This document shows positions 1-64,000 of a DNA stretch of 64,000 bases, in pieces (the first letter of the stretch is position 1; each line of letters begins with the position of its first letter). The stretch covers positions 1,798,001-1,862,000 of the forward strand of contig NZ_CP125947.1 of the NCBI RefSeq assembly GCF_030064165.1, read 5' to 3'. The stretch is from Comamonas resistens (GTDB taxonomy: Bacteria; Pseudomonadota; Gammaproteobacteria; Burkholderiales; Burkholderiaceae_C). A program made the position numbers and the translations under genes. The notes beneath the pieces are model-generated. The model did no database searches. It saw only the letters and a program-made list of their open reading frames with translations, and was not told where the DNA came from.

Positions 1-511
1 CTTTCCTCTTGGCCAAGCCTGATAGAGCGCCTTTGGCAGCATCGCGCTCCACCTCCAGCTCCTTCACGCGCTGTTCGGCGCGCTCCAGGCGGGCCAGCAG
101 CGGGGAATTGCTGCGCACATCCTCCTGCCACCGCTCCAGCTCCTGCACGCGGGCATGCAGGCGCTTGATTTCAAAGGTTCGTTCATGCAGATAGTCCAGC
201 ACTTGGCGGACTTGCGATCCATTGGCCTTGAAAACGGCACCATGCACTTGGGCGTGTAGGGCCGCTTCTCGCATCCGCGCGAGGTCAATGTTCAAACCGG
301 GCTGGTTTGGAATTTCAACAGTCTGAGTTGTGCGCTCCAGTTCCGCGATGCGTCCAGCCTGGCGCGCAATCAGGTCTGCTGCTGCCGTGTATTTGTCCCA
401 AGCGGCTTTGCCGTTGTCGTCACACATTGACTTGCGCGAACCAAGATGGCTGCGGCGCGCGATCAAGAACTGCTGTGTTTGCAGCGCCTCTGCTTGTGCT
501 TGTTGTGTCAT
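1..511 (-). CDS. Early phage protein, C-terminus beyond left edge
   Basis: An open frame of 170 codons runs leftward from ATG 511-509 off the window. The N-terminus begins MTQQAQAEALQTQQ, and residues about 95 to 170 are charged heptad-like helix (RLHARVQELERW, RLERAEQRVKELEVERD), so a coiled coil is likely. The start overlaps the upstream stop as ATGA, showing translational coupling. The motif RLHARVQELE recurs in the protein at 17,929-18,372, so the two early operons share a module. The function is not recognised. Confidence 0.72.
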   Translation of the reverse strand, partial: MTQQAQAEALQTQQFLIARRSHLGSRKSMCDDNGKAAWDKYTAAADLIARQAGRIAELERTTQTVEIPNQPGLNIDLARMREAALHAQVHGAVFKANGSQVRQVLDYLHERTFEIKRLHARVQELERWQEDVRSNSPLLARLERAEQRVKELEVERDAAKGALSGLAKRK

Positions 512-786
512 GGGCGAATCTCCGTTGTTCCCAGTAGCAGGTAGGCAATCCGCTCGCGCCACGTCATATATCTGGATTTGCCGCGAGCATTTATCAGCAG
601 CAAGCCGTCGCGCTTCTTGTGGACGCGCACAGCGCTACTGTCGAGAGCATGGCTCGCCTCAATCAGTGTTTGCTTTGCAGAACCAACAACCGGATCGTTA
701 TATGAAAGATTGCGCGCAACCCCTTGGCACTTGGATGCGAGGGTAGATTGGTATTCGCTGGTGGTTTGCGGTGCTTGTTGTGTCAT
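508..786 (-). CDS. Hypothetical early phage protein, 92 aa
   Basis: A 92-residue basic protein of unknown function. It begins MTQQAPQ, like its downstream neighbour (MTQQAQA), and ends with a WRERIAYLLLG segment. Its start overlaps the previous stop (ATGA at 786-783) and its stop overlaps the next start (511-508), so it sits in a tightly coupled leftward operon. No domain is recognisable. Confidence 0.65.
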   Translation of the reverse strand: MTQQAPQTTSEYQSTLASKCQGVARNLSYNDPVVGSAKQTLIEASHALDSSAVRVHKKRDGLLLINARGKSRYMTWRERIAYLLLGTTEIRP

Positions 787-1010
787 TGCTTGGGTTCCTG
801 TGTTACGGGTCTCTTCTCAAGAGAGAGCGGCCAGAAGTGGGCGCGCTTTCTTTCAGGCGCTCGCTCCACAAACGTTGTGTGCTCGCAGCAGCCCATGTGG
901 CTCCATTCCTTTCCAACAATCACCGGCTTTTTGCTGTGCCACCACCAGCTGCCGTTGGCATCCATGGCCCGCCATCGCGCCCATTCCGGGGCGGTGCTCC
1001 AGCTACTCAT
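783..1010 (-). CDS. Hypothetical early phage protein, 75 aa, Trp-rich
   Basis: A small protein with EWARWRAMDANGSWWW near the N-terminus followed by KKPVI and a GCCEH motif. This Trp-rich 'residue, query, tool-tip' style is common in short phage early proteins of unknown role. ATG 1010-1008 was chosen because it overlaps the stop of the preceding gene (ATGAGTAG), whereas the longer frame upstream would be antisense-like filler. The stop overlaps the next start as ATGA. Confidence 0.6.
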   Translation of the reverse strand: MSSWSTAPEWARWRAMDANGSWWWHSKKPVIVGKEWSHMGCCEHTTFVERAPERKRAHFWPLSLEKRPVTQEPKQ

Positions 1011-1155
1011 TGCACTGCTCCTTCTGCGCCATAACAAAGATGCCGGGGCGCGCGCCATGGAATTGGTCGACGCCCATATGGAACCGCTCGCAATGCTTGC
1101 GCGCAAGCCACCGCACAACAAACAGCGGCATCAGTTCAATCCATGCTGCAAGCAT
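1003..1155 (-). CDS. Hypothetical early phage protein, about 50 aa
   Basis: A 50-residue basic protein (MLAAWIELMPLFVVRWLARK...). The start at 1155 follows an AAGGAGCGC ribosome site at good spacing. A second ATG at 1131 forms a TGATG overlap with the upstream stop and would give 42 residues. The stop overlaps the next start. A hydrophobic N-terminal half (residues 1 to 17) could be membrane-seeking. Function unknown. Confidence 0.5.
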   Translation of the reverse strand: MLAAWIELMPLFVVRWLARKHCERFHMGVDQFHGARPGIFVMAQKEQCNE

Positions 1156-1382
1156 TCCTGCGCTCCTTCCTTGGCTGCTGCCTGTTTTAGTCGCCACTTA
1201 ATCTGGCGCGCATAGGTGTTGTCTGGCGCACGCTCGACCAATCCATCTCGCGTCATCCGCTCCAGCTCGCGCCGCACAGGTGCCGCGTTCCCGCGAAAGC
1301 CGATGATGTTGGCTATCACGTATGTCATTTCGCCACTGCGCCGATACTTTTCACTAAGAACCTCGATGATCTTTTCCCGCAT
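1131..1382 (-). CDS. Small winged-helix-like phage protein
   Basis: This 83-residue protein has the helix-turn-helix and wing pattern of a small DNA-binding domain: MREKIIEVLSEKYR, then VRRELERMTRDGLVER followed by a beta-wing-like tail. The ATG at 1382 overlaps the upstream stop as TGATG. A GTG one codon earlier is also possible. A regulatory or DNA-handling role is inferred from the fold pattern only. Confidence 0.68.
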   Translation of the reverse strand: MREKIIEVLSEKYRRSGEMTYVIANIIGFRGNAAPVRRELERMTRDGLVERAPDNTYARQIKWRLKQAAAKEGAQECLQHGLN

Positions 1383-1984
1383 CACTCACCCCCTTGCGCT
1401 GCCTGGGTGGCATCATCGGATTCGAGAAAATCGGCAGGCAGCGTGACGCCTTGTGTGTCATCTGGAAACCAGCTGAACGGCTCCGATTTTTTGAGCACTT
1501 CATTCAGCTTTTCAAAAGCCTCGCGCACATCCTCTGGCACCTCGCCGTCTTCCGGCAGGATGTCGCAGAAATGCTCGTTCGGCTCAATCTCTTCTGGGTA
1601 AGAAGGCCTGCACTTGGTCAGGCGCACATCTTCTGGCTTGATCTGGTTTTCTTCCAGCCAATCAATCAGGTCTTCTGCATCAAAGAAGTAGCGGTCGGTG
1701 TCGTACAGGTGGAGCGGTAACGCTTCGGGCGTGTATGCCTCCTTTGGCATGTCTTGCCAGCGCTGCTCCAGGCACTCTTTACGGCACTCACGGCAGTAAT
1801 TGCCGTTCGCTATAGGTTGATGCTCCGGGTTTTTGTCGCATTTGTGATGTGTGGAACCCGCATAACGAGCCAGGCGCTCGTCTTTGCCCCAAAACTTCCC
1901 ATCACTAGACACCCAGCCCGTGACTGTCTGAATGCTTGCGGCCTCATTGGACTCGGCCATGATGATTTGTGTATTTGCTCTCAT
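1382..1984 (-). CDS. Acidic phage protein with CxxC-type zinc site, 200 aa
   Basis: The start at 1984 follows GGGGAATAAGAAC and lies 5 bases after the methyltransferase stop; the open frame extends 46 codons further but into that gene. Residues about 45 to 70 hold HKCDKNPEHQ and NYCRECRKEC, a likely zinc site. The C-terminal half is strongly acidic. The last residues (DATQAAQGGE) resemble the end of the upstream methyltransferase (TQRAAQAAQGE), suggesting a duplicated gene junction. Function unknown. Confidence 0.72.
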   Translation of the reverse strand: MRANTQIIMAESNEAASIQTVTGWVSSDGKFWGKDERLARYAGSTHHKCDKNPEHQPIANGNYCRECRKECLEQRWQDMPKEAYTPEALPLHLYDTDRYFFDAEDLIDWLEENQIKPEDVRLTKCRPSYPEEIEPNEHFCDILPEDGEVPEDVREAFEKLNEVLKKSEPFSWFPDDTQGVTLPADFLESDDATQAAQGGE

Positions 1985-1988
1985 GTTC

Positions 1989-2666
1989 TTATTCCCCTTG
2001 CGCTGCCTGGGCGGCGCGCTGTGTTTCGTATTCCCTCTGCAAGCGATCAACCGCTGTTTGATAGTGCACGGGGTCAATTTCGATGCCAACGAATTGGATG
2101 CCACGGCGTAGACATGCAACACCCATGGTTCCGCTACCCATGTGGGTGTCGGTCACATCGCGCGCCTTTGCCTGGTCGATGCACCAGTCAGCCAGTGCTA
2201 CTGGCTTTTGATTGGGGTGCAGCTTGCGCGCGCCACGACTGATGTTTTCTTCACCACGGCGGCAGATTCCGCGCCAGAGCTGGCGGTGCATGCGTGGCAC
2301 ACCAGAGAGGTTTGTCCACGCCATTTCGAGGTCAGCACCATCGTCCGGCGTGGTCTGCTCGCGCTTGTCCCACACAAGCCACTTGCCGTTTGCAGGCAAG
2401 CGGTCTGCGTAGTAATTGCCGCCCCAGAGGATGACAACATCGCCTGCGCTCAAGAGCGGGGCAGGGTCGAATGGCACGGCATTGCCGACGATGGGCGCAT
2501 GCTGCACATCGGTTTGCACCAGCTTGTTGCGACTGCGTTTTTGCCGGTAGTCGTTACCGTAGGGCGGGTCAGCGATCAGGGCATGGGCGCGTGGCAGGTG
2601 GGGCAGAACGTCTTTGAAGTCCGCGAGATACAGCTGGCAGCAGCCGATTACGTGTGTTGGCTTCAC
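1989..2666 (-). CDS. Phage DNA methyltransferase (N4-C or N6-A)
   Basis: A SAM-dependent DNA methyltransferase of 225 residues. The catalytic ADPPYGNDY motif lies at residues 32 to 40 and the SAM-binding motif HMGSGTMGVACLRRG near residue 185, followed by FVGIEID. That order (catalysis first) is the beta class. HPNQKP precedes the SAM site, as in this family. The preferred start is GTG 2666, which overlaps the upstream stop and follows GGGGGAGCAGCA; an ATG at 2705 would add 13 residues. No restriction partner is adjacent, so this looks like a solitary phage methyltransferase protecting phage DNA or tuning expression. Confidence 0.88.
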   Translation of the reverse strand: MKPTHVIGCCQLYLADFKDVLPHLPRAHALIADPPYGNDYRQKRSRNKLVQTDVQHAPIVGNAVPFDPAPLLSAGDVVILWGGNYYADRLPANGKWLVWDKREQTTPDDGADLEMAWTNLSGVPRMHRQLWRGICRRGEENISRGARKLHPNQKPVALADWCIDQAKARDVTDTHMGSGTMGVACLRRGIQFVGIEIDPVHYQTAVDRLQREYETQRAAQAAQGE

Positions 2667-4309
2667 TGCTGCTCCCCCTTTGCTGCCGCGATAGCTGCGC
2701 TGCATGCTTCTTCAGGCGTGTCGCCTTGGCCGCTGGCAATCACCTTGCGGTCTGGATTTACGGTTGGCATGGGCGGCATGCTGCGTGGGTGGTCAGTGAT
2801 CCAAGCGCACCAGCCTGTTTGTCGCGTGTGGGCCAACTCAAAGTAGGCGTACTCGTTTTGCTCCAGTTCTGCGCTGTGAATGGCGATCAGGTCGCGGATG
2901 GCATCCCGCGCGTCTGCCTGGGTCTGCGCCTGGGGTGCTGCAAACAATGGCGTGGTGAGCTTCCCAGCGGGCGTTTTGCGTGCTGGCAGGTATCGCCCGG
3001 CGTTTGCAGAATCAGGCCCGTCCGGGTCGCGGTGGTGGTCGAGCTGTTCCTTGCTGACATACAGAACGGGAACTTGCTCCACCGACTGCGCTGGAAGTCC
3101 GGTAGTAGCGGCCTGGGCCAGCAGGGCGCGCACTTGCTGCTCTGTGAATAGAGCAATGGACTTGTCCCAGTCGCCGTGCCTGTTGAAATTCAGCTCTTGC
3201 GGCTCATGCCCGGCGCACTCACCGTCGCGGACGATGCAACGCTGATTGATCCATGCTGCAGGCTCAGGCAGCACCACTGGCGCGGCTGCTCCGGTCAGTA
3301 GATGCGTTTCGGCTATGAGTGACGCTCTGGAGCCGCACTTTGCGCATGCGGCTGTCATCGTGCCCACTGTGTTGCAGTCAGGGCATCTGTCTTCGACCGG
3401 GCTTTCACCTTGCCAATCGCACTTGCTGCACGCAGCCTTGCTGCCGTCTGCATCGTTGATGCCGACATGCCCGCAATCACTACATTCGCGCACTTCGATG
3501 TAGGTGGGCGCGGCTGCCGGGGTGGCGTCATGGTCTGCGGCGGAGAAAAGCGCACCACAGTCAACGCACAGGTATCCGCTTTTCACAACATGGTTTCGTG
3601 CGTCTGCAATCCGATGGGTGCATACCCCTGCTGGGGTGGCGGTAAGCGCGGGTGCTGCAGCAAGCACATTGGCATAGCGTTGTTGCATGCCCGCGCGCTC
3701 CATCAACTCGCCTAGAAGTTTTTGGTCAAGTTCGCGTGCAGCGTCCTCTTCGCCTTCACTCATGATTGCGATAAGCATTGCTTCGGTAGGCGCTATCGGA
3801 ACCAGCTTCCAGTCATCAGGCACTGCCACGGCTGCGGGCGCTGCCTGCACAGGGGCTGAGCGTTCCGCAAGTTCGCGGATGGCGGCAACTGCACATTCGA
3901 TGCCATTCATGTCACGCAGATGCATGAATTCGGGCAGGTGCTTACGCAGTTCTGCTGCGCAAGCCAGCCAAGCCTCCGTGTGCTCATCCATGTATGGGAC
4001 GCGCACTGGATACACATCGTGATTTCCAGCGGGCAGCCCAGGTGAATACAGCTTGGCGTTGGTGATCTTGCCGCTCTCGTCAACATCGATATTGACGCAA
4101 GGCCAGATGTCAGCTTCTGGCTCCTGAATCTGGTGCAGGCAGGTCACGGGCATGGCCAGCGCCTCCCGCACGCTGGCAAGGGCCAGAACTTCGCTGGGCT
4201 TGAAGTCGCCGCGCTCAGTACCGTCCTTGGTGAGGCGGCCAACTGCCACTTCTAGGCCAGCTTCGGCCTGCAGCAGTGCGTTCTTGAGGGTGCTGATGAT
4301 GTCTTGCAT
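2663..4309 (-). CDS. Large mosaic phage protein with three zinc-ribbon-like modules
   Basis: A 548-residue protein of unknown function. The first 170 residues are helical and contain a typical query-like DIWPCVNIDVDE segment. Residues about 230 to 335 carry three Cys clusters (CTHRI...CVDCG, CSDCG...CSKCDW, CPDCN...CAKCG), each looking like a zinc ribbon. The C-terminal third (LYVSKEQLDHHRDPDGPD..., AYFELAHTRQTGWCAWITDHP) resembles separate small phage proteins, so the gene looks assembled from modules. A terminator-like hairpin lies just upstream. It overlaps the methyltransferase start by 4 bases. Confidence 0.75.
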   Translation of the reverse strand: MQDIISTLKNALLQAEAGLEVAVGRLTKDGTERGDFKPSEVLALASVREALAMPVTCLHQIQEPEADIWPCVNIDVDESGKITNAKLYSPGLPAGNHDVYPVRVPYMDEHTEAWLACAAELRKHLPEFMHLRDMNGIECAVAAIRELAERSAPVQAAPAAVAVPDDWKLVPIAPTEAMLIAIMSEGEEDAARELDQKLLGELMERAGMQQRYANVLAAAPALTATPAGVCTHRIADARNHVVKSGYLCVDCGALFSAADHDATPAAAPTYIEVRECSDCGHVGINDADGSKAACSKCDWQGESPVEDRCPDCNTVGTMTAACAKCGSRASLIAETHLLTGAAAPVVLPEPAAWINQRCIVRDGECAGHEPQELNFNRHGDWDKSIALFTEQQVRALLAQAATTGLPAQSVEQVPVLYVSKEQLDHHRDPDGPDSANAGRYLPARKTPAGKLTTPLFAAPQAQTQADARDAIRDLIAIHSAELEQNEYAYFELAHTRQTGWCAWITDHPRSMPPMPTVNPDRKVIASGQGDTPEEACSAAIAAAKGEQQ

Positions 4310-4334
4310 ATGGGTGGCTCCCAGAATGAGAAAA

Positions 4335-4352
4335 GCCCGGATAGAGCCGGGC
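4335..4352 (-). terminator. Intrinsic-terminator-like hairpin between early genes
   Basis: GCCCGG and CCGGGC arms with a 6-base loop, followed on the minus strand by TTTT. It lies between the stop at 4368 and the start at 4309, inside the leftward operon. Confidence 0.6.
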
Positions 4353-4367
4353 TTGGGGTGGTGGTGG

Positions 4368-5114
4368 TCAGGCTGGGATGACCGCTATCACTGTGTTGAC
4401 GCCGGTCCCACTGGATTTGAAGCTGTTTTCCGGCAGCGGCTCAATGCGCCCGCCGCGCTCATTTACAAGGTCTTGGAATGCCTTGGTGCGCGCATCGGCA
4501 CGGAATGTCACGCCAGCGGCCATTACCGCCACAAGCAGGCCGCCAGGCTTCAGGAACTGATGGGCATGCATGACATGCTTGATGTCTGCCTGTTTCATGA
4601 AGGGTGGGTTCATCACCACGCGGTCATAAACTGGTTCGGGTGTGATCGTGAGAAAGTCAGCCGTCACTGTTCGCCCCAGCTCTACGGGAGCCTCCATTGC
4701 ACAATGGAAAGCATTCCCCTGCTGGATTTCGTAACAGTCAACATTTGCGCCAGCTTCGGCGCAGGCCCAAGCAATTGCCCCCTGGCCCGCACTCGGCTCA
4801 AGCACTCGCATTCCGGCCCGAATCTCTGCAAGTTCAAGCAGACGATCTACCACTGCAGGAGGGGATGGGAAGAAGTTGAATTCGTCTTTCGGGATGACCA
4901 CGCTGCCGGACAGAATGATCTGCTCCATGCGCTCAAAGGCATCGCCATCGAAGACGTGGGCTTGTGCTTTGCGGTTCCATTTGCCGCCAGCAGCCTCAAG
5001 CACTTTGTTGACACGGGTGTAAAGGGCGCGATCAAGCTGGCCGGTAAGCGCAACATTGCTGCCTGTGGTTTGAGCCGAGCTAAGGACGGCGAGGACATCG
5101 TTTTCGATTTTCAT
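4368..5114 (-). CDS. Class I SAM-dependent methyltransferase with NPPF motif
   Basis: A 248-residue protein with a SAM-binding motif VLEPSAGQGAIA at residues 104 to 115 and the catalytic motif NPPF at 169 to 172, the signature of N6-adenine or related amino-methyltransferases. The N-terminal 70 residues (helical, with RALYTRVNKVLEAAGGKWN) match the extra domain seen in phage methyltransferases of this type. The ATG at 5114 follows GGAGCCCT. It is the second methyltransferase of the operon and uses the gamma-like order, so the two are not recent duplicates. Confidence 0.82.
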   Translation of the reverse strand: MKIENDVLAVLSSAQTTGSNVALTGQLDRALYTRVNKVLEAAGGKWNRKAQAHVFDGDAFERMEQIILSGSVVIPKDEFNFFPSPPAVVDRLLELAEIRAGMRVLEPSAGQGAIAWACAEAGANVDCYEIQQGNAFHCAMEAPVELGRTVTADFLTITPEPVYDRVVMNPPFMKQADIKHVMHAHQFLKPGGLLVAVMAAGVTFRADARTKAFQDLVNERGGRIEPLPENSFKSSGTGVNTVIAVIPA

Positions 5115-5134
5115 AGGGCTCCAGAAAGCAAAAA

Positions 5135-5152
5135 GCCCGCTCAATGGCGGGC
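5135..5152 (-). terminator. Intrinsic-terminator-like hairpin between early genes
   Basis: GCCCGC/GCGGGC stem with a 6-base loop and TTTTT on the minus strand, 20 bases upstream of the methyltransferase start at 5114 and downstream of rdgC. Confidence 0.65.
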
Positions 5153-5209
5153 AGGTGATTCATTGATGTGGGCGCGCGGCCCGGTTCATGCAAATCTATG
5201 AATGGGTGA

Positions 5210-6145
5210 TCAGTTGCTGGCGCTGGCAGCCAGCGAGGCGGGCAGGTCGCCCAGGCCGGTGCGGCCCTCGCCACCCAGGGCCTCAATCAGATCGGGGATT
5301 AGGCGCGACAGCTCACCGGTGGCAATGGCCACATCGGTGTCAAAGCCGGCATCGTCCTGGCTGTTGCCGTCCATGACCGCATCCAGCAGCGTGATGTTCT
5401 TGATCTGCAGGCCTTCGGTCAGCACAAAGCTCACGCGGTCGTCCCAGGTCATGGCCAGCTTGGTGGGGCGCTTGCCGTGCTCAATGTGCTGGCGCACCTC
5501 ATCAATATCCAGCGGGTGGCGGGCGTAGCGCACCACGGCCTTTGATTCGTCGGCGGCTTTCAGCTCAGTCTCGCGGTCGGCGGTGAAGCCGGAGGGCGGC
5601 TCCTGGGTGATCAGCCAATGCGCCATGGCGGCCTGCGGGCTGGTCTGGGTGTCAAGCAGGGCCAGAGCGAAGCCGGGCAGGCCTTCGACCAGCAGCGTGA
5701 CCACCTCGTCGGCTCGGCCCTGGGCACTGGTATCGAGCACCAGGGTGCGGGCCTGCGGGTCGATCCAGACCCACATGCTTCCCTGCTTGGTGAACGCCAT
5801 GGGCAGCAGGTCCAGCTTGGCCTCGTCCTTGAGCTCTTTCTTCTCTTTCTTGCCAGGCTTGCGGCCCTCGGTTTTTTCGATGTGCTCGGCCTTTTCATTG
5901 ACCTTGCGGTTGAGCACGCTGGCCGGCAGCATTTTGGACTCGCTCATGAAGCGCATCACCCATTGGCCGGCCACGGATTCGGCCAGCGGGCCATGCTGTT
6001 CGCCACGCGGAGGCACCCAGCCCACAGAGCGCTCCTGCGTTGCACCACACTCGGCAAACACCGTTTTTTGCAGCGCCTCTTCCAGCACCTGCAGATCGCC
6101 CTGCCAGCTCTCGGCAATGCGATAAACAATCATGTTCTTGAACAT
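5210..6145 (-). CDS. rdgC: RdgC, recombination-associated DNA-binding protein
   Basis: RdgC forms a ring around duplex DNA and restrains RecA-driven strand exchange. The N-terminus MFKNMIVYRIAESW is the family signature, and the 311-residue length and middle region (LDLLPMAFTKQGSMWVWIDP, LALLDTQTSPQAAMAHWL) fit full-length RdgC. The start follows CTGGAG and overlaps a tiny upstream frame as TGATG. rdgC is normally a chromosomal gene; here it lies in a phage early operon with SSB-like and Sak4-like genes, so it probably serves phage recombination or blocks host RecA. A broken second copy lies at 48,880-49,043. Confidence 0.95.
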   Translation of the reverse strand: MFKNMIVYRIAESWQGDLQVLEEALQKTVFAECGATQERSVGWVPPRGEQHGPLAESVAGQWVMRFMSESKMLPASVLNRKVNEKAEHIEKTEGRKPGKKEKKELKDEAKLDLLPMAFTKQGSMWVWIDPQARTLVLDTSAQGRADEVVTLLVEGLPGFALALLDTQTSPQAAMAHWLITQEPPSGFTADRETELKAADESKAVVRYARHPLDIDEVRQHIEHGKRPTKLAMTWDDRVSFVLTEGLQIKNITLLDAVMDGNSQDDAGFDTDVAIATGELSRLIPDLIEALGGEGRTGLGDLPASLAASASN

Positions 6146-6165
6146 CAGGACTCCAGAAAAGAGAA

Positions 6166-6184
6166 AGCCACCACAGAGGTGGCT
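6166..6184 (-). terminator. Terminator-like hairpin inside a tiny frame upstream of rdgC
   Basis: AGCCACC/GGTGGCT arms with a 5-base loop, then TTTCTCTTTTC on the minus strand. A 22-codon frame (ATG 6213 to TGA 6146-6144) reads straight through it. That frame overlaps the preceding 6210 frame by ATGA and the rdgC start by TGATG. Confidence 0.5.
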
Positions 6185-6209
6185 TGGGGGTTGGTGTAGG
6201 TGGCGCAGG

Positions 6210-6300
6210 TCATGGGCGCTCTTTCAGGCACTCGACGGTCTTGTCATCCAGCCACTGGGCATGCATGCCAGGACAGGCGAATTCATCGCGCGGGCTTTCT
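6210..6300 (-). pseudogene. Fragment of a small phage protein (CPGMHAxWLD patch)
   Basis: On the minus strand this encodes FACPGMHAQWLDDKTVECLKERP, closely matching the end of the lipoprotein at 9,151-9,405. An in-frame TGA sits just upstream and no good start exists before the internal ATG at 6266, so only 18 codons could be made. It is probably a remnant of a duplicated gene. A third, dead copy occurs at 49,480-49,560. Confidence 0.55.
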
Positions 6301-6480
6301 CAGCGTCTTGGGGATCGACTGATCCGGTGCATATATTTCAACCGTCGTAAACAGTGCGCCACAGTTCTTGCTGACACACTTACGCACGCGGTGGTAGTAG
6401 ATGGGATTGCCGTCCCCGGCGCGGGTTTCTTGCACTCTTATGCTTGAGCCGCACTCAGGGCACTTGGGCTTGTTGGTCAT
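6283..6480 (-). CDS. Ogr/Delta-type small zinc-finger protein
   Basis: 65 residues with CPECG at the N-terminus and CVSKNCGALFTTVEIYAP further on. This C-x2-C and C-x4-C layout, with a basic YHRVRKC segment between, is that of Ogr/Delta-like transcriptional activators of P2-type phages and their relatives. In P2 these proteins switch on late genes. Here the gene sits in an early recombination operon, so its target is unclear. The similarity is judged by eye from the cysteine spacing. Confidence 0.7.
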   Translation of the reverse strand: MTNKPKCPECGSSIRVQETRAGDGNPIYYHRVRKCVSKNCGALFTTVEIYAPDQSIPKTLRKPAR

Positions 6481-6496
6481 AGAGCCACTCGACGGC

Positions 6497-6994
6497 CTAG
6501 CTGATGACCAGACGGTCTTTGCGGACGATTGACGCGCCCGCCACGGCCTCTCCAGCCTTGATTGCCGCTTTAATCTTAGTCTTGCTGGGCTCTGGCGGCT
6601 TGGGATCGCCGGACAGGCTGGCTGGGAACTTCGCTCCGTCCTCGATCACTATGGATTCATCGCGGTCGATGTAGAGCTTTGCGCCAAACAATCCAGACTC
6701 ATGCTTAACCTCGGTGATGCCCGTGGCCTTCATGCAGTCGGCCATATAGGCTTTAAAGCGATCCAAGCGCAACTCACGAGTCTTGAGCTTTTCCTGCATC
6801 TGCTTGAGCATCGTCTTGGCGGCTTCAAGGTTCGATTCCTCGTCCTTGGCATAGGCCACGCAGGCAACAGCCTTTTGCTCAAACAGAGCGCGGCTTTCTG
6901 CGTATGTCTCGATCAATTCACCCGTGTCTGGGTCGATGCTTCCCAAGCTCTCACGGACTTGCTGGGCTGCGTCGAACAGTGTGATGTAACTCAT
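6497..6994 (-). CDS. Gp157-like phage protein
   Basis: Residues YITLFDAAQQVRESLG at the N-terminus, a central coiled-coil (LEAAKTMLKQMQEKLKTRELRLDRFKAYMADCM) and the LYIDRDESIVIED segment fit the Siphovirus Gp157 family (PF05565), first noted in Streptococcus phage resistance work and usually found beside recombination genes. The start at 6994 follows GGAGGCTTAT; seven codons upstream would precede the ribosome site. 165 residues is the usual length. A strong AT-rich hairpin lies directly upstream. Confidence 0.82.
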   Translation of the reverse strand: MSYITLFDAAQQVRESLGSIDPDTGELIETYAESRALFEQKAVACVAYAKDEESNLEAAKTMLKQMQEKLKTRELRLDRFKAYMADCMKATGITEVKHESGLFGAKLYIDRDESIVIEDGAKFPASLSGDPKPPEPSKTKIKAAIKAGEAVAGASIVRKDRLVIS

Positions 6995-7009
6995 ATAAGC
7001 CTCCGTTAA

Positions 7010-7040
7010 TATCAACCTAACGCTTGTTTAGGTTGATATA
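7010..7040 (-). promoter_or_regulatory. Perfect 12-bp AT-rich hairpin before the Gp157-like gene
   Basis: ATATCAACCTAA pairs with TTAGGTTGATAT across a 7-base loop. It ends 5 bases before the GGAGG ribosome site of the gene starting at 6994 and has no T-run. It could act as an RNA processing site, an mRNA stabiliser or a repressor operator. Confidence 0.5.
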
Positions 7041-7052
7041 TTTGCTATCAAT

Positions 7053-7724
7053 TTAGAATGGGATGTCGTCGTCTGACGAGTTGAAGCCGCCGTTCGCTGG
7101 GTGGCCTGCGGGTGGTGCGTCGTGGTGACCGCCGCCTGTTGTTGGGCGTTGTGACAGACGATTGCGCAGAGGGCGATCGGCCAGCAGAGCCACGATGGAG
7201 GACAGCTTCTTGGGTTGAGTGGCGCGATCAAGGATTTCTGCTGCGGTGAATTCCGTTGCCGCCTCAAACGGCGCGACCAGCTCCAGGCGCCAGCCGGTTT
7301 CGCCGGTCTTCTGGCCGTCACGCATCTTTTCGTACTCGGTGTTGACTAGTACCAGGCCGATAGGCTTGTCCAGCAGCTCAGGGAAGATATCAGCCTCTTC
7401 CTTGTACTTCTGCTTGGTATCCCAGTCCGTGCGCTCCACTTCGGCGCGTGCAATGCTCAGGGTCTTGAGCTTCATGCAGGCCATGATGGCGTTGATAGCC
7501 TTGTAGCCCATCAACTGCTCATTCTGGGCACTCATCGTCCAGATATCGAAGCGAGTTGTCTGCTTGGAGTCAGACTCGAACGTAAAGCCGACCCCGTGAG
7601 TACCTTTGTTGGAACTGATGAGCTTTTCGGCGCGAATGAACTTGCCTTTGTACTTCCCGGTTTCAGAGAGATAGCTGCTGATGTTTTCAGCTTCGCGGGC
7701 AGCGTTGGCGTTGAGTTGATACAT
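7053..7724 (-). CDS. SSB-like phage protein, DUF669-type, paired with Sak4
   Basis: 223 residues. The N-terminus MYQLNANAAREAENISSYL followed by GKYKGKF, a GxGVGFTFES strand and the Pro/Gly-rich low-complexity C-terminal part ending in DDDIPF are features of DUF669-type phage proteins. The acidic DDDIPF tail copies the protein-docking tail of bacterial SSB. It sits directly downstream of the Sak4-like ATPase; Sak4 annealases are known to work with a phage SSB, so a single-strand DNA-binding role is inferred. Confidence 0.75.
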   Translation of the reverse strand: MYQLNANAAREAENISSYLSETGKYKGKFIRAEKLISSNKGTHGVGFTFESDSKQTTRFDIWTMSAQNEQLMGYKAINAIMACMKLKTLSIARAEVERTDWDTKQKYKEEADIFPELLDKPIGLVLVNTEYEKMRDGQKTGETGWRLELVAPFEAATEFTAAEILDRATQPKKLSSIVALLADRPLRNRLSQRPTTGGGHHDAPPAGHPANGGFNSSDDDIPF

Positions 7725-7763
7725 GGCGCGATGGCCTTTCTTGGGTTCGCTTGGGATGAAAAA

Positions 7764-7783
7764 AGGCCGCTGGTTAGGCGGCC
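7764..7783 (-). terminator. Intrinsic terminator overlapping the Sak4-like stop codon
   Basis: AGGCCGC/GCGGCCT stem with TTTTTT on the minus strand; the stop codon at 7774 lies in the loop-side arm. It lies 40 bases before the SSB-like gene start. Confidence 0.65.
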
Positions 7784-8424
7784 TGGGTGATTCCGTAGAA
7801 CTCGCATATCTGCTGGTCTACGGCATGGAGATCGTTGGGGATGTGCTGCTCGGAAAACATCCCCATGGGTGATTTGCAGCAGTCCTGCCCATTCGTCTGT
7901 GTGGAGAACAGGTACTGGCTATTGATGATTTCTGTTCTCAGGACGATGGTGAAATAGCCTTCCGGGACGATCTTTTCGTCCACCATGCGCCCTACAGTCT
8001 TCATGCGAATCTGGCCGTGGTCGTCTGATTGGGTGTGTGCCAAGATGTAAACGCGGCGGTGTTCAGCCAATTGGCCAGCAAGCTCAAACAGCTGCCAAGC
8101 GCTTTTTGCGATGTCGGTGAACTTGTCATATCCGCGCTCGGTGCTTCGATTCATCATCTCGTTAACCATCACGGCCTGGTAGTCATCTATGACAACCACA
8201 TCCTTTGTGCTGCCACGCATGGCCTTCATGATCGTTTCGGCACTGCTGCTTCGAATAACACTGCCCTCTGGGTTTGTTTTGGTGCAAGGCTTCCAGTCAG
8301 CCGAGCGAAATGGCAGAGGCTTGTTGATGCACTGGATCAGCAGCGTTTGAGCAGGGGCGAGATTTCGCAGGCTGGTTGATTTACCGGTGCCTGATGAGCC
8401 GAGGACAAGTGTTGCGATAGACAT
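7774..8424 (-). CDS. Sak4-like single-strand annealing ATPase
   Basis: 216 residues with Walker A GSSGTGKST at 9 to 17 and a Walker B VVVIDDYQ near 76 to 83, followed by LAHTQSDD, which acts as a sensor-like motif. Small phage RecA-fold proteins of this size next to an SSB-like gene belong to the Sak4 group (RAD51-like core) that anneals single strands during phage recombination. No exonuclease gene is visible beside it. The start ATG 8424 follows CCAAGGAACCCAAGCC. Confidence 0.8.
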   Translation of the reverse strand: MSIATLVLGSSGTGKSTSLRNLAPAQTLLIQCINKPLPFRSADWKPCTKTNPEGSVIRSSSAETIMKAMRGSTKDVVVIDDYQAVMVNEMMNRSTERGYDKFTDIAKSAWQLFELAGQLAEHRRVYILAHTQSDDHGQIRMKTVGRMVDEKIVPEGYFTIVLRTEIINSQYLFSTQTNGQDCCKSPMGMFSEQHIPNDLHAVDQQICEFYGITQAA

Positions 8425-8464
8425 GGCTTGGGTTCCTTGGGTTTTGCTTGAGTGAAAGTAGGGC

Positions 8465-8683
8465 TCAGAAAGGCAGAGTGACGCGCTCGTGCTTTGGCAA
8501 CTGCTCTATGTCGCTCTCAAAAGTCACCGATCCATGGTCGGGTGCTGGCGGGCGGCGGGGCATCTTCTTTCCTGTCAGTCCGGCCAGTTGGCGCAGCTCA
8601 GGGCTGCTGTTGTTGACGCCTTGGCTGAGAACCAGGCGTAGAGCCAGTGAGCGTCCAGGCAGTTGTCGGCTTCGTGGGTTCAT
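8465..8683 (-). CDS. Hypothetical early phage protein, 72 aa
   Basis: Basic N-terminal half (MNPRSRQLPGRSLALRLVL) and GKKMPRRPPAPDHG segment; probably binds nucleic acid, but the family is not recognised. The start at 8683 follows GAGGGTGAT and overlaps the stop of the tiny membrane protein before it (ATGA). It ends 40 bases before the Sak4-like gene. Confidence 0.58.
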   Translation of the reverse strand: MNPRSRQLPGRSLALRLVLSQGVNNSSPELRQLAGLTGKKMPRRPPAPDHGSVTFESDIEQLPKHERVTLPF

Positions 8684-8781
8684 ATCACCCTCAAATAAAA
8701 AGCCCCGGCAGCGAAGGTGCACGCCAGGGCATATAAAAGAAAAGCCCGAACTGGGTCGGGTTGGGGTTCTGGATTGGTCAT
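8680..8781 (-). CDS. Tiny membrane protein (33 aa) read through two terminator hairpins
   Basis: Encodes MTNPEPQPDPVRAFLLYALA followed by CTFAAGAFYLRVI: a Pro-rich start and one hydrophobic segment. Both ends overlap neighbours as ATGA (8781-8778 and 8683-8680), which argues it is translated. Hairpins with T-runs at 8745-8760 and 8702-8730 lie inside it, so translation here would compete with termination. Confidence 0.5.
   Translation of the reverse strand: MTNPEPQPDPVRAFLLYALACTFAAGAFYLRVI
8702..8730 (-). terminator. Terminator-like hairpin within the 33-codon gene
   Basis: GCCCTGGC and GCCGGGGC arms (one mismatch) with TTTTTATTT on the minus strand, ending 15 bases before the start at 8683. 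Confidence 0.5.
8745..8760 (-). terminator. Terminator-like hairpin within the 33-codon gene
   Basis: CCCGA/TCGGG arms, six-base loop and TTTTCTTTTAT on the minus strand. Confidence 0.45.
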
Positions 8782-8837
8782 GGCTTCAGTGCAAGGGCAA
8801 TAAAGGCCAGGGTGATGAGGAAGAGGGCGGCGATCAT
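8778..8837 (-). CDS. Tiny hydrophobic peptide, 19 aa
   Basis: MIAALFLITLAFIALALKP: almost purely hydrophobic, ending KP, and so a candidate single-pass membrane peptide. Both boundaries are ATGA overlaps (8837-8834 and 8781-8778) with neighbouring genes. Such short genes are easily missed; the overlaps are the main support. Confidence 0.45.
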   Translation of the reverse strand: MIAALFLITLAFIALALKP

Positions 8838-9154
8838 GCTGGCTGTCCTGTGGCCTTGGTGATGGCGGAGCGCAGAACGCCTGCGGCATAGGCATGGGCA
8901 TTTCTCTGTTGACTGAGTGGGTCGAAAGCTGCCGCCTCCAAGCCTTTAAGTCCAAGTTTGCAAGCCTCCAGCAACTCAGGCGCAGTGGCAATGAGGCGGG
9001 CGTTGGCCTCTTGTTGCTCAGACCCTTGATTTGTTGGTCCGCATGCAGCCACCTCTTGAATAAGGCCTCCACCAATGCGCGCTTCGACATAGACGGTCGA
9101 GAATCCTTCCCGGTGCTTAAACCAAGGCCCCGTGGTGTGCATTTCTTCGCTCAT
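8834..9154 (-). CDS. Phage protein with ANARLIATAPELLEA motif
   Basis: 106 residues. The central run EANARLIATAPELLEACKLG is a widely shared motif of small phage early proteins whose biochemical role is unknown. The N-terminus MSEEMHTTGPWFKHREG and strand-rich VYVEARIGGGLIQEVA precede it. ATG 9154 overlaps the stop of the lipoprotein gene (ATGA) and follows AAGGAAAAGCC; a longer open frame upstream overlaps that gene and is less likely. Confidence 0.75.
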   Translation of the reverse strand: MSEEMHTTGPWFKHREGFSTVYVEARIGGGLIQEVAACGPTNQGSEQQEANARLIATAPELLEACKLGLKGLEAAAFDPLSQQRNAHAYAAGVLRSAITKATGQPA

Positions 9155-9405
9155 GGCTTTTCCTTCAAACATTGAACGGTTTGCGCATCCAGCCACTCGG
9201 CGTGCATGCCAGGGCAAAGCCATGCACCGGCAGCAGCTCGTTTCAGATCGGCGGCGGTCGTGGCCGGGGTGTCAGCTGCCTGGGCACTGCAGCCCGAAAG
9301 GGCGGAACACACCAGCAGAATGAGCAGGGCCAGAAACAACAAAGCCCGCTTGTTTGCGGGCTTCTTGCGGCGCGGGAGGCGCTGTAGCTGTATCGGGGAG
9401 GGCAT
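9151..9405 (-). CDS. Small phage lipoprotein
   Basis: 84 residues. Basic residues (RRKKPANKRA) precede a hydrophobic helix and the lipobox LSGC near residue 39, so the mature part is a short lipid-anchored tail ending CPGMHAEWLDAQTVQCLKEKP. The same tail is found as a fragment at 6,210 and as a fossil at 49,480. Bases 9342-9363 within the gene form a terminator-like hairpin that encodes KPANKRA. The start overlaps the upstream stop as TGATG. The role is unknown. Confidence 0.65.
   Translation of the reverse strand: MPSPIQLQRLPRRKKPANKRALLFLALLILLVCSALSGCSAQAADTPATTAADLKRAAAGAWLCPGMHAEWLDAQTVQCLKEKP
9342..9363 (-). terminator. Terminator-like hairpin inside the lipoprotein gene
   Basis: AAGCCCGC/GCGGGCTT arms with a 6-base loop, followed by TGTTGTTTC on the minus strand. 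It lies about 45 bases into the coding region. Confidence 0.4.
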
Positions 9406-9743
9406 CAGGTAGCTCCTTTGCGCGCAATTTTTGCATCCGATATTGCTGGAGACCAATTGTTGTATGGGCCTACGAATTCGACTTGATTTCCAGGGGGAGA
9501 CTGGTCAAACTGCACGTTCGGCCTGCCGCTGCCATCATCAAACAGGGTTCCTGTGTTCCATGCGTCTGCTAAGTCATCCCAGCCTTTTACATCCGCCGAT
9601 CGAATGTGAACAGGATGTCGCATGTGACGCTCCATGCAACCTTTTGAGCATGCGATAACTTCCGTACAAAATGCTCCACCACCTGCAAAGAATCGCTCTG
9701 GTGTAGATTGGCAGTTCGGGCATGGATTCAACGGTTTGCTCAT
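9405..9743 (-). CDS. Lar-like zinc-binding phage protein
   Basis: 112 residues beginning PLNPCPNCQS, then IACSKGC and, about 60 residues in, WDDLADAWNTG. A CPxC pair, a second Cys pair and a closing A-W-N motif are the layout of the Lar family, whose founder relieves type I restriction in E. coli. The C-terminal third is longer than usual. The ATG overlaps the upstream stop (ATGA). The anti-restriction role is inferred from family pattern. Confidence 0.68.
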   Translation of the reverse strand: MSKPLNPCPNCQSTPERFFAGGGAFCTEVIACSKGCMERHMRHPVHIRSADVKGWDDLADAWNTGTLFDDGSGRPNVQFDQSPPGNQVEFVGPYNNWSPAISDAKIARKGAT

Positions 9744-9889
9744 ATCGCCTCATACTGGTTTTCGGTTTCAGGGGCCAGAGCAGCGCGGATCTGCTCGGGG
9801 GACAGTGGCTCTGCCATCTGGCCCAGCACCTGCTGGGCGCAGAACTCGGCAAGGGCTGGGTGCAGGGAAATTCGTTCTGCTGGGCTCAT
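9740..9889 (-). CDS. Hypothetical early phage protein, 49 aa
   Basis: MSPAERISLHPALAEFCAQQ followed by a helical stretch and ETENQYEAI. The 9889 start overlaps the upstream stop (ATGA) and the stop overlaps the next start (ATGA). Function unknown. Confidence 0.6.
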   Translation of the reverse strand: MSPAERISLHPALAEFCAQQVLGQMAEPLSPEQIRAALAPETENQYEAI

Positions 9890-10272
9890 TGCAGGCTCTC
9901 CAAGTAATCGTTGTAGACCTCGTGAGCCCAGGTCTTGCAGAACCATGTGGCCATGGCTTGCAGCATCTTTTCCTTGGCCGCCTGGGTCATGTCGATGATG
10001 AATTCGCTGTATGCGTCGGAAACATCGTCGTCTGAGTCGTCCATGGCATCGCGCAATATTTCCTCGGCTGAGTAGCGACCGAGGAACTTGCGATGGTCAA
10101 ACCAGCCTGCAGGCGTGTGAATGGCTTGGAGCTGTCTGAACACGATCCCAGGGGCTTCGCGCTCTGCGGCTTCGCGGTGTTCATCAGCTGCTTCCTGCTC
10201 GCTTTCCCAGCGCTCGGCGTCTGCCGTCGGGTTGCAGGTGGGGCCGGTGAAGAGGGGGAGTCGTGCGTTCAT
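9886..10272 (-). CDS. Acidic hypothetical early phage protein, 128 aa
   Basis: Begins MNARLPLFTGPTCNPTADAE, then a charged helix, WFDHRKFLGRYSAEEILRDAMDD and an acidic DDSDDDVSDAY run. The acidic run hints at mimicry of nucleic acid or a protein docking surface, but no family is recognised. A terminator-like hairpin precedes it (10295-10311). It heads a run of eight leftward genes joined by stop/start overlaps that ends at 8,465. Confidence 0.7.
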   Translation of the reverse strand: MNARLPLFTGPTCNPTADAERWESEQEAADEHREAAEREAPGIVFRQLQAIHTPAGWFDHRKFLGRYSAEEILRDAMDDSDDDVSDAYSEFIIDMTQAAKEKMLQAMATWFCKTWAHEVYNDYLESLQ

Positions 10273-10294
10273 GACAAGCTCCAGGAATAAAAAA

Positions 10295-10311
10295 GCCCCG
10301 ACTAGCGGGGC
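10295..10311 (-). terminator. Intrinsic terminator upstream of the eight-gene coupled block
   Basis: GCCCCG/CGGGGC stem, 5-base loop, TTTTTTATT on the minus strand, 22 bases before the start at 10272. Confidence 0.65.
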
Positions 10312-10414
10312 GAACTGACCGGAGTCAGGGGGAGTAGGTGATGGCGCAGCTTCCTTCTGCCCGATGAGGGTCAGGCAGAAGAAATGCGCACTTGGGTTAA
10401 TAAAAGGTGCTGCA

Positions 10415-10520
10415 CCATCACAGATAGGGGCCGGTACTGATCTCCGGCATCTCGCTTTCAAGGCGACGTTTCCACTCATCGTGGCAGGGCATCAGTCTGC
10501 TCATTCCCTATCTGTGATGG
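10415..10520. repeat. 15-bp perfect inverted repeat flanking a tiny frame
   Basis: CCATCACAGATAGGG at 10415-10429 and its exact complement at 10506-10520, 76 bases apart. In RNA it could form a long-range stem closing over the 28-codon frame. Confidence 0.6.
10418..10504 (-). CDS. Candidate 28-aa peptide bracketed by a 15-bp inverted repeat
   Basis: MSRLMPCHDEWKRRLESEMP continuing to ISTGPYL, a charged helix typical of real small proteins. Its start overlaps the stop of the 25-codon frame upstream (ATGA), and its stop lies inside one arm of the repeat CCATCACAGATAGGG (10415-10429); the other arm (10506-10520) ends just before its start codon. Confidence 0.4.
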   Translation of the reverse strand: MSRLMPCHDEWKRRLESEMPEISTGPYL

Positions 10521-10578
10521 CCCCGCTTAGCCCTGCGGGGGAAGGCGCATGCAGGCCGCATGCTGGCGAATCACTCAC
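10501..10578 (-). CDS. Candidate 25-aa peptide, GTG start
   Basis: GTG at 10578 follows AAAAGGAGATATGGAAAT. The product is Ser/Pro/Ala-rich and ends ITDRE. The stop overlaps the next start (ATGA). Weak support: ribosome site and coupling only. Confidence 0.3.
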   Translation of the reverse strand: MSDSPACGLHAPSPAGLSGAITDRE

Positions 10579-11028
10579 ATTTCCATATCTCCTTTTCAAA
10601 CCGCAGCGCCCTGGGTCAAGGCGCTCTGGTTTGATTGCCGCGCGTCCTTGGCTATCGATACCTGCTGTCCTGCAGGCGTGCGCGGCGGCTGGCGTAGCCC
10701 GGTGAAACCGGTTCCAGCTTCCTGATTGACCGCTCAGGCGGGCGAATGGTGCTTGATTGATCTGACCCAGCTGGGCCTGGCTCGCGAGTGTTGGTTCTCG
10801 CGCCACCTGTCTTTTGCTTCTGCCGACAGATCACAGGGGCAGGGCGCTTTCATCAAGTGCGCCAATTCATCCGAGCTGGTTTTTACAGAGCTTGGATGCG
10901 CAGCTCGATCGCTTGGCACCCACCGCCTGCAACCTGCTGCGCCCCTCTGGAGCTAACCCCGCCTTTGCTTCCTGTCGGCTTCGGCCCCGGATCGCTGGGC
11001 CTTGGGTGTTTCGCGTTTGTTGCTGCGA
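10579..11028 (-). other. Leader region of the leftward early operon
   Basis: About 450 bases between the promoter at 11,036-11,065 and the first convincing genes. Both strands have open frames here but none with strong protein character apart from the short one at 10,734-10,853. It is GC-rich with several short inverted repeats, and could hold nut/put-like antitermination RNA. Confidence 0.4.
10734..10853 (-). CDS. Candidate 39-aa basic peptide in the position of lambda N
   Basis: MKAPCPCDLSAEAKDRWREN, then a basic, Trp-containing stretch (HSRARPSWVRSIKHH). It is the first plausible frame after the leftward promoter, where lambdoid phages place the N antiterminator, whose RNA-binding part is a short Arg-rich helix with a Trp. 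There is no clear ribosome site; the N comparison is positional. Confidence 0.3.
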   Translation of the reverse strand: MKAPCPCDLSAEAKDRWRENQHSRARPSWVRSIKHHSPA

Positions 11029-11035
11029 TGAGTGA

Positions 11036-11065
11036 ACTATAACAAGTGTTGATTATTTATGTCAA
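11036..11065 (-). promoter_or_regulatory. Leftward early promoter (PL-like)
   Basis: On the minus strand TTGACA (11065-11060), an 18-base spacer and TATAGT (11041-11036): near consensus. Operator-like AACAAGTGTT sequences overlap both the -10 (11041-11050) and the -35 (11064-11073). Confidence 0.8.
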
Positions 11066-11073
11066 CAAGTGTT
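11041..11073. promoter_or_regulatory. Two repressor operators AACAAGTGTT at PL
   Basis: Identical copies at 11041-11050 and 11064-11073, 23 bases apart. The same AACA-NN-TGTT pattern recurs between cI and the cro-like gene, so CI and/or Cro probably bind here. Confidence 0.72.
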
Positions 11074-11105
11074 TTTTATTCGTTGATTTTTGGCGCTGAA
11101 ATCAA

Positions 11106-11137
11106 CTGGCGTGTTTGTGATTTATGCCCAACGCCAG
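11106..11137 (-). terminator. Weak hairpin after the lysogeny operon
   Basis: CTGGCGT/ACGCCAG arms (11106-11112 and 11131-11137) with an 18-base loop and no real T-run; it lies between the last gene of the CI operon and PL. Confidence 0.25.
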
Positions 11138-11192
11138 AAGGCGCGGGCCACACGAACCGCAAATAGAACGATGCTGCGAAGTAGGTGACGCA

Positions 11193-11489
11193 TCAGTGCA
11201 TGCGTACGTCGAAATAAGCCTCTTCTGAGGCAATGTCGCGGAATCCCGCTTGCCGCGCTTTCTCGAAAGCTTTGCTCCAGGCCATTGCAATCTTTTCCTC
11301 TGCCTTGCTGATGAGTCCTCCTTCGGAGGCATCGGTAAACAGCTTGTAGGCCTGGCGCAGGTCTTCCTCACTGAGGAAGCTCTTCAGTAGCTCTTTGGTA
11401 AAGCGGCCTTCAGCCTTTTCTTTGATGGCTAGGTCCATGTCGCTGGGGCAGTCCACAAGGCGCACATTGATGACAGATGCGAGTTCCAT
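11193..11489 (-). CDS. Hypothetical protein with LexA-like boxes upstream, 98 aa
   Basis: MELASVINVRLVDCPSDMDL then a largely helical, charged domain (KEKAEGRFTKELLKSFLSEEDLRQAYKLF..., KAFEKARQAGF) ending EEAYFDVRMH. ATG 11489 follows CAGGAGAAATC; the ATG at 11516 lacks a site. Two LexA-like boxes lie 14 and 48 bases upstream, so the gene is probably induced by DNA damage, when the S24-type CI would also be cleaved. It closes the leftward CI operon after a terminator at 11571. Family not recognised. Confidence 0.72.
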   Translation of the reverse strand: MELASVINVRLVDCPSDMDLAIKEKAEGRFTKELLKSFLSEEDLRQAYKLFTDASEGGLISKAEEKIAMAWSKAFEKARQAGFRDIASEEAYFDVRMH

Positions 11490-11502
11490 GATTTCTCCTG
11501 TA

Positions 11503-11518
11503 CTGGTTGAATGCACAG
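11503..11518 (-). promoter_or_regulatory. Imperfect LexA-like box
   Basis: CTGT-N8-CCAG on the minus strand, one base off the CTGT-N8-ACAG core, between the perfect box and the ribosome site. Confidence 0.45.
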
Positions 11519-11536
11519 TTAAATTTTGGCAAATAA

Positions 11537-11552
11537 CTGTTTATTTGTACAG
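11537..11552 (-). promoter_or_regulatory. LexA box, perfect CTGT-N8-ACAG
   Basis: TACTGTACAAATAAACAGTT on the minus strand keeps every core base of the E. coli LexA consensus and lies 48 bases before the start at 11489. Confidence 0.68.
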
Positions 11553-11570
11553 TATTTTGTGCGCAAAAAA

Positions 11571-11586
11571 GCCCGCTGCTGCGGGC
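11571..11586 (-). terminator. Intrinsic terminator
   Basis: GCCCGC/GCGGGC stem with a 4-base loop and TTTTTT on the minus strand, separating the 67-aa gene from the LexA-box gene. Confidence 0.7.
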
Positions 11587-11607
11587 TGGTGGTGAGGTGG
11601 AGGAGGG

Positions 11608-11811
11608 CTACTCTTGGCCCAGCTCGGTCAAAGTGTCTTGCAGGGATTTGATAAGGCGCTTCACGTCTTCGGGCGGCATCTCGATCCACGACGTTGAGAC
11701 AGGCAGGCCTGATGTCGTCTTCGCTGTGTGCTTCAGGCCGATCAACGGTTTTCCGTCCTCGACACGGGTGCGAATGCTAGTGAACTGAAGGCGAGGGGCG
11801 GGAACTGTCAT
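11608..11811 (-). CDS. Hypothetical phage protein, 67 aa
   Basis: MTVPAPRLQFTSIRTRVEDG, then strand pattern GLKHTAKTTSGLP and a helix PPEDVKRLIKSLQDTLTELG. Its beta-rich start and C-terminal helix are coherent, but no family is recognised. Terminators lie on both sides (11571 and 11835), so it may be a separately transferred unit. Confidence 0.65.
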   Translation of the reverse strand: MTVPAPRLQFTSIRTRVEDGKPLIGLKHTAKTTSGLPVSTSWIEMPPEDVKRLIKSLQDTLTELGQE

Positions 11812-11834
11812 GGCCGGGATGGTGCCATGAAAAA

Positions 11835-11851
11835 GCCCGCTCGTGGCGGGC
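11835..11851 (-). terminator. Intrinsic terminator
   Basis: GCCCGC/GCGGGC with a 5-base loop and TTTTT on the minus strand, just after the stop at 11872 and before the gene at 11811. Confidence 0.7.
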
Positions 11852-11871
11852 TTGTGTGAGTACTGTGAGAG

Positions 11872-12372
11872 CTATTTTTGTGGCGTAGACGAAGGAACTG
11901 CACTCGGTACGTTGATGATGATCGGGGCCTGCTGAGTGGGTTGAGTCACTGAAGACGTGGATGGCTTGAGTGCATTACTCATGGCGAGAAACAAGCCGCC
12001 AAAGCCCAAAAACAAGCCGATCACAGTGGCGATCATCCAACGCTGGATGTCCACAGAATTTTTGTGCATGTCAGCGCGGAGTTCCCCAAAACCTTTGGCC
12101 ATGTCGGTGCGCAATTCTCCAGTAGTCTTTGCCATGTCGGCTCGCAGCTTCTCAAAGTCGGTGCGCAGGCTGGAGGCATCCGCTTTTGCAGAGTGGCGTA
12201 GCTCATCCAGATCTGCCTTGGTTGGCAGATTCTTTACAGCTTCCTCAAGGGCGGTGACGCGGGCTTCCATGCCCCCATTATGAGGCGGTTCCCCAGAATT
12301 GCCAGCTCCGCCACCACCGCTGACTGTCTTGAACCCCTTTGCAGCCGCGTTGAAGCTCAACACGTTACTCAT
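11872..12372 (-). CDS. Coiled-coil protein with one membrane segment
   Basis: 166 residues: Gly-rich N-terminus, a heptad-repeat coiled coil at about 34 to 105 with four related copies of a (R/K)xDMAKxxGELR unit, then one transmembrane helix (WMIATVIGLFLGFGGLFLAM), and a Thr/Pro-rich tail. This resembles the DUF1640/XhlA-type membrane coiled coils. It overlaps the previous gene by 8 bases. Lying in the CI operon, it may be made in the lysogen and act at the membrane, for example in superinfection exclusion; this is inference. Confidence 0.75.
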   Translation of the reverse strand: MSNVLSFNAAAKGFKTVSGGGGAGNSGEPPHNGGMEARVTALEEAVKNLPTKADLDELRHSAKADASSLRTDFEKLRADMAKTTGELRTDMAKGFGELRADMHKNSVDIQRWMIATVIGLFLGFGGLFLAMSNALKPSTSSVTQPTQQAPIIINVPSAVPSSTPQK

Positions 12373-12628
12373 TGGGCGCCCTTTCCTGCAGGGCTGTGTA
12401 CATCAAGTCAAGAAGGGTCTTTGCCCTGGGCTGGAAGGACTCTACATCCTGGGCCGACATTAGGAGCTGTAGGTTTTCTTCGATAGCCTGGGCCTGCGCA
12501 GGGTTTCGATGGGCTGTCGCCTTGAGTGCGCAGCCCAAGGTCAGTCCAAGAATGGTCAGCTGTTGCGCCATGTCGGAAAGTACATCTCCAATACCGGGGC
12601 TTGGGGGCGGCTGTATTTCTGTCGTCAT
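12365..12628 (-). CDS. Hypothetical phage protein, 87 aa
   Basis: MTTEIQPPPSPGIGDVLSDM and two amphipathic helices (LTILGLTLGCALKATAHRNPAQ, NLQLLMSAQDVE...LLDLMYTALQ). No family recognised. A TAAGGAGAGAGG site precedes the start, and the stop overlaps the coiled-coil gene, suggesting the two products work together. Confidence 0.7.
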   Translation of the reverse strand: MTTEIQPPPSPGIGDVLSDMAQQLTILGLTLGCALKATAHRNPAQAQAIEENLQLLMSAQDVESFQPRAKTLLDLMYTALQERAPNE

Positions 12629-12652
12629 CCCTCTCTCCTTAAATTTTTTATC

Positions 12653-13438
12653 TCAGAAATCTCGTTTGCCAAGCACTTCGCCAGTTCGACGGTCTACGGC
12701 CCATGCATGCTTGACACGCATAACAACGGCATCACCAGTCCATCTTGTTTCAAATGGGATGTCTAAAGATGGCGAAGTCCCATCATAAATAGTTCCAATA
12801 TATGGAGAGTCTATGTTCCCCACGTAGAAGATATTTAAATTATCTTTTATAGACTTCGCTTTGCTTGGCTCTATATTTTCTATGCGAAGCGTGTACTGGA
12901 AAGGAACATAATGCACGCCAGATAATGCAATGGCACATACTTTTGATTCTGTTTTTGATACTTGCCTAGTCACGCCATACGCATTAGCTGCTTTATATGA
13001 GCTTTCTTTTTGGCTAATTACATCAATGGCATCCCAGTTAGATAATTTTCCTGAAACTGCTGTAGTTTTATTTACTTCTGGGGTCCACACATTCAATGTT
13101 TTTTCATCGGCGTTGTACTTGTATTCAAGATGAAGAGATGGATCCCTTCTGAATGCGATAGAGTCGATTGGCTTTACATTTCCAACCAACGCATTGCTCT
13201 TCCATGCGTCAGTTCTTAGTGTGTATTGCTCACTTGTCTCGTACTCATCTTTTGATAGCTTTGCGGCCTTTAAAGCTGCTGCAAATCGTTTGCAATCATG
13301 CCCGCGATAATTTGCAGGAAGTACTTCTAAAGAGATATCAAACGGGCTATTGTCAAACCCACTCTTACCAGGTTTGTTAGATTGCGCATTCGCCGCAAAT
13401 GCTGCCAAAAATGCCGCCGCAATCAAAATCCTCTTCAT
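12653..13438 (-). CDS. Secreted protein of the lysogeny operon, AT-rich
   Basis: 261 residues with a signal peptide (MKRILIAAAFLAAFAANA, likely cleaved before QSN). The mature part has the patterns DCKRFAAALKAAKLSKDEYE and repeated beta strands such as VVMRVKHAWAVDRRTGEVLG. Base composition is much more AT-rich than its neighbours, a sign of separate acquisition. It is preceded by TAAGGAGAGAGGG and lies directly downstream of cI, the position of lysogenic conversion genes. The periplasmic role is unknown. Confidence 0.78.
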   Translation of the reverse strand: MKRILIAAAFLAAFAANAQSNKPGKSGFDNSPFDISLEVLPANYRGHDCKRFAAALKAAKLSKDEYETSEQYTLRTDAWKSNALVGNVKPIDSIAFRRDPSLHLEYKYNADEKTLNVWTPEVNKTTAVSGKLSNWDAIDVISQKESSYKAANAYGVTRQVSKTESKVCAIALSGVHYVPFQYTLRIENIEPSKAKSIKDNLNIFYVGNIDSPYIGTIYDGTSPSLDIPFETRWTGDAVVMRVKHAWAVDRRTGEVLGKRDF

Positions 13439-13462
13439 CCCTCTCTCCTTATTACTTGTTTT

Positions 13463-14176
13463 CTACAACCCACCAGTTCCGCTCTTGTCGCGGACGCGGC
13501 CAATGATCGAAATTTGCTCATTGAACTGGGATGCCATGACCTCTTCATCTTTATAGGCCGGGTTGTCGCTGCGTAGAACGACCTCGCCACTGATGCGGCG
13601 ATAGAAAAGCCGCTTGATGCGCAGCTCATTGCCATAGCGGATTGCATACACCTTGCCATCGAGCACTTGGTCAAGAGTATTCTCAGCCTCATTCACCAAG
13701 ACGGAGTCACCATGAAACAGGAATGGCTCCATGCTGCCGTTTTTAACCTTGAAACGCTTTAGCTTGTCTGGGTTTAGGCGCTCTTGTTGGAGCCATGACA
13801 GGCGATATGTCGCTGGTTCAGAGCACTCCTCCAACTCGTAGGAGACCACAACCTGACCGGGCCCAGCGCTGAAGTGCACCTTGTATTCAGGGATTCTGAT
13901 GTAACCCTCAGGTAGGTCGTCTTCAGCATGCAAGGCAATGATTCCGCCGCCCCCAGCGTCGGATTTCATCGAGCCTTTCTCATCGCGCAGCCAAGCGTGG
14001 CTGATCATCTCTTTAGGAAAGGCTTTGATCAGATCTTCCTTGAAATTGGTTCTATCGCTTGCGCGACGAACAATTGCACTGATGGTCGGCATGGCGACGC
14101 CGCTCTGCTCTGCGACCTCGGATGGTCCCCATCCCATTTCCCGCATGGCGGCTTCTAGACGTTCTCCAAATTTCAT
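13463..14176 (-). CDS. cI: CI-like phage repressor with S24 self-cleavage domain
   Basis: 237 residues. An N-terminal HTH (GPSEVAEQSGVAMPTISAIVRRAS) binds operators, and the C-terminal LexA/CI peptidase domain has the catalytic Ser148 in NGSMEP and Lys188 in ELRIKRLF. Ala104-Gly105 is a candidate self-cleavage bond. It should hold PL and PR shut and be cleaved after RecA activation. It is divergent from the cro-like gene, with three operators between. The start has no ribosome site, so the transcript may have little or no leader. Confidence 0.92.
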   Translation of the reverse strand: MKFGERLEAAMREMGWGPSEVAEQSGVAMPTISAIVRRASDRTNFKEDLIKAFPKEMISHAWLRDEKGSMKSDAGGGGIIALHAEDDLPEGYIRIPEYKVHFSAGPGQVVVSYELEECSEPATYRLSWLQQERLNPDKLKRFKVKNGSMEPFLFHGDSVLVNEAENTLDQVLDGKVYAIRYGNELRIKRLFYRRISGEVVLRSDNPAYKDEEVMASQFNEQISIIGRVRDKSGTGGL

Positions 14177-14189
14177 CAGTCGAGCCTAT

Positions 14190-14266
14190 AACAGTTGTTG
14201 AGAACAAGGGTTGATGAATAAATCAACATGTGTTAGTCTTTGCGTATGCGAAATGAAACACCTGTT
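14190..14266. promoter_or_regulatory. Right operator cluster, AACA-NN-TGTT sites
   Basis: Sites at 14190-14199 (AACAGTTGTT), 14203-14212 (AACAAGGGTT, imperfect), 14225-14234 (AACATGTGTT) and 14257-14266 (AACACCTGTT, inside the cro-like gene). They share the pattern seen twice at PL. Confidence 0.72.
14211..14239 (+). promoter_or_regulatory. Rightward early promoter (PR-like)
   Basis: TTGATG, 17-base spacer, TAGTCT. An operator sits in the spacer. The predicted first base is about 14246, the same as the cro-like start codon. Confidence 0.5.
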
Positions 14267-14551
14267 GATGCTCTGATGGACGCAATTGAGCGTGCTGGCG
14301 GTCAATCTGCACTCGCGACAAAGCTCACCAAGACCGCAAAAGAGTCCATTTCTCACGCGCGAGTGTGGAACTGGATCAATCGCGGGAAAAAAGCCCCCGC
14401 TGAGTTGTGCCCTTTGATTGAGAGGGTGACAGGTGTCGCATGCGAGCGGCTTCGTCCTGATGTTGACTGGGCATATTTGCGCTCCACTGTCGCCTCCGAA
14501 TTGACCCAGCCCATCCCATCCGCCACTCCCAAGGAGGCGAGCCATGGTTGA
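14246..14551 (+). CDS. Cro/YdaS-like regulator
   Basis: 101 residues. The helix-turn-helix part DALMDAIERAGGQSALATKL followed by the recognition region HARVWNWINRGKKAPAELC and LIERVTGVACERLRPDVDW matches the YdaS/Cro superfamily, which opens rightward early operons in many beta- and gammaproteobacterial phages. ATG 14246 is used; TTG 14240 in frame is possible. There is no ribosome site and PR would start at this ATG, so it is probably translated from a leaderless mRNA. It should oppose CI. Confidence 0.85.
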   Translation: MRNETPVDALMDAIERAGGQSALATKLTKTAKESISHARVWNWINRGKKAPAELCPLIERVTGVACERLRPDVDWAYLRSTVASELTQPIPSATPKEASHG

Positions 14552-14613
14552 GCCAAATGTCGCTGGCTTCGATGCCGCCTTGGAGAGGTTCGTGTGCGAG
14601 CAGGAACTCCGTA

Positions 14614-14847
14614 CTACTTCGAGATGCTCGAAATCCACTGACGGACGAATCCCTCGACTCCTTCGAGCACTGCATCCGGTACGTGACTCGAAAGAAGCTT
14701 CACCTGCATCGTTTCCGAACGCTCCTGCAAAACATCTAGTAGGGCCTGCTTCTCTGGGTGCTTCGCGATGAGTGCATTCAGAACCATTCCGATGGCTTCG
14801 ATCTGTCCTTCGATTCTTTCGAGTCGCTGCAGTTCTTCGTTGTTCAT
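14614..14847 (-). CDS. Small helical protein encoded against the early operon
   Basis: 77 residues on the minus strand: MNNEELQRLERIEGQIEAIG, then NALIAKHPEKQALLDVLQER and a C-terminal helix. The start follows GGGGAGCGGAC. It has stronger protein character than the plus-strand frame over the same bases. As it opposes the rightward transcript from PR, it may be made in the lysogen, or its RNA may act antisense. Confidence 0.65.
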   Translation of the reverse strand: MNNEELQRLERIEGQIEAIGMVLNALIAKHPEKQALLDVLQERSETMQVKLLSSHVPDAVLEGVEGFVRQWISSISK

Positions 14848-14956
14848 GTCCGCTCCCCTGAAAGCTTTTGGTTGCGTGAGAACTACCAGCATAGCCAATG
14901 GTGCTGCGGCCTTCCATCCCCTCTAACTCCACAAGACTCCCACCAAGGACGCCCCT

Positions 14957-15199
14957 ATGACCTACAAGAACCGCGAACTCGTCCGCAAGCCAGCAGGAAT
15001 GCTGCGTGTCAATTCCATCGAACAAGAGGACCTTGATTTCCTGGTGGATTACTACGGAGGTGGGCAGCCTGCTGAGGTGTGGCGCCGTGTCTTGATTGAG
15101 GTCGCTCGTGAAAAACGTCATGAGGCGAATTCTTTATCGCCCATGCGCGTAGCTCAAGCCGTTGACAAGAGCCCGTTTGGCCTCATGCGTGCAGCGTGA
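14957..15199 (+). CDS. Hypothetical phage protein at the CII position, 80 aa
   Basis: MTYKNRELVRKPAGMLRVNS, a helix EDLDFLVDYYGGGQPAEVWR and a basic tail. AAGGACG precedes the start. It occupies the place of cII between cro and the replication genes, but its sequence is not recognisably CII. Confidence 0.68.
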   Translation: MTYKNRELVRKPAGMLRVNSIEQEDLDFLVDYYGGGQPAEVWRRVLIEVAREKRHEANSLSPMRVAQAVDKSPFGLMRAA

Positions 15200-15227
15200 G
15201 TCATGAGCACAGGAGCGAAGACACGCT

Positions 15228-15452
15228 ATGCCGCCGCCGCAAATACCAATCCATGACGTGCCCTATGACCTCGAAGGGCTTGATCCGAAAGCGCTTGATG
15301 CTATCGAAGCAGAAGCAAAAGCGCGCGGAATTTCTTTTGATGAAGCTGTGAAACAGATGCTCATCGAGCATTCGCGCCAGCTTCAATCCCAACAAATGCG
15401 CCGCATTCCGAGCCTCATTGCAAGGCTCTTTGGTTCCGGGCGAGTTCACTAG
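15228..15452 (+). CDS. Hypothetical phage protein, 74 aa
   Basis: Contains LDPKALDAIEAEAKARGISFDEAVKQML, a helix-turn-helix-like pattern close to ribbon-helix-helix second halves, then a basic C-terminus (QMRRIPSLIARLFG). The start is preceded by AGGAGCG. A 17-codon frame at 15203 overlaps its beginning and is probably not a gene. May bind DNA. Confidence 0.65.
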   Translation: MPPPQIPIHDVPYDLEGLDPKALDAIEAEAKARGISFDEAVKQMLIEHSRQLQSQQMRRIPSLIARLFGSGRVH

Positions 15453-15466
15453 GAGTTACTCAAAAG

Positions 15467-15643
15467 ATGACTTCAGCCCACAAAGAAAAACGCCTGCAGT
15501 CGTTGGCGCGACGTGCAGGCGATCTTGAGATTAAGGCTATGGACGCTGGGCAGCGAGACCGTGCCATTCACTTCATGCGCCGAATGTACCGGTTGCTTGA
15601 ACTGCTGGCAAGCCTGCGCGAACAGGAGAACTTCCATGCGTGA
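15467..15643 (+). CDS. Basic helical phage protein, 58 aa
   Basis: MTSAHKEKRLQSLARRAGDL then a charged helix (DAGQRDRAIHFMRRMYRLLELLASLREQEN). AGGAG lies 11 bases upstream, and the stop overlaps the start of the initiator gene at 15636. Consistent helical pattern and coupling support a real gene; it is short enough to be overlooked. Confidence 0.65.
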   Translation: MTSAHKEKRLQSLARRAGDLEIKAMDAGQRDRAIHFMRRMYRLLELLASLREQENFHA

Positions 15644-16415
15644 CTACGGTGTTGTTTCTCCCAAATTCTGGATAGGCGAGACAGGTAAGGCGCTGCGTGG
15701 GAATGCAGCCGCTCAGGTCCTGGCTCTTTATCTGATGACCTGCCCTCATGCCAACATGATTGGCGTGTTTCATTGCCCTGTTCTGTACATGGCACATGAG
15801 ACAGGATTAGGCATGGAAGGGGCTTCTAAGGCCCTTGAATGCCTCATCGAAGCCAAGTTTTGCACCTATGACGAGGCTTCCGAGACCGTTTTTGTGCACC
15901 GCATGGCTGCATTTCAGATCGGAGAGTCATTGGCTGCTGCTGACAAGCGCTGCAAGGGTGTTGAGCGTGAGTGGCAAAACATCAGCTCTTCCAAGCACAA
16001 GCATGCGTTCTTTGCTATGTATTCAGTAGCGTTTCATCTGCCTAAATCGGCAGAAAACGCAAGCCCCTCGGAAGCCCCTTTGAAGCCCCATGCAAGCCAG
16101 GAACAGGAACAGGAACAGGAACAGGAACAGGATATTGATGCTCCTTCTGCGAAGTCGCCACGCGGCACGTCGCTGAGCGCCGAATGGTCTTTGCCTGATG
16201 ACTGGAAAAACTGGGCTCAAAGCGAAAGGCCCGACCTGGACGTGATATCGGTTGCGGATTCGTTCCGCGATTACTGGATTGCCAAGCCGGGGAAGGACGG
16301 GCGCAAGGCCGACTGGAAGGCAACGTGGCGCAACTGGGTAAGGAACCAGCGCCGCGATGCTCCGCGCTTCCAGCCGCCGGCAGCACCCCAATCGGGCATT
16401 GGGAGGTTCGTCTGA
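15636..16415 (+). CDS. O-like replication initiator (DnaT-like C-terminal domain)
   Basis: 259 residues. The N-terminal domain (DYGVVSPKFWIGETGKALRG, then LALYLMTCPHANMIGVFHCP and EGASKALECLIEAKFCTYDE) is the winged-helix module of phage replication initiators. A hinge with an E-Q repeat at about 154 to 165 follows. The C-terminal WSLPDDWKNWAQSERPDLDV...FRDYWIAKPGKDGRKADW matches the DnaT-like domain that contacts the replicative helicase. It is followed by a DnaB-like helicase. ATG 15636 overlaps the preceding stop and is favoured over one 41 codons upstream. Confidence 0.85.
   Translation: MRDYGVVSPKFWIGETGKALRGNAAAQVLALYLMTCPHANMIGVFHCPVLYMAHETGLGMEGASKALECLIEAKFCTYDEASETVFVHRMAAFQIGESLAAADKRCKGVEREWQNISSSKHKHAFFAMYSVAFHLPKSAENASPSEAPLKPHASQEQEQEQEQEQDIDAPSAKSPRGTSLSAEWSLPDDWKNWAQSERPDLDVISVADSFRDYWIAKPGKDGRKADWKATWRNWVRNQRRDAPRFQPPAAPQSGIGRFV
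16098..16133 (+). repeat. CAGGAA hexanucleotide repeat in the initiator gene
   Basis: Five perfect CAGGAA units plus CAGGAT, encoding QEQEQEQEQEQD. Each unit is two codons, so slippage would change hinge length without a frameshift. Confidence 0.85.
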
Positions 16416-16777
16416 TGCGCGGCCACCAACCGATTCTCGACATGCGCCGCGAAGGCTATGTGCCCAACTCTGCAGTCTTCGTGTCCGACACCGATTGCGT
16501 GCTAGAGGCCTGGAGCGCACGCAACTGGCATGGGGTGGCCAACAACACTCACCCAACGGTGTTGATTGAGCTGACGGACGCCCTGGAGCAGTTGGATTTT
16601 CGTTTTGCTGTGGGCTTGCATGTGAGCCTGATGTGCCAGCGAGGAGAGGAACGAGCGAAGCGCTTGTTTGCCGCTATCCGTAGGGTTGAACCATGCGTTC
16701 TGGCCTGCGCAATGGGTAATGAAATCTGGATTTTCAAGAAAGAAGAGGGCGGCAATGGCAAACGTATTCGTGCCTGA
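16415..16777 (+). CDS. Hypothetical protein between initiator and helicase, 120 aa
   Basis: MRGHQPILDMRREGYVPNSA then VFVSDTDC and a compact beta/alpha pattern (TVLIELTDALEQLDFRFAVGLHVSLMC). The start overlaps the initiator stop (TGATG) and its end overlaps the helicase start by 23 bases, so it is part of the replication set. It could be a helicase loader or accessory factor by position, but no Walker motif is present. Confidence 0.72.
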   Translation: MRGHQPILDMRREGYVPNSAVFVSDTDCVLEAWSARNWHGVANNTHPTVLIELTDALEQLDFRFAVGLHVSLMCQRGEERAKRLFAAIRRVEPCVLACAMGNEIWIFKKEEGGNGKRIRA

Positions 16778-17729
16778 CGACATTGATTTTGCTCTTTACG
16801 AGCAGGAGACCGACGCCCAGCAAAAGGTGCGCGAGGCGGCGGTTTGGGTGCAAGAGCTGATCGACCGCATCAAGAACCCGGCCCGCACGCCACAGGCATT
16901 CATGCCATGGCGCAAGACCATGGGCCTGCTGCAGTTCCGTCCCGGCGAAGTGACCCTGTGGGGAGGCGCCAACGGAAACGGCAAGTCTCTGGTGACTGGG
17001 CAGGTCGCCTTGTCACTTTGCGGCCAGGGCGAGCGCGTAGCCATTGCATCGTTCGAGATGAAACCTATCAAGACGCTGGAGCGCATGGGGCGCCAGTGGT
17101 CAGGCACCAACCCCGCTCATCCAGCCTATGCAGGCAGCGAGCTGGGCCTAAAAGCGTTGATAGACACCTATGAGCAATTCAAGGAATGGACGGGAGACAA
17201 GCTCTGGCTGTACGACCAGCAAGGCACCGTGACTGCAAAGCAGGTCTGTGCCGTCATTCGCTATGCGGCTAAAGAGTTGAAGGTGACGCATTTCGTGGTG
17301 GACAGCCTGATGAAGTGCGTGGCTGGCGAGGATGACTACAACGGACAAAAGCTGTTCGTGGACGAACTGACTGCCATTGCCCGCGATCACCAGATTCACA
17401 TCCACCTGATTCACCACATCAAAAAGCCAGCCTCTGAGGATCACAAACCCAACAAGTACGACATGAAAGGCTCTGGCGCCGTGACCGACCAGGTGGACAA
17501 CGTGGTGATCGTTTGGCGCAACAAGCCCAAGGAGCGAAAGCGTGAAGAGGGACTGCTGACCGACGAGGCCAATTTCAAAGAGCCTGACTGCCTGCTGATC
17601 TGCGACAAGCAGCGCAACGGCGAATGGGAAGGGTCCATCGGCCTTTGGTTTGAGAAAGACAGCCAGCAGTTTGTTGCGGCGCTGGGCGATGAGCCTTTGA
17701 CGCTGTATTGCCCTCCGGAGGCCTACTGA
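16755..17729 (+). CDS. DnaB-like replicative helicase (RecA-fold ATPase)
   Basis: 324 residues. After a short N-terminal helix come the linker and FRPGEVTLWGGANGNGKSLV, with Walker A at 70 to 79, ASFEM (motif 1a-like), the Walker B strand THFVVDSLMKC and the LIHHIKKP sensor. The long N-terminal DnaB domain is missing, as in other short phage helicases. It should be loaded by the O-like protein. The start follows GAGGGCGGCA. Confidence 0.85.
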   Translation: MANVFVPDDIDFALYEQETDAQQKVREAAVWVQELIDRIKNPARTPQAFMPWRKTMGLLQFRPGEVTLWGGANGNGKSLVTGQVALSLCGQGERVAIASFEMKPIKTLERMGRQWSGTNPAHPAYAGSELGLKALIDTYEQFKEWTGDKLWLYDQQGTVTAKQVCAVIRYAAKELKVTHFVVDSLMKCVAGEDDYNGQKLFVDELTAIARDHQIHIHLIHHIKKPASEDHKPNKYDMKGSGAVTDQVDNVVIVWRNKPKERKREEGLLTDEANFKEPDCLLICDKQRNGEWEGSIGLWFEKDSQQFVAALGDEPLTLYCPPEAY

Positions 17730-17932
17730 TGACCACCTGCATCACCTGCCAGCACTGGCAACCCAAAGAAACCTCCCCTGCTATGGCCCGAATGGGTTTT
17801 GCCCAGTGCATGAAAAAAGCTAGGGGGCACACATATAGCTCAGGCTCCCCAGCTTGCGACTTTCACAAGCCAGTAGACGAAGCAATCACCCAGAAGAGGG
17901 CGATCTTCATCAAATCGAAGGATGCGGCATGA
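17729..17932 (+). CDS. Cys-rich phage protein, 67 aa
   Basis: MTTCITCQHWQPKETSPAMA, AQCMKKARG and PACDFHKP: Cys/His spacing consistent with one zinc site. The start overlaps the helicase stop (TGATG). Similar small C-x2-C-x-HW proteins are common in phage early regions and have no known function. It opens a run of coupled genes to 20,603. Confidence 0.72.
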   Translation: MTTCITCQHWQPKETSPAMARMGFAQCMKKARGHTYSSGSPACDFHKPVDEAITQKRAIFIKSKDAA

Positions 17933-18372
17933 ACCAGGCGCAACAACCAGAGGCGCTCTACCTTGCGCGCGAGTTGGAAATCGGCTCTTTCTCTCCCAAC
18001 ATCCTGCAAAACGAACAAGGCCTACGCAATAAGTCGGCTGCTGAACTCCGCCGCCTGCATGCCCGTGTGCAGGAACTGGAATTGCGCTGCTGCTCAAAGC
18101 CGATCCCATGGCCTGAGGACGCAAAAGATGTACGCGACTTTTTTAACTGCGATTTCATCTCTGCGCAATTCGCAGCTGAAGACCAATCACCATGCGATGA
18201 AGACCGGTATCTGATCAGTGCTCATGACTTCTTGAGCGCCGTGAACTGGTGGTCCGATTTCCCTCATATGCGTATTCCCGAACAGGAAGGCCTTGAGCGC
18301 GACCATGCAGACGAGGACGCAGCCATAGCAGCCGGGAAGGTTCAGGCGGCTGTGCAGGGGAGGGTGGAATGA
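17929..18372 (+). CDS. Hypothetical phage protein sharing a motif with the left-end gene
   Basis: 147 residues. Residues about 38 to 51 (AELRRLHARVQELE) match the protein at 1-511. The C-terminal part (DEDRYLISAHDFLSAVNWWSD) is compact and acidic. Coupled by ATGA at both ends. Function unknown. Confidence 0.7.
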   Translation: MNQAQQPEALYLARELEIGSFSPNILQNEQGLRNKSAAELRRLHARVQELELRCCSKPIPWPEDAKDVRDFFNCDFISAQFAAEDQSPCDEDRYLISAHDFLSAVNWWSDFPHMRIPEQEGLERDHADEDAAIAAGKVQAAVQGRVE

Positions 18373-18521
18373 CCCGATACCAAGCTCTACGGCGCATCGG
18401 CCTTGACCCGCTCGCTGCCGCGTTTGTTGCCTTTTTCAACTGGTTGTTCGGTGCGTCCAGCAATGAAATTCACTTCATGCACATGGTCATCGAGTTTGAT
18501 AAGGAGGAAGGCGATGACTGA
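18369..18521 (+). CDS. Small phage protein with hydrophobic core, 50 aa
   Basis: MTRYQALRRIGLDPLAAAFV then AFFNWLFGASSNE, and an acidic tail ending EEGDD. The start overlaps the previous stop (ATGA) and AAGGAGGAAG within its end serves the next gene. Confidence 0.58.
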   Translation: MTRYQALRRIGLDPLAAAFVAFFNWLFGASSNEIHFMHMVIEFDKEEGDD

Positions 18522-18724
18522 GCGCCTAGAAATCGACCTGTTCAGTCGCCAACAGGCTTGGCTAGCCATCAAGGGGGCGCCATTGGGTCAAAGAGTACCT
18601 AGAGCACCGAAACGTAGCAGGCCGAGCAGCAGCACTGAAGAAAGACCTTAATGAGCAGCGCAGGCTAGGAAACACAGGCAAGCCCGGCGAATGGCTTGAG
18701 GCAACAGAACAGGAGAAGAGATGA
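18514..18724 (+). pseudogene. Frameshifted small phage gene
   Basis: The frame opens MTERLEIDLFSRQQAWLAIK after an AAGGAGGAAG site, but in frame it stops at 18651. At the AAGGGGGCGCC run near 18570-18580 the other frame continues as RHWVKEYLEHRNVAGRAAAL and ends at 18724, where it overlaps the next start as ATGA, exactly like its neighbours. Losing one G restores a single 70-residue protein. So it is either a frameshifted gene, a G-run slippage site, or a sequence error. Its first eight residues match the gene at 19,025. Confidence 0.6.
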
Positions 18725-18894
18725 AAGAGATCAAGGCCCATCAGTTCTACCGACTGCCCAGCGGCAGCGTTATCAAGGTCAACAGCCCATTGAGCGGCGG
18801 CGAGTGGAACTGTACTTATCAAAGCGGTGAAGACATTGGCTGCCAAGTGACGCTGAGCGCTGAGTTTCTGCTGAGGCACGGGGAGCGCACATGA
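18721..18894 (+). CDS. Hypothetical phage protein, 57 aa
   Basis: MKEIKAHQFYRLPSGSVIKV then EWNCTYQSGEDIGCQVTLS: short beta-strand pattern with two Cys. ATGA overlaps at both ends. Function unknown. Confidence 0.62.
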   Translation: MKEIKAHQFYRLPSGSVIKVNSPLSGGEWNCTYQSGEDIGCQVTLSAEFLLRHGERT

Positions 18895-19028
18895 CGATCA
18901 GGCCAAAACCACGCATGACAAAGAGGGATGGCCGCTGGATGTGCTGGACGAAGGCCATCTTTGGTGGGCGCATTGTCGGCTGGGGCAAGACCCCTGATGC
19001 TGCCTTCAAGGCTTGGAGCGAGGCATGA
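18891..19028 (+). CDS. Hypothetical phage protein, 45 aa
   Basis: MTIRPKPRMTKRDGRWMCWT then GRIVGWGKTPDAAFKAWSE. Its strand-strand-helix outline looks like the integrase-type N-terminal arm-binding or RNase-H-like fold start often seen in tiny phage proteins. ATGA overlaps at both ends. Confidence 0.6.
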   Translation: MTIRPKPRMTKRDGRWMCWTKAIFGGRIVGWGKTPDAAFKAWSEA

Positions 19029-19363
19029 CAGAGCGCCTCGAAATCGACCCCCAGGCTGCGGTGGACTACCTTCTTGCCACTGCGCCACGCTATGCGGCAG
19101 CCAAGGCTAAGCGGGTACAGCTCGAAGAGTTCCGCAAGTCCAAGAAGGCCATCCTGATGCAGCAGTCTGACGGCAAGACGATTGCAGACCGCGAGGCCTA
19201 CGCATACAGCCATGCGGATTACTTGGAACTACTGCAAGGCCTGGAGTCTGCCGTGGAGGCTGAAGAGCTGTTCCGCTGGAAGATGAAGGCGGCCGAGCTG
19301 CAGATTGAGATCTGGCGCTCGAAAGAGGCCAGCAACCGGGTAGAGGGGAGGTCTGTTCGATGA
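19025..19363 (+). CDS. Helical phage protein upstream of NinG, 112 aa
   Basis: Begins MTERLEIDPQAAVDYLLATA and is almost wholly helical, with an EEFRKSKKAILMQQS segment that recalls proteins placed next to ninG/ninB. Coupled by ATGA to genes on both sides. Unrecognised family. Confidence 0.75.
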   Translation: MTERLEIDPQAAVDYLLATAPRYAAAKAKRVQLEEFRKSKKAILMQQSDGKTIADREAYAYSHADYLELLQGLESAVEAEELFRWKMKAAELQIEIWRSKEASNRVEGRSVR

Positions 19364-19956
19364 CATTCCGTCGCACCCGCTGCGCACATTGCCGCGCAAA
19401 GTTCTCGCCAGAGCGTCCGAGCCAGATTGTCCACGCTGAATGCGCAGAGGCATATGCCATAGCCAAGCGTGAAAAGGAAGAACGCGCCCAGGCCAAGGCC
19501 GATCGTATGGCCACCAAGGTAGAGAGAGCGGAAACGCGCCGCCGCAAGGAGGCGATGAAGTCTCTCCGAGAGCTGCTCGCCGAAGCCCAGACCGCGTTCA
19601 ACGAATTTATCCGTCTTCGTGATGCAGGCAAGCCATGCATTTGTTGTGGCATGCCATTCGAACCCATGAAGCCGGGCGGCTCAATGGATGCTGGCCATTT
19701 CCGCTCGCGTTCCACCGCGCCCCAGATCCGCTTCAACGAAGACAACGTGTTCGGACAGCGAAAAAACTGCAACCGACCTGGCGGAACGACCTACTCCAAG
19801 TTCCGTGTCGGCGTGCTCGCGCGCATCGGCCCAGAGCGCCTAGAGGTCATTGAGACCAATAACGGTGTCCACAAGTGGACTCACGACGAAGTCCGAGGAA
19901 TTCGGGATAGCTACCGAGCCAAAGCTAAGCAACTAAAGAAAGAGAGCGCTGAATGA
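19360..19956 (+). CDS. ninG: NinG/Rap-like recombination nuclease
   Basis: 198 residues with the NinG plan: N-terminal zinc site CAHCRAKFSP, a long Lys/Arg-rich coiled coil (about 40 to 80), then CICCGMPFEP, DAGHFRSRS, FGQRKNCNRPGG and the C-terminal RVGVLARIGPERLEVIE. Lambda NinG (Rap) cuts branched recombination intermediates and aids RecA-independent exchange. The ATGA overlap places it in the coupled early block just before the candidate Q gene, as in lambda's nin region. Confidence 0.92.
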   Translation: MTFRRTRCAHCRAKFSPERPSQIVHAECAEAYAIAKREKEERAQAKADRMATKVERAETRRRKEAMKSLRELLAEAQTAFNEFIRLRDAGKPCICCGMPFEPMKPGGSMDAGHFRSRSTAPQIRFNEDNVFGQRKNCNRPGGTTYSKFRVGVLARIGPERLEVIETNNGVHKWTHDEVRGIRDSYRAKAKQLKKESAE

Positions 19957-20603
19957 CCGAGGCACCAACAATGCAAGAGCACTATGCACAAGCTATTACC
20001 GCCAGCAACCTTCGCTGCGAAACTTTGGATGGATCACGTAGTAGCGCTGATCTGCTGATTGCGGCAGGCTGGTGTAAGTCTCGCTTCGGTGCCGCCCTGA
20101 TGCGCCTGCAGGCCGAATGGGATGGAGCTGAGCGCTGGGGTGTGAAAGTCCCAGTGAGACCCACGAAGCGCGCAATCATGGCCGAGGCCAAAGTGACGAT
20201 GCGCGACGGCATCCGCAAGATCACCAAGGACAGCATGGAGGCGGCACGCAAGAAACTGGAGAAGCGCTACGAAGCCGAGCTGCGCAAGGCCGTCACCGCG
20301 CTTAAGTCGTTGCCCGAAGTTGCATTGCACTTGCAGATCGGTCTGGCATTGGATGGTGAAGATGCCGAGCTGGCCGCGCCTTTGTTGTTGTACTGGCTCG
20401 ACCCGAATTGCCGGGTGTGCCATGGACGAAAGTTCCAGCTCGCCCCTTGCAAGACCAAGCTTTCCGCGCGTGCTTGCGGTTGTTGCGACGGGCTCGGAGC
20501 TGCCAAAGCTCCAGGCGGTGAGAGCGGTCAAAAGCTCTTGGACTTCATCAATAGCTGCGCCTTGCGGGCAGGCGGCGAAGTCAAAAAAGCTTGCCTGTCT
20601 TGA
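19953..20603 (+). CDS. Candidate Q-type late antiterminator
   Basis: 216 residues. The N-terminal half is helical and basic; the C-terminal half has CRVCHGRKFQLAPCKTKLS, then CGCCDGLG, a DnaJ-like zinc-finger layout used by one class of phage Q antiterminators. It is the last gene of the early operon, directly before a promoter, a gap of 346 bases and an intrinsic terminator: the arrangement on which Q proteins act. No direct family hit can be run, so the call rests on zinc motif plus position. Confidence 0.62.
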   Translation: MTEAPTMQEHYAQAITASNLRCETLDGSRSSADLLIAAGWCKSRFGAALMRLQAEWDGAERWGVKVPVRPTKRAIMAEAKVTMRDGIRKITKDSMEAARKKLEKRYEAELRKAVTALKSLPEVALHLQIGLALDGEDAELAAPLLLYWLDPNCRVCHGRKFQLAPCKTKLSARACGCCDGLGAAKAPGGESGQKLLDFINSCALRAGGEVKKACLS

Positions 20604-20619
20604 CATAGGGTGGTAGCAT
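20591..20619 (+). promoter_or_regulatory. Candidate late promoter (PR'-like)
   Basis: TTGCCT, 17-base spacer, TAGCAT preceded by TGG, overlapping the end of the candidate Q gene. The bases 20604-20949 hold no gene: this promoter, a terminator at 20734 and a second hairpin at 20914, then the first late gene. Confidence 0.4.
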
Positions 20620-20733
20620 TGCGCCGTGAACCGCAAGCGATGAAATCCAGCGCTTCACGTCACTGCAAATCCACCTCTGCATTCAGCCCGTAGCGTTGCA
20701 GACAGCCAGAGATGGATAGACGCGCCCATAAAA

Positions 20734-20760
20734 AAGCCCGCTAGGTTCGCCAGCGGGCTT
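20734..20760 (+). terminator. Intrinsic terminator (tR'-like), bidirectional
   Basis: AAGCCCGCT/AGCGGGCTT stem, 9-base loop, A-run before and T-rich after. It stands between the candidate late promoter and late genes, where a Q protein would be needed. Confidence 0.72.
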
Positions 20761-20913
20761 TGTTGTTTCTCCCCTTGATCCAGCCAGGGGCCACGCCCGA
20801 GCCGCTTGAAGGCGTGGAAGACACTACCGCGAGCTGTCGTGGAGCTGGAGTACAGCGAACGGCATCCCCCAGCGGCTCTGCCGGAAGTCCGGATGGGGTT
20901 CTATTTACCAAGG

Positions 20914-20934
20914 CCAGCCAAGTGCTGGCTTTTT
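20914..20934 (+). terminator. Terminator-like hairpin just before the first late gene
   Basis: AGCCA/TGGCT (alternatively CCAGC/GCTGG) with TTTTTCTATT, ending 16 bases before the ATG at 20950. Confidence 0.5.
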
Positions 20935-20949
20935 CTATTGGGGCGAGCC

Positions 20950-21354
20950 ATGAGCAAGCAAAACCAGGTTGAGATCCTTACTAATGGATGCCGCAAGCTG
21001 ATCTTCATTGACGGAATGATGCTGCACTCGGTCTTGGATATCGATGTGCCGCTGGAGCAGGGCGAGATTGCTCCCAGGGTCACGATCAAGCTGCATCCTG
21101 AGTTGGTCACTATCCGTCAAGTGGACGGCAAGTGGATCACGGACATGCTGAAGCCTTCGCCTCTGACTGCTGATGACGAAGCGCAATTGTTTGGCGCGGC
21201 GTACCAGGCAATGGTCAATGCATTTGCTTCGCACGCAGACCGCCAGCAGCAGCGGGAATTGCTTCCTCGGATATTGGAGGAGTTGAAGGCCCTGCGCAGC
21301 CTGATGGAAGGCGTAACGCAGGGCGGGAACAGTGTGAGCGTTAACGTTGAATAA
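20950..21354 (+). CDS. Hypothetical phage protein, 134 aa
   Basis: MSKQNQVEILTNGCRKLIFI then strand-rich VLDIDVPLEQGEIAPRVTIK and a helical C-terminus (RQQQRELLPRILEELKALRSLME). Looks like a small structural or regulatory protein and is first in the late region. The start follows GGGGCGAGCC; 48 in-frame codons upstream cross the hairpin and are unlikely to be coding. Confidence 0.7.
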   Translation: MSKQNQVEILTNGCRKLIFIDGMMLHSVLDIDVPLEQGEIAPRVTIKLHPELVTIRQVDGKWITDMLKPSPLTADDEAQLFGAAYQAMVNAFASHADRQQQRELLPRILEELKALRSLMEGVTQGGNSVSVNVE

Positions 21355-21559
21355 AAATGCGTAGCTCCGTCCCCTGTGGCGAGGTGCTCCATTGGCGCTT
21401 GGTAATAGTCAGTTCGACATCCAGCCCTTCAATTATCAAAGTGTCGCCAACATGGACTTCTCCTGTTGTGCCGTAGTGCCATAAAAGAGGTGAGCGCTCA
21501 ATAGCTTTTTTTATTTCTTCGTCTTCGCACTTGAAGATGACTGGAGTTCTTTCGTTCAT
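21341..21559 (-). CDS. Hypothetical protein on the opposite strand, 72 aa
   Basis: MNERTPVIFKCEDEEIKKAI then beta-rich VHVGDTLIIEGLDVELTITK. The ribosome site GGAGGGCGG precedes the start. It overlaps the end of the plus-strand gene by 14 bases and opposes late transcription, so it probably is expressed from the prophage as a moron gene. Function unknown. Confidence 0.68.
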   Translation of the reverse strand: MNERTPVIFKCEDEEIKKAIERSPLLWHYGTTGEVHVGDTLIIEGLDVELTITKRQWSTSPQGTELRIFIQR

Positions 21560-21627
21560 GTTTCCGCCCTCCTGGCGATAGTTGAGTAAGGACTTCTATC
21601 GTATTCCAGGAGGGCAAATCAATTAAT

Positions 21628-21701
21628 GCGGCTTTGGCCTATCGGTCGGGCATCAGCCTTCCAAGCTGAGGAGCCGGGTTCGATTCCCGGAAGCCGCTCC
21701 A
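21628..21701 (+). tRNA. Phage-encoded tRNA-Gly (TCC)
   Basis: Folds fully: acceptor GCGGCTT/AAGCCGC, D arm GCC/GGC, anticodon stem TCAGC/GCTGA with loop CTTCCAA (anticodon TCC), T arm CCGGG/CCCGG with TTCGATT, and encoded CCA. It lies in the late region between phage genes; the variable loop has 4 bases. It would read GGA, a Gly codon rare in GC-rich genomes. Confidence 0.9.
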
Positions 21702-21731
21702 AACATCAGAGCCACAAAGTGGCCACACCGC

Positions 21732-21754
21732 AACCGCCCCAGAGGCGGTTTTTT
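21732..21754 (+). terminator. Intrinsic terminator after tRNA-Gly
   Basis: AACCGCC/GGCGGTT, 5-base loop, TTTTTTCG. Confidence 0.7.
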
Positions 21755-21778
21755 CGTTTCCAGACTATGAGGTTCGCC

Positions 21779-22297
21779 ATGAACAAACTGACCTTCAACG
21801 GCTTCGAGTTCAATGTCATCGAGCACAGCGGGATGCAGTACCTGACGCTGCCCGAGATCGCGGCAGTGCTGTACGAGAAAGAAGGGGGAGCCCAAACTGA
21901 CACCCCCTTGGTCGAGTCCCGTGTGCGCAAGCTCTACCAGCGCCACGCCGACGAGTTCCGCAAGGACATGACGGCACTGATCCGCATGCAGACCGCCGGC
22001 GGCATGCAGGAGGTGCGCGTTTTCAGTCTGCGCGGATGCCATCTGTTGGGCATGTTCGCGCGCACTACGGTTGCCAAGCAGTTCCGCTCCTGGGCACTTG
22101 ACGTGCTGGATGCCCAGCTGAACGAGGGCAAGGGCTGGCAGCAGGAATTCAACAAGGCCTGGATGGAATACACCAGCGAAAAGGCGGTGGCCAGTCTCTG
22201 CGGAAAGGGCCTTCGCCGGTGGCGCGACAAGAGCAAGCCCTTGATGAACAGGGTGACTTCCGCCGCAGACAAGGCCCAGATCCTTCTCCCTCTCTGA
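21779..22297 (+). CDS. Antirepressor-type N-terminal domain protein
   Basis: 172 residues: NKLTFNGFEFNVIEHSGMQYLTLPEIAAVL, a basic VRKLYQRHADEFRKDMTALI region, FSLRGCHLLGMFARTTVAKQFRSWALDVLD. The pattern of an LxxxEIA...LY...H..EF helix and RGxHLxxMFARTxxAKxFRxWxLDVLD is that of the P22 antirepressor/Rha-like N-terminal domain. The C-terminal effector part is short. It probably binds DNA or a repressor. A second Ant-type protein is at 35,491. Confidence 0.8.
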   Translation: MNKLTFNGFEFNVIEHSGMQYLTLPEIAAVLYEKEGGAQTDTPLVESRVRKLYQRHADEFRKDMTALIRMQTAGGMQEVRVFSLRGCHLLGMFARTTVAKQFRSWALDVLDAQLNEGKGWQQEFNKAWMEYTSEKAVASLCGKGLRRWRDKSKPLMNRVTSAADKAQILLPL

Positions 22298-22317
22298 TTT
22301 CTCGCCTGGAAACGAGT

Positions 22318-22342
22318 AGCCCGCTTCGGCGGGCTTTTTTAT
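22318..22342 (+). terminator. Intrinsic terminator
   Basis: AGCCCGC/GCGGGCT around a TTCG tetraloop, then TTTTTTATT. Confidence 0.85.
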
Positions 22343-22426
22343 TCCGCCACCGCTCGGGCGCATCCACCACGCCTCACATGCCAGGGACGCCTTGCCCGCA
22401 GCGGTGGCACCTATCAAAGGAAATTC

Positions 22427-22762
22427 ATGTCCAAGATTGACTTGACTGCCGGTACAGCAGCTTCGCTGTTCCTGGGCGGCTTTGCCTCTATTGTCTTGGT
22501 CCTTGTGTGGGCTGGATTTTGGTCGGGGCTGACGCTGTCCACTCTGTGGGGGTGGTTTGTTGTGCCGACATTCGGACTGCCAACACTCTCCATCATTCAG
22601 TCATATGGCTTGGCTCTGGCATTCCGATGCATGCAGGGGATGGCAAACAAGACGACTGGCAGTGATGGATTCGCGATGGAGGTGGCAAAAGGTATCGTCC
22701 TGCCGCCTTTGTTGGCTGGGTTGACGCTGGGTGTGGGTTGGGTGGCGAAGAGCTGGATGTAA
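22427..22762 (+). CDS. Phage membrane protein, 111 aa
   Basis: Two hydrophobic segments near the N-terminus (residues about 10 to 35 and 43 to 70) and one near the C-terminus (LPPLLAGLTLGVGWVAKSW). AAAGGAAATTC precedes the start. It lies between antirepressor and terminase genes; a holin role is unlikely because the lysis genes are at 45 kb. Possibly a superinfection or envelope protein. Confidence 0.7.
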   Translation: MSKIDLTAGTAASLFLGGFASIVLVLVWAGFWSGLTLSTLWGWFVVPTFGLPTLSIIQSYGLALAFRCMQGMANKTTGSDGFAMEVAKGIVLPPLLAGLTLGVGWVAKSWM

Positions 22763-22842
22763 CCCCTGAGCCCTCCGCAGAGGGCTCTTTGCATTGCGCC
22801 TGATGGAGTGCAGCGCAAAGAGAACTGATTGAAAGGCCTGCC

Positions 22843-23472
22843 ATGGCAACAAGACCGGCAAAGGCAAAGCCGGCTGCTGACGTGGCTGGCGTACAAGACA
22901 ATAAACTCACGCCGAAACAGGCACGCTTTGTCGAAGAGTACCTGATTGACCTGAACGCAACCCAGGCTGCGATCAGAGCCGGCTACAGCGCCAAGACGGC
23001 TCCGGAGCAGGCGAGCCGTCTGTTATCGAATGTCAAGGTTTCGACCGCCGTGCAGGCCGCAATACAGGCCCGCTCCGCACGCACCGAGATCACCCAAGAC
23101 ATGGTGCTGCGAGAGTTGGCCAAGATCGGTTTCAGTGACATCCGCAAGGTGGTGCGCTGGGGAACGACGGAGCTGCGCACGACCGAGGACAAGGAAGGCG
23201 AGACGGTGACGGAGCCGTACCACGGACTGCGTCTGGTTGCGGCTGATGAGATCGATGACGACACGGCTGCCGCCATCTCTGAGGTGAGCGAGGGCCGAGA
23301 CGGTCTCAAGGTCAAGTTTCACGACAAGAGGGGCGCGCTGGTGGATATCGGCCGGCACCTGGGCATGTTCAAGGACCGCGTCGAGCACACCGGCAAGGAC
23401 GGCGGCCCCGTCGAGGTGGTCTACATGACGCCGGAGGCTATCCGGAAGGTGATGGAGCAAGATGACTGCTGA
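22843..23472 (+). CDS. terS: Terminase small subunit
   Basis: 209 residues. KLTPKQARFVEEYLIDLNATQAAIRAGYS, followed by SAKTAPEQASRLLSNVKVSTAVQAAI, is the classic Terminase_2/XtmA HTH domain that recognises packaging sites. TQDMVLRELAKIGFSDIRKV continues the family pattern, and the C-terminus may contact the large subunit, whose gene overlaps by 11 bases. Confidence 0.92.
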   Translation: MATRPAKAKPAADVAGVQDNKLTPKQARFVEEYLIDLNATQAAIRAGYSAKTAPEQASRLLSNVKVSTAVQAAIQARSARTEITQDMVLRELAKIGFSDIRKVVRWGTTELRTTEDKEGETVTEPYHGLRLVAADEIDDDTAAAISEVSEGRDGLKVKFHDKRGALVDIGRHLGMFKDRVEHTGKDGGPVEVVYMTPEAIRKVMEQDDC

Positions 23473-24925
23473 CGAAAGCATCCGGGCGGCCATGTGCAGG
23501 GCTGATGGCCTGTACTTCGCCCGGTTCTTCTTCAAGCAGCGCATGGGCGCCAAGATGATCGTGGCGCCGCACCATAAGGTGATCCAGGAGACCCTGGACC
23601 GCGTGGTGGCCGGCGAGATCACGCGGCTGATCATCAACATCCCGCCCGGGTACACGAAAACGGAGTTGGCGACAATCAACATGATCGGGCGTGGCTTGGC
23701 GCTGAACAATCGCGCGCGCTTCCTGCACCTGTCCTACTCGCACAACCTGGCCCTGCTGAACTCCAGCACGGCGCGCGGGATGGTCAAGTCTGCCGCGTAC
23801 CAAGCCATGTGGCCCATGGCGCTCAAGGATGACGCCGACAGCAAGGCTATGTGGTGGACGGAGCACGGCGGCGGGGTGTATGCCTCGTCGGCCGCCGGCC
23901 AGGTCACTGGCTTCCGGGCTGGGCACATGGAGCCGGGCTGGCAGGGCGCGCTGATCATCGATGACCCGGTGAAGCCCGACGACGCCTACAGCGAGACGGT
24001 GCGGGACGGGGTGAACAAGCGGTTCAACGAGACGATCAAGAGCCGCCTGGCCATCGAAACGACCCCGATGGTGGTGATCATGCAGCGCATCCACTACCAC
24101 GACCTGAGCGGCTACCTGCTGCGCGGCGGGTCGGGTGAGAAGTGGCATCACCTGAATCTGCCGGTGATCATCGACAACAGCGAGGCGTACCCCAGCGAGA
24201 ACACGCACGGGATACCGATCGCGCACGGCCTGCCGGATGGCTGGCTCTGGCCGTTCAAGCACAACGAGACCCACCGGGCCGCGCTGTTCTCCCACCGGAG
24301 GACGGCCGAGGCCCAGTACATGCAGCGGCCGCGCCGGTTCAACGCCGAGGGCGCGCTGTGGACGGAGCAGCTGATCGCCTCGGCGCGTCGTCTGCAGGTG
24401 ACGCAGGAGAAGGTCCGCACGGTTGTCGCGGTGGACCCGGCGACGACCGCCAGCGACGAGAGCGATGAAACCGGGATCGTCGTGGCGAGCGGCTACGGCC
24501 ACCGCGAGGCGAAGCAGTACACGGTGGACGGCGACTACAGCGGGCGTTTCAGCCCGAATGGCTGGGCTCAGAAGGCCATTGCGGCATACGACCAGCACCA
24601 TGCCAACGCCATCGTGATCGAGACGAACCAGGGAGGCGACATGGCCGAGGCCACGCTGCGCAATGCCGGGTTCAAGGGCCGCATCGTCCGCGTGCACGCC
24701 AGCAAGGGGAAGTTTGCCCGCGCTGAGCCGATCTCTGCTCTCTACGAACAGGGGCGGGTTTCGCACCAGGGCGCGCTGTACACACTGGAAAACCAGCTGA
24801 TGGAGTACGCGCCGGCCACGGCCAAGAAGTCGCCCGACCGCCTGGACGCAATGGTCTGGGCGCTTACCGAACTCGCTCCGATAGGCCTGAAGTCAGCGGG
24901 CGTCGTCATGACAGGTTTTGGATAG
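23462..24925 (+). CDS. terL: Terminase large subunit
   Basis: 487 residues. The packaging ATPase motif IINIPPGYTKTEL is at 58 to 70 (a deviant Walker A), Walker B is ALIIDDP near residue 165, and the nuclease domain starts VVAVDPATTASDESDETGIVV with a later LDAMVWAL carrying a catalytic Asp. It cuts concatemers and drives DNA into proheads. The start overlaps terS. Confidence 0.95.
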   Translation: MTADESIRAAMCRADGLYFARFFFKQRMGAKMIVAPHHKVIQETLDRVVAGEITRLIINIPPGYTKTELATINMIGRGLALNNRARFLHLSYSHNLALLNSSTARGMVKSAAYQAMWPMALKDDADSKAMWWTEHGGGVYASSAAGQVTGFRAGHMEPGWQGALIIDDPVKPDDAYSETVRDGVNKRFNETIKSRLAIETTPMVVIMQRIHYHDLSGYLLRGGSGEKWHHLNLPVIIDNSEAYPSENTHGIPIAHGLPDGWLWPFKHNETHRAALFSHRRTAEAQYMQRPRRFNAEGALWTEQLIASARRLQVTQEKVRTVVAVDPATTASDESDETGIVVASGYGHREAKQYTVDGDYSGRFSPNGWAQKAIAAYDQHHANAIVIETNQGGDMAEATLRNAGFKGRIVRVHASKGKFARAEPISALYEQGRVSHQGALYTLENQLMEYAPATAKKSPDRLDAMVWALTELAPIGLKSAGVVMTGFG

Positions 24926-24929
24926 ACAC

Positions 24930-26357
24930 ATGGAAGACCCAAGCATCAAACACCCGTCATACCTGCGCTTCGCCCCTTCCTGGGAGCTGATGCGCGACGC
25001 CGTCGCCGGCGAGGATGACGTAAAGGCCAAAGGCACGCGATACCTGCCGATGAAAACCGGCACATCGGTCATCGAGGATCAGGCCTTGAAGGGACGGGTC
25101 TACGACCTTTACAAGACCCGCGCCGAGTTCCCAGAAGTGACGGCTCCCACGATCCGGGGCGCTGTCGGCATCATGCTGGGCAAGCCGGCGAAGATCGAAC
25201 TTCCTCCAGAACTGGAGCATCTGCGCGAGCGCGCGACCCTTGACGGCCTGACGCTCGACGCTCTGCATCGGCGCATGGGCATGGAGGTCATGACCACTGG
25301 CCGATACGGACTGCTGCCTGGCCTGATGGAGGACGGCACGCCGTACCTGTCGGGCTACGTGGCCGAGTCCATCACCAACTGGGACTCGACGGGCGGCGTG
25401 CCGGATTACGTGGTGCTGGACGAGTCCGGCCCGGTCCGCGACCGCGCCACGGGGCTGTGGACGCGGCTAAACAAGCTGCGCCAGTGCATGGCCTTCGACG
25501 GACCGTACCGCGCGCGGGTTTGGGAGCAGTCCACCGGCGGCGCATGGGCGGCTGGTGAGGAAGTTGCTGCGGCCACGCCAAGGGGACAGCCGCTGGACTT
25601 CCTCCCATTCGTCTTCGTCGGCTCCCTGGACCTGACGCCAGACCCCGACGATGTGCCGCTGTACGGCCTGGCCAAGCTGGCTGTCCGCATCTACCGCCTG
25701 GACGCCGATTTCTCGTTCTCGCTGCACATGACCAGCGAACCGACTCCGGTGGCCATCGGCTTCGATGATCCGAAGCAGGCAATTGACGATGGCATCGCGC
25801 CCAAGACGCTCGGCTCGTCGGTGCTGTGGATCTTGCCGAAGGACGGCGACGCCAAGTACTTGGAGTTCTCCGGTCCGGGCCTGGAAAAGCAGGCGGACGC
25901 CATTCAGGAGGCCCTGGGCCGCGCGGCGCAGTTCGGCGCCCAAGTCATCCAGTCCGGGCAGTCTGCAGAGAGCGGCGAGGCGCTGAAGCTGCGCGCCGCC
26001 AGCCAGACCGCCACGCTCACGAGCATCGCGCAGACCACGGCCGCCGGCCTGGAGCGCGCGCTGCGCAACACCGCCATCTGGGTTGGTGCCGATCCTGAAA
26101 AGGTCATTGTCACGCCGAACCTGGAGTTCTTCGACCGCTCCATCACCGCCCAGGAGATCCAGGCGTTGGTGGCCGCGTGGCAGGCCGGCGCCATGTCTCA
26201 CAAGGCCCTGTTCGACAGGCTGCAGCAGGGCGGCGTGATCCATGAGGACCGGTCGTACGAAGACGAGGGGAAGGACATCCTCAATGAGGGTGTCGGCCTC
26301 GATCCGCTGGTGAGCCCCGGCTCACAAATTCCCGGCGCCGAGGGCGCCATCAACTAG
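24930..26357 (+). CDS. Portal protein, DUF4055 type
   Basis: 475 residues starting MEDPSIKHPSYLRFAPSWEL; the RDAVAGEDDVKAKGTRYLP, YKTRAEFPEVTAPTIRGAVG and QSGQSAESGEALKLRAASQTA segments are features of DUF4055 proteins, which serve as portals in P22-coat-type siphoviruses. It follows the large terminase as expected. A TTG 4 codons earlier is possible. It should form the dodecameric DNA entry ring. Confidence 0.85.
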   Translation: MEDPSIKHPSYLRFAPSWELMRDAVAGEDDVKAKGTRYLPMKTGTSVIEDQALKGRVYDLYKTRAEFPEVTAPTIRGAVGIMLGKPAKIELPPELEHLRERATLDGLTLDALHRRMGMEVMTTGRYGLLPGLMEDGTPYLSGYVAESITNWDSTGGVPDYVVLDESGPVRDRATGLWTRLNKLRQCMAFDGPYRARVWEQSTGGAWAAGEEVAAATPRGQPLDFLPFVFVGSLDLTPDPDDVPLYGLAKLAVRIYRLDADFSFSLHMTSEPTPVAIGFDDPKQAIDDGIAPKTLGSSVLWILPKDGDAKYLEFSGPGLEKQADAIQEALGRAAQFGAQVIQSGQSAESGEALKLRAASQTATLTSIAQTTAAGLERALRNTAIWVGADPEKVIVTPNLEFFDRSITAQEIQALVAAWQAGAMSHKALFDRLQQGGVIHEDRSYEDEGKDILNEGVGLDPLVSPGSQIPGAEGAIN

Positions 26358-26368
26358 GAGGCCATGAC

Positions 26369-27121
26369 GTGGCTCTGAAAGCAATCTACACATCCGCCGA
26401 CGAAGTACCCGAGGCACTGAAGGAACTGTACGCAGAAGCAGCCGATGGCCGCTTCGTGCTCGACATCGAGGACGTGGACAACCACCCCAAGGTGCGCGGC
26501 GTCATTACGGCGAACAAGGAAAACGCCAAGAAGGCCCAGGAGCGCCTGGCGAAGGTCGAGGAGCTGACCAGCAAGCTGAGCGCGCTGCCAGAAGACTTCG
26601 ACGCTGAAGAATGGACACGCCTGAAGACCGGCGGAAAGCCCGACGAGCAGTTGCAGGGCCTGAAGGACCAGCACACGCGAGCCGTCGAGGCCCTGAAGGC
26701 AAAGCACGCCTCCGACCTGGCAGCCATCACCGCCCAGGTGGCGGAGCGCGACGGCTACATCGACGGCCAGACCCGCCGTGACGCCTTGTCTGCTGCCCTG
26801 GACGAGGCCGGCTTCGACCCCGCCCACAAGCCCATGTTGGCCAAGTTCCTGGCCGACCAGATCAAGGTGCGCCGCGAAGAAGACGGCCGCCGCGTTGCGT
26901 TCGCCGACACCGACCTTGGCGAGCAGTCGCCGCAGGACTTCGTGAAGGACTTCGCGTCCAAGGCTGGCAAGGCCTACCTGGCGAAGGCGTCGGGCCCCGG
27001 CGCGCCCGGCAGCCAGAACACGCGCACCGGCGCCAAGACCATGACCCGAGCAGATTTCGAAAAGCTGGACCCAGCGACTCAGGCCAAGACCATGGCCGAG
27101 CGCGTCCAGCTCGTTGACTGA
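26369..27121 (+). CDS. Capsid scaffold protein
   Basis: 250 residues, highly charged and helical, with coiled coils (KENAKKAQERLAKVEELTSK; LKDQHTRAVEALKAKHASDL) and an Ala/Asp-rich second half, typical of phage scaffolds placed just before the coat gene. GTG at 26369 is used, 7 bases after AGGAGG; an ATG at 26364 gives only four codons. Confidence 0.82.
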   Translation: MALKAIYTSADEVPEALKELYAEAADGRFVLDIEDVDNHPKVRGVITANKENAKKAQERLAKVEELTSKLSALPEDFDAEEWTRLKTGGKPDEQLQGLKDQHTRAVEALKAKHASDLAAITAQVAERDGYIDGQTRRDALSAALDEAGFDPAHKPMLAKFLADQIKVRREEDGRRVAFADTDLGEQSPQDFVKDFASKAGKAYLAKASGPGAPGSQNTRTGAKTMTRADFEKLDPATQAKTMAERVQLVD

Positions 27122-27192
27122 CCCCCGCGATGCGGGAACCCCTGGCCGATGGCCATTTCATTCCGTTGAACAGCCATTGAAAAGGAGAAATC

Positions 27193-28347
27193 ATGGCGAC
27201 TTCCAATACCCTGACCGGCGTCATCCCGACGCTGTACGAGGCCCTGAACATCGTCTCGCGCGAGATGGTGGGCTTCATCCCCGCAGTGCGCCGCGACACC
27301 AACGTCGCGCGCGCTGCCGTGGGCCAGACCGTGCGCTCGCCTATCGGCGTTGCCGGCGACCTGGAAGACATCACGCCCGGCGTGAACCCCCAGGCCAGCG
27401 GCGGAACCACGGTGGACTACACCGACGTGCAGATCACGGCATCCAAGGCCGCGCCCATCCTGTGGTCCGGCGAAGAGCAGCGCGGCGTGGGCCACACCGG
27501 CACGCTGAACGACATCCTGCGTGACCAGTTCGCCGATGGCATGCGCAAGCTGGTGAACGCCATCGAGAACGACATCTGGATGGCCGCCTACAAGGCGTCC
27601 TCGCGCGCCTACGGTACGGCCGGCACCACGCCGTTCGGCACGGCCGGCGATCTGTCTGACTTCGCTGGCATCGCCCGCATCCTGGACGAGAACGGCGCGC
27701 CCGTGATCGACCGCCAGCTGGTTCTGGGCCACGCCGCCATGGGCAACCTGCGCGGCAAGCAGTCGGTGCTGTTCAAGGTCAACGAGGCCGGCTCCAGCGA
27801 CATGCTGCGCGACGGCATGACCGACCGCGTGCAGAACTTCGCCCTGCGCCACTCGCACCCCATCGGCGTGCACACCAAGGGCACGGGCGCCAGCTACGTG
27901 ACCGACGTGCTGGATGCCATCGGCTCGCGCTCCATCGCGGTCGATACCGGCACGGGCACCGTCCTGGCCGGCGATGTGGTCTCGTTCGCTGCCGACTCGG
28001 CCAACAAGTACGTTGTCAACACCGGCATCACGGCACCCGGCACCCTGGTGCTGGGCAAGCCCGGCCTGCGCGTGGCGATCCCGGACGGCAACGGCCTGAC
28101 GGTCGGGAACAACTACACCCCGAACGTCGCGTTCCACCGTGGCGCCATCGTGCTGGCCACCCGCGCGCCCGCGCTGCCCGAGGGCGGCGACAGCGCAGAT
28201 GACCGCACGGTGATCACCGATCCGCTGACTGGCCTGTCCTTCGAGGTGTCGGTGTACCGCCAGTACCGCCAGGTCAAGTACGAGATCGCCATGGCCTGGG
28301 GCGTGGGCACCCCGAACGGCGCTCACATCGCAACCCTGATCGGCTGA
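27193..28347 (+). CDS. Major capsid protein, P22 gp5-like
   Basis: 384 residues. MATSNTLTGVIPTLYEALNI and GFIPAVRRDTNVARAAVGQT followed by SPIGVAGDLEDITPG are marks of the P22 coat family. ENDIWMAAYKASSRAYGTAG and DFAGIARILDENGAP continue it. It is preceded by AAAGGAGAAATC. P22 coat proteins have an HK97 fold with an inserted I-domain; residues about 230 to 330 (many strands) may be that insertion. Confidence 0.88.
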   Translation: MATSNTLTGVIPTLYEALNIVSREMVGFIPAVRRDTNVARAAVGQTVRSPIGVAGDLEDITPGVNPQASGGTTVDYTDVQITASKAAPILWSGEEQRGVGHTGTLNDILRDQFADGMRKLVNAIENDIWMAAYKASSRAYGTAGTTPFGTAGDLSDFAGIARILDENGAPVIDRQLVLGHAAMGNLRGKQSVLFKVNEAGSSDMLRDGMTDRVQNFALRHSHPIGVHTKGTGASYVTDVLDAIGSRSIAVDTGTGTVLAGDVVSFAADSANKYVVNTGITAPGTLVLGKPGLRVAIPDGNGLTVGNNYTPNVAFHRGAIVLATRAPALPEGGDSADDRTVITDPLTGLSFEVSVYRQYRQVKYEIAMAWGVGTPNGAHIATLIG

Positions 28348-28354
28348 TGCCGAC

Positions 28355-28378
28355 GCGAGGGGCTTCCGGGCCTCTCGC
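28355..28378 (+). terminator. Hairpin after the coat gene
   Basis: GCGAGGGGC and GGCCTCTCGC arms with a short loop and CTCTTTG after it; weak T-run, so it may be an mRNA stabiliser or partial terminator that keeps coat expression high. Confidence 0.45.
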
Positions 28379-28396
28379 CTCTTTGGAGAGCTGAAC

Positions 28397-28630
28397 ATGA
28401 GCGAACTGATCAAGGTCGTCCGCGGCGAAGGCGAAGAGGCCGACATCCGGCCGGACTGGCTGGAGCAGTGGGAAGGCTGGGGATGGAAAGCGGCTGCGGC
28501 AGGCGATGACCTCGACGCCATGGACGCTGAAGTCCTGCATGCCCTGGCCAAAGAGCGCGGCGTGAAGGTGCATGCCAACGCCGGCGCAGACAAGGTGCGT
28601 GAGGCCCTGCGTCAAGCCGCGAAGGACTGA
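28397..28630 (+). CDS. Small protein with HeH/LEM-like helix pair, 77 aa
   Basis: Acidic; the C-terminal half LDAMDAEVLHALAKERGVKV and GADKVREALRQAAK has the helix-extension-helix outline found in small phage head proteins. GGAGAGCTGAAC precedes the start. May be a head completion or DNA-associated protein. Confidence 0.68.
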   Translation: MSELIKVVRGEGEEADIRPDWLEQWEGWGWKAAAAGDDLDAMDAEVLHALAKERGVKVHANAGADKVREALRQAAKD

Positions 28631-28632
28631 AC

Positions 28633-29151
28633 ATGACCCATTACGGCACTCTTTCCGGCGCCCTGGCGTACCACGCAGTGTCAGCCGGCGGTGCCGCGTG
28701 GTCTGCTGTCGGCGTCACCGATGACCAGCGAACATCCGCCCTGGTACGCGCCAGCCGGTCCCTGGACGGTCAGTATGGAGCGCGCTACCCCGGCCGTCCG
28801 ACTGCCGGCCGCGCACAGTCTCTGGCATGGCCCAGGGTTGATGCCTTCGACTTCTGCCAGACCCCGCCGGAGGCATTGCCAGAGGATGCTGTGCCAGTGG
28901 AGATCGAGCGCGCCACCTACGCCCTAGCCCTGGTGGAGCTTCGTACTCCTGGCGCTTCGAGCCCGAGCTTCACGCCGGGCGCCATCAACAAGCGCGAGAA
29001 GGTTGACGTGATCGAGCGTGAACGCTTTGGGCCGAACGACGGACTATCGCTCACGCTGGAGGCTCAGCGCGCGCAACTGGCAGAGGTGGAAGACTCCCTG
29101 CGCTGCCTGCTGAAGAGTTCCGGCGCGGTGCAATGCATCTTGAGGGTGTGA
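28633..29151 (+). CDS. Head-tail connector with DnaT-like domain
   Basis: 172 residues beginning MTHYGTLSGALAYHAVSAGG, then ALVRASRSLDGQYGARYPGR and AQSLAWPRVDAFDFC. This WPR pattern is that of the DnaT-like/connector proteins of phages, which sit under the portal. It overlaps nothing but lies 2 bases from its neighbours. Confidence 0.8.
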   Translation: MTHYGTLSGALAYHAVSAGGAAWSAVGVTDDQRTSALVRASRSLDGQYGARYPGRPTAGRAQSLAWPRVDAFDFCQTPPEALPEDAVPVEIERATYALALVELRTPGASSPSFTPGAINKREKVDVIERERFGPNDGLSLTLEAQRAQLAEVEDSLRCLLKSSGAVQCILRV

Positions 29152-29152
29152 A

Positions 29153-29542
29153 ATGGCCAACTTCTACGCCGACATGGCCGATATGGCTCGTGGCCTGCTG
29201 GCTCCAACCAGCCAGGGCGGTCTGGGCCAGGGCGTCATCGTGCTGACGCGCAAGACTCCGGGCGTGCCCGGGCCCAACCCCTGGGACCCCGTGGAGACGG
29301 TCACGCAGTCCGAGACACTGTCTGGCGCCGTGAGGGGCGTTTCGCAGAAGCTGGTAGGCACTGATTTCGGTGGCACTGTGGTTCAGGCATCTGACCGGCA
29401 GGCTATCTGTGCAGTGCCCGCGCTCCAGTACCAGGCCGGCGACGTGCTTTCCATTGATGGTGTGCCGGTGCACATCATCGCTTTCTCCAACATCCCTCCT
29501 GCCGGGACTCCATCGGCGGTGAGATTCATCATCAAGGGGTAG
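29153..29542 (+). CDS. Head-tail joining protein, 129 aa
   Basis: MANFYADMADMARGLLAPTS followed by beta-rich segments (GVIVLTRKTPGVPG, VLSIDGVPVHIIAFSNIP). It fits the family of small head-tail stoppers or adaptors; its exact place in the neck is inferred from gene order. Confidence 0.72.
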   Translation: MANFYADMADMARGLLAPTSQGGLGQGVIVLTRKTPGVPGPNPWDPVETVTQSETLSGAVRGVSQKLVGTDFGGTVVQASDRQAICAVPALQYQAGDVLSIDGVPVHIIAFSNIPPAGTPSAVRFIIKG

Positions 29543-29546
29543 TTCC

Positions 29547-30608
29547 ATGGCCACGCGCCCCACGATGTCACAGGCGCGCCTGTTCGCACTCCTGATTGCC
29601 GAGCTGACGCCGGAGGTGCACCGCGCTTTCATGGCCTCGGTGACAGACCTGCAGAGCAACGTCGATTGGCGCGCGCTGCTGGATGCCCTGGAGCGCATGG
29701 ACACGCCAGCTGCCATCACGGCACTGCACATCGATCCGGCAGCCTGGGCAACGTACAGCGCCGTGATGACCGAGGTTTACGCCAAGGCTGGCGCATCAAC
29801 CATCGCGCAGATCCAGGCCCAGGGCATCGCAGGCATAGGCGTGCGTTTCCGCATGACGGACCCCAGTGCTCAAGAGTGGATACGCGAGAACGTGGCCAGC
29901 CGAGTCGTCGGCTTCAGCAACGAGCAGACCCAGATCGCGCGCACGGTCATCGAGGCCGGCTACGCCCAGGGCCAGGGGCCGCGCAACATCGCCGTGGACC
30001 TGGTTGGTCGGGCCACAGGCGGCACTGCCCGCGATGGTGGTGTGCTGGGACTCGACGCCCCCCGTGCATCGCGCCTGCAGGCTGTGACTCAGGGCATGCG
30101 AACCGCCGATGGCGTCCGCGATCTGGTGATCGAGCACGCGGACGGCACGGTGTCGGTCCGCTACAAGGTCAACACCGCCACAGCGCAGCGCATCCTGAAG
30201 GCGCACAAGGCCGGGACGGCAGTTCCAGATGCAGAGCGGGCAATCAGTGAGCGCCAGTACCGCAATGCCCTGCTCAAGGATCGCGCAGACACTGTGGCGG
30301 CCACAGAGACGGGTAACGCCGTTATGTCCGGACGCATGGAGCAGTGGAAACAGCTTGTGGAATTGCAGGGCCTGGACCCGATGGCCGTGAAAAAGACTTG
30401 GCAGCACCGACGCGGCGCGTCGATCTACCACCGACCTGACCATCTGGCCAAGTCAGGGAAGTCGGTGCAGGGTCTGTTCACGCCGTTTGTGTTTCCTGAC
30501 GGCGCTCAGCTGCAGTATCCGCACGACCCGAAGGGCGGCGCGCGGCACGTCATCCGCTGCGGCTGCGACTGCATCTACGAGTTGGACCCAACCAGAGGGC
30601 TGACGTGA
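29547..30608 (+). CDS. Head morphogenesis protein, SPP1 gp7/Mu gpF-like
   Basis: 353 residues with a helical N-terminus and a C-terminal part KTWQHRRGASIYHRPDHLAK, then GAQLQYPHDPKGGARHVIRC and CGCDCIYELD. The 'W-R...H..L.G......F.FPDG..L.YP.D' pattern, closing with Cys residues, is the minor head protein (gp7/F) signature. It sits after neck genes here, not beside the portal as usual. Confidence 0.8.
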   Translation: MATRPTMSQARLFALLIAELTPEVHRAFMASVTDLQSNVDWRALLDALERMDTPAAITALHIDPAAWATYSAVMTEVYAKAGASTIAQIQAQGIAGIGVRFRMTDPSAQEWIRENVASRVVGFSNEQTQIARTVIEAGYAQGQGPRNIAVDLVGRATGGTARDGGVLGLDAPRASRLQAVTQGMRTADGVRDLVIEHADGTVSVRYKVNTATAQRILKAHKAGTAVPDAERAISERQYRNALLKDRADTVAATETGNAVMSGRMEQWKQLVELQGLDPMAVKKTWQHRRGASIYHRPDHLAKSGKSVQGLFTPFVFPDGAQLQYPHDPKGGARHVIRCGCDCIYELDPTRGLT

Positions 30609-31057
30609 TGGGCGCTTTTGCAGATCAACTGAGCGCCTGGGGCAAGCAGACCGAGGCCCGCATGGAGGCCATCTACCGACGCAGCGTGAAGCTGCTGGCG
30701 GACGAGATGGCTACCACCAAGCCCCAGGGCGGCCGCGTGCCATTCGAGAGTGGCAACCTGGCGCGCTCGCTCGTGGCCTCGACCCAGGGCATGCCGAAGA
30801 CCAGCACCGCACCGACGGCTGGCGCCACGGTGGGCGTGGTCATCGCCACCCTGAAGCTGGAGCAGCCTGTGTGGCTCGGCTACCAGGCTATCTACGCGCG
30901 CCGGCAGAACTACGGGTTTGTCGGCGCAGACAAGCTCGGCCGCGTGTTCAATCAGCAGGGCGCCCACTTCGTGGAGTACGCCATAGAGATGTGGCCGATC
31001 ATCGTCAAGTTGGCGGCAGAAGACACGCAGGCCAGGGCGGAAGGGAAGATTAAATGA
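30608..31057 (+). CDS. Tail completion protein, HK97 gp10-like
   Basis: 149 residues. MEAIYRRSVKLLADEMATTK and VPFESGNLARSLVAST, and YQAIYARRQNYGFVGAD then HFVEYAIEMWPIIVKLA, fit the HK97 gp10 family of tail completion proteins. ATG 30608 overlaps the previous stop as TGATG; a GTG one codon earlier is possible. Confidence 0.8.
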   Translation: MGAFADQLSAWGKQTEARMEAIYRRSVKLLADEMATTKPQGGRVPFESGNLARSLVASTQGMPKTSTAPTAGATVGVVIATLKLEQPVWLGYQAIYARRQNYGFVGADKLGRVFNQQGAHFVEYAIEMWPIIVKLAAEDTQARAEGKIK

Positions 31058-31479
31058 GCCCAGGCATCGAAACATCTATCTGGCTGGCCCTCAAGAGCCG
31101 TATCGACACACTGCCGCTGGCCTACCCCAGGGCCTGGCCTGGGCAGACGTTCCAGGTGCCTAGCTCTGGCGGTCTGCCGCAGCCATTCCTGCGCATTGGG
31201 CGCGTCACCACGGACCCTGTGCGGCTGTTCCTCGATGACGGCCAGCCACACCGACGCACCGGCTCGCTCATGGTCACCCTGGTGTACCCGCTGGGCCAGG
31301 ATATAGCGGTCTACGACCAGGTCGCTGCCGGCATCGCCAGCCATTTCATCGATGGCGTGCAAATGCGCCACGGCGCCGTGTGCGTGAAGGTCCGCGACTA
31401 TCCGCATGTGCAGGATGGCTATGAGGACACAGGCTACTGGAACGTCCCTGTGCGTATCCCGTGGCAATGTTTTGCATGA
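31054..31479 (+). CDS. Tail terminator
   Basis: 141 residues starting MSPGIETSIWLALKSRIDTL, then FLRIGRVTTDPVRLFLDDGQ, GSLMVTLVYPLGQ and AAGIASHFIDG. This matches the DUF4128/lambda gpU-like tail terminators that cap the tube. Start overlaps the gp10-like gene by 4 bases. Confidence 0.82.
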   Translation: MSPGIETSIWLALKSRIDTLPLAYPRAWPGQTFQVPSSGGLPQPFLRIGRVTTDPVRLFLDDGQPHRRTGSLMVTLVYPLGQDIAVYDQVAAGIASHFIDGVQMRHGAVCVKVRDYPHVQDGYEDTGYWNVPVRIPWQCFA

Positions 31480-31491
31480 AAGGAGGCACTC

Positions 31492-31695
31492 ATGTGCACT
31501 GACTGCAGAGCGCGGCAGCAGCTTGCGCGCGACGCCCTCTACAGGGCGAAGGTAGGCGAGGCCCTGGGCCACATCGCCAAAGGCGCCGCCGAGATGGCGG
31601 GTCTAAAGCAGAAGACTGGCGCCGCCGAACTGGCGGAGCAACAAGCGCCGCGCAGCACGCGTCGGCGCAAGAAGGGCGCAGGCCCCGCTGAATAG
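31492..31695 (+). CDS. Basic Cys-containing small protein, 67 aa
   Basis: MCTDCRARQQLARDALYRAK, helix GEALGHIAKGAAEMAG and basic tail RSTRRRKKGAG. GAAAGGAGGCACTC precedes the start. Such a C-x2-C plus basic tail protein occurs in related tail operons; function unknown. Confidence 0.65.
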   Translation: MCTDCRARQQLARDALYRAKVGEALGHIAKGAAEMAGLKQKTGAAELAEQQAPRSTRRRKKGAGPAE

Positions 31696-31723
31696 CGGCG
31701 CCGCAGCCCAAGATTCCCCAACC

Positions 31724-31775
31724 AGCCCGGCCGAGCGCCGGGTTTTTCGTTTCGCCGCCTTGCGCGGCTTTTTTG
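31724..31775 (+). terminator. Tandem intrinsic terminators before the tail tube gene
   Basis: AGCCCGG...CGCCGGG with TTTTT, then GCCGC/GCGGC with TTTTTT. The second ends about 20 bases before the tube ATG. Confidence 0.7.
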
Positions 31776-31788
31776 CGTAGGAGTAGCT

Positions 31789-32514
31789 ATGAGCGAACAG
31801 CTTTACACCATGGCGGGCACCCGCTTTTTCATCAGCGACAAGCCGGTCAACGGCAAGGGCGAGATCATTCCCGCAGACTTCGCTGGCACCACCTGGATCG
31901 AGGTCCGCGGACTGTACAACGTCGGCGAGCTCGGCGGCGAACAGACCATCAACAGCTTCGAGCTGCTGAATGAGGTCTGGGCGCGCAAGACCAAGGGTGG
32001 CCGCGACGGCGGAACCCTAACTAATCAGTTCATCCCGATGGCCCTGGATGAGGGGCAGAAGAAGTTCCTGGAAGCCATCGAATCGTGCCGCCCGTACCAG
32101 TTCAAGATTGAACGTGGCGCGGACTGCGCGCCCGAGTCGGTTGTGACGATCAGCGTCGGAGATCCTGCTGTCGTGTCCTGGCCGGGGCATGGTTTCGAGG
32201 CCGGTCAGCCCATCGTTTTCTCCAACGAAGGCGGCGCGCTGCCTACCGGACTGACGGCAGGCACCGTGTACTACGTGATCGCTGCAGGCCTGACCTCCGG
32301 CGCCTTCTCTGTGGGCGCGACCGCCGACGCAACGGACGGAATCGAGACCACGGTAGCCGGCAGCGGCGTGAGCACCGCAACCGCTCCCCCGGCCGGAATG
32401 ACCAACCTATTCCAGGGCCTGGCCTCCGATGGCGCCAAGTCCGGTGGCGCCAAGAACGACCTGTACACCCAGACCTGGAATGTGGCCGTTGATGGCCGCG
32501 TGCTGACAGTCTGA
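31789..32514 (+). CDS. Major tail tube protein with an inserted beta domain
   Basis: 241 residues. The tube core (MSEQLYTMAGTRFFISDKPV, DFAGTTWIEVRGLYNVGELG, and C-terminal DLYTQTWNVAVDGRVLTV) is split by an insertion of about 85 residues from VVTISVGDPAVVSWPGHGFE to about TATAPPAGM. The insertion, with GHGFEAGQPIVF, GALPTGLTAGTVYYVI and GAFSVGATADA, is a beta-sandwich repeat found in unrelated phage structural proteins and would decorate the tube surface. Confidence 0.82.
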   Translation: MSEQLYTMAGTRFFISDKPVNGKGEIIPADFAGTTWIEVRGLYNVGELGGEQTINSFELLNEVWARKTKGGRDGGTLTNQFIPMALDEGQKKFLEAIESCRPYQFKIERGADCAPESVVTISVGDPAVVSWPGHGFEAGQPIVFSNEGGALPTGLTAGTVYYVIAAGLTSGAFSVGATADATDGIETTVAGSGVSTATAPPAGMTNLFQGLASDGAKSGGAKNDLYTQTWNVAVDGRVLTV

Positions 32515-32619
32515 CGCGCATCACGCGCCCACCACATCCCTCGGAAGAGGGTAGGGGCCTGCTGGGAGTGGTTCACCCTGCAGGCTCCGCTTGAACCACT
32601 GAACCAAGGAACTCGAAAA

Positions 32620-33048
32620 ATGGATATCAACAGCATCATCCTGAGCGACGCGGCTCTGAGCATCATCGACAACGGCACCTGGGTACGCAACATTGATGGC
32701 ATGCCGGGCCTGGGACTGAACGTGTGCGGCCTGGGATCTCCCGAAGTGCAGAAGTTGCTCAACGCCAAGCAAACCGAGATGCGCACCAAGAATGGCGGCA
32801 AGCCTCTGTCTGCCGAGCAACTGGCAAAGTCTTTGAATGAGACTCTCGCCGAGGTCGTTCTGAAGGACTGGGAGGGACTGGAGGACAACGGCAAGCCCGT
32901 CGCCTACGCCAAAGCTACGGCCAAAAAGTGGCTGACCACACGCAACGGCGAGCGCTTCGCATCCATCGTGTTGCGCGCAGCCCAGATGGTGGATGCGGAC
33001 GCCAACAGCTTTGTGGAGAAAGCCGGAAAAAACTCGCTGACCGCCTGA
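32620..33048 (+). CDS. Tail assembly chaperone G
   Basis: 142 residues, close to lambda gpG in size, starting MDINSIILSDAALSIIDNGT. Mostly helical, with EVQKLLNAKQTEM and ALSIIDNG early and a helical C-terminus. Its last codons contain the slippery heptamer A AAA AAC (33027-33033), allowing a GT fusion. G/GT chaperones bind the tape measure and tube during tail assembly. Confidence 0.85.
   Translation: MDINSIILSDAALSIIDNGTWVRNIDGMPGLGLNVCGLGSPEVQKLLNAKQTEMRTKNGGKPLSAEQLAKSLNETLAEVVLKDWEGLEDNGKPVAYAKATAKKWLTTRNGERFASIVLRAAQMVDADANSFVEKAGKNSLTA
33027..33033 (+). promoter_or_regulatory. Programmed -1 frameshift site A AAA AAC
   Basis: In the G frame the codons read GGA AAA AAC, so the heptamer is in the correct X XXY YYZ phase, the most efficient slippery sequence known in E. 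coli. The -1 frame then stays open to 33350. Confidence 0.85.
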
Positions 33049-33350
33049 GGTGGGCCCTCAAGCACCCAGATGCAGACCGGCTATCTAAGGCATATGAGCG
33101 TTTCGGACAAGAGGTCCCAAAGGCGCTCATAGCTCCAGTACTTGAGGACGTGGAGTTCCCCCTCTGGTCTGCATTCTGGGAGCTTTCCACCGAAAGGCCA
33201 ATCGGCATGGGTGCTGGCCCTATCCCCGTGTCGAAGATTCGCAGTTACGCACCGGAATTTGGCATGGATACATCCTCATTCGTTCGAATCATGCGTCGCA
33301 TGGACGATGAGTACCTGTCTCATGTGAACCGCCAGGACGGCAAGTCCTGA
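33033..33350 (+). CDS. Tail assembly chaperone T, made as a G-T fusion
   Basis: The -1 frame encodes LADRLRWALKHPDADRLSKA and on to VNRQDGKS, 105 residues, with no ribosome site of its own. After frameshifting at 33033 a G-T fusion of about 243 residues would result, as in lambda. Its internal helix and EFGMDTSSFVRIMRRMDDEY are like gpT. The open frame extends left into G and is not an independent gene. Confidence 0.8.
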   Translation, partial: LADRLRWALKHPDADRLSKAYERFGQEVPKALIAPVLEDVEFPLWSAFWELSTERPIGMGAGPIPVSKIRSYAPEFGMDTSSFVRIMRRMDDEYLSHVNRQDGKS

Positions 33351-33461
33351 ACAGTTGCCAGAGAGGTTTTTTATTTGCGCATCACGAAAGGATAATTTAG
33401 CGCACTGAAAAATTGGACTTGGCTTAAGCTGAGATTTAGGTGTGCAGGGTAAACCATCCAC

Positions 33462-33490
33462 TTGAATTTCAAGCTCTTATCCCATAGATG
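33462..33490 (+). promoter_or_regulatory. Candidate promoter of the inserted cassette
   Basis: TTGAAT, 17-base spacer, TAGATG in an AT-rich stretch (33,351-33,523, no other gene) just upstream of the YodC-like gene, whose GAGGAAC ribosome site follows. Confidence 0.35.
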
Positions 33491-33523
33491 TCAGTTGCCA
33501 ATCTTGGTATATAGAGGAACTTT

Positions 33524-33706
33524 ATGACTAATCTTGTAGTTGGTGAAGTGGTTCGGCTGAATAGCGGTGGACCTGTGATGACGGTTCAAGCCATTAACGT
33601 AAAAGACGCATTTGGCAAGGATGGCGCGGTGGAATGCGTGTTCTTTGATGGGTCCAAGCGGCTCGAAGAAGTATTCCAGCCCCAGCTTTTGACAAAGATT
33701 GATTAA
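33524..33706 (+). CDS. YodC/DUF2158-like small protein
   Basis: 60 residues: MTNLVVGEVVRLNSGGPVMT, VECVFFDGSKRLEEVFQPQLL. The pattern of a VGDVVRLKSGGPxMTV start followed by a VxCxWFDG strand is that of DUF2158 (YodC), a small beta-barrel of unknown function found in bacteria and prophages. It is the first gene of the cassette between the tail chaperone and the tape measure and ends at a strong terminator. Confidence 0.85.
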   Translation: MTNLVVGEVVRLNSGGPVMTVQAINVKDAFGKDGAVECVFFDGSKRLEEVFQPQLLTKID

Positions 33707-33711
33707 AACTC

Positions 33712-33735
33712 AGCCACCTTCGGGTGGCTTTTTAT
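33712..33735 (+). terminator. Intrinsic terminator
   Basis: AGCCACC/GGTGGCT around TTCG, then TTTTTATTT. Confidence 0.85.
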
Positions 33736-33932
33736 TTGGATGACGCCGCGTAGCCAGGGCTGCGGGCGGCAATCTGCTCAGGGGTGTGAGCCGCGCCAAT
33801 TCGGTCGGTCTTCAGGTCGGCCAGGGATTCAAGCAAGCCCGGGATTGCATGGCCCGCGTTTGCTTCCACAGCCTGCGCGATCTTCTCCAAGTCGGCGCAT
33901 TTCAGTGCCTTATAGCTCTTGATGGTTGTCAT
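33732..33932 (-). CDS. Small protein downstream of the toxin-antitoxin pair, 66 aa
   Basis: MTTIKSYKALKCADLEKIAQ, a helix, then GHAIPGLLESLADLKT and a short tail. It reads leftward after the antitoxin with a 9-base gap and may share its promoter. No known family; possibly a third component or regulator. Confidence 0.6.
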   Translation of the reverse strand: MTTIKSYKALKCADLEKIAQAVEANAGHAIPGLLESLADLKTDRIGAAHTPEQIAARSPGYAASSK

Positions 33933-33941
33933 GCCAGCCGT

Positions 33942-34256
33942 CTACACCACGGCCAAGCGCTGAACGGTATCAGGGAACTTCTCCACCATGCGCATAATGA
34001 GAGCAGCTTGAGCATTGGGCTTTGCGCGGCCTTGCTCCCAGTTCTCCAGCGTGCGTGGGTTGGTGCGCAGGTAGCGAGCGAAAACAGCGCGAGACAGACC
34101 AAGGCTGTCTCGCAGTGTCACGATCTCGGCAGCCTTGATTTCTACTTCCGGCTTGATCGCCACCTCGTGGGTGCGTAGGGTTCGTTTGCCGGAACGCTGT
34201 TCCTTGAGGGCGTCAAAGCCCTCGGTTAGTTCAGCAAAAATGTCGCGTTTGGTCAT
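33942..34256 (-). CDS. HigA/NadS-type antitoxin with HTH
   Basis: 104 residues. MTKRDIFAELTEGFDALKEQ and TLRTHEVAIKPEVEI precede an Xre-type HTH: LRDSLGLSRAVFARYLRTNP, then RTLENWEQGRAKPN. This is the layout of HigA-2/NadS antitoxins, which neutralise the toxin and repress the shared operon. It overlaps the toxin stop (ATGA), toxin first, the typical hig order. Confidence 0.88.
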   Translation of the reverse strand: MTKRDIFAELTEGFDALKEQRSGKRTLRTHEVAIKPEVEIKAAEIVTLRDSLGLSRAVFARYLRTNPRTLENWEQGRAKPNAQAALIMRMVEKFPDTVQRLAVV

Positions 34257-34591
34257 TGTCTGGCCTCCAGTTCTGCCTTGAGCATTGATTTGAGCGCTGC
34301 CTTTTGCTTTGAGCTCAAGTCGTCCATTTCGTCCTTGTCGTAGAGGGTGAAGAGCCAGAATTGGCCTTTGCCATCCCACCAGTAGTAGATCACTCGAAGC
34401 CCGCCGCGCTTGCCTTTGCCGCGCCTGGGGTCGGCATGCCGCACTTTGCGCAAACCTCCGGTGCCTTCGATCACATCACCGGCCTCTGGGTTCTTCATCA
34501 GGCTGTGCTGCAGGCTACGGAAGTTTTCGTCGTCCAAATAGTCAGAGCGGTAGCGCTCGAATGCGGGTAGCTCTACAAACACTGCTTTCAT
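34253..34591 (-). CDS. HigB/RelE-type toxin
   Basis: 112 residues with the HigB-2 pattern MKAVFVELPAFERYRSDYLD, GDVIEGTGGLRKVRHADPRR, GKGKRGGLRVIYYWW and LFTLYDKDEMDDLSSKQKAA. RelE/HigB toxins cut mRNA on the ribosome. The promoter ends at the start codon, so the mRNA seems leaderless; an ATG at 34627 would lie before the -10 element and is rejected. Confidence 0.9.
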   Translation of the reverse strand: MKAVFVELPAFERYRSDYLDDENFRSLQHSLMKNPEAGDVIEGTGGLRKVRHADPRRGKGKRGGLRVIYYWWDGKGQFWLFTLYDKDEMDDLSSKQKAALKSMLKAELEARQ

Positions 34592-34598
34592 GCGCTGA

Positions 34599-34627
34599 AT
34601 TGTACGCAGATTGCGTATATATGACAA
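34599..34627 (-). promoter_or_regulatory. Toxin-antitoxin promoter with embedded palindrome
   Basis: Minus strand TTGTCA (34627-34622), 17-base spacer and TACAAT (34604-34599), near consensus. The palindrome TACGCA-GAT-TGCGTA (34603-34617) overlaps the -10 and spacer, so it is the likely antitoxin operator. Confidence 0.75.
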
Positions 34628-34667
34628 GGGCGCGATAGTATCTTTGCTACGCCTCGAAAACCTGCAG

Positions 34668-34697
34668 AACCCCGCCTGTCGGACGAGGGGCGGGGTT
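34668..34697 (+). terminator. Strong hairpin upstream of the toxin-antitoxin promoter
   Basis: AACCCCGCC/GGCGGGGTT with a 12-base loop and TTTT. It would stop rightward readthrough and, read leftward, ends the Mnt-like gene, which itself stops at 34745. Confidence 0.6.
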
Positions 34698-34744
34698 TTG
34701 CTGCAAAAGAACTAAGTCGGTTTTGACTGAGGTCTGCGCATGAA

Positions 34745-35143
34745 TTAATGATCGGCGGGTTTTTTAGGAGGCGATTTGCTAGAGACTTCTGCATGAACCT
34801 TCTTACCCTGCGCATTGGTGTACCGAATCATGCGTGGATCGGTCTCTAGTTCCTTTTTTCTCTTGACCGACAGTTGCCCGCTGGTAACTAGTCCTTTGAG
34901 TTCTGGCTTGTCGTGTAGCAGCAGATCGATGAGTCGTTCCATCTGCATGTGGAGATGTCCAATTTCATGCGCAGCGTTATAGGCGGACCCTGTAGGCTCA
35001 GAGCGCTCTAGTGATTGCTCTAGCCTGCTCACGATTTCAGCATGCAGCGATCTATTTCCCTGAGTGGCAGCTTCCTCCAGCCTGCTGCGTAGATCGTCAG
35101 GCATACGGAGTGGGTAGGGGGTCATGCGCGGCTTATCGTCCAT
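34745..35143 (-). CDS. Mnt/Arc-like ribbon-helix-helix repressor
   Basis: 132 residues. PYPLRMPDDLRSRLEEAATQ and NRSLHAEIVSRLEQSL form the ribbon-helix-helix typical of Arc and Mnt; AYNAAHEIGHLHMQMERLID then a helical, charged tail follow. In P22, Mnt is divergent from arc-ant, exactly as here. It should repress the ant promoter and so keep the antirepressor off in the lysogen. It starts at 35143 in MDDKPRM. Confidence 0.85.
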   Translation of the reverse strand: MDDKPRMTPYPLRMPDDLRSRLEEAATQGNRSLHAEIVSRLEQSLERSEPTGSAYNAAHEIGHLHMQMERLIDLLLHDKPELKGLVTSGQLSVKRKKELETDPRMIRYTNAQGKKVHAEVSSKSPPKKPADH

Positions 35144-35171
35144 TTAGAGATTGTGGCATCAAAGTGACTCC

Positions 35172-35200
35172 TTTCAATGAGTCCTATTGACTCATTGAAA
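35172..35200. promoter_or_regulatory. Operator palindrome between mnt-like and arc-like genes
   Basis: TTTCAATGAGTC and GACTCATTGAAA (12-bp arms) with a CTATT spacer. Further GAGTC half-sites flank it (35164-35169, 35206-35210, 35217-35221). A TTGACT-N17-TCAAAT promoter (35187-35215) overlaps one arm. Confidence 0.72.
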
Positions 35201-35243
35201 AACATGGAGTCAAATGGAGTCCTTGCAAACGAAAGGAGCTCAT

Positions 35244-35414
35244 ATGAGAGGCAGCAAAACACTAGCGCCATCCCCAATACGCATCCCTGAAGAGCTGAAG
35301 CTATGGCTGAAGCACAAGGCTGTCGACAACTTCCGCTCCTTCAATAGCGAAATCGTTGCGCGACTCAACGAAAGCAGAAAGTTGGAAGAGGCCCTACATG
35401 CGAAGCAGGCCTGA
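35244..35414 (+). CDS. Arc-like ribbon-helix-helix protein
   Basis: 56 residues: MRGSKTLAPSPIRIPEELKL with WLKHKAVDNFRSFNSEIVAR. Arc-size and pattern: strand, helix with ELKLWLK, then SFNSEIVARL. GAAAGGAGCTCAT precedes the start; 10 codons upstream in the frame are not used. In P22 Arc represses ant synthesis during lytic growth; the gene here directly precedes ant. Confidence 0.85.
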   Translation: MRGSKTLAPSPIRIPEELKLWLKHKAVDNFRSFNSEIVARLNESRKLEEALHAKQA

Positions 35415-35421
35415 AATAGAT

Positions 35422-35453
35422 AAGGCCCTTACCGCGCCAACGGTAAAGGCCTT
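35422..35453 (+). promoter_or_regulatory. Hairpin between arc-like and ant-like genes
   Basis: AAGGCC/GGCCTT outer stem with an inner TTACCG/CGGTAA stem, no T-run. It could attenuate or process the mRNA before ant, whose start is at 35491. Confidence 0.5.
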
Positions 35454-35490
35454 GGATGAAGTAACCCAACTTACCACAGAAGGATTCAAC

Positions 35491-36504
35491 ATGTCGGATT
35501 CTACCGAAGTAAAAGTCAGCAGCCAACCCACCCAGCAGACCTTCAACTTTGAGGGCCACGAAGTACGTGTTTTCATGAAGGACGCCGATCCATGGTTTGC
35601 TGCGAAAGACTTGTGCACAGCCCTGGGTCTCGTCAATTCTCGTAAGGCACTTCGAGCGCTTGGCGAAGATGAGAAGGGGGTAACCTCAAGTTACTCCCTT
35701 GGTGGAGAGCAGAAACTGGCTGTTGTCAGTGAAGGTGGCATGTGGACATTGGTACTGCGCTGCCGCGATGCGGTCATTGAGGGGACGGTTCCGTACCGTG
35801 TCCGCCGTTGGGTGACGAACGAAGTGCTTCCAGCTATCCGAAAGACGGGCGTTTATGTTGGCAAGCCGTTTTCAGTGAATCCTGCTGATGTGCTGACACA
35901 GGATGAACAAAACACGCTGCGCTTGATGCTGAAGTCAGCTGCCGACCGGATTCCGAAAGAAAAGCGCGGCGCTTTGATGGTGCAGGGCTGGAGCAAGCTC
36001 AAGGCCCACTTCAAGGTTAGCTATCGTGATATCCCACGGAACGAGTTCAGCGAAGCGGTTTCCATCATCGCGCGGCACACTGCAGAGTTCGAGGAATGGG
36101 AAGTGATGGAAGATGGAGCGAAGCAAGAGCCAAGAATTGACCCATTCAATGCTCAGGCGCTGATGGCGGCGCGAGAGGCTGCGAGCAGCTATTTTGATGC
36201 GGTGCGAGCCGGGAAATTTGCCAAGCCAGTGAAGTTTCCGCCTGAAGTATTGTGCGGCATCGTGGCCGAATCGCTGATGTGTCAGCGAATGCTCATGAGC
36301 ATCAACCATGAAGGCTGCATGCAAATTTCTCCAGTTGATGGGAAGGCATTTGTTCTGAGCTTCGGCGGCTTCATTCATGGAGTGGCTACCAACGACATTG
36401 AAGCCAGCAATGCAGAGTTGGCAGATTTGGCGTCTGCTTGCAATCAGCGCCTGGCCAAGCGCATGCAGCATGAGGAGCGCGGGCAGAAGGTCCTGACCTA
36501 CTGA
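35491..36504 (+). CDS. ant: Phage antirepressor, BRO-N plus ORF6C-like C-terminus
   Basis: 337 residues. The N-terminal BRO domain is clear: FNFEGHEVRVFMKDADPWFA, AKDLCTALGLVNSRKALRAL, VVSEGGMWTLVLRCRDA, VRRWVTNEVLPAIRKTGVY. The central KEKRGALMVQGWSKLKAHFK and EFSEAVSIIARHTAEFEE match ORF6C. P22 Ant binds and inactivates c2-type repressors. GAAGGATTCAAC precedes ATG 35491; the frame is open 45 codons upstream across a hairpin and is likely noncoding. Confidence 0.88.
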   Translation: MSDSTEVKVSSQPTQQTFNFEGHEVRVFMKDADPWFAAKDLCTALGLVNSRKALRALGEDEKGVTSSYSLGGEQKLAVVSEGGMWTLVLRCRDAVIEGTVPYRVRRWVTNEVLPAIRKTGVYVGKPFSVNPADVLTQDEQNTLRLMLKSAADRIPKEKRGALMVQGWSKLKAHFKVSYRDIPRNEFSEAVSIIARHTAEFEEWEVMEDGAKQEPRIDPFNAQALMAAREAASSYFDAVRAGKFAKPVKFPPEVLCGIVAESLMCQRMLMSINHEGCMQISPVDGKAFVLSFGGFIHGVATNDIEASNAELADLASACNQRLAKRMQHEERGQKVLTY

Positions 36505-36522
36505 CACTCTTCAGTAACTCAG

Positions 36523-36544
36523 AACCCCGCTAGGCGGGGTTTTG
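36523..36544 (+). terminator. Intrinsic terminator after ant
   Basis: AACCCCGC/GCGGGGTT with a 3-base loop and TTTTGTC. Confidence 0.8.
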
Positions 36545-36595
36545 TCGCTGTCTGAGCAGTTTGTTACCATCCCCCAAGTTCATCGCGGAGGGGAT

Positions 36596-37066
36596 ATGAA
36601 GAAATTTGCTGGAATGGCATGTGCGGCGCTTTTACTGTCTGCATGTGGTCCGCATGGTGAGGCGCAACAGGCAATTAAGGGTCTTCTGAACGACCCTGAT
36701 AGCGCTAAGTTTTCTGCTATGTCAAATGGCGCGAGCAAGGGTGATGTTTGTGGCATGGTAAATGCCAAAAACAGAATGGGCGGATATGTTGGCGATACAC
36801 CTTTCTTTTACGAAGCGCTGACTAAAACAGCTGCCATCGTCCCGCCTGTTGAAGAGGGGGCGTTTCGATCGCTTTGGTTTTCCATTAGGTCTGGCGGATT
36901 CGAATCAGATTTAAGCAAATTAAGTCAGCAATGCAGGCTCGTACGAGAATGGCCAAAGGTTTGTGGAGGCATGTATCCAGCTTCCAGTGCGCCGGAATGC
37001 GCGATAGTTCTTGATCTTGACGGGGCGAAGATGTACGACGCTCTCAAGTCAAAATATGACCGCTAG
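36596..37066 (+). CDS. Phage-borne lipoprotein, lysogenic conversion candidate
   Basis: 156 residues with signal MKKFAGMACAALLLSACGPH and lipobox LSAC, then QQAIKGLLNDPDSAKFSAMS and NAKNRMGGYVGDTPFFYEAL. The DPDSAKF and VNAKNxMGGYxGxxPF motifs recur in small bacterial lipoproteins of unknown function. More AT-rich than its neighbours. GCGGAGGGGAT precedes the start. It could alter the envelope of the lysogen. Confidence 0.82.
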   Translation: MKKFAGMACAALLLSACGPHGEAQQAIKGLLNDPDSAKFSAMSNGASKGDVCGMVNAKNRMGGYVGDTPFFYEALTKTAAIVPPVEEGAFRSLWFSIRSGGFESDLSKLSQQCRLVREWPKVCGGMYPASSAPECAIVLDLDGAKMYDALKSKYDR

Positions 37067-37092
37067 TTAGAAGTCAGTTTCCGGATACATAC

Positions 37093-37147
37093 AGGCTCGC
37101 TTAGGCGGGCTTTTTTTATGGGCTCGCCATTGGCGGGCCTTTTTCAT
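37093..37147 (+). terminator. Two tandem terminator hairpins before the tape measure gene
   Basis: First AGGCTCGC/GCGGGCT with TTTTTTT, then GGCTCGCC/GGCGGGCC with TTTTTC; they end 14 bases before the tape-measure start. Confidence 0.72.
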
Positions 37148-37161
37148 TTGTGAGGCAAGCC

Positions 37162-40100
37162 ATGGAAATAGCAGCGCTGGGGCTTCGAGTGGACGCCAAT
37201 GGTGTCGAGAGTGCAGCCAAGTCTTTAGAAAACTTGACCACTCAGGGCGCAAAAGCTGAGAAGACCCTTGAAGGTGTTGAAAGGACTGCATCAAAGGCCC
37301 AAAAGTCTCTTGAGGGTCTGGGGCAGGCTGGAAGCGGGGCGGGGCAGGCTGTAACAAAGGTGGGAGATGGCGCCGCTGCAGCTCAAGGGGTGGCTGTTCA
37401 ATCGCTGGACAAAATCACCATGTCCGCAAAGGCCACGGAAGCCGCGTTGCGTGGTGTGCCAGCGCAGTTCACCGACATCGTGGTCTCGCTTCAAGGCGGC
37501 ATGAACCCCATGACAGTGTTCCTGCAGCAGGGCGGCCAGTTGAAGGACATGTTCGGCGGCGCAGGCGCAGCAGCTAAAGCGCTGGGTGGATACGTTCTAG
37601 GATTGGTGAATCCATTCACAACTGCCGCCGCCGCAGCCGCTGCTGTGGGGGCTGCCTATTACTACGGCAGTAAAGAGCAGGACGCCTTTATCAAATCCAT
37701 TGTCCTGACTGGTAATGCATCGGGCGTGACAACCGGCCAGCTCCGTGAATACGCGCGTCAGATTGATTCCGTGATTGGCACCCAGTCGCAGGCCGCCGCA
37801 GGTCTGGCGGCTTTCACCGCTGCTGGAGTGCAAGGCGGCGATGAACTGCGCCGCTATACCCAGACGGCCATTGAATGGGAGCGCGCCACAGGTCAAGCTG
37901 TTGAAAAGACGGCCGCACAATTCAGCAGTCTGCAAAAAGACCCGCTGGCTTCCGTACTCAAACTTAATGATGGTACTAATTTCCTGACAGTCTCGGTTTA
38001 CGAGCAGATTAAGGCTCTGGAGGAACAAGGAAAGAAAACTGAAGCAGCTGAAGCCGCCATGAGTGCGCTGGATGCCACGATGCGTGAGCGCGCAAAGGCT
38101 ATTGAAGCAAGCCTTGGCTATCTTGAGCGAGCTTGGCGCGGAATCACGGGTGCTGCAAAGGGCGCGTGGGATGCCATGCTCAATGTGGGCAGGCAGGCCG
38201 ATCTGAACGATCAGCTGCAGGAAGTTGAAAAGAAGTTGCAGACTGCGCTTACCAGTCAGGCATGGGGCGAAACAGCTGGCGGAGCGGCTACTGGGCGAGT
38301 GACGGAGGCTTACAAGAAGAAAGTTCAAGAAAGCATTGACGCCCTTACAGCTCAAAAGTGGGCGCTCACGGAAAAAATGAACGCCGAGTCGATGGCGGCA
38401 GCTGTAACTGCGGATGCGACGCGACAACTACAGAATCGTATCGACTTTGACAAAAAGTGGGCGAAGGCTCTCGAAGGCGAAAAGTCGCTTACAGAAAAGC
38501 TGACTGCAGCTCGCAACGAAGCTGTTGCAGCTGGAAAGTCGGACGCCGACATCAAGACAGTGCTGGCGTTTGTCACCGAAGAGCACAACAAGGGGCTGAA
38601 AAAGGCGAAGGACGGCACCAAGGCGCACAACAAAGAGCTTTCCGACCAAGCAAAGGTGTATGCCGAACTGGCTGGCGTGAGCAGCACCTACTACGCCGAA
38701 TTGGCGCGAGGCCAAAAGCAGCTTGCCAAGGGCAACCTGACCCAGGCTCAGTACGTGAAGTATGTTGAGGATCTGATTAAGAAGCAGCCTTTTGCAATTG
38801 CCTTGGCTAAAGAGGAAGAGAAGGCTGCGAAGGCGCTGCAAAAAGCGATTGATGACGACATCAATGCTTTTGAAAAATTGGGCCAGCAGCGCGAGTCCAG
38901 CCTCAAGTCTTTGCAAGATCTCGTGCGCAAGATGCAGCAAGAGGAAGAGGCGCATGCGCTGGCTGCATCTGCCAAGATTTCGCTCGCCGAAGCGACGGAG
39001 CGCCTGACTATTGCGCGGCTGCAGGAACATCTGGCTATGGCCCGTATGGGCGGTGAGTCTCAGTCTACGATTGATGCGCTTGAGCGTGAGCTCGAGGTAC
39101 GTCAAAAGCTACTTGGGGCAATCCAGACAAAGGATGTTCGCGAGGCTAATAAAAAGGCAACAGAAGACGCGGCGAAAGATTGGGAGAAAGTTTCTCAGAC
39201 CATCAGCCGGACTCTTTCCGACTACATCATGGCAGGCGGGAAAGATGCAGCCACATATCTGAAGCGCCTGTTTGCCACATTGGTGTTGGAGCCAACAGTT
39301 CAGACGGCTGTGGGTGCCATCATGGGAATGAAGGACCCTGCCACTGGTAAAGGAGGTATTGATCTTGGTGGAAGCCTGACAGACTGGTCTAACTGGGGCG
39401 GAAAGGGCTCCGACTGGCTGTTCGACCAGGGCGTGGGCATGAGCTTCAAGGGATTCGAAGGCCTTGGCTCCAGCATGCAGAGCTTGGGTGTGACGGTTGG
39501 ACGTTTGGATGCCGCGTTGAAGACCATGCCCGGCATGTCCGGCGGCATTGGTTCTGCAGCCGGCTACCTGGGCAGCATCTATGCGCTCACACAGGGCCAG
39601 TACGGAACGGGCCTGGGTTCGGCAATCGGCACATGGGCGCTTCCGGGTATCGGAACGATGATTGGCGGAGCGCTGGGCAGTCTTGTGGATGGCCTGTTTG
39701 GTGGCGACTCCATTCCGCGCTATGCAGCGACTGCTGAATACCGTGGTGGCGTCACATCCAAGGGCTGGACGCCAGACGGACAGTGGAACGATGCGCTGTA
39801 CCCCACAGTCAACGGTCTTGCTGGTGCTATCGGTTCGGCCCTGGATGCCACTGCAAAGACCTTCGGTCAGACGGCTGGCTATGAGCTGTTCGCGTCGTTC
39901 TCAAAAGACGCAGAGAGCAACATGGTGTTCGGCGCGCTCAACATCACCGGCCCGGACGGCAAATCGTTGGTGGACTGGTCTCAGTACAACAAAGACTGGG
40001 GCGGGCGCTTCTTCAGCGATGGTGAGGCGGGCGAGAAGGAATTCATGGCAGCAATCACTGCTGACGTGAAAACCGCGTTCCAAGCGATGGACATTCCGAC

Positions 40101-42267
40101 CTGGTCCAAGCAGCTCGTCGGTGCGGCAGAAGACATCAACGGCATCAATGCGGCTCTGCAGCAGATCGGTGCAACAAAGGCCATGTTTGACTCCTGGGGT
40201 AAGTCCATGGTGATGTTCAAGGACATCACGGGCGAGCTGCAAACCCAGCTGCTGAATGGTTTTGGCGGCCCGGATGGGTTGTCTGCTGGCGTGGGCGCCT
40301 TCTATGAAGGCTTCTACACCGAGCAAGAGCGCATGACGATTCTTGCGGGCAACCTGCGCGAGTCGCTGTCCGGGCTGGATCTGAGCCTCGACCCCGCCAT
40401 GGGTGAAACGGCTAAGGCTCAGTTCAAGTCGGCTGTGGAAGCAGCCATGGCGGCAGGCCAGGGCGAACTGGCGGCAAAGCTGCTGGCCATGAGCCAGTCG
40501 TTCGTCACTGCAGCAGACTATGCGCAAAAAGCCACGGACAGCCTGCGCTCCAGCCTTATCGGGTTGGAGGGCAAGTTTGCAGGTGGCGGCTTTTCGCGGC
40601 AGTACCATGCCGAAGATCTTGCATCACAAGTGCAGGGCATGCTGTCCGGTGTTGGCATCCAAAAAGATGCAGGCGTGCTGGCTCAGACGCTGCTGTCAGC
40701 GACGGCAGCAGATGTCGAAAGTTACTTCCGAGAAATCTGGAATGTGCTGCCTACTGACGAAGCGCGCCAGAAGCTGGTCAATGTTGCGGGGTCCATGCTG
40801 GATCTTGCTGCCGCAGCTGATGCTGCTGCAAAAGCCGTGGCATCTGAGCGTGAAGGGCTTGAGCAGCGCTGGCTGCAGGCTATCGGCGATACCACAGAGA
40901 TGCGCCGCCGCGAGCTGGAAGCGCTTGACCCCAGCAACCGCGCGCTGTTGGAGATGATCTACGGGCTTGAGGATGCCAAGCAGAGCATGGCGGACCTCAC
41001 AGCTGCTTCGCAGCAGGCTGCTCAAAAGGCGGCAGCGGCGTGGCAAGGCTGGGGCACGGCTGCAGGCTTGAGCGCTCAATACCTGGGCGACACATCGGGC
41101 CTTGAAGCCCGGCGCGCGATCCTCGGGGCGCAGATCTCTGCAAGCACGGATCCTGCCGACAGGCTGAGCAAGCTGCAGGAGCTCATCAGTATCGAGCAAG
41201 CGATTGGGCAGGCACAGCAGGCTTCTCGCAAGACGGAGCTTGATGCCATCAACACGCGTCAATCGGCGCTGCAGAAAGAAATCTCTGCGGCGCAGCAACT
41301 GCTGAGCGCAGCTCAATCGCTGGGCGACTATGCCCACTCGCTGCAGTTCGGAGCGACATCAGGGTTGTCCGATGCTGACAGACTGGCTGCGCTGAGCGGA
41401 GAGTACAACTTGCTGATCGGCAAAGCCCGGGGCGGGGATGCCGATGCGCTGAAGCAGCTGCAAGGCGTGTCGGGAGACTACCTGAGCCTGGCTCAGACGC
41501 TGGCGGTATCGGGTAGTGATTACTCGGTGCTGTCCGGGCGCATGGCCGCAGAGATGGAGGCGCTGGCCAAGGGGCGGGAGCTGTTCGCACAGTCGCAAGT
41601 GACGGGCTACGAGGCCCAGATCGCGCAGCTGACACAGCAATCTGACCTGCTGTCGGCCCAGGTGGAACTGACCGACAGCACGAAGTCGCTGATTGCGAAG
41701 TCGATGCTTGACCAAGCCGAGGTCTGGGACCGCGAGAACACCCAAGCGCTGACGCTCCAAGAGCTGCAGCAGCGTGCGACGGACTCGCTGGCTCTCATGC
41801 CTGACGGCATTGCCCGCGCTTTGCGCCCTGCGCTGGACTCCAATACCTCATATCTGGCCAGCAGCATAGGCAGCACTGTTGTCAATGCGCTCAACTCGCT
41901 GGCCGAGATGCTCGGCATGGATGGTTCGCATGCAACTGGTCTGTCGTATGTGCCATTCGATGGCTACCGCGCCGAGCTGCATCGCGGCGAGCGCGTGCTG
42001 ACTGCCGAGGAAAACCGCATGTTCAGCGCGCCGCGCTCGTTCGTGATGCAGGGAGGCCAGGGAGTTTCCGGGCTTGTGGCTGAGCTGATGACCGAGGTTA
42101 GAGCATTGCGCACCCAGGTTGCAGCGTTGCAAAGACCCATGGAGCAAACAGCCGCCGCGACGACTCAGCATGCGGAGCAGTTCGACAACGCCACAGCAGG
42201 CGGCAACGGGATGGCCGTTTCGATCATGGAACAGGCCGCCCCTCTGCAAGTTAAGGAGGTTGCATGA
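37162..42267 (+). CDS. Tail tape measure protein, 1,701 aa
   Basis: Length sets tail length, roughly 1.5 angstrom per residue, so about 250 nm. The N-terminal coiled coil with DRTASKAQ-like repeats and GVESAAKSLENLT leads into the lambda H-type domain (VPAQFTDIVVSLQGGMNPMT, VFLQQGGQLKDMFGGAGAA, about 95 to 135) and two hydrophobic segments (ALGGYVLGLVNPFTTAAA; GLGSAIGTWALPGIGTMIGG). The end SYVPFDGYRAELHRGERVLT is the conserved tail-tip segment. ATG 37162 is favoured over GTG 37150. Confidence 0.95.
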   Translation: MEIAALGLRVDANGVESAAKSLENLTTQGAKAEKTLEGVERTASKAQKSLEGLGQAGSGAGQAVTKVGDGAAAAQGVAVQSLDKITMSAKATEAALRGVPAQFTDIVVSLQGGMNPMTVFLQQGGQLKDMFGGAGAAAKALGGYVLGLVNPFTTAAAAAAAVGAAYYYGSKEQDAFIKSIVLTGNASGVTTGQLREYARQIDSVIGTQSQAAAGLAAFTAAGVQGGDELRRYTQTAIEWERATGQAVEKTAAQFSSLQKDPLASVLKLNDGTNFLTVSVYEQIKALEEQGKKTEAAEAAMSALDATMRERAKAIEASLGYLERAWRGITGAAKGAWDAMLNVGRQADLNDQLQEVEKKLQTALTSQAWGETAGGAATGRVTEAYKKKVQESIDALTAQKWALTEKMNAESMAAAVTADATRQLQNRIDFDKKWAKALEGEKSLTEKLTAARNEAVAAGKSDADIKTVLAFVTEEHNKGLKKAKDGTKAHNKELSDQAKVYAELAGVSSTYYAELARGQKQLAKGNLTQAQYVKYVEDLIKKQPFAIALAKEEEKAAKALQKAIDDDINAFEKLGQQRESSLKSLQDLVRKMQQEEEAHALAASAKISLAEATERLTIARLQEHLAMARMGGESQSTIDALERELEVRQKLLGAIQTKDVREANKKATEDAAKDWEKVSQTISRTLSDYIMAGGKDAATYLKRLFATLVLEPTVQTAVGAIMGMKDPATGKGGIDLGGSLTDWSNWGGKGSDWLFDQGVGMSFKGFEGLGSSMQSLGVTVGRLDAALKTMPGMSGGIGSAAGYLGSIYALTQGQYGTGLGSAIGTWALPGIGTMIGGALGSLVDGLFGGDSIPRYAATAEYRGGVTSKGWTPDGQWNDALYPTVNGLAGAIGSALDATAKTFGQTAGYELFASFSKDAESNMVFGALNITGPDGKSLVDWSQYNKDWGGRFFSDGEAGEKEFMAAITADVKTAFQAMDIPTWSKQLVGAAEDINGINAALQQIGATKAMFDSWGKSMVMFKDITGELQTQLLNGFGGPDGLSAGVGAFYEGFYTEQERMTILAGNLRESLSGLDLSLDPAMGETAKAQFKSAVEAAMAAGQGELAAKLLAMSQSFVTAADYAQKATDSLRSSLIGLEGKFAGGGFSRQYHAEDLASQVQGMLSGVGIQKDAGVLAQTLLSATAADVESYFREIWNVLPTDEARQKLVNVAGSMLDLAAAADAAAKAVASEREGLEQRWLQAIGDTTEMRRRELEALDPSNRALLEMIYGLEDAKQSMADLTAASQQAAQKAAAAWQGWGTAAGLSAQYLGDTSGLEARRAILGAQISASTDPADRLSKLQELISIEQAIGQAQQASRKTELDAINTRQSALQKEISAAQQLLSAAQSLGDYAHSLQFGATSGLSDADRLAALSGEYNLLIGKARGGDADALKQLQGVSGDYLSLAQTLAVSGSDYSVLSGRMAAEMEALAKGRELFAQSQVTGYEAQIAQLTQQSDLLSAQVELTDSTKSLIAKSMLDQAEVWDRENTQALTLQELQQRATDSLALMPDGIARALRPALDSNTSYLASSIGSTVVNALNSLAEMLGMDGSHATGLSYVPFDGYRAELHRGERVLTAEENRMFSAPRSFVMQGGQGVSGLVAELMTEVRALRTQVAALQRPMEQTAAATTQHAEQFDNATAGGNGMAVSIMEQAAPLQVKEVA

Positions 42268-43202
42268 CGCAGGAGAGCGCTGCGCTGCTTGTGCCAAACG
42301 ACATCACCCCGGCAATGATCACAGCGGGCACTTCGGTGCCCGTTGTCGATTCAGGCCGGGGGGAGGTCGCGTGGAGTTCGAGTACCGCGTACACGGGCAG
42401 CGAGAATCACATCAACTACAACGGCCGGCTGTATTCAGCCGTGGCCGCAAGCACCAACGTGCCACCGGGCACTGACACCACGAAATGGCGCGACACTGGG
42501 CCCACAAACCGGATGGCGCCGTTCGATGAACTGCTCAGCACCCAAGCGCGCGCGACCGGCTCGATCGAGTACGTGCTGCGCCCTGGGTTTTTTAACGGCC
42601 TGGCTCTGTACGGGCTTTTGGGTGAGCAGATCGAAATCACGATCTACGACGCACCGGGCGGGACCATCGTTGAGCACTGGACGCAGGAGCTTTGGGAGCA
42701 GCCTCTGGGGCTGTACGAATACCTGTTCATGCCGCTGCGCGCGCTGACGAAGAAGATCATCAGCGATCTGCAGCTCTACCCGGACCCGGAGCTGCACATC
42801 AAGATCACATCCGCCGGCAGCGGCGCGGTGGGCATCGGGATGATCGCTCTTGGGTTCTGGTCAACGCTGCTTGGCTCTGCGGTGGACTTCGGCGGCGTCG
42901 AGTACGGCGCATCGGCCCAGGTCAAAACGTACAGCTACATCAAGACCGAGGAAGACGGCACGACCACGATCATCCCGCGCGCGCCGGCCACCAACATCAC
43001 ATGCGATGTCGTCATCGACGCAGAGCAGGCAAACACGGCGGCGGAGATCCTGATGCAGGTCGCGGCCAAACCCGTGGCATTCGTGGCATCCGGCCTGCCG
43101 CGCTACGCATATCTCAACACCTTCGGGCTCGTTTCCGGGACCGTAACCCCTGTGGCCTGGCAACTGGCCCGGGTCAATATTTCTGTTAAGGGATACATCT
43201 GA
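42264..43202 (+). CDS. Tail tip / distal tail protein with carbohydrate-binding-like domain
   Basis: 312 residues, ATGA-overlapped with the tape measure. The N-terminal part TAYTGSENHINYNGRLYSA with GTDTTKWRDTGPTNRMAPFD is a chitin-binding-like CBM repeat often seen in tail proteins; the rest (LALYGLLGEQIEITIYDAPG, SAGSGAVGIGMIALGFWSTL, VIDAEQANTAAEILMQVA) is a conserved tail-tip core. Probably in the baseplate between tube and fibre. Confidence 0.78.
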   Translation: MTQESAALLVPNDITPAMITAGTSVPVVDSGRGEVAWSSSTAYTGSENHINYNGRLYSAVAASTNVPPGTDTTKWRDTGPTNRMAPFDELLSTQARATGSIEYVLRPGFFNGLALYGLLGEQIEITIYDAPGGTIVEHWTQELWEQPLGLYEYLFMPLRALTKKIISDLQLYPDPELHIKITSAGSGAVGIGMIALGFWSTLLGSAVDFGGVEYGASAQVKTYSYIKTEEDGTTTIIPRAPATNITCDVVIDAEQANTAAEILMQVAAKPVAFVASGLPRYAYLNTFGLVSGTVTPVAWQLARVNISVKGYI

Positions 43203-44590
43203 TGGCTATCCAACCCGTCCCTCCGCTCGTTCTGGCGAGCGAGTTCCCAACGAATGCGGATCGCACCGCTGGCGTGTGGAATGCCAAGGCTGCGGCCTGG
43301 GCAGGCTCCGAAAACGCGATGGCGACTAGCGTTAACGATATTGCCGAAGCTACACACAACAACGCCACGGAGGCAAAGACTGCTGCTGATGCTGCTGTAC
43401 CGGCTGCATCCCAAGCTGTGGCGGCGCGTGATGAGGCCGTTCCCGCTGCCGCGCAGGCAGTTGCCGCGCGCGATCAAGCTGTCCCGGCCGCTGCACAGGC
43501 GCTCGCCGCTGCCCAACGTGCGGAAGACGCCGCGGCGAGTATCGAGGATGGGCCGGTGACCTCGGTCAATGGCAAGACCGGCGTGGTCAATCTGGACCCG
43601 TCAGATATTGGCAATGAGTTTTTGGAAGAAGACTTCCTCAATGGAGGATCACAGCGCAAGTGGTTTACGGGAACACTGGTACAGAAGGCCGTGCAGGCGC
43701 TGGCCCCAAAACCGAAATCTTTGTATTTCCACTCTGCAAACACAAACTACACAGTTCCTGTTGGGGTCAGTGTCGTGCGGTTCTACATCGGAGGGCGTGG
43801 CGGTAGTGGTGCATCTGGCGCAAGCGGCAACCGATCTGGTGGTGGGGGCGGTGGCTTTGCGTTTGGTGATCTGGCTGTAAATGTCGGCGATGTGGTTGCG
43901 TTGGAATTTGCAGCTGGCATTGCGACGGCAAAGCTCAATGGCATCGTCATGGGAACCGCGAATGTTGGCGACAACGGCGTTGCTACTGCTGCGGGTACTG
44001 CTGCTGTCGGTGGGAATGGGGGCACGGCAAGTATTCATGCAAGCGTGACTAACGGCGGTGCTTATTCTGGTGGCAAAGGGGGAGATTCCTCAACGCCTTC
44101 AGGCAACTCAGGGGGTGGTGGTGGTTCTTGCGGGTCGCCGCTTGGAAATGGGTTTGCTGGAGGCAGTGCGGCAACTGCTCTTGGGGCTGGCGGGGCTGGA
44201 ATTGGAGGTAGCGGCGGTTTTCCAGGTGGTGGTGGTGCAGGTGGTGCTGGCAGCACTACGGGTGGTGGAAGTACTCCCAATGGTGCCTCTCGGAGCATTA
44301 CAAACGCATTCACAGATCCATTGTTAAAAGGAGCCACAGGGGCAGCAACACCGGCTGGTCAAAACGGTATGCCTGGGGCTGGTGGAGGCAGTGCTGGGAT
44401 AGGAGGCGACTTTGGGGGAGGTGGTGGTGGTTCAAGTGCTGCTGGCGGCGCTGGCGGTCTGATGGGAGGAGGAGGAGGAAATGGCTCCACTGCTATTGCT
44501 GCTGGCGGTGCTGGCGGCTACGGCGGTGGTGGCGGTGGTGGCAGTACAGGCGGTGCAGGCGGAGCCGCATTTGGCTTTCTCTACTACTGA
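43202..44590 (+). CDS. Polyglycine tail fibre / receptor-binding protein
   Basis: 462 residues. N-terminal adapter MAIQPVPPLVLASEFPTNAD, a helical region with three repeats of AVPAAxQAVAARD, and GPVTSVNGKTGVVNLDPSDI as a fibre motif. Residues about 200 to 460 are mostly Gly, with GGGG runs and short serine/alanine breaks ending AAFGFLYY. Gly-rich tips like this, as in phage S16 gp38 or Salmonella adhesins, fold as polyglycine-II sandwiches and bind receptors. Stop of the previous gene touches its start. Confidence 0.85.
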   Translation: MAIQPVPPLVLASEFPTNADRTAGVWNAKAAAWAGSENAMATSVNDIAEATHNNATEAKTAADAAVPAASQAVAARDEAVPAAAQAVAARDQAVPAAAQALAAAQRAEDAAASIEDGPVTSVNGKTGVVNLDPSDIGNEFLEEDFLNGGSQRKWFTGTLVQKAVQALAPKPKSLYFHSANTNYTVPVGVSVVRFYIGGRGGSGASGASGNRSGGGGGGFAFGDLAVNVGDVVALEFAAGIATAKLNGIVMGTANVGDNGVATAAGTAAVGGNGGTASIHASVTNGGAYSGGKGGDSSTPSGNSGGGGGSCGSPLGNGFAGGSAATALGAGGAGIGGSGGFPGGGGAGGAGSTTGGGSTPNGASRSITNAFTDPLLKGATGAATPAGQNGMPGAGGGSAGIGGDFGGGGGGSSAAGGAGGLMGGGGGNGSTAIAAGGAGGYGGGGGGGSTGGAGGAAFGFLYY

Positions 44591-44601
44591 TCGGAGTAAA
44601 C

Positions 44602-45012
44602 ATGAGATACGCATACATCGAATCAGGCGTCGTTGTTGAGGTCGCACGCGTTGACCCTTTCAGCATCTTCTTTGAAGGCTACGCATCGAAGTTTGTTGAG
44701 GTTCCTGATAACGTGGAACCCGGTTATCTATCAACGGTGGATGGTTACATCCCTGCTCCTGTCGATCTTTTGTATCCACGTTTTGTCGGAAACGAAAAGC
44801 TGGACTTGTTCACTCAGTCAGAGCAATTGGCTGTAGTGACGGCAACGATGACCGACCCCATTGTCAAGCTGCTCTATGACCGCATGATCGGCGCGGCGTA
44901 CATGAGCTACGAAGACCCTGAAACAGAGCAAGGCCTGGCCCTGCTCGAATCCAAGGGCCTGCTGACGCCAGAGCGCAAAGCAGAGATCGTTGTGCAGATG
45001 CAGCCAGCGTGA
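44602..45012 (+). CDS. Tail-fibre-associated protein, 136 aa
   Basis: MRYAYIESGVVVEVARVDPF, EVPDNVEPGYLSTVDGYIPA, then EKAEIV-type C-terminus. The start VxEVA with DPxxIF and EVPD-V-x-GW/Y is that of small fibre assembly or attachment proteins. CGGAGTAAAC precedes it. It probably helps fold or attach the fibre. Confidence 0.72.
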   Translation: MRYAYIESGVVVEVARVDPFSIFFEGYASKFVEVPDNVEPGYLSTVDGYIPAPVDLLYPRFVGNEKLDLFTQSEQLAVVTATMTDPIVKLLYDRMIGAAYMSYEDPETEQGLALLESKGLLTPERKAEIVVQMQPA

Positions 45013-45030
45013 TCGACACCACCACAACCA

Positions 45031-45054
45031 AACCGCCTTCGGGCGGTTTTTTTT
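45031..45054 (+). terminator. Intrinsic terminator after the fibre genes
   Basis: AACCGCC/GGCGGTT around TTCG, then TTTTTTTTATG. Confidence 0.88.
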
Positions 45055-45070
45055 ATGCCCAGGGAGGGCT

Positions 45071-45478
45071 ATGAATCAACTGGAACCGACGAATGTGGCC
45101 ATTGCGCTGGCAAGCGTGCTGTTTGGCCCAGCGCTAGCGGCACTGGTGGGGCCGTATGCCGTGATCCTGATCGCGTCCACAGTGGGCGCGGCATGGGCGC
45201 TTGGTCGGCGCGATCCGAGCGCTCGCCTGGGCGCGGCCGGCTACTTCCTGCGGCTCAACGTGACCGCGCTGCTGGTGACAGTTGGCCTGGCCACGTTGGC
45301 AGGTCGCTGGCTTGGCTTTGACGAAACCAACTGGATGCTGGCGCCCATCGCTCTCCTGGTGGGCGGCGTGGGCGACGACTGGCCCAAGCTGGGCCGCTGG
45401 GTCTTTGAGCGTGCCGCACGGGTGCTTGAGCGCAAAGCCAACGGTGTGGGGGGCGGCGGGGAGGGTGGTGCTCCATGA
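45071..45478 (+). CDS. Holin-like membrane protein
   Basis: 135 residues with two hydrophobic helices near the N-terminus (VAIALASVLFGPALAALVGP and VILIASTVGAAWALG), a third (LNVTALLVTVGLATLAGRW) and perhaps a fourth (MLAPIALLVGGVG), then a basic C-terminus. Membrane topology and location directly before the endolysin suggest a holin. Its stop overlaps the next gene. Confidence 0.68.
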   Translation: MNQLEPTNVAIALASVLFGPALAALVGPYAVILIASTVGAAWALGRRDPSARLGAAGYFLRLNVTALLVTVGLATLAGRWLGFDETNWMLAPIALLVGGVGDDWPKLGRWVFERAARVLERKANGVGGGGEGGAP

Positions 45479-45774
45479 CATGGCAAACCCATCAACTCCT
45501 GGCGATGCTCAATCTAGCCCTCTGCATGGGTATTGGATGGGCCTGCATTTGCCGGCTCAACTCACATGTTTGCCGGACATACAAGCTGGCGCGCGCTCGC
45601 TATGCGCTGTTGCTGGCTGGTGCCGTAGCTTCTGGCTTTCAGCCGGCTCTTTGGGGCACATGGACCTCTATTGGAGACACGATTTTCAGCGCCTGTGTGC
45701 TTGCAGGTCTTGCTATCAATGTTGTGCGGTGGCATGGCGCTGCGCATCCATCACGCAGAAAGGACGACGAATGA
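45475..45774 (+). CDS. Second lysis-cassette membrane protein
   Basis: 99 residues: two or three hydrophobic segments (LLAMLNLALCMGIGWACICR, YALLLAGAVASGFQPALWG, IFSACVLAGLAINVV) and a basic tail ending RRKDDE. Such a protein between holin and endolysin is commonly a second holin or an antiholin. ATGA overlap at both ends. Confidence 0.65.
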   Translation: MTWQTHQLLAMLNLALCMGIGWACICRLNSHVCRTYKLARARYALLLAGAVASGFQPALWGTWTSIGDTIFSACVLAGLAINVVRWHGAAHPSRRKDDE

Positions 45775-46247
45775 CATACTTTGATGAATGCTTTGAGAAG
45801 CTGATCGGCCACGAAGGGGGTTATGTGAACAACCCCCGTGATCCTGGTGGAGAGACCAAATTCGGTATCAGCAAACGGGCCTATCCGTCGTTGGATATCA
45901 AAGGACTCACGCTGGCTGAAGCCAAGGCTATCTACAAGCGCGACTACTGGAATCGCGCGCACTGTGACGAACTGCCCCACGGGGTGGCGTTCGATGTGTT
46001 TGACGGGGCTGTTAACTCAGGTCCCGGACAGGCCATTCGCTGGTTGCAGCGCGCCGCTGGCGTTGCTGATGACGGAATCGTCGGTCCGCTCACGCTGGCC
46101 GCAGCGAAGCGCATGGACCCCGAGGCGCTGCAGGCGCGCTACAACGGCCAGCGCTTGGACTTCATGACGCGCCTGTCCACTTGGGAGACCTTCGGTCGGG
46201 GATGGGCCAGGCGGATTGCAGTCAATCTGCAGAGGGTGGGCACATGA
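45771..46247 (+). CDS. Endolysin, GH108 muramidase with peptidoglycan-binding domain
   Basis: 158 residues. Starting MTYFDECFEKLIGHEGGYVN with NPRDPGGETKFGISKRAYP gives the GH108 (ZliS-like) core with catalytic Glu15 in GHEGGYVN. AIRWLQRAAGVADDGIVGPL is the C-terminal PG_binding_3-like repeat. It cuts glycosidic bonds in the wall. ATGA overlap with upstream membrane gene; no signal, so it needs the holin. Confidence 0.95.
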   Translation: MTYFDECFEKLIGHEGGYVNNPRDPGGETKFGISKRAYPSLDIKGLTLAEAKAIYKRDYWNRAHCDELPHGVAFDVFDGAVNSGPGQAIRWLQRAAGVADDGIVGPLTLAAAKRMDPEALQARYNGQRLDFMTRLSTWETFGRGWARRIAVNLQRVGT

Positions 46248-46708
46248 TCGCGCCCGAATGGCTCAAGCCTGCCGCTGCGGGCCTGCTGCTGACACTCGCG
46301 TTTGCTGCAGGCTGGTCTGTCAACGGCTGGCGGGCCGATGCCGAACTGGCCAACCGAGAAAAAGCGTGGGCCGACGCAATAGCATGGAGCAGCCAGCAGG
46401 CCCTGGAGCGCTATCAAATCATGGAGAAAACCAAAGATGACGCAATTAAAGCCGCTGAGCAGCGCGCCGCAAGCAACCGCGCTGATGCTGATCGTGCTGC
46501 CGCTACTGTTGACAGCATGCGCAAGCAACTCGCCGGTGTGCCCGCCCGCATCGCAACCGCTACCCGCGCCGCCGTCGATGAGTACGCCGCTACCGCAAGT
46601 GAGCTACTCACTGACTGCACAGCGCAATATCAGCGCGTGGCAGAGCAAGCTGATGGCCACGCAAGTGATGCAGCCCTGATACGCGATGCGTGGCCGGCAG
46701 TCAAATAG
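46244..46708 (+). CDS. Rz-like inner-membrane spanin
   Basis: 154 residues. After MIAPEWLKPAAAGLLLTLAF, one TM helix, comes a long charged periplasmic helix with Ala/Glu/Arg repeats, as in Rz. ATGA overlap with the endolysin; the C-terminal Cys (TDCTAQYQRV) is typical. It contains a nested Rz1 in the +1 frame, and together they fuse inner and outer membranes at lysis. Confidence 0.85.
   Translation: MIAPEWLKPAAAGLLLTLAFAAGWSVNGWRADAELANREKAWADAIAWSSQQALERYQIMEKTKDDAIKAAEQRAASNRADADRAAATVDSMRKQLAGVPARIATATRAAVDEYAATASELLTDCTAQYQRVAEQADGHASDAALIRDAWPAVK
46437..46679 (+). CDS. Rz1-like outer-membrane spanin, nested in Rz
   Basis: 80 residues in the +1 frame inside Rz. MTQLKPLSSAPQATALMLIV then LPLLLTAC is a lipobox signal with Cys28; the mature part is Pro/Ser/Ala-rich (PPASQPLPAPPSMSTPLPQ), a hallmark of Rz1. 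The nested arrangement matches lambda-like Rz/Rz1. Confidence 0.85.
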   Translation: MTQLKPLSSAPQATALMLIVLPLLLTACASNSPVCPPASQPLPAPPSMSTPLPQVSYSLTAQRNISAWQSKLMATQVMQP

Positions 46709-46720
46709 CCATCAAATAAA

Positions 46721-46762
46721 AAGCCTCCCCTGGTGCTGATGCGCTGGGGGAGGCTTTTTTTG
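46721..46762. terminator. Strong bidirectional terminator after the lysis genes
   Basis: AAGCCTCCCC/GGGGAGGCTT, 16-base loop, TTTTTTTG on plus; TTTTTATTTG on minus. It ends the late operon and the leftward conversion operon. Confidence 0.88.
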
Positions 46763-46772
46763 TTTGTGCCGC

Positions 46773-46958
46773 TTATTCGTATCCGATGGGCTTGATGTTG
46801 TGCTCTAGGGCGGCGCAGGCTAGGGCCAGCCACTGCGGTAGATTGGGGTCTTTCAGATACCTCGCGTATGTGGCCCGACTGAGTCCTAACGCATTGGCAG
46901 CGGAGACATATGTGAAGTCAAGGCGCTTTTGCCAAGCCTCTAAATCACTGTTTTTCAT
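46773..46958 (-). CDS. Small HTH protein, 61 aa
   Basis: MKNSDLEAWQKRLDFTYVSA then ANALGLSRATYARYLKDPNL and PQWLALACAALEH. The turn ALGLSRATYARYLKD is a lambda-repressor-type HTH. It overlaps the RHH gene by 14 bases. Probably a regulator of the right-end conversion genes. Confidence 0.78.
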   Translation of the reverse strand: MKNSDLEAWQKRLDFTYVSAANALGLSRATYARYLKDPNLPQWLALACAALEHNIKPIGYE

Positions 46959-47097
46959 TCTTGGCTGCTCTGTCGAGTTGCTCGAGTATCCAGGGCACCA
47001 GCTTCTTGCCTTCTGCTTGCGCGGCCTTCACGTAGCTGGTTTTTTGAGACATGGGCAGAGTGAATTGAATCGTGCCTTGCTTTTCTTCGTCTGCCAT
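46945..47097 (-). CDS. Ribbon-helix-helix protein, 50 aa
   Basis: MADEEKQGTIQFTLPMSQKT strand and SYVKAAQAEGKKLVPWILEQ helices suggest a RHH fold. AGGAAGGCAT precedes the start. With the HTH gene it forms a two-regulator pair; the palindrome at 47,772 may be its site. Confidence 0.75.
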   Translation of the reverse strand: MADEEKQGTIQFTLPMSQKTSYVKAAQAEGKKLVPWILEQLDRAAKNEKQ

Positions 47098-47110
47098 ATG
47101 CCTTCCTTGG

Positions 47111-47335
47111 TTAGGTTCTTGTTCTGACTGCGGCAGGGATGTGGGCCATGGCCTTGTCCGCGCCGACAATGACATACGGTGTGCTTTCAGACAGCGCCCA
47201 CTTGAGCGCATCTGCTGCCGCATTGCCTGCGTCCCACAGGTTTGTGTTGTAGCCAACGCGGCTACGTGGGCTTGGCCCTGTTGGGTCGCTGACGCAGTAC
47301 CTGCTGCCCTTTTCTGTGATTGTGATGACGCGCAT
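47111..47335 (-). CDS. Hypothetical protein, 74 aa
   Basis: MRVITITEKGSRYCVSDPTG, RVGYNTNLWDAGNAAADALK and STPYVIVGADKAMAHIPAAV. Compact alpha/beta pattern without known family. Its gene sits 4 bases after the 109-aa gene, in the same leftward operon. Confidence 0.65.
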   Translation of the reverse strand: MRVITITEKGSRYCVSDPTGPSPRSRVGYNTNLWDAGNAAADALKWALSESTPYVIVGADKAMAHIPAAVRTRT

Positions 47336-47339
47336 GCTG

Positions 47340-47669
47340 TCAGTCTTTCTGGGTCGCGGCTTGTTCGAACTGGCGCCGGATCAACTGCGATGCAACACCG
47401 TAGGCGAACGAGTACGCGGGGGCTCCTGGCTCTGCGATGTGGTCTTGCAGGATTTTGTAGGCCTTGCCCACAGCATCGCTGTAGCTGAATAGCGTGCTGC
47501 TTGCGAACAGCTCTTGCAGCTCGGGTGAGTCGTAGAATGATTGCACGGTCGTGCCCGTCACATCGAAATACTGTCGGTATTCCTTCTCGCTCGCGCGAAT
47601 CACCACGAACCACAGACCGGGTTTTTCTTCTACTGGATCGCCTACGCTGTATGAACTGAGTTTTGCCAT
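47340..47669 (-). CDS. Hypothetical protein, 109 aa
   Basis: MAKLSSYSVGDPVEEKPGLW then FVVIRASEKEYRQYFDVTGT and a helical part LLFSYSDAV-like ending with KD. GAAGGAGTAGATC precedes the start. It is the first gene of the leftward conversion operon. Unrecognised; a host-altering or defence role is possible only by position. Confidence 0.68.
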   Translation of the reverse strand: MAKLSSYSVGDPVEEKPGLWFVVIRASEKEYRQYFDVTGTTVQSFYDSPELQELFASSTLFSYSDAVGKAYKILQDHIAEPGAPAYSFAYGVASQLIRRQFEQAATQKD

Positions 47670-47771
47670 GATCTACTCCTTGTGATTGATCGCTGCCTGT
47701 GCGGCAGAAGGTAAGGGTCCGGGTTCCGCCCGGTCGGTGGACTGCTTGTTTGCGGTCCATGTGGATTAATG

Positions 47772-47790
47772 TAGTCTCATATTGAGACTA
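47772..47790. promoter_or_regulatory. Palindromic operator between divergent conversion genes
   Basis: TAGTCTCA and TGAGACTA, 8-bp perfect arms with TAT between. It lies in the intergenic region between 47669 and 47869, and the likely binder is the small RHH or HTH protein. Confidence 0.65.
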
Positions 47791-47868
47791 ATGCAAGCGT
47801 TATTTTACGAGTGCAAACCCTGTGGAGGGTCAGAGCAACTCACGCTCGCGCAACTGCACAATCCCTGC

Positions 47869-48360
47869 ATGACCGCCGAATACCACCCCAATATCTGCAC
47901 AGAGTGCGGCAAGCCCATCATCCTGGGTGCTCGTGCAAAGACCTGCTCCGAGAAGTGCCGCAGAGCCCGCTTGCGTAAGCAAAAACGCTTGCTCTATGAA
48001 AAGAATCGCGGCACGGATCACTTTAAAGCGCAGCAAGCAAAAGCCGTGGCTCGTCGCAAAGAACGGCGCGCGACTGATCCCGAGTTCGATGCCCAGGCCG
48101 CAGAAGCTGGCAAGAAGGCTGTCATCAAGGCTGTAGCAAAGCGCAATGCAGACCCAGACCGCCGCGCAGATCAGCTCAAGAAAATGCGTGACTGGAAGGC
48201 TTCTGCGTCAGAAGAGCAGAAAGAAAAGATGCGGGAAGCAAACCGGCGTTGGTATGCTGAGCTGAGCCCAGAGGCCAAGGCCGCGCTGATCGCCGAGAAG
48301 TCGGAAAAGCGCCGGCAGCGCAACGCAGCTAAAAAGGCGCAGGAGCCTCAGCGGGCCTGA
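47869..48360 (+). CDS. Zinc-ribbon and basic coiled-coil protein, 163 aa
   Basis: MTAEYHPNICTECGKPIILG with RAKTCSEKCRRARLRKQKRL is a CxxC...CxxxC zinc ribbon; the rest is a long Lys/Arg/Ala-rich helix (KKAVIKAVAKRNADPDRRAD...). It may bind nucleic acid. ATG 47869 is preferred to one 29 codons upstream, whose N-terminus lies over the operator region. Confidence 0.72.
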   Translation: MTAEYHPNICTECGKPIILGARAKTCSEKCRRARLRKQKRLLYEKNRGTDHFKAQQAKAVARRKERRATDPEFDAQAAEAGKKAVIKAVAKRNADPDRRADQLKKMRDWKASASEEQKEKMREANRRWYAELSPEAKAALIAEKSEKRRQRNAAKKAQEPQRA

Positions 48361-48539
48361 CGCTGCTCCCGTGTCAATTTGCGCCAGTCCCATGGTGCAA
48401 TCGGCTCTGAATCTCGCCACAGGCCGACGCGGCGGGCCTTAGCCTCCTGCTCGGCAAATTCATACTCACCACAGCGGGCTGTCAGGGTGTCGCCGTCTGA
48501 GATGCCGACGACGAGGCAGACAAGGATGGTTGTAAGCAT
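48348..48539 (-). pseudogene. Thermonuclease-like gene with its core deleted
   Basis: MLTTILVCLVVGISDGDTLT, then ARCGEYEFAEQEAKARRVGL and RDSEPIAPWDWRKLTREQR. The signal-like start, the SDGDTLT strand and the C-terminal (Y)EFAEQEAKARRVGLW...PWDW motif are those of secreted staphylococcal-nuclease-like proteins, but the roughly 70 residues with the catalytic Arg-Glu-Arg between them are missing. The deletion keeps the frame, so a short inactive protein could still be made. Confidence 0.6.
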
Positions 48540-48655
48540 AAAAGTCGGTGGTTTTTATGGGAATAAGGCTGCGAGAGCCGCGCCATAGCTACAGCCTAGA
48601 CGTTTCAAATATTCCCGCAAAGCGGCTGAAACCCGCATGGATGCTCAATTGTTAT

Positions 48656-48705
48656 GCGGACTTTTAATCCGTTGGTCGCGAGTTCGAATCTCGCAGGACC
48701 CACCA
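48656..48705 (+). other. Right attachment site: 3' part of a tRNA-Lys(TTT) gene
   Basis: GCGGA-CTTTTAA-TCCGT is a full anticodon arm, followed by the GCGAG/CTCGC T arm and GGACCC ACCA acceptor end. The 5' half is replaced by unrelated sequence. This is the usual outcome when a phage integrates into the 3' end of a tRNA gene. The intact tRNA-Lys should be at the other end of the prophage, outside the window. Confidence 0.82.
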
Positions 48706-48713
48706 GAATACTT

Positions 48714-48748
48714 AAGCCGCTACAGCTTTTAAAGCTGTAGCGGCTTTT
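48714..48748. terminator. Terminator following the tRNA-Lys fragment
   Basis: Fifteen-base perfect arms, AAGCCGCTACAGCTT and complement, then TTTTATG. It is the presumed terminator of the host tRNA gene. Confidence 0.85.
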
Positions 48749-48879
48749 ATGTTTTATTCCCGCAGTGGAAGTGTGCGTCACTTCGGGAAAGTGTGTTTAG
48801 AACCCCTTGATCGCTTGCACTCCTGTGCTGTGGTGGCGGTATTGGCACGCAATTCCGGCAGGCTTCCGTGCTTTTCCTT

Positions 48880-49043
48880 GTTCGGTCAGCGGACCATGCT
48901 GCTCGCCACACGGCGGTGCCCAGTGCTACAGAGCGTTCCGGCACCGCACTCGATAAATACCGTCTTTTGCAGCGCATTCTCCAGCACCTGCAGATCGCCT
49001 GCCAGCTCTCGGCAATGCGATAAATGATCACGTTTTTGACCAT
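48880..49043 (-). pseudogene. 5' fragment of a second rdgC
   Basis: ATG 49043 opens MVKNVIIYRIAESWQ, very near to MFKNMIVYRIAESWQ of the prophage rdgC. A missing G in TGGCAGG(G)CGATCTG shifts the frame; in the other frame LQVLENALQKTVFIECGA matches. Similarity fades by 48,880, so only about 55 codons remain. Confidence 0.85.
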
Positions 49044-49183
49044 GAGGGTTTCGGAAAACAAAGCTCGTTGGCAGCGGGGTGGGATATGAATGGGGTAGGA
49101 AAGTGGCAATTCAACAAACACTTACAAGAGAGCGCGTGCGGCAGGATTAGCCTGAGAAAACTCCAATTTTTCAAGGAGTTACC

Positions 49184-49411
49184 ATGAAATCCCTACTTTT
49201 AATTGCTGCAGTTGTTGGTGTGCTGGCGGGTTGCTCGATGATGCCGGAGCGGGATTCCGGGCGCATGCATGACCAACGTGCCGACCAGATGATGGGAGGC
49301 AGTGATATTCGCTATGAATGGGGGCGTGGGGCATATCAAGGCCCAGGCAGCATGCCGCAGTGGTCCGGCGGGGATGACACTTCTGGAGGCCTTGGCTGGC
49401 GCCATGATTAA
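49184..49411 (+). CDS. Small lipoprotein, 75 aa
   Basis: MKSLLLIAAVVGVLAGCSMM with the lipobox LAGC at Cys17, then a polar part rich in Met, Gly, Asp and Trp (GRMHDQRADQMMGGSDIRYE). TCAAGGAGTTACC precedes the start. Its intact reading frame among fossils suggests selection. Function unknown; it would be anchored in the outer or inner membrane. Confidence 0.78.
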   Translation: MKSLLLIAAVVGVLAGCSMMPERDSGRMHDQRADQMMGGSDIRYEWGRGAYQGPGSMPQWSGGDDTSGGLGWRHD

Positions 49412-49479
49412 TCACAGCAGAACTGTATCTTGCGCAACCAGTTGGCGCACCGATGTTTCGTGCCAGGCACCTCAAGGTG

Positions 49480-49560
49480 CTTCTTTCAGTCACTGCACGG
49501 TCTTGTCATCCAGCCACTCGTGCAGGCCCGGGCAGATGAATTCATCGCGCTGGCGTTTGA
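49480..49560 (-). pseudogene. Dead copy of the CPG-patch phage frame
   Basis: Reads RDEFICPGLHEWLDDKTVQ then TGA in place of the TGC codon, then LKEAP. It matches the 6,210-6,300 region of the prophage at most DNA positions. The wider stretch 49,412-50,269 contains no other confident gene, only a leftward hairpin at 49,901. Confidence 0.65.
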
Positions 49561-49745
49561 CCAGCGCTGGTGGTTCGTCGGTTTGGACATTGGGTGCGGG
49601 CAGCAGGACGCCAACGGATCGCCAGCAGGGAGTCAGGAATCGTTTTCTGCATGAGTCGTCTCCAGCTTTGCATGGAATATCGGTGTAGCGCTTATTGGAA
49701 CGGCGCTGGAGGCTATCAAATTTGATGATTCAAAGAGGTCAGGCC

Positions 49746-49850
49746 TCAAGCGTGAGAGATCAGCATGGCCGCGCCGACCAGGCAGAAGAGGGCGAAGCCG
49801 ACTAGAAGCCACTGAGCTTTCAGTCTGCGGCCTGAATTGGGGATTGGTAA
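49746..49850 (-). CDS. Possible short membrane peptide (low confidence)
   Basis: The end of a longer leftward frame codes NSGRRLKAQWLLVGFALFCL then VGAAMLISHA, a convincing basic-plus-TM segment. No clear start or ribosome site exists downstream of the terminator at 49,901, so it could be the remnant of a membrane gene. Confidence 0.25.
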   Translation of the reverse strand, partial: LPIPNSGRRLKAQWLLVGFALFCLVGAAMLISHA

Positions 49851-49900
49851 GTACAGGGCTTGGGTACGTGGTGGTGCATGCGATCCGATGAGCAAAGAAA

Positions 49901-49925
49901 AGCCCGCGAGCGGTTGCTGCGGGCT
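49901..49925 (-). terminator. Leftward intrinsic terminator in the fossil region
   Basis: AGCCCGC/GCGGGCT with TTTTCTTTG on the minus strand, the same style as the hairpins in the prophage early operon. Confidence 0.55.
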
Positions 49926-50269
49926 TGAATAAAGAACCGATGCCCTTTTGAGGAATGCCAGGGGAAGTGATTGAGAGGGAGGGAGGAGATTCCCTGGCTC
50001 GGTTTGAAAAGATGGATGCTGTTGTACACCATTTGGCATGACCACGGTTCGTCGTCGACGCGCTGGCCGCGCTGAAGATCGTAATTGCCGCTTGCCCTGG
50101 ATTATTTCAGGGCTCAAATGTTTGTCTGAGTGGTCATGGCTGATGGTTCTGCTCTATCGCAGCGAGCATGGGCGCATGTTTGGGTGGTTGAAAATGTCTT
50201 ACAAATTGGCCGCGGGTATTTTTTGCTCGAGGCTTAGATTTGAAACGTCTACCAACTAGAGAGAAAACT

Positions 50270-50443
50270 ATGAAAAAACTGATTGCCTTTGCTGCCGCAG
50301 CGCTGATGCTGACTGGCTGCGTCATTGCGCCCCCGTATTACGATAACGGGCGTGGGCATGGCCGCGGCAACGGCCAAGGTCAGGATTACGACGATGGCGG
50401 CTATCACTGCCCTCCAGGTCAGGCCAAGAAAGGTCGCTGCTGA
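50270..50443 (+). CDS. Small Gly/His-rich lipoprotein, 57 aa
   Basis: MKKLIAFAAAALMLTGCVIA with lipobox LTGC, then PPYYDNGRGHGRGNGQGQDY and CPPGQAKKGRC. Short lipoproteins ending CPPGQAKKGxC are common in betaproteobacteria and of unknown function. AGAGAGAAAACT precedes the start; the 10 codons upstream are not used. A terminator follows at 50,488. Confidence 0.85.
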   Translation: MKKLIAFAAAALMLTGCVIAPPYYDNGRGHGRGNGQGQDYDDGGYHCPPGQAKKGRC

Positions 50444-50487
50444 TCAGATCAGCGACATCGTCGTTGTTCGCATCCCATCCAAAAAAC

Positions 50488-50520
50488 AAAGCGTCCTTGA
50501 TTGAGGGCGCTTTTGTTTTT
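50488..50520 (+). terminator. Intrinsic terminator after the lipoprotein gene
   Basis: AAAGCGTCCT and AGGGCGCTTTT arms (one wobble pair) then TTTTGTTTTT. Confidence 0.7.
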
Positions 50521-50722
50521 GGCCCCGCACTTGGCGCCTATGGCAGCAGCGGGTGGTTGCCGCGACGGATAAGACCTAGAAAGGCGGGTTAATTAAAGTC
50601 AGGCAAAACCAGCCTGTTGGAGATGCAGGCAAAAAAGCCCGCACTATGCAAGCTGTCTCAGATTGCGGTTTAACAACCAAAGGAGGAGCATTCAGGTATC
50701 ACGCACTTCAAGGAGAGCGGCG

Positions 50723-50818
50723 ATGTCTACCTTCATGTTGCAACTGGTTGGTCTGTGGATCGTGATGGTGCTCGTGGCCTTGGTGATCTACGAGGTCAGG
50801 GACGATTGGCAGGCGTAA
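50723..50818 (+). CDS. Small membrane protein, 31 aa
   Basis: MSTFMLQLVGLWIVMVLVAL followed by VIYEVRDDWQA: one TM helix with a charged tail, in the manner of CydX-like or similar small proteins. AGGAGAG lies at ideal distance before the ATG. Too short for usual ORF cut-offs. Its host is the flanking region between the prophage fossil and rimO. Confidence 0.6.
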   Translation: MSTFMLQLVGLWIVMVLVALVIYEVRDDWQA

Positions 50819-51398
50819 AAAGGCCCATCCCTTGTTTTGCCGGGCCATATTCGGTTGGGTTGGGTGTTTTGTATTGTGTGGAGCACCATGGAGTCGAGTC
50901 CGGCGGAAATGGCTGTTCGGGCAATGCACCCCACATCTTCGCTTGGAATCGTCCTAGTCAGGTAGCCGTTGAGCGGCCATAGCAAGCACTTGCCGTTGCG
51001 CAGCTTTGCCTCCATGTCGCTTGGCCTAGTTTGGCTGCCCCGTGCCTGAACGCGTCCAGCTTCATGATCTCCGATCAAGGGTGAAATATTCCTGTCACAT
51101 GGGCGAGGCATGATGCATATCGCTGGGTTCTGGTTGTAGCACTGAAAGATGGCTTGACCCCTGGCGCCAATTCCAGAGCCCCTGCCGAGATGGTGGGGGC
51201 TTTTTCATTGCCGGGTGGCCCAAAGTGAAAAGTATCCCCTTCTCGACGGGGTAGCGATCCACATGTAGTGGGGGTGTGGGGCATTTCCCAAGGCCGTCGC
51301 GGAGCATGGGCTTGAAAGGGCGGCAAGGCCTTTGTGGGAGCCCGGTGGTAAAATGGCGCGATAAATCTGCTGGATCCGCGTTGAGGCTGGATTGTGAA

Positions 51399-51447
51399 AT
51401 GGATGCTGAGTCCGTTGGTTGCGAGCTTGAGTTTCGCAGGACCCGCT
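51399..51447 (+). pseudogene. Decayed tRNA-Lys 3' end (old attachment site)
   Basis: TCCGTTGGTTGCGAG and TTTCGCAGGACCC align with TCCGTTGGTCGCGAG and TCTCGCAGGACCC at 48,668-48,701. The T arm is disrupted and the anticodon loop lost. ATGGATGCT upstream is also shared with the 48.64 kb site. Confidence 0.72.
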
Positions 51448-51456
51448 AGATGACAG

Positions 51457-51488
51457 GCGCTGCAGCTCTTGATGCTGTAGCGCTTTTT
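51457..51488 (+). terminator. Terminator after the decayed tRNA end
   Basis: GCGCTGCAG/CTGTAGCGC, TTTTTCG; similar in sequence and place to the terminator at 48,714. Confidence 0.7.
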
Positions 51489-51611
51489 CGTTTATCTCTT
51501 TGTTGTTCGCTTTGGCTCCAGGTGAGCCTGAACGATGAGGTTGCGCTTGCTGATGGAGTGGCGGAGCCGCCCTCTGTGTGAACCTGGCGCTAGTGCTGCT
51601 GGAAAAATCAA

Positions 51612-53018
51612 ATGAACTCAACCGATTCTGTGAGCCCCGCGCAAACGACCACCCCCAAGGTCGGCTTCGTGTCGCTGGGCTGTCCCAAGGCCTTGACCGA
51701 TTCCGAGCTGATCCTGACCCAGCTCAGCGCCGAGGGTTACCAGACCTCCAAGACCTTTGAAGGCGCGGATCTGGTGATCGTCAATACCTGCGGCTTTATC
51801 GACGATGCCGTCAAGGAAAGCCTGGACACGATTGGCGAGGCTCTGGCCGCCAATGGCAAGGTGATCGTGACCGGTTGCCTGGGCGCCAAGGCTGGCAAAG
51901 AGGGCGGCAGCAGCATGGTGGCCGAAGTGCATCCCAGCGTGCTGGCTGTGACCGGCCCCCATGCCACGCAGGAGGTGATGGACGCGGTGCACACCCACCT
52001 GCCCAAGCCGCACGACCCGTTTGTCGATCTGGTGCCCGGCAGCTTTGGCGATGCCGGCATCAAGCTCACGCCCAAGCACTATGCGTATCTGAAGATCTCC
52101 GAAGGCTGTAACCACCGCTGCACCTTCTGCATCATTCCCAGCATGCGTGGCGATCTGGTGTCGCGTCCGATTGGCGATGTGCTCAAGGAAGCCAAGGCGC
52201 TGTTTGAGGGCGGTGTCAAGGAGCTGCTGGTGATCAGCCAGGACACTTCCGCCTATGGCGTGGACATCAAGTACCGCACGGGTTTCTGGGATGGCAAGCC
52301 CGTCAAGACCCGCATGCTGGAGCTGGCCGAGGAGCTGGGCAATCTGGCCAAGCAACACGGCGCCTGGGTGCGCCTGCACTATGTGTATCCCTACCCCACG
52401 GTGGACAATGTTCTGCCGCTGATGGCCGAAGGCAAGATCCTGCCCTACCTCGACGTGCCGCTGCAGCACAGCCATCCCGATGTCTTGAAGCGCATGAAGC
52501 GCCCTGCCTCGGGCGAGAAGAACCTGGATCGCATCCGAGAGTGGCGCAAGATCTGCCCCGAATTGGTGATTCGCTCCACCTTCATTGCCGGCTTCCCTGG
52601 CGAGACCGAAGAAGAGTTCGAGCACCTGCTGAACTTCATCCGTGAAGCCGAGATCGATCGCGCCGGCTGCTTTGCCTATAGCCCCGTCGAAGGCGCTACC
52701 GCCAACGATCTGCCAGGCATGCTGCCCGAGGAAGTGCGCGAGGCACGCCGTGCCCGTTTCATGGAAGTGGCGGAAGAGGTTTCCACCGCACGCCTGCAGC
52801 GCCGCGTGGGTCAGGTGATGAAGGTCATCGTCGACAAGGCCGTGAGTCTGGGCAAGAAGGGTGGCATTGGCCGTACCTATGCCGATGCGCCAGAGATTGA
52901 CGGCGTGGTGCATATCCAGCCGCCTGAAAAGGCCAGCAAGACCTACAAGGTGGGCGAGTTGATCAGCGTGCGCATCGTGGGCACGCAAGGTCATGACCTG
53001 GTGGGTGTGCCGGTTTGA
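51612..53018 (+). CDS. rimO: RimO, ribosomal protein S12 methylthiotransferase
   Basis: 468 residues. RimO adds a methylthio group to Asp89 of ribosomal protein S12, using SAM and two iron-sulfur clusters. [20 protein letters not shown] holds the first UPF0004 Cys, [16 protein letters not shown] the second, GCLGAK the third; the radical-SAM motif [20 protein letters not shown] follows, and [11 protein letters not shown] opens the TRAM domain. Complete length. The start is weakly supported by GGAAAAATCAA. It stands alone, with the old attachment site just upstream. Confidence 0.97.
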
Positions 53019-53140
53019 TGACTGGTTAAAAAGTGAGCTGCTGGCGCTTGCTCCGATTCGGTCTCAGGGATTAAAAGCCCTAAGATCAAGGCGTATCAAG
53101 CGCAAGCAGCTATCACTTTTCTGTGAGGTGGATATGAAAA

Positions 53141-53165
53141 AGGCTTCCCTAGGGAAGCCTTTTTG
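53141..53165. terminator. Bidirectional terminator between rimO and efp
   Basis: AGGCTTCCC/GGGAAGCCT with 2-base loop, A-run before and TTTTT after, serving both converging genes. Confidence 0.85.
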
Positions 53166-53197
53166 CATGGTGCGCAGCCGTCAAGGCTGCAGCGCCA

Positions 53198-53752
53198 TTA
53201 CACGCGCTTGCGGTATTCGCCGGTGCGAGTGTCGATTTCGATCTTGTCTTCTTGGGACACGAACAGGGGCACGGCCACTTCGAAGCCGGTAGCGATCTTG
53301 GCGGGCTTGAGCACCTTGCCGGATGTGTCGCCCTTGACGGCGGGCTCGGTCCAGGTGATTTCGCGCACGATGGTGGTGGGCAGTTCGACGGAGATGGCCT
53401 TGCCGTCGTAGAACACCACTTCGGCAGTCATGCCGTCTTCCAGGTAGTTCAGTGCGTCAGCCATGTTTTCGGCTTCGACTTCATACTGGTTGAACTCTTC
53501 GTCCATCCACACGTACATGGGGTCGGCGAAGTAGGAGTAGGTGCAATCCTTCTTGTCCAGGATCACGTTGTCGATCTTGTCGTCGGCCTTGAACACGTTT
53601 TCCGTGCCGAAATTGCCGATCAGGCTCTTGAGCTTCATGCGCACGGTAGCAGCGCCACGGCCGCCACGAGCGTATTCGGTCTTCAGAACGATCATGGGGT
53701 CCTTGCCGAACATGATCACATTGCCTGCGCGGATTTCTTGAGCGATTTTCAT
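53198..53752 (-). CDS. efp: Elongation factor P, EarP-type with Arg32
   Basis: 184 residues. EF-P rescues ribosomes stalled at polyproline. The tip loop reads [11 protein letters not shown] with Arg32 at the modification site, where EF-P of the EpmA type has Lys. Arg32 is rhamnosylated by EarP, whose gene is next upstream. [20 protein letters not shown] and the [17 protein letters not shown] domain follow. The start ATG is preceded by AGGCAAGCCATG-type context. Confidence 0.97.
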
Positions 53753-53942
53753 GGCTTGCTTGCGTTTGAAAGGTTGGAGCCGCTCTACACGGCAGGCAAG
53801 CTGTTCGCAATGGTTGCGCGGAGCAACGCATCAAAAGTGCGGCGGCGGGGCCTGCCGCGTGTACCGCGGCGGGGCGCGACCCTGAAGGCTTGACCGTCCG
53901 GCTGACCAGTCGCGAAGCCCTCAGAGAGGCAAAACGTCGATT

Positions 53943-55064
53943 TTAGCTTTTTTCGGCGACAAAAGCTTGAAGCTGCGCAATCAGCTCGGTTTGTTCCATC
54001 AATCTGGCTTGCCCAGCCCTGATGCAGCGGGTCCATTCATCAAGCATTTCGCGTGTGAGCAAAGGCAATGTTTGCGGTGCGGTCATGCCATTCCAGGCGT
54101 GGTGAAAGCGCCTGAGGCTGTCCGGGGCCTGGAGCCAGTCGAGAAAGGCATTCAGCTTGTCGTGATGGGCGTTGTCATGCTGGGGGTAGATATGCCAGAC
54201 CATGGGCTGGCCCGCCCAGAGCGCGCGTACCAGCGAATCTTCCCCGCGCACCAGGTTCAGGTCGCAGCCCCAGAGCATTTCATCGAACTGGGGCTGAGGG
54301 CAGGGCTGCAGATACTGCGCTGGCAACTGTGCAGTTGGCGGCAATGTCTGCATGGCAGCCGTGGCCCGGCCTGGCGTGACCAGCAGGCGGGGCTTGAGAT
54401 CGTTGGGTGCCACCAGTTGGTCGAGCAATTGGGGCAGGGCGGCTGGCTCGTAACAGAACAGCGAGATGCCGCACTCACCAGGCTGTACGCCATGGCGGGT
54501 GCGCCACTGCGGGCGGACTGCGGCGAAATCCTGCTGACGTTGGCTCAGGTCCTGTTCACGGACCAGCGAACCTGTGGCGCTGGTAAAACCTGGATAGAAA
54601 AACCAGCGCGTCAGCCCTGACGCCGGGCCGCTCATGATGCGAGATGGCAGGCGGTGGCAGCGCTCCACATAGTCCTCGGCAGACAGGTATTCAAGATTGA
54701 TCCAGACCGGTGGCTGGCCTTGCGCGGCCTTGGCTGCGATGGCGCTGACAAAGGGGCTGGGAATCTCGCAGCCAAAGGCCTCGATCACCACATCGCCGAT
54801 GGAAGCAGGCACATCCGCAGCTTGCGCAGGCCAGTCATGCACGCTGAGGCCCCGAGGCCAGGGCTGTGGGGCCATCCATTGCAGGGCGCTGGCGTCGTCC
54901 ATCCACAGACGCACGTTCTGGCCGCGTGCGACCAGTTCTGCAGCCGTGCGCCAGCACACGCCCACATCGCCAAAGTTGTCGATGACCTGGCAAAAAATAT
55001 CCCAGCTCAGTGGCGGATGCGAAGCAGCATCGGGGGCTTCTGGCAGCGGTACAAAATCCAGCAT
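53943..55064 (-). CDS. earP: EarP, EF-P arginine rhamnosyltransferase
   Basis: 373 residues. EarP moves rhamnose from TDP-rhamnose to Arg32 of EF-P. CQVIDNFGDVGVCWRTAAEL at about 25 to 44 gives Asp29 and Asp33, equivalent to the catalytic pair reported in other EarP proteins. CGISLFCYEPAALPQLLDQL and LVRGEDSLVRALWAGQPMVW complete the GT-B fold, the latter with the donor-binding Glu-Asp. It lies directly upstream of efp on the same strand, 190 bases apart. Confidence 0.96.
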   Translation of the reverse strand: MLDFVPLPEAPDAASHPPLSWDIFCQVIDNFGDVGVCWRTAAELVARGQNVRLWMDDASALQWMAPQPWPRGLSVHDWPAQAADVPASIGDVVIEAFGCEIPSPFVSAIAAKAAQGQPPVWINLEYLSAEDYVERCHRLPSRIMSGPASGLTRWFFYPGFTSATGSLVREQDLSQRQQDFAAVRPQWRTRHGVQPGECGISLFCYEPAALPQLLDQLVAPNDLKPRLLVTPGRATAAMQTLPPTAQLPAQYLQPCPQPQFDEMLWGCDLNLVRGEDSLVRALWAGQPMVWHIYPQHDNAHHDKLNAFLDWLQAPDSLRRFHHAWNGMTAPQTLPLLTREMLDEWTRCIRAGQARLMEQTELIAQLQAFVAEKS

Positions 55065-55076
55065 GGTGTCGGTTCT

Positions 55077-55994
55077 TCAGATATTTTTCAGAGGTTCGTC
55101 GGGCTGACACAGATGCTCGGCCAGCAATTGGGCCACGGGCGAGAGAGAGTCTTGCGAACGAACGCACAGCATGAGCTGGCGATCAGCCCAGCTTTCATCC
55201 AGGCGTATGCAGTGCAGCGGCAGTGTGCCCATGTAGATGCGTGCGCTGCCTTCGGGAAGAATGCCCAGCCCCAGGCCTGCGGCGACCATCAGGCATAGCG
55301 CGTCATAGCCGGTGACCTTCATGCGCAAACGTGGCTGCAGGCCTTGGTCGGCAGCCGAGCGGGTGATCAGATGGTTGAGCGCGCTGTCGGCATGCATGCC
55401 TATCAGGTCATGCTCCACGACCTGCTCCAGCTTCAGGCTGCGCTTGCGTGCCAACGGGTGCGATTGCGGCACGACCACTGCCAGCCGGTCACATCGGTAG
55501 GGGCGCAGAGTGACCCGGCTGCCATAGCTGCCGCGGTTGAGCAGTCCGATATCTGCCTCGTTGTCGGCTACGGCGCGCGCGATATCGGTGCTCACGCGCT
55601 CCTGCAGGCGCACATCCACATGGGGGTGTTGGTTCATAAAGCTTTGCAACTGCGCGGGAAGAAACTGCGTGATGCTGGAAATATTGGCCATCACCCGCAC
55701 ATGGCCGCGCAGGCCTTGTTCGCCGCCCTGGGCGTAGTCCCGCATCTGGGTGGCGATGCCGTCCATCTCGTTGAGCACGCCGCGCGCCATGTTCAGCAGT
55801 GCATAGGCGGCGGCCGTGGGCTGACTGCCCCGGTTGCTGCGGGTGAACAGCTCCACCTGCAGCTGCTCTTCCAGCTCGGCCAGGCGGCGGCTGGCGGCAG
55901 AAGGCGCAATGTGCTCGCGTGCAGCGGCACGCGCGATGGCGCTTTCCTCCATCACGGCCACAAACAGGCGCAGGGTGATCGGGTCCAGTTTCAT
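55077..55994 (-). CDS. LysR-type transcriptional regulator
   Basis: 305 residues. N-terminal winged HTH: ITLRLFVAVMEESAIARAAA, HIAPSAASRRLAELEEQLQV, LFTRSNRGSQPTAAA. The C-terminal effector domain has GHVRVMANISSITQFLPAQL. Divergent from a CoA-transferase gene with 160 bases between, so it likely controls that operon in response to its substrate. Its end is 13 bases from earP, with no clear terminator. Confidence 0.94.
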   Translation of the reverse strand: MKLDPITLRLFVAVMEESAIARAAAREHIAPSAASRRLAELEEQLQVELFTRSNRGSQPTAAAYALLNMARGVLNEMDGIATQMRDYAQGGEQGLRGHVRVMANISSITQFLPAQLQSFMNQHPHVDVRLQERVSTDIARAVADNEADIGLLNRGSYGSRVTLRPYRCDRLAVVVPQSHPLARKRSLKLEQVVEHDLIGMHADSALNHLITRSAADQGLQPRLRMKVTGYDALCLMVAAGLGLGILPEGSARIYMGTLPLHCIRLDESWADRQLMLCVRSQDSLSPVAQLLAEHLCQPDEPLKNI

Positions 55995-56154
55995 GAGGGC
56001 GCCATTATCGGTCCAGCTATGCCCAAATGCGATGGCAGCGTCGCAGATCAGCGTTTTGCAGGAATTTCCTTACAGGGCAATATGGGCAAAAAGCCGCTTT
56101 CCTGAAGCTGGTCAACGCAAAGCGGCAAAGCAAGACAGGCATCAAGAGACAAGC

Positions 56155-57387
56155 ATGACGACGATGAATATCAAAGACCCCGCCACGCAGATCGCCACAC
56201 CGCGCGCGCTGGAAGGGGTGAAAGTGGTGGAGATGGGCCAGCTGATTGCCGGCCCCTTCTGTGGCAAGACCCTGGGCGAGTTTGGTGCCGATGTCATCAA
56301 GATCGAGGCGCCCGGCGCCGGCGATCCGCTGCGCAACTGGCGTCTGATCAAGGAGGGCACCTCTGTCTGGTGGCAGGTGCAGTCGCGCAACAAGCGCTCC
56401 GTCGCTCTCGATCTGCGTCAGAGCGATGCCCAGGGTATTGCCCGCAAGCTGATTGCCGAGGCCGACGTGCTGGTCGAGAACTTTCGCCCCGGCACGCTGG
56501 AGGGCTGGGGCATGTCGCCCGAGGAGCTGCACGCCATCAACCCCGGACTGGTGATTCTGCGCATCTCGGGCTATGGCCAGACCGGCCCCTATCGCGATCT
56601 GCCGGGCTTTGGCGTGATCGGCGAAGCCATGGGCGGGCTGCGCCATCTGACGGCCGAGCCGGGCCGGGTGCCGGTGCGCGTGGGCGTGTCGATCGGCGAT
56701 ACGCTGGCGGCCCTGCACGGCGTGATCGGCGTGATGATGGCTCTGTACCACCGCAAGGTGAACGGCGGCCCGGGCCAGGTGATCGACGTGGCCCTGCATG
56801 AGGCCGTGTTCAACATCATGGAGAGTCTGATTCCCGAGTACAGCGCCTTTGGCGCCGTGCGCGAGGCTGCCGGCAGTGCGCTGCCGGGCATTGCCCCCTC
56901 GAATGCCTACCCCTGCCAGGATGGCTGGGTGCTGGTGGCGGGCAATGGCGACTCCATCTTCAAGCGACTCATGACGGCCATCGGCCGCCAGGATCTGGCC
57001 GATGCGCCCGATCTGGCCGACAACGCGGGCCGCGTGCAGCGCGTGGCCGAGATCGATGCCGCGATTGGCGCCTGGACGCAGGTGCGCAGCGTGCAGGCGG
57101 TGATGGACGAGCTGGGCGCGGCACGCGTGCCGGCCGGCAAGGTCTACACGGCCAAGGATATTGCCGAGGACCCGCATTACCAGGCACGCGAGATGATTCT
57201 GACCCAGCGCACCCGCGATGGTTTCGAGCTTCAGGTGCCCGGCGTGGTGCCCAAGTTGTCGTTGACGCCGGGCACCGTGCGCAGCAGTGCTCCCCATGTG
57301 GGCGACGATACCGATGCCGTGCTGGCCGAGATAGGTCTGAGCGCCGAGCAGGTCGCCCAGTTGCGCGAGAAAGGCATCATCCAATGA
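56155..57387 (+). CDS. Class III (CaiB/BaiF) CoA-transferase
   Basis: 410 residues. It moves CoA between carboxylic acids. GVKVVEMGQLIAGPFCGKTL, NKRSVALDLRQ and ENFRPGTLEGWGMS are family motifs; the catalytic Asp is in GVSIGDTLAAL (Asp182). It begins a four-gene region after the LysR gene, with ATGA overlap into the lyase. Together they suggest activation of a branched dicarboxylic acid (for instance itaconate, citramalate or 3-hydroxy-3-methylglutarate) to its CoA form. The start at 56155 is weakly supported; the open frame extends 107 codons upstream over the promoter. Confidence 0.93.
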   Translation: MTTMNIKDPATQIATPRALEGVKVVEMGQLIAGPFCGKTLGEFGADVIKIEAPGAGDPLRNWRLIKEGTSVWWQVQSRNKRSVALDLRQSDAQGIARKLIAEADVLVENFRPGTLEGWGMSPEELHAINPGLVILRISGYGQTGPYRDLPGFGVIGEAMGGLRHLTAEPGRVPVRVGVSIGDTLAALHGVIGVMMALYHRKVNGGPGQVIDVALHEAVFNIMESLIPEYSAFGAVREAAGSALPGIAPSNAYPCQDGWVLVAGNGDSIFKRLMTAIGRQDLADAPDLADNAGRVQRVAEIDAAIGAWTQVRSVQAVMDELGAARVPAGKVYTAKDIAEDPHYQAREMILTQRTRDGFELQVPGVVPKLSLTPGTVRSSAPHVGDDTDAVLAEIGLSAEQVAQLREKGIIQ

Positions 57388-58376
57388 GCGCCGTGAATTC
57401 TTGCAATAACGTCTGGAATGGTGCGGGCCGCCGCATCCATATGAACGAAGTCGGCACGCGCGACGGTCTGCAGATGGAGCAGGCCTTTGTGCCCACCGAG
57501 GACAAGATCGCGATGGTCAATGCGCTGTCCGAGGCAGGACTGTCCAAGATCGAAGTCACGGCCTTTGTCTCGCCCAAGGCCATTCCGGCCCTGCGCGATG
57601 GCGAGATCGTGATGCGCGAGATCGTGCGCCGGCCGGGCACGATCTACACGGCGCTGGTGCCCAATGTGCGCGGCGCGGAGCGTGCGATCGATGCGCAGAC
57701 CGACGAACTCAATCTGGTGATGTCGGTCAGCGAAACGCATAACCTGTGCAATCTGCGCATGCAGCGCAGCCAGTCGTTTGAGGCGCTAAGGCAGGTGATC
57801 GCCACGGCGCAGCAGGCGGCAACGCCCGTCAACGTATCGCTTTCCTGCTGCTTTGGTTGCCCCATGGAGGGCGATGTGGCCGAGGCCGAAGTGCTGGCCT
57901 GGGTGCAGCGCTTTGCCGATCTGGGCGTGCAGGGCATCACGCTGTGCGACACCACGGGCATGGCCTATCCCAGTCAGGTGCATTCCATGGTCCAGGCCTT
58001 CAAGGCGCGCTGGCCGCAGATGGGCCTGACCCTGCATTTCCACAATACGCGCGGCATGGCTCTGGCCAATGTGCTGGCCTCCATAGCTGCGGGGGCGGAT
58101 CGCTTTGATGCGTCGATTGGCGGGCTGGGCGGCTGCCCCTATGCGCCGGGCGCCTCGGGCAATGCCTGCACCGAAGAGATCGTGCATGCGCTGCAGCTCA
58201 TGGGCTATGACACGGGCACAGACCTGGCCCGGATTGTGGCGGCTGCTCGCAGCCTGCCGGCACTGATAGGCCACGAGACGCCCAGCCAGATCGTCAAGGC
58301 CGGTGCGCGCTGGGACCGGCACCAGCCGCCAGCCGATTTTTCAGAAATCAAGGAACGCGCTCTGGCCAAGGTCTGA
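57384..58376 (+). CDS. HMG-CoA-lyase-like enzyme
   Basis: 330 residues. HMGL-like TIM barrel: HMNEVGTRDGLQMEQAFVPT, IEVTAFVSPKAIPALRDGE, LCDTTGMAYPSQV, LHFHNTRGMALANVLA and FDASIGGLGGCPYAPGASGN with the catalytic Cys. It cleaves a 3-hydroxy-acyl-CoA to acetyl-CoA and a ketoacid. Coupling to the CoA-transferase by ATGA says the two act in sequence. Substrate may be HMG-CoA or a citramalyl-like CoA. Confidence 0.93.
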   Translation: MSAVNSCNNVWNGAGRRIHMNEVGTRDGLQMEQAFVPTEDKIAMVNALSEAGLSKIEVTAFVSPKAIPALRDGEIVMREIVRRPGTIYTALVPNVRGAERAIDAQTDELNLVMSVSETHNLCNLRMQRSQSFEALRQVIATAQQAATPVNVSLSCCFGCPMEGDVAEAEVLAWVQRFADLGVQGITLCDTTGMAYPSQVHSMVQAFKARWPQMGLTLHFHNTRGMALANVLASIAAGADRFDASIGGLGGCPYAPGASGNACTEEIVHALQLMGYDTGTDLARIVAAARSLPALIGHETPSQIVKAGARWDRHQPPADFSEIKERALAKV

Positions 58377-58557
58377 GGCAGATTTTTTTGATGACAACTG
58401 CATCAGCTCTTTCGGGGGAAGGGGCTGGCGCAGAACAACAGCCAACAACTTACGCAAATTCGGATCCGGTGCGGTGTTTGGTCGATACTGGTAACGGTAC
58501 AAATGCCCGCTGTGCATCCTTGTTTGCGGAAGTCCATATTCCAACAAGGAGACAAAC

Positions 58558-59544
58558 ATGAACATTCAACGTCAACGCGTTCACCTGCTGCTGGCCACCA
58601 CGGCTGCGGCTTTGGGCTTTGCATGCGGACCTGCGGCCGCGCAAGGAAGCTATCCCAGTAAAACCGTGCTGATGATCGTGCCTGCTGCTGCGGGCGGCAC
58701 CACCGATCTGGCCGGCCGCATGGCCGCACAGGCGCTGGCTCCGGTGCTCGGGCAATCGGTGGTGGTGGACAACAAGGGCGGTGGCAACGGCGCCATTGCC
58801 GCCAATCTGGTCAAGCGCGCGGATGCCGACGGCTATACGCTGCTGATGCAGTACTCGGGCTACCACGTGATCTCGCCCCATCTGGTCAAGGCCAGGAGCT
58901 GGGAGCAGAGCGACTTTGTACCCGTGGCCAATGTGCTGTCGGCCCCGCAGATCATCGTCGTGCGCTCGGAACTGCCGGTGAAGACGCTGGCCGAGCTGGT
59001 GGCATATGCCAAGGCCAATCCTGGCAGGCTCAACTTTGCATCGTCGGGCAATGGCTCGCTGCAGCATGTGACGGGCGCCATGCTGGAGCAGCAGGCCGGC
59101 GTGAAGATGGTGCATGTGCCCTACAAGGGCACGGGCCCTGCGCTGCAGGACCTGCTGGGCGGCCAGGTGGACCTGACCTTTGGCACGGCGCCGCCGTTCA
59201 TGCCCCATGTGCAAAGCGGCAAGCTGCGCGTGCTGGCCGTGACGGGCAAGCAGCGCCTGCCCAGCCTGCCCAATGTGCCGACCACGGCCGAGGCCGGCTA
59301 CCCAGGCGTGAACGCTACTTCCTGGTTTGCCGTGTTCGCACCCAAGGCCACACCCCAGCCCGTGATCGACAAGCTGACTGCCGACATCAAAAAAGTGGTG
59401 GAGGACCCCGCCTTCAGGAAAAAGGCCGAAGAGCAGGGTGCCACGGCAGACTATATGAATCCGCAGCAACTGGGCGCCATGGTCAAGACCGAGTACACCA
59501 GCTGGTCCCAGGTGGTGAAGTCGTCCAGGATAGAAGCGGAGTAA
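58558..59544 (+). CDS. Bug/TctC-type periplasmic solute receptor
   Basis: 328 residues with signal peptide, cleaved about after residue 28 in AAAQG. YPSKTVLMIVPAAAGGTTDL and VVDNKGGGNGAIAANLVKRA are Bug signatures that bind a carboxylate. Bug proteins are many in Comamonadaceae and feed tripartite carriers or signal. It lies 181 bases after the lyase and likely recognises the substrate of the CoA-transferase. Confidence 0.95.
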   Translation: MNIQRQRVHLLLATTAAALGFACGPAAAQGSYPSKTVLMIVPAAAGGTTDLAGRMAAQALAPVLGQSVVVDNKGGGNGAIAANLVKRADADGYTLLMQYSGYHVISPHLVKARSWEQSDFVPVANVLSAPQIIVVRSELPVKTLAELVAYAKANPGRLNFASSGNGSLQHVTGAMLEQQAGVKMVHVPYKGTGPALQDLLGGQVDLTFGTAPPFMPHVQSGKLRVLAVTGKQRLPSLPNVPTTAEAGYPGVNATSWFAVFAPKATPQPVIDKLTADIKKVVEDPAFRKKAEEQGATADYMNPQQLGAMVKTEYTSWSQVVKSSRIEAE

Positions 59545-59612
59545 GTCCCTCCGGGTGCGCAGGCAGCCTGGCGCTGCGCGCTTTGTGATTCATGATGGTT
59601 GCTCTCGAATCC

Positions 59613-59698
59613 GGAGCTGGTAGCGCATGGTGAATAGGGTTTTCAAGTATTTAGATACTTGAAATTCAAGAAACTCAGGCGCTACCAGCTCCTTTTTT
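59613..59698. terminator. Long double hairpin after the Bug gene
   Basis: Outer arms GGAGCTGGTAGCGC (59613-59626) and its exact complement (59679-59692), 14 bp, then TTTTTTG. Inside is a second perfect 9-bp hairpin TTCAAGTAT/ATACTTGAA (59642-59650 and 59655-59663). Confidence 0.78.
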
Positions 59699-59773
59699 GA
59701 AAGCGCATGATGGCTTCCAAGGACTTGCTTGCGTCCGTTGTTGAAGCTGCACACAAGCGCAGACAATAGCTTC

Positions 59774-61726
59774 ATGTCTGACATGCACTCCGCTGAACTG
59801 CTGGCCCAAGTGGCCGCCTTGCCGCCACTGCCCGGTGTTTACCGCTACTTTGATGCGGTCGGGACTTTGCTTTACGTGGGCAAGGCCATCAACCTCAAAC
59901 GCCGTGTCTCCAGCTACTTTCAGAAGGATCATGGAGGCACGCGCATAGGCCATATGGTCAGCAAGATCGTGCGCATGGAGACCACGGTGGTGCGCTCCGA
60001 GGCCGAGGCGCTGCTGCTGGAAAACAACCTCATCAAGACCCAGCACCCCAAGTACAACATCCTGTTCCGGGATGACAAAAGCTACCCTTATCTCAAGATG
60101 ACCGGTGTGGCCCACAGGGATGGAAAAGAGGGCGAGCCGCCGTTTCAGGAGTTTCCGCGCATTGCCTATTACCGCGGCGCGGTGGACAAGAAGCATCGCT
60201 ACTTCGGCCCCTATCCCAGTGCCTGGGCCGTGAAGGAAAGCATGCAGCTGCTGCAGAAAGTCTTTCGCCTGCGCACCTGCGAAGACACGGTCTATGCCAA
60301 CCGCAGCCGCCCCTGTCTGCTCTATCAGATCAAGCGCTGCAGCGGTCCCTGTGTGGATCTGATCTCGCCCGAGGCCTATGCGCTCGACGTGCGCAATGCC
60401 GAGGCCATGCTGCGCGGCGAAACCAGCGAGCTGCTCAAGCAGCTGGAACAGCGCATGCTGGCCCATTCCGAAAAGCTCGAGTTCGAGCAGGCGGCCGAAG
60501 TGCGCAACCAGATCACGGCGCTATCGCGCGTGCTGCACCAGCAGGCCATCGAGACCACGGACGACAAGGACGTGGATATCCTGGCAGTCAAGGTGCATGG
60601 CGGCCGCGCCTGCGTGAATCTGGCCATGGTGCGCGGTGGCCGTCATCTGGGAGACAGGCCTTATTTCCCGGCCAATCTGGGGGATGCGGCATCGGTCTAT
60701 TCCAGCGAGGAAGAGGTCGACGCCGCCGCTGCTGCCAAGCCGGTGGAGGAGCTGGTGCTCGAAGCCTTTGTGGCCCAGCACTATGTGGGCGTGGCCGTGC
60801 CGCCCACCTTGATCGTCAGCCATGCGGTTGACAAGAAACTGATCGCACTGCTGACCGAGCAATCCGGCGTGCGCATCACCGCCGTGCAGCAGCCGCGCGA
60901 GCAGCGCCGCATCTGGCTGGAGATGGCGCAAAAGAATGCCGACATCCAGCTGGCTCGTCTGCTGGCCGAAGAGGGCTCGCAACAGGCGCGCACGCGTGCG
61001 CTGGCCGAGGCGCTAGATCTGCCGGTCGAGAATCTGGACGAGCTGACCATCGAATGCTTCGACATCTCGCACACCAGTGGCGAAAACACCAAGGCTTCCT
61101 GCGTCGTTTTCCACCATCACAAGATGCAGAGCAGCGACTATCGCCGCTTCAATATCGAAGGCATTACCGGTGGCGACGACTATGCGGCCATGCGTCAGGT
61201 GCTCACGCGCCGCTACAAACCCGTGGCCGATGCGCAGCGCGAAGCGGGTGGTGCCGAGTTGACCGGCAAGCAGCCACATCTGCCCGATCTGGTGCTGGTT
61301 GACGGCGGCAAAGGTCAGGTCAGCATGGCACGCGAAGTATTTGCCGAGCTGGGCCTTGATCTGTCGCGTATCGTGGGCGTGGAAAAAGGCGAAGGCCGCA
61401 AGGTTGGTCTGGAAGAGCTGGTCTTTGCCGATGGGCGCGAGAAAGTCTATCTGGGCCACGACTCCGCGGCGCTGATGTTGGTGGCCCAGATTCGCGACGA
61501 GGCGCACCGCTTTGCCATCACCGGCATGCGCGCAGCCCGCGCCAAGGTGCGCACGGGCAGTAGCAGCCTGGAGGAAATTCCAGGAGTAGGCCCCAAAAAG
61601 CGCGCCCGTCTGCTGCAGCGATTTGGTGGAGTGCGTGGCGTGCAGGAAGCCAGCGTCGATGATCTGATGACGGTGGACGGGATCTCGGCCACACTGGCCG
61701 ATGAGATCTACCGGGCCCTGCACTGA
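59774..61726 (+). CDS. uvrC: UvrC, excinuclease ABC subunit C
   Basis: 650 residues. UvrC cuts DNA on both sides of a lesion handed over by UvrA2B. GIY-YIG nuclease at the start: [51 protein letters not shown]; CxxR...C cluster [23 protein letters not shown] segment; the RNase-H-like 3' nuclease with [12 protein letters not shown] and [12 protein letters not shown]; and C-terminal HhH repeat [19 protein letters not shown] 59774 is preferred to 59729, which precedes any homology. Confidence 0.97.
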
Positions 61727-61794
61727 GGTGCTGCGAGAACGGGCCAAAGAGCGAGTCCACAACAGTGCCGCGCGCACATGACACAATAACGCCC

Positions 61795-62358
61795 ATGTTT
61801 TTCACCATCCCAACTGTGCTGACCTTGACGCGGATCGTAGCGATACCGCTCATCGTCGGGGTGTTTTACGCGCCGCTCGACCAACACACTCGCAACCTCA
61901 TCGCTACCGTGATGTTCATGGTGTTTGCCGCAACGGACTGGTTTGACGGCTATTTGGCCCGCAGGCTCAACCAGACATCGGCCTTCGGCGCGTTTCTGGA
62001 CCCGGTGGCCGACAAGTTTCTGGTCTGCGCCTCGCTGCTGGTACTGGTTCATCTGCAACGCGCCGACGTGTTTGTGGCGCTGATCATCATCGGACGCGAG
62101 ATTGCAATTTCGGCACTGCGTGAATGGATGGCTCAGATCGGTGCCAGCAAGAGCGTGGCCGTGCACATGATAGGCAAGGCCAAGACCATGGCGCAGATGG
62201 TGGCCATCCCCTTTTTGCTCTATGACGGAGTGGCGTTCGGGGTGATAGATACCGGAGTCTGGGGGCAGTGGCTGATCTGGATGGCTGCGGTGCTGACGGT
62301 CTGGTCCATGGTCTACTACCTGCAAAAGGCCTTGCCGGAAATTCGGGCCAGGCTCTGA
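61795..62358 (+). CDS. pgsA: PgsA, CDP-diacylglycerol-glycerol-3-phosphate phosphatidyltransferase
   Basis: 187 residues, integral membrane. Makes phosphatidylglycerol-phosphate. The CDP-alcohol motif DWFDGYLAR and SAFGAFLDPVADK fits D-x2-DG-x2-AR-x8-G-x3-D-x3-D exactly. Hydrophobic segments surround it. The start (MFFTIPTVLTLTRIVAIPLI) follows a poor ribosome site (AACGCCC). A usual follower of uvrC, as here. Confidence 0.96.
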   Translation: MFFTIPTVLTLTRIVAIPLIVGVFYAPLDQHTRNLIATVMFMVFAATDWFDGYLARRLNQTSAFGAFLDPVADKFLVCASLLVLVHLQRADVFVALIIIGREIAISALREWMAQIGASKSVAVHMIGKAKTMAQMVAIPFLLYDGVAFGVIDTGVWGQWLIWMAAVLTVWSMVYYLQKALPEIRARL

Positions 62359-62375
62359 GGTTGGGTCTCTTGCAT

Positions 62376-62406
62376 AAAAAAGCGCTTGTTTATCAAGCGC
62401 TTTTTT
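62376..62406 (+). terminator. Intrinsic terminator after pgsA
   Basis: AAAAAAGCGCTTG/CAAGCGCTTTTTT symmetrical stem, 5-base loop. The interval 62,407-62,729 has no gene and should hold the HU promoter; TAGAAT at about 62,550 is a possible -10. Confidence 0.85.
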
Positions 62407-62729
62407 GCTGTCTGGTGGAGATCGCGCAGCGCTTTGGGACGGGTCGATTGGGATGCAGGTTTTGTCAACCCTTGTCAATCCGTGAAGCCGGCAGATCATG
62501 ATCGTTTAAAAAAGCCAACGTCAAGCCCTAAATCCGCGTGAAAACCGCATAGAATCTGCCTTTGTCGCTGGGATGCGCAGCGTGATCGACACTGAGAACT
62601 GCAGCTCAGGTTTGTGGGGAAGCCCGAAGCCTGTTCGCTGACTTGATGTTTGTCGCGGCTGATTCTGCCTGTGCAAGGTTTGCGTACATACAGAGACATT
62701 CCATTCACTTATTTCTCGAGAGGCATCTT

Positions 62730-63002
62730 GTGAATAAAACCGAACTGATTGAGCACATCGCTAACAACGCCGATATTTCCAAGGCCGCTGCTGCGCGTGC
62801 ACTGGATTCCACAATCGACGCAGTGAAGAAAACACTGAAAAAAGGTGGTACAGTATCGCTTGTTGGTTTTGGCACATTTGCCGTCGGCAAGCGTGCAGCC
62901 CGTACCGGTCGTAACCCCCGTACCGGCGCAACCATCAAGATCAAGGCAGCCAAGGTGCCAAAATTCCGTCCGGGCAAAGCATTGAAAGATGCTTTGAACT
63001 GA
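62730..63002 (+). CDS. HU-family DNA-binding protein
   Basis: 90 residues, [20 protein letters not shown] then [20 protein letters not shown] and [20 protein letters not shown]. The GFGTF and RxGRNPxTG beta-arm that bends DNA is intact. GTG start at 62730 follows GAGAGGCATCTT; the longer frame upstream has no family similarity. HU shapes the nucleoid and helps replication. Confidence 0.96.
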
Positions 63003-63016
63003 CAAAAAATTTAAGT

Positions 63017-63092
63017 GGGTCCTTAGCTCAGTTGGTAGAGCGGCTCCTTTACACGGAGTAGGTCGGCGGTTCGAGACCGTCAGGACCCACCA
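63017..63092 (+). tRNA. tRNA-Val (TAC)
   Basis: Acceptor GGGTCCT/AGGACCC, D arm GCTC/GAGC, anticodon loop TTTACAC (TAC) on stem GCTCC/GGAGT, T arm with TTCGAGA, and encoded CCA. A terminator follows. Confidence 0.97.
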
Positions 63093-63107
63093 CTAAAAAC
63101 TAAAGAA

Positions 63108-63140
63108 AAAGGGCTTAGAGAAATCTAAGCCCTTTCTCTT
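63108..63140 (+). terminator. Intrinsic terminator after tRNA-Val
   Basis: AAAGGGCTTAGA/TCTAAGCCCTTT with a 4-base loop, then CTCTTTTTTAG. Bases 63,141-63,288 hold nothing recognised. Confidence 0.85.
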
Positions 63141-63288
63141 TTTTAGCTCACAAAGTCGAAAAGCTCGCCGCTACCAAGCGATAAATCCCGCTTGTCAGTT
63201 CGTCAAAGAGCCGTCTGGCAAAGTTGGTCGGCAAAAACAAAGCAGGCTCTGCGGGAGCGAATCCCGCAAGGCCTCAACGGTAGAAAAG

Positions 63289-64000
63289 TCAGAAGCGGAA
63301 CGTAGCGCCGATGATCGGGCCGCTTTGGCTGAAATCAAGTCGTTTGCCATCCTCGCGATAGTCGACGCTCAGGTGACGATAGCCCAGGGACAGATGGATA
63401 TTGTCTTTCACCTGGTAGTTCACGGAACCATGGATCTGCCAGGTGAATTTGGAGCCCAGGCTCAAGCCACCCATATCGGCATACAGCAGGGTGGACCAGC
63501 GCGGTGCGAGGTCGTAGCGCCAGCGTGCGGCGACGATGGGGTCGACGAATGAGGTATTGGATCGGGCGGAGATCAGCCCTGGAACTTGGACTTCGGCCTT
63601 GATCTGCCAGAGCCGAAGACCTGCCATCAGGTCAACGCTTGACTGGGGGCTTGGCATCCAGTTGTGTCCACCGGTCAGAGTCAGGGAAGTCTGGCGTACT
63701 TTGCTATGGGCACTCTGCCCCAAGGGTAGCGCGGCCTTGTCGGATGTGGAGGCGTGACTGAAGTCACCCTGAAGGATGTACCGCCCCTTGCGCGCTGTGC
63801 CGTTGATAAAGGCCGCCATGTCGAGGTCGTCCAAGACATCCGAAAACGACTTGTTCACATGGGCTGTAGGGGCTCCTTTGAATGGGCGTATATGTCCATC
63901 GAGGCCCGTCATCCATACATATGGCGTGAACTGAAATCTCCAGCCGTCTGCTGCGGCATTTTCTGTGCTCTGTGCCAGAGCCTGTGAGCCGGTCAGCAGG
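63289..64000 (-). CDS. Outer-membrane beta-barrel protein, start beyond right edge
   Basis: About 237 codons are visible. The left of the frame reads LLTGSQALAQ, a signal end, so cleavage would follow it; then DGWRFQFTPYVWMTGLDGHI, SFSDVLDDLDMAAFINGTAR, alternating strand pairs (RYDLAPRWSTLLYADMGGLS, FTWQIHGSVNYQVKDNIHLS) and the terminal aromatic GATFRF required for barrel assembly. The true start is off the window, so ATG 63912 is internal. Substrate unknown. Confidence 0.85.
   Translation of the reverse strand, partial: LLTGSQALAQSTENAAADGWRFQFTPYVWMTGLDGHIRPFKGAPTAHVNKSFSDVLDDLDMAAFINGTARKGRYILQGDFSHASTSDKAALPLGQSAHSKVRQTSLTLTGGHNWMPSPQSSVDLMAGLRLWQIKAEVQVPGLISARSNTSFVDPIVAARWRYDLAPRWSTLLYADMGGLSLGSKFTWQIHGSVNYQVKDNIHLSLGYRHLSVDYREDGKRLDFSQSGPIIGATFRF

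Follow-up and report, generated by a model that had tools for sequence, protein, structure and literature searches.

Serial prophage occupancy of a tRNA-Lys gene in Comamonas resistens and the probable remnant of an older related phage

Organization of the tRNA-Lys(TTT) locus

The window analyzed here is a stretch of 64,000 nt from contig NZ_CP125947.1 of Comamonas resistens, and the site under study comprises, in this order, a tRNA gene, a prophage, a tRNA 3' half, a short stump of phage-like DNA (hereafter the fossil), a decayed tRNA end, and rimO. The host gene, a tRNA-Lys(TTT), is intact at C1:1796132-1796207, about 1.8 kb to the left of window base 1, and the integrase of the resident prophage is located directly inside the left end, beside this gene; both had been expected to the left of the window by an earlier reading made from the letters of the DNA (the sequence-only reading). 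The same reading had the prophage end at a tRNA-Lys 3' half (48,656-48,705, + strand), and these 50 nt are indeed identical (50/50) to positions 27-76 of the intact gene. The two elements share this stretch as an attachment site, the right one for the intact prophage and the left one for the fossil. It is followed by a terminator with a GCCGCTACAGCT stem (48,706-48,755, + strand), which we read, from the alignment of left ends, as supplied by the phage: a GCCGCTACAGCT-type stem is present in eight of the nine aligned left ends, and the two empty sites found among relatives (G046 and G028) both carry a GCGCT stem. The ninth left end, that of G024, has a GCGCT-type stem beside an intact integrase, an observation that counts against stem type as a host marker.

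The prophage next to the fossil is apparently complete. Its integrase has its closest counterpart in the phage collection in Burkholderia phage Magia (MT701587 / NC_070954), with 51% identity over 99% of its length, which is not close enough for the two to be the same phage, and its coat protein is at most 58% identical to a phage-collection protein annotated as belonging to the P22 coat-protein 5 family. No report of a Comamonas prophage at tRNA-Lys was found in the literature.

Degraded phage genes in the fossil

The fossil, a stump of 2.8 kb (48.7-51.5 kb) adjoining the newer prophage, carries on its left side the 3' end of a tyrosine integrase of the resident's kind (48,778-48,881, - strand), recognized by blastn and translation. 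By blastn, 48,656-48,881 aligns with L009 6158-6383 at 81% over 226 bp, the tRNA part included, and outside the tRNA the integrase remnant and the terminator downstream of it (48,706-48,881) are 76% identical to the resident. The final 33 codons of the remnant are open up to the stop, and no longer integrase frame is present among the ORFs listed. This integrase end had been overlooked in the sequence-only reading. At 48,881, the remnant is fused, with a junction overlap of at most 1-2 bases as read by eye, to a frameshifted 5' fragment of rdgC (48,881-49,058, - strand; 80% to window 5978-6160, E 1e-41). Further on lies a stretch (49,481-49,557; 82% to window 6220-6298, E 4e-16) called CPG patch, a label that the sequence-only reading gave from the letters and not a domain assignment. 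As that reading had it, the rdgC fragment and the CPG-patch stretch keep the order and orientation that they have in the resident prophage, and on alignment of the segment with the prophage the modules match in order.

To the right of these, two blocks within 49,884-50,118 (+ strand; 85% and 76%) are collinear with the occupant of the same site in G021, and a block at 50,634-50,809 (+ strand) carrying the frame of a 31-aa membrane peptide, P3 (50,723-50,818), is 88% identical to that occupant. No tandem repeats were found. When 48,706-51,400 was shuffled 100 times in two-base blocks and compared with the prophage and the G021 occupant at E<=1e-3, none of the 100 shuffles gave a match, versus 12 matches for the real segment, two of which are inverted matches of the terminator hairpin.

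Gene content and order matching the left end of the prophage would also be expected if the fossil, instead of stemming from a separate infection, had arisen from the resident prophage through recombination at homologous stretches that duplicated one of the prophage ends. We consider this origin highly improbable, as the fossil shows just 76-82% identity to the resident copies, whereas its first 117 bp, of which 50 are tRNA, are 95% identical to the left end of G050. Moreover, P3, the 49.9-50.1 kb blocks, and the two small lipoprotein genes P1 and P2 described below have no match in the resident better than E 0.1 but match G021, G027, or other relatives, and a duplication is also at odds with the displaced tRNA end, which is of the type seen on the rimO side.

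The outer, rimO-side end

Near 51.4 kb, the sequence-only reading had discerned a decayed tRNA-Lys 3' end with a similar terminator, and 51,411-51,493 does align with the attR tRNA end and its terminator at 77% over 87 nt (E about 3e-11). The right-end alignment distinguishes a phage arm of the older insertion to the left of the outer attachment site (51,346-51,410, + strand; 71-72% to G011 and G021 over 235 and 154 columns), the decayed tRNA-Lys 3' end itself (51,411-51,447, + strand), whose core has lost much of its sequence, and a terminator with a GCGCT stem (51,448-51,493, + strand) that would have been displaced along with the tRNA end. The GCGCT stem occurs in 10 of 10 right ends as well as in both empty sites. 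Over its whole stretch, the displaced terminator shares 79% identity with the empty site of G028, 72% with that of G046, and 73% with the phage type, values that are equivocal since identity alone does not separate host from phage type. The tRNA copy at 51.4 kb is most readily taken for the original 3' end of the host gene, because relatives have empty sites and displaced tRNA ends or terminators at rimO. In the comparison of right ends, this one clusters with those of G011 and G047 with 98% support.

One element of the sequence-only reading did not withstand alignment, namely the argument from the upstream ATGGATGCT at both tRNA ends. It is found at 48,637 and 51,399, 31 and 12 nt from the core, and the right-end alignments place it in the decayed core and not in the arm; being out of register, it was rejected as a homologous arm. 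ATGGATGCT occurs four times in the window and, with one strand scanned, not at all in the stretches of 13 relatives. Shuffles seldom give two 51-nt stretches a 9-mer in common (0.4%), which speaks for the sharing of ATGGATGCT, so that its rejection rests on alignment register.

Occupancy of the site in relatives

The survey covered 11 genomes, the present one among them, in which the tcdA-rimO interval is contiguous (tcdA is a ThiF-family gene). The site is empty in two of them, G046 and G028, in which the intact tRNA-Lys lies 155 and 166 bp before rimO, respectively. A displaced tRNA end or terminator is present at rimO in eight of the nine occupied intervals, the displaced tRNA end of G049 not being seen at the threshold used, and other relatives carry parts of the fossil segment between the intact tRNA-Lys and the displaced tRNA end. 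These comparisons bear on whether 48.7-51.4 kb might be ordinary conserved chromosome with tRNA-like stretches by chance, an idea with which the sharing of 51.1-51.6 kb by two relatives would agree. It is refuted by G046 and G028, whose empty sites are without the segment, and contradicted by prophage homologies down to E 1e-58 and by the shuffle control, which leaves it a negligible probability.

The occupant of the same site in G021 measures 24 kb, versus 2.8 kb for the fossil, and six direct blocks and the attachment site are collinear between the two. In G027, which is without the resident prophage, tRNA-Lys, an integrase 3' remnant, and P2 follow one another in the same order; this counterpart covers the left part only, as the contig ends early.

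G011 and G047 have 51.1-51.6 kb in common with the window at the locus, and the blocks to the left of 51.1 kb are missing there, both genomes holding other cargo. In G011, a 42-bp match to a lipoprotein end is all that is found left of 51.1 kb besides the tRNA, and a different integrase-like C-terminal fragment lies beside that tRNA. In both genomes, the score of the tRNA core by itself does not exceed background, and only the flanking alignment makes the core recognizable. The segments 48.7-50.9 kb and 51.1-51.5 kb could therefore stem from two older insertions, or more: an ancient one, the source of the outer arm and of the tRNA end in common with G011 and G047, followed by another that left the int-rdgC-CPG part and lost its own right end. 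In keeping with this, G000, G011, and G047 do not form a clade (supports of 55-90 at the nodes concerned) in a four-gene tree with weak deep nodes, in which rpoB and gyrB were added to rimO and tcdA because the tree of the latter two was poorly resolved. Against it, nothing resembling a third tRNA-Lys 3' fragment rises above background in the G000 tcdA-rimO interval or in the fossil, and the fossil is collinear along its whole length with a single G021 occupant. We regard more than one older insertion as possible but rather unlikely.

Proposed history of the site and comparison with known systems

To judge from these alignments, the stump is very probably the remnant of an older related phage that entered the same tRNA gene. 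Homology to phage sequences, order of the parts, empty sites, and displaced ends are directly observed. A temperate phage that predates the resident one and shared its kind of integrase would have entered the 3' end of tRNA-Lys(TTT) between tcdA and rimO. This integration would have kept a working tRNA on the tcdA side, since a 3' half of the tRNA and a terminator come with the attachment site of the phage, and would have displaced the original 3' end of the gene, together with its terminator, toward rimO, and both then drifted there. Deletions, one of which would have fused the integrase 3' end to rdgC, may have reduced the older prophage to 2.8 kb, and a later relative would have entered the restored tRNA gene, which places the newer prophage closer to the tRNA and leaves the fossil on its far side. 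The order of events, a single older insertion, and deletion as the mode of shrinkage are what we infer. The central proposal of the sequence-only reading, a remnant of an earlier relative in the same tRNA gene, is thus supported, with the refinement that part of the content, a small lipoprotein gene and the candidate small RNA described below, may not be dead.

That decayed elements can pile up at a shared site is already known, under the name accretion. For ICE, IME, and CIME tandems (PMC5704250), accretion consists of integration, decay of the first element, and a second integration at a shared site, and the tandem partners may be prophages and are as a rule decayed. The same three steps at one site apply to the fossil, and the newer element has integrated at a site in common with the decayed one; unlike in those tandems, both partners are phages here and the outer attachment site has decayed. 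As in a CIME, integration and transfer genes are gone, the integrase being open only over its last 33 codons. The outer attachment site is unlikely to be still functional, judging by its decay, and mobilization of the fossil in cis as a CIME is unlikely for that reason. As in a prophage remnant, tRNA 3' repeats bound degraded phage genes (the integrase 3' end, the frameshifted rdgC 5' end, and the CPG-patch stretch), and relatives have the site empty. The tandem ssrA islands of Dehalococcoides (PMC3146451) likewise follow one another at a single RNA gene, with copies of the gene's 3' end as boundaries, and some of them lack integration modules; they involve a serine recombinase and a tmRNA gene, versus a tyrosine integrase, tRNA-Lys, a phage, and a decayed outer repeat here.

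Serial use of one tRNA gene by phages is well resolved at this locus: across the relatives the site is found empty, occupied, decayed, or doubly occupied, and a single site therefore suffices to follow the order in which prophage decay proceeds, with the displaced tRNA end as a marker of the layers. The conserved cargo provides testable candidates for genes outliving their phage, including a small-RNA family without Rfam match.

Genes retained in the fossil

The more novel aspect is that the stump retains a lipoprotein gene under apparent purifying selection and a putative small-RNA gene with a Pho-box-like site. P1 (49,184-49,411, + strand) is an intact gene for a 75-aa small lipoprotein-like product without match in a Pfam search; its relatives, 76-79% identical in five genomes and 60-70% in four more, lie at other loci, and dN/dS is 0.35-0.50 in six comparisons. 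P2 (50,270-50,443, + strand), an intact 57-aa lipoprotein gene, matches Pfam LPAM_1 with E 0.0026, below the family cut-off. Its G027 counterpart downstream of tRNA-Lys is 86% identical in amino acids, with a dN/dS of 0.03 and 29 of 37 differences in third positions; by these counts P2 is under purifying selection.

The candidate small RNA (51,119-51,205, + strand; 87 nt) would form two stems, the second a terminator, as indicated by the alignment, pair counts, and a model hit, and has 17 copies in 13 of the 53 genus genomes. In the terminator helix, nine cells with double changes were counted versus 2.3 expected (0/500 shuffles as high) and four pairs with double changes versus 1.8 expected (15/500 shuffles), the structure having been derived from the same alignment as these counts; compensatory changes in this helix thus exceed chance, as in a structured RNA, and helices 1 and 2 show no double changes. 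A Pho-box consensus consists of two 7-bp repeats 4 bp apart, placed 10 bp before the -10 hexamer. A Pho-box-like promoter, GTGAAAT-N4-CTGTCAC-N10-CATGAT, precedes the body at 51,081-51,114 (+ strand), and the best site is at the same distance from the body in 17 of 17 copies with 9-12 of 14 matches, these copies being related and hence not independent. The first half of the window copy is weakened, its 10/14 matches being equalled in 7 of 500 shuffles.

The candidate is probably an undescribed small RNA, although it may already figure among the 216 and 472 sRNAs reported for a C. testosteroni strain (PMC10637631). It has the general form of bacterial sRNA families in Rfam 15, a stem followed by a terminator hairpin, but none of them matches 51,119-51,205 at E<=1; three weak Rfam matches at 48,621-48,747 are far below gathering scores. 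We entertain as a tentative and somewhat doubtful idea that the stump is partly alive, the phage part decaying while small cargo is kept, in which case 51,081-51,205 would be a genus-restricted, undescribed sRNA under PhoB-type phosphate-starvation control, located beside tRNA genes and integrated elements, and P2 a selected lipoprotein gene. If true, serial prophage layering would leave working regulatory and envelope genes behind. The sRNA had no match in phages and plasmids, nor in viral contigs scanned with one exact 36-base pattern. Eight of 399 family genomes were matched, six of them at 29.5-33 bits (E 1e-4 to 8e-4), which we took as chance, and two strongly, G000 and G047, at about 100 bits; strong matches are confined to this genus among the collections searched.

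An intact prophage beside a probable older relative

With genes for the RdgC exonuclease, the large terminase and the portal, coat and tape-measure proteins, the resident element, about 50.5 kb long, has the appearance of a complete tailed-phage prophage; a tRNA-Gly(TCC) gene (21628-21701) also lies within it. The studied genome (G000) amounts to 5.3 Mb in three contigs, and the window corresponds to C1:1798001-1862000. ARAGORN found no tRNA-Lys in the window, but the gene that the sequence-only reading had proposed to look for left of base 1, together with an integrase, is indeed present at C1:1796132-1796207 and is followed by a minus-strand gene for a 346-aa tyrosine integrase (PHROG 1, E 9e-45). 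The right end of the prophage (48,656-48,705) reproduces positions 27-76 of this tRNA with zero differences.

The segment adjoining this end is the presumed fossil. Over 48,656-48,881, identity to the tRNA end plus the terminator and the resident integrase gene's 3' end is 81%, and at 48,881 homology switches from the integrase 3' end to the 5' part of rdgC (80%), followed by a stretch named CPG patch in the sequence-only reading (82%). Comparison with the resident showed that all three keep the order and orientation of the prophage, as the sequence-only reading had noted for the last two; the rdgC fragment carries a frameshift. At E<=1e-3, the segment gave 12 matches to the resident or to the element occupying the same tRNA in the relative G021, two of them inverted hairpin matches, as against 0 in 100 shuffles by two-base blocks.

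The G021 occupant (24 kb, integrase 78% identical) matches the fossil in six direct blocks and the attachment site, all in matching order: 48,656, 48,881, 49,481, 49,884, 50,029, 50,634 and 51,346 correspond to G021 positions 1,690, 7,848, 8,398, 9,223, 9,430, 12,117 and 25,389, respectively. The fossil therefore reads as an element of this kind shrunk to 2.8 kb. Inspection of the frame list of the G021 occupant identified no structural phage gene, and it may thus be reduced itself. The studied genome holds another remnant of this phage family (C1:3154890-3156262; L010 4890-6262), which aligns collinearly with 48,881-50,112 at 72-77% identity; an integrase-like fragment and infA, both so named by their sequence, lie close by. 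Several relatives have copies (71-88%), at other loci, of a 176-bp block of the fossil (50634-50809) that contains a frame for a 31-aa membrane peptide, a distribution that would suit a mobile cassette.

Occupation of the tcdA-rimO site in the genus

The flanking genes, which we take to be tcdA (ThiF domain) and rimO (UPF0004, radical SAM and TRAM domains), were each found in 51 of the 53 genomes searched (rimO is missing from G027 and G033, tcdA from G032 and G033). They lie on one contig, at most 54 kb apart, in 11 genomes (G000, G007, G011, G021, G023, G028, G046, G047, G048, G049 and G050) and on separate contigs in G041, G044 and G045; the G027 contig stops early, and in the other genomes the genes are distant, on separate contigs, or one is missing. 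Two of the 11, compared as the sequence-only reading had proposed, are empty: tRNA-Lys and its terminator are followed by rimO after 155 bp (G046) or 166 bp (G028). In eight of the nine occupied sites, a tRNA-Lys 3' end or its terminator lies displaced beside rimO or, in G023, beside a split-off rimO start; none was detected in G049 at the threshold used, and the tRNA cores of G011 and G047 are decayed beyond detection on their own.

The terminator stem on the rimO side is of the GCGCT type in all 10 right ends and at both empty sites, whereas eight of the nine left ends aligned have a GCCGCT stem, the exception, G024, combining a GCGCT stem with an intact integrase. Compared over its full length, the displaced terminator shows 79% and 72% identity with the empty sites and 73% with the phage type, so that reading the tRNA copy at 51.4 kb as the putative original host end rests on position and stem type.

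Integrase remnants also lie 3' of tRNA-Lys in G048 and G050, where no integrase exceeded the search threshold, and the order in G027 is tRNA-Lys, integrase 3' remnant (68%), lipoprotein gene P2. Adjoining tRNA-Lys in G011 is a fragment like the C-terminus of a different tyrosine integrase (L101 1355-1519; named from sequence), hinting at yet another past occupant. A second integration site is seen within the rimO start in G023 (L112-L114) and G049 (L115-L117), and probably in G045; in G023, about 40 kb separate the old rimO 5' end from the remainder of the gene, the two sharing a short stretch, and the element supplies different upstream sequence.

A tree of right ends joins G000 to G011 and G047 (98%) and keeps these three apart from G007/G023/G044/G048/G050 and from G021/G041, the last two having almost intact tRNA ends. 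This suggests that the insertion predates the split of the trio and that the site underwent at least two other occupations. Dating by the trio is tentative because a four-gene tree of 15 taxa, with weak deep support, did not recover it.

Such layering is a further case of a described pattern, of the same kind as the three-step model (integration, decay, then integration of a new element at the shared site) stated for ICEs/IMEs in PMC5704250 and the serial islands bounded by RNA-gene repeats reported from Dehalococcoides in PMC3146451. Less expected are the retained cargo genes and a candidate sRNA.

Retained genes and a candidate sRNA

P2 (50,270-50,443) and its counterpart in G027 disagree at 37 of 171 sites, of which 29 are third positions, and the dN/dS of 0.03 equals that of the rimO control, in a single comparison with saturated dS (2.4). 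For P1 (49,184-49,411), a small lipoprotein-like gene, six comparisons, all with copies from other loci, gave 0.35-0.50, and the indication of selection is weaker than for P2.

The candidate sRNA (51,119-51,205; 51081-51205 with promoter) has 17 copies in 13 of the 53 genomes. It had no match in Rfam or in viral, phage or plasmid collections, viral contigs being scanned for one exact 36-base pattern; in a family sample of 399 genomes searched with stricter filters, eight matched, strongly only G000 and G047. The body comprises a long, nearly invariant first stem and a terminator hairpin, and 99.3% of cells pair. The terminator helix has nine double-change cells against 2.3 expected (reached in 0 of 500 shuffles), spread over four pairs against 1.8 expected (15 of 500).

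The best TTGCCAT-N4-CTGTCAT-like site lies 22 bp upstream of the body in 17 of 17 copies, and a CAAGAT-like hexamer follows the site after 10 bp. This arrangement resembles that of a PhoB box, and a Pho box is the candidate driver of the sRNA. The site matches at 10 of 14 positions in the window copy (7 of 500 shuffles as good) and at 9 of 14 in the G047 copy (30 of 500), and both promoters may therefore be fading. A one-base gap within the conserved part in four of the 17 copies counts against a peptide being encoded here. A tRNA-Met(CAT) gene adjoins nine of the 17 copies, one further copy has tRNA-Met and tRNA-Gln upstream, and several, including that of G047, follow a CsbD-like frame (named from sequence).
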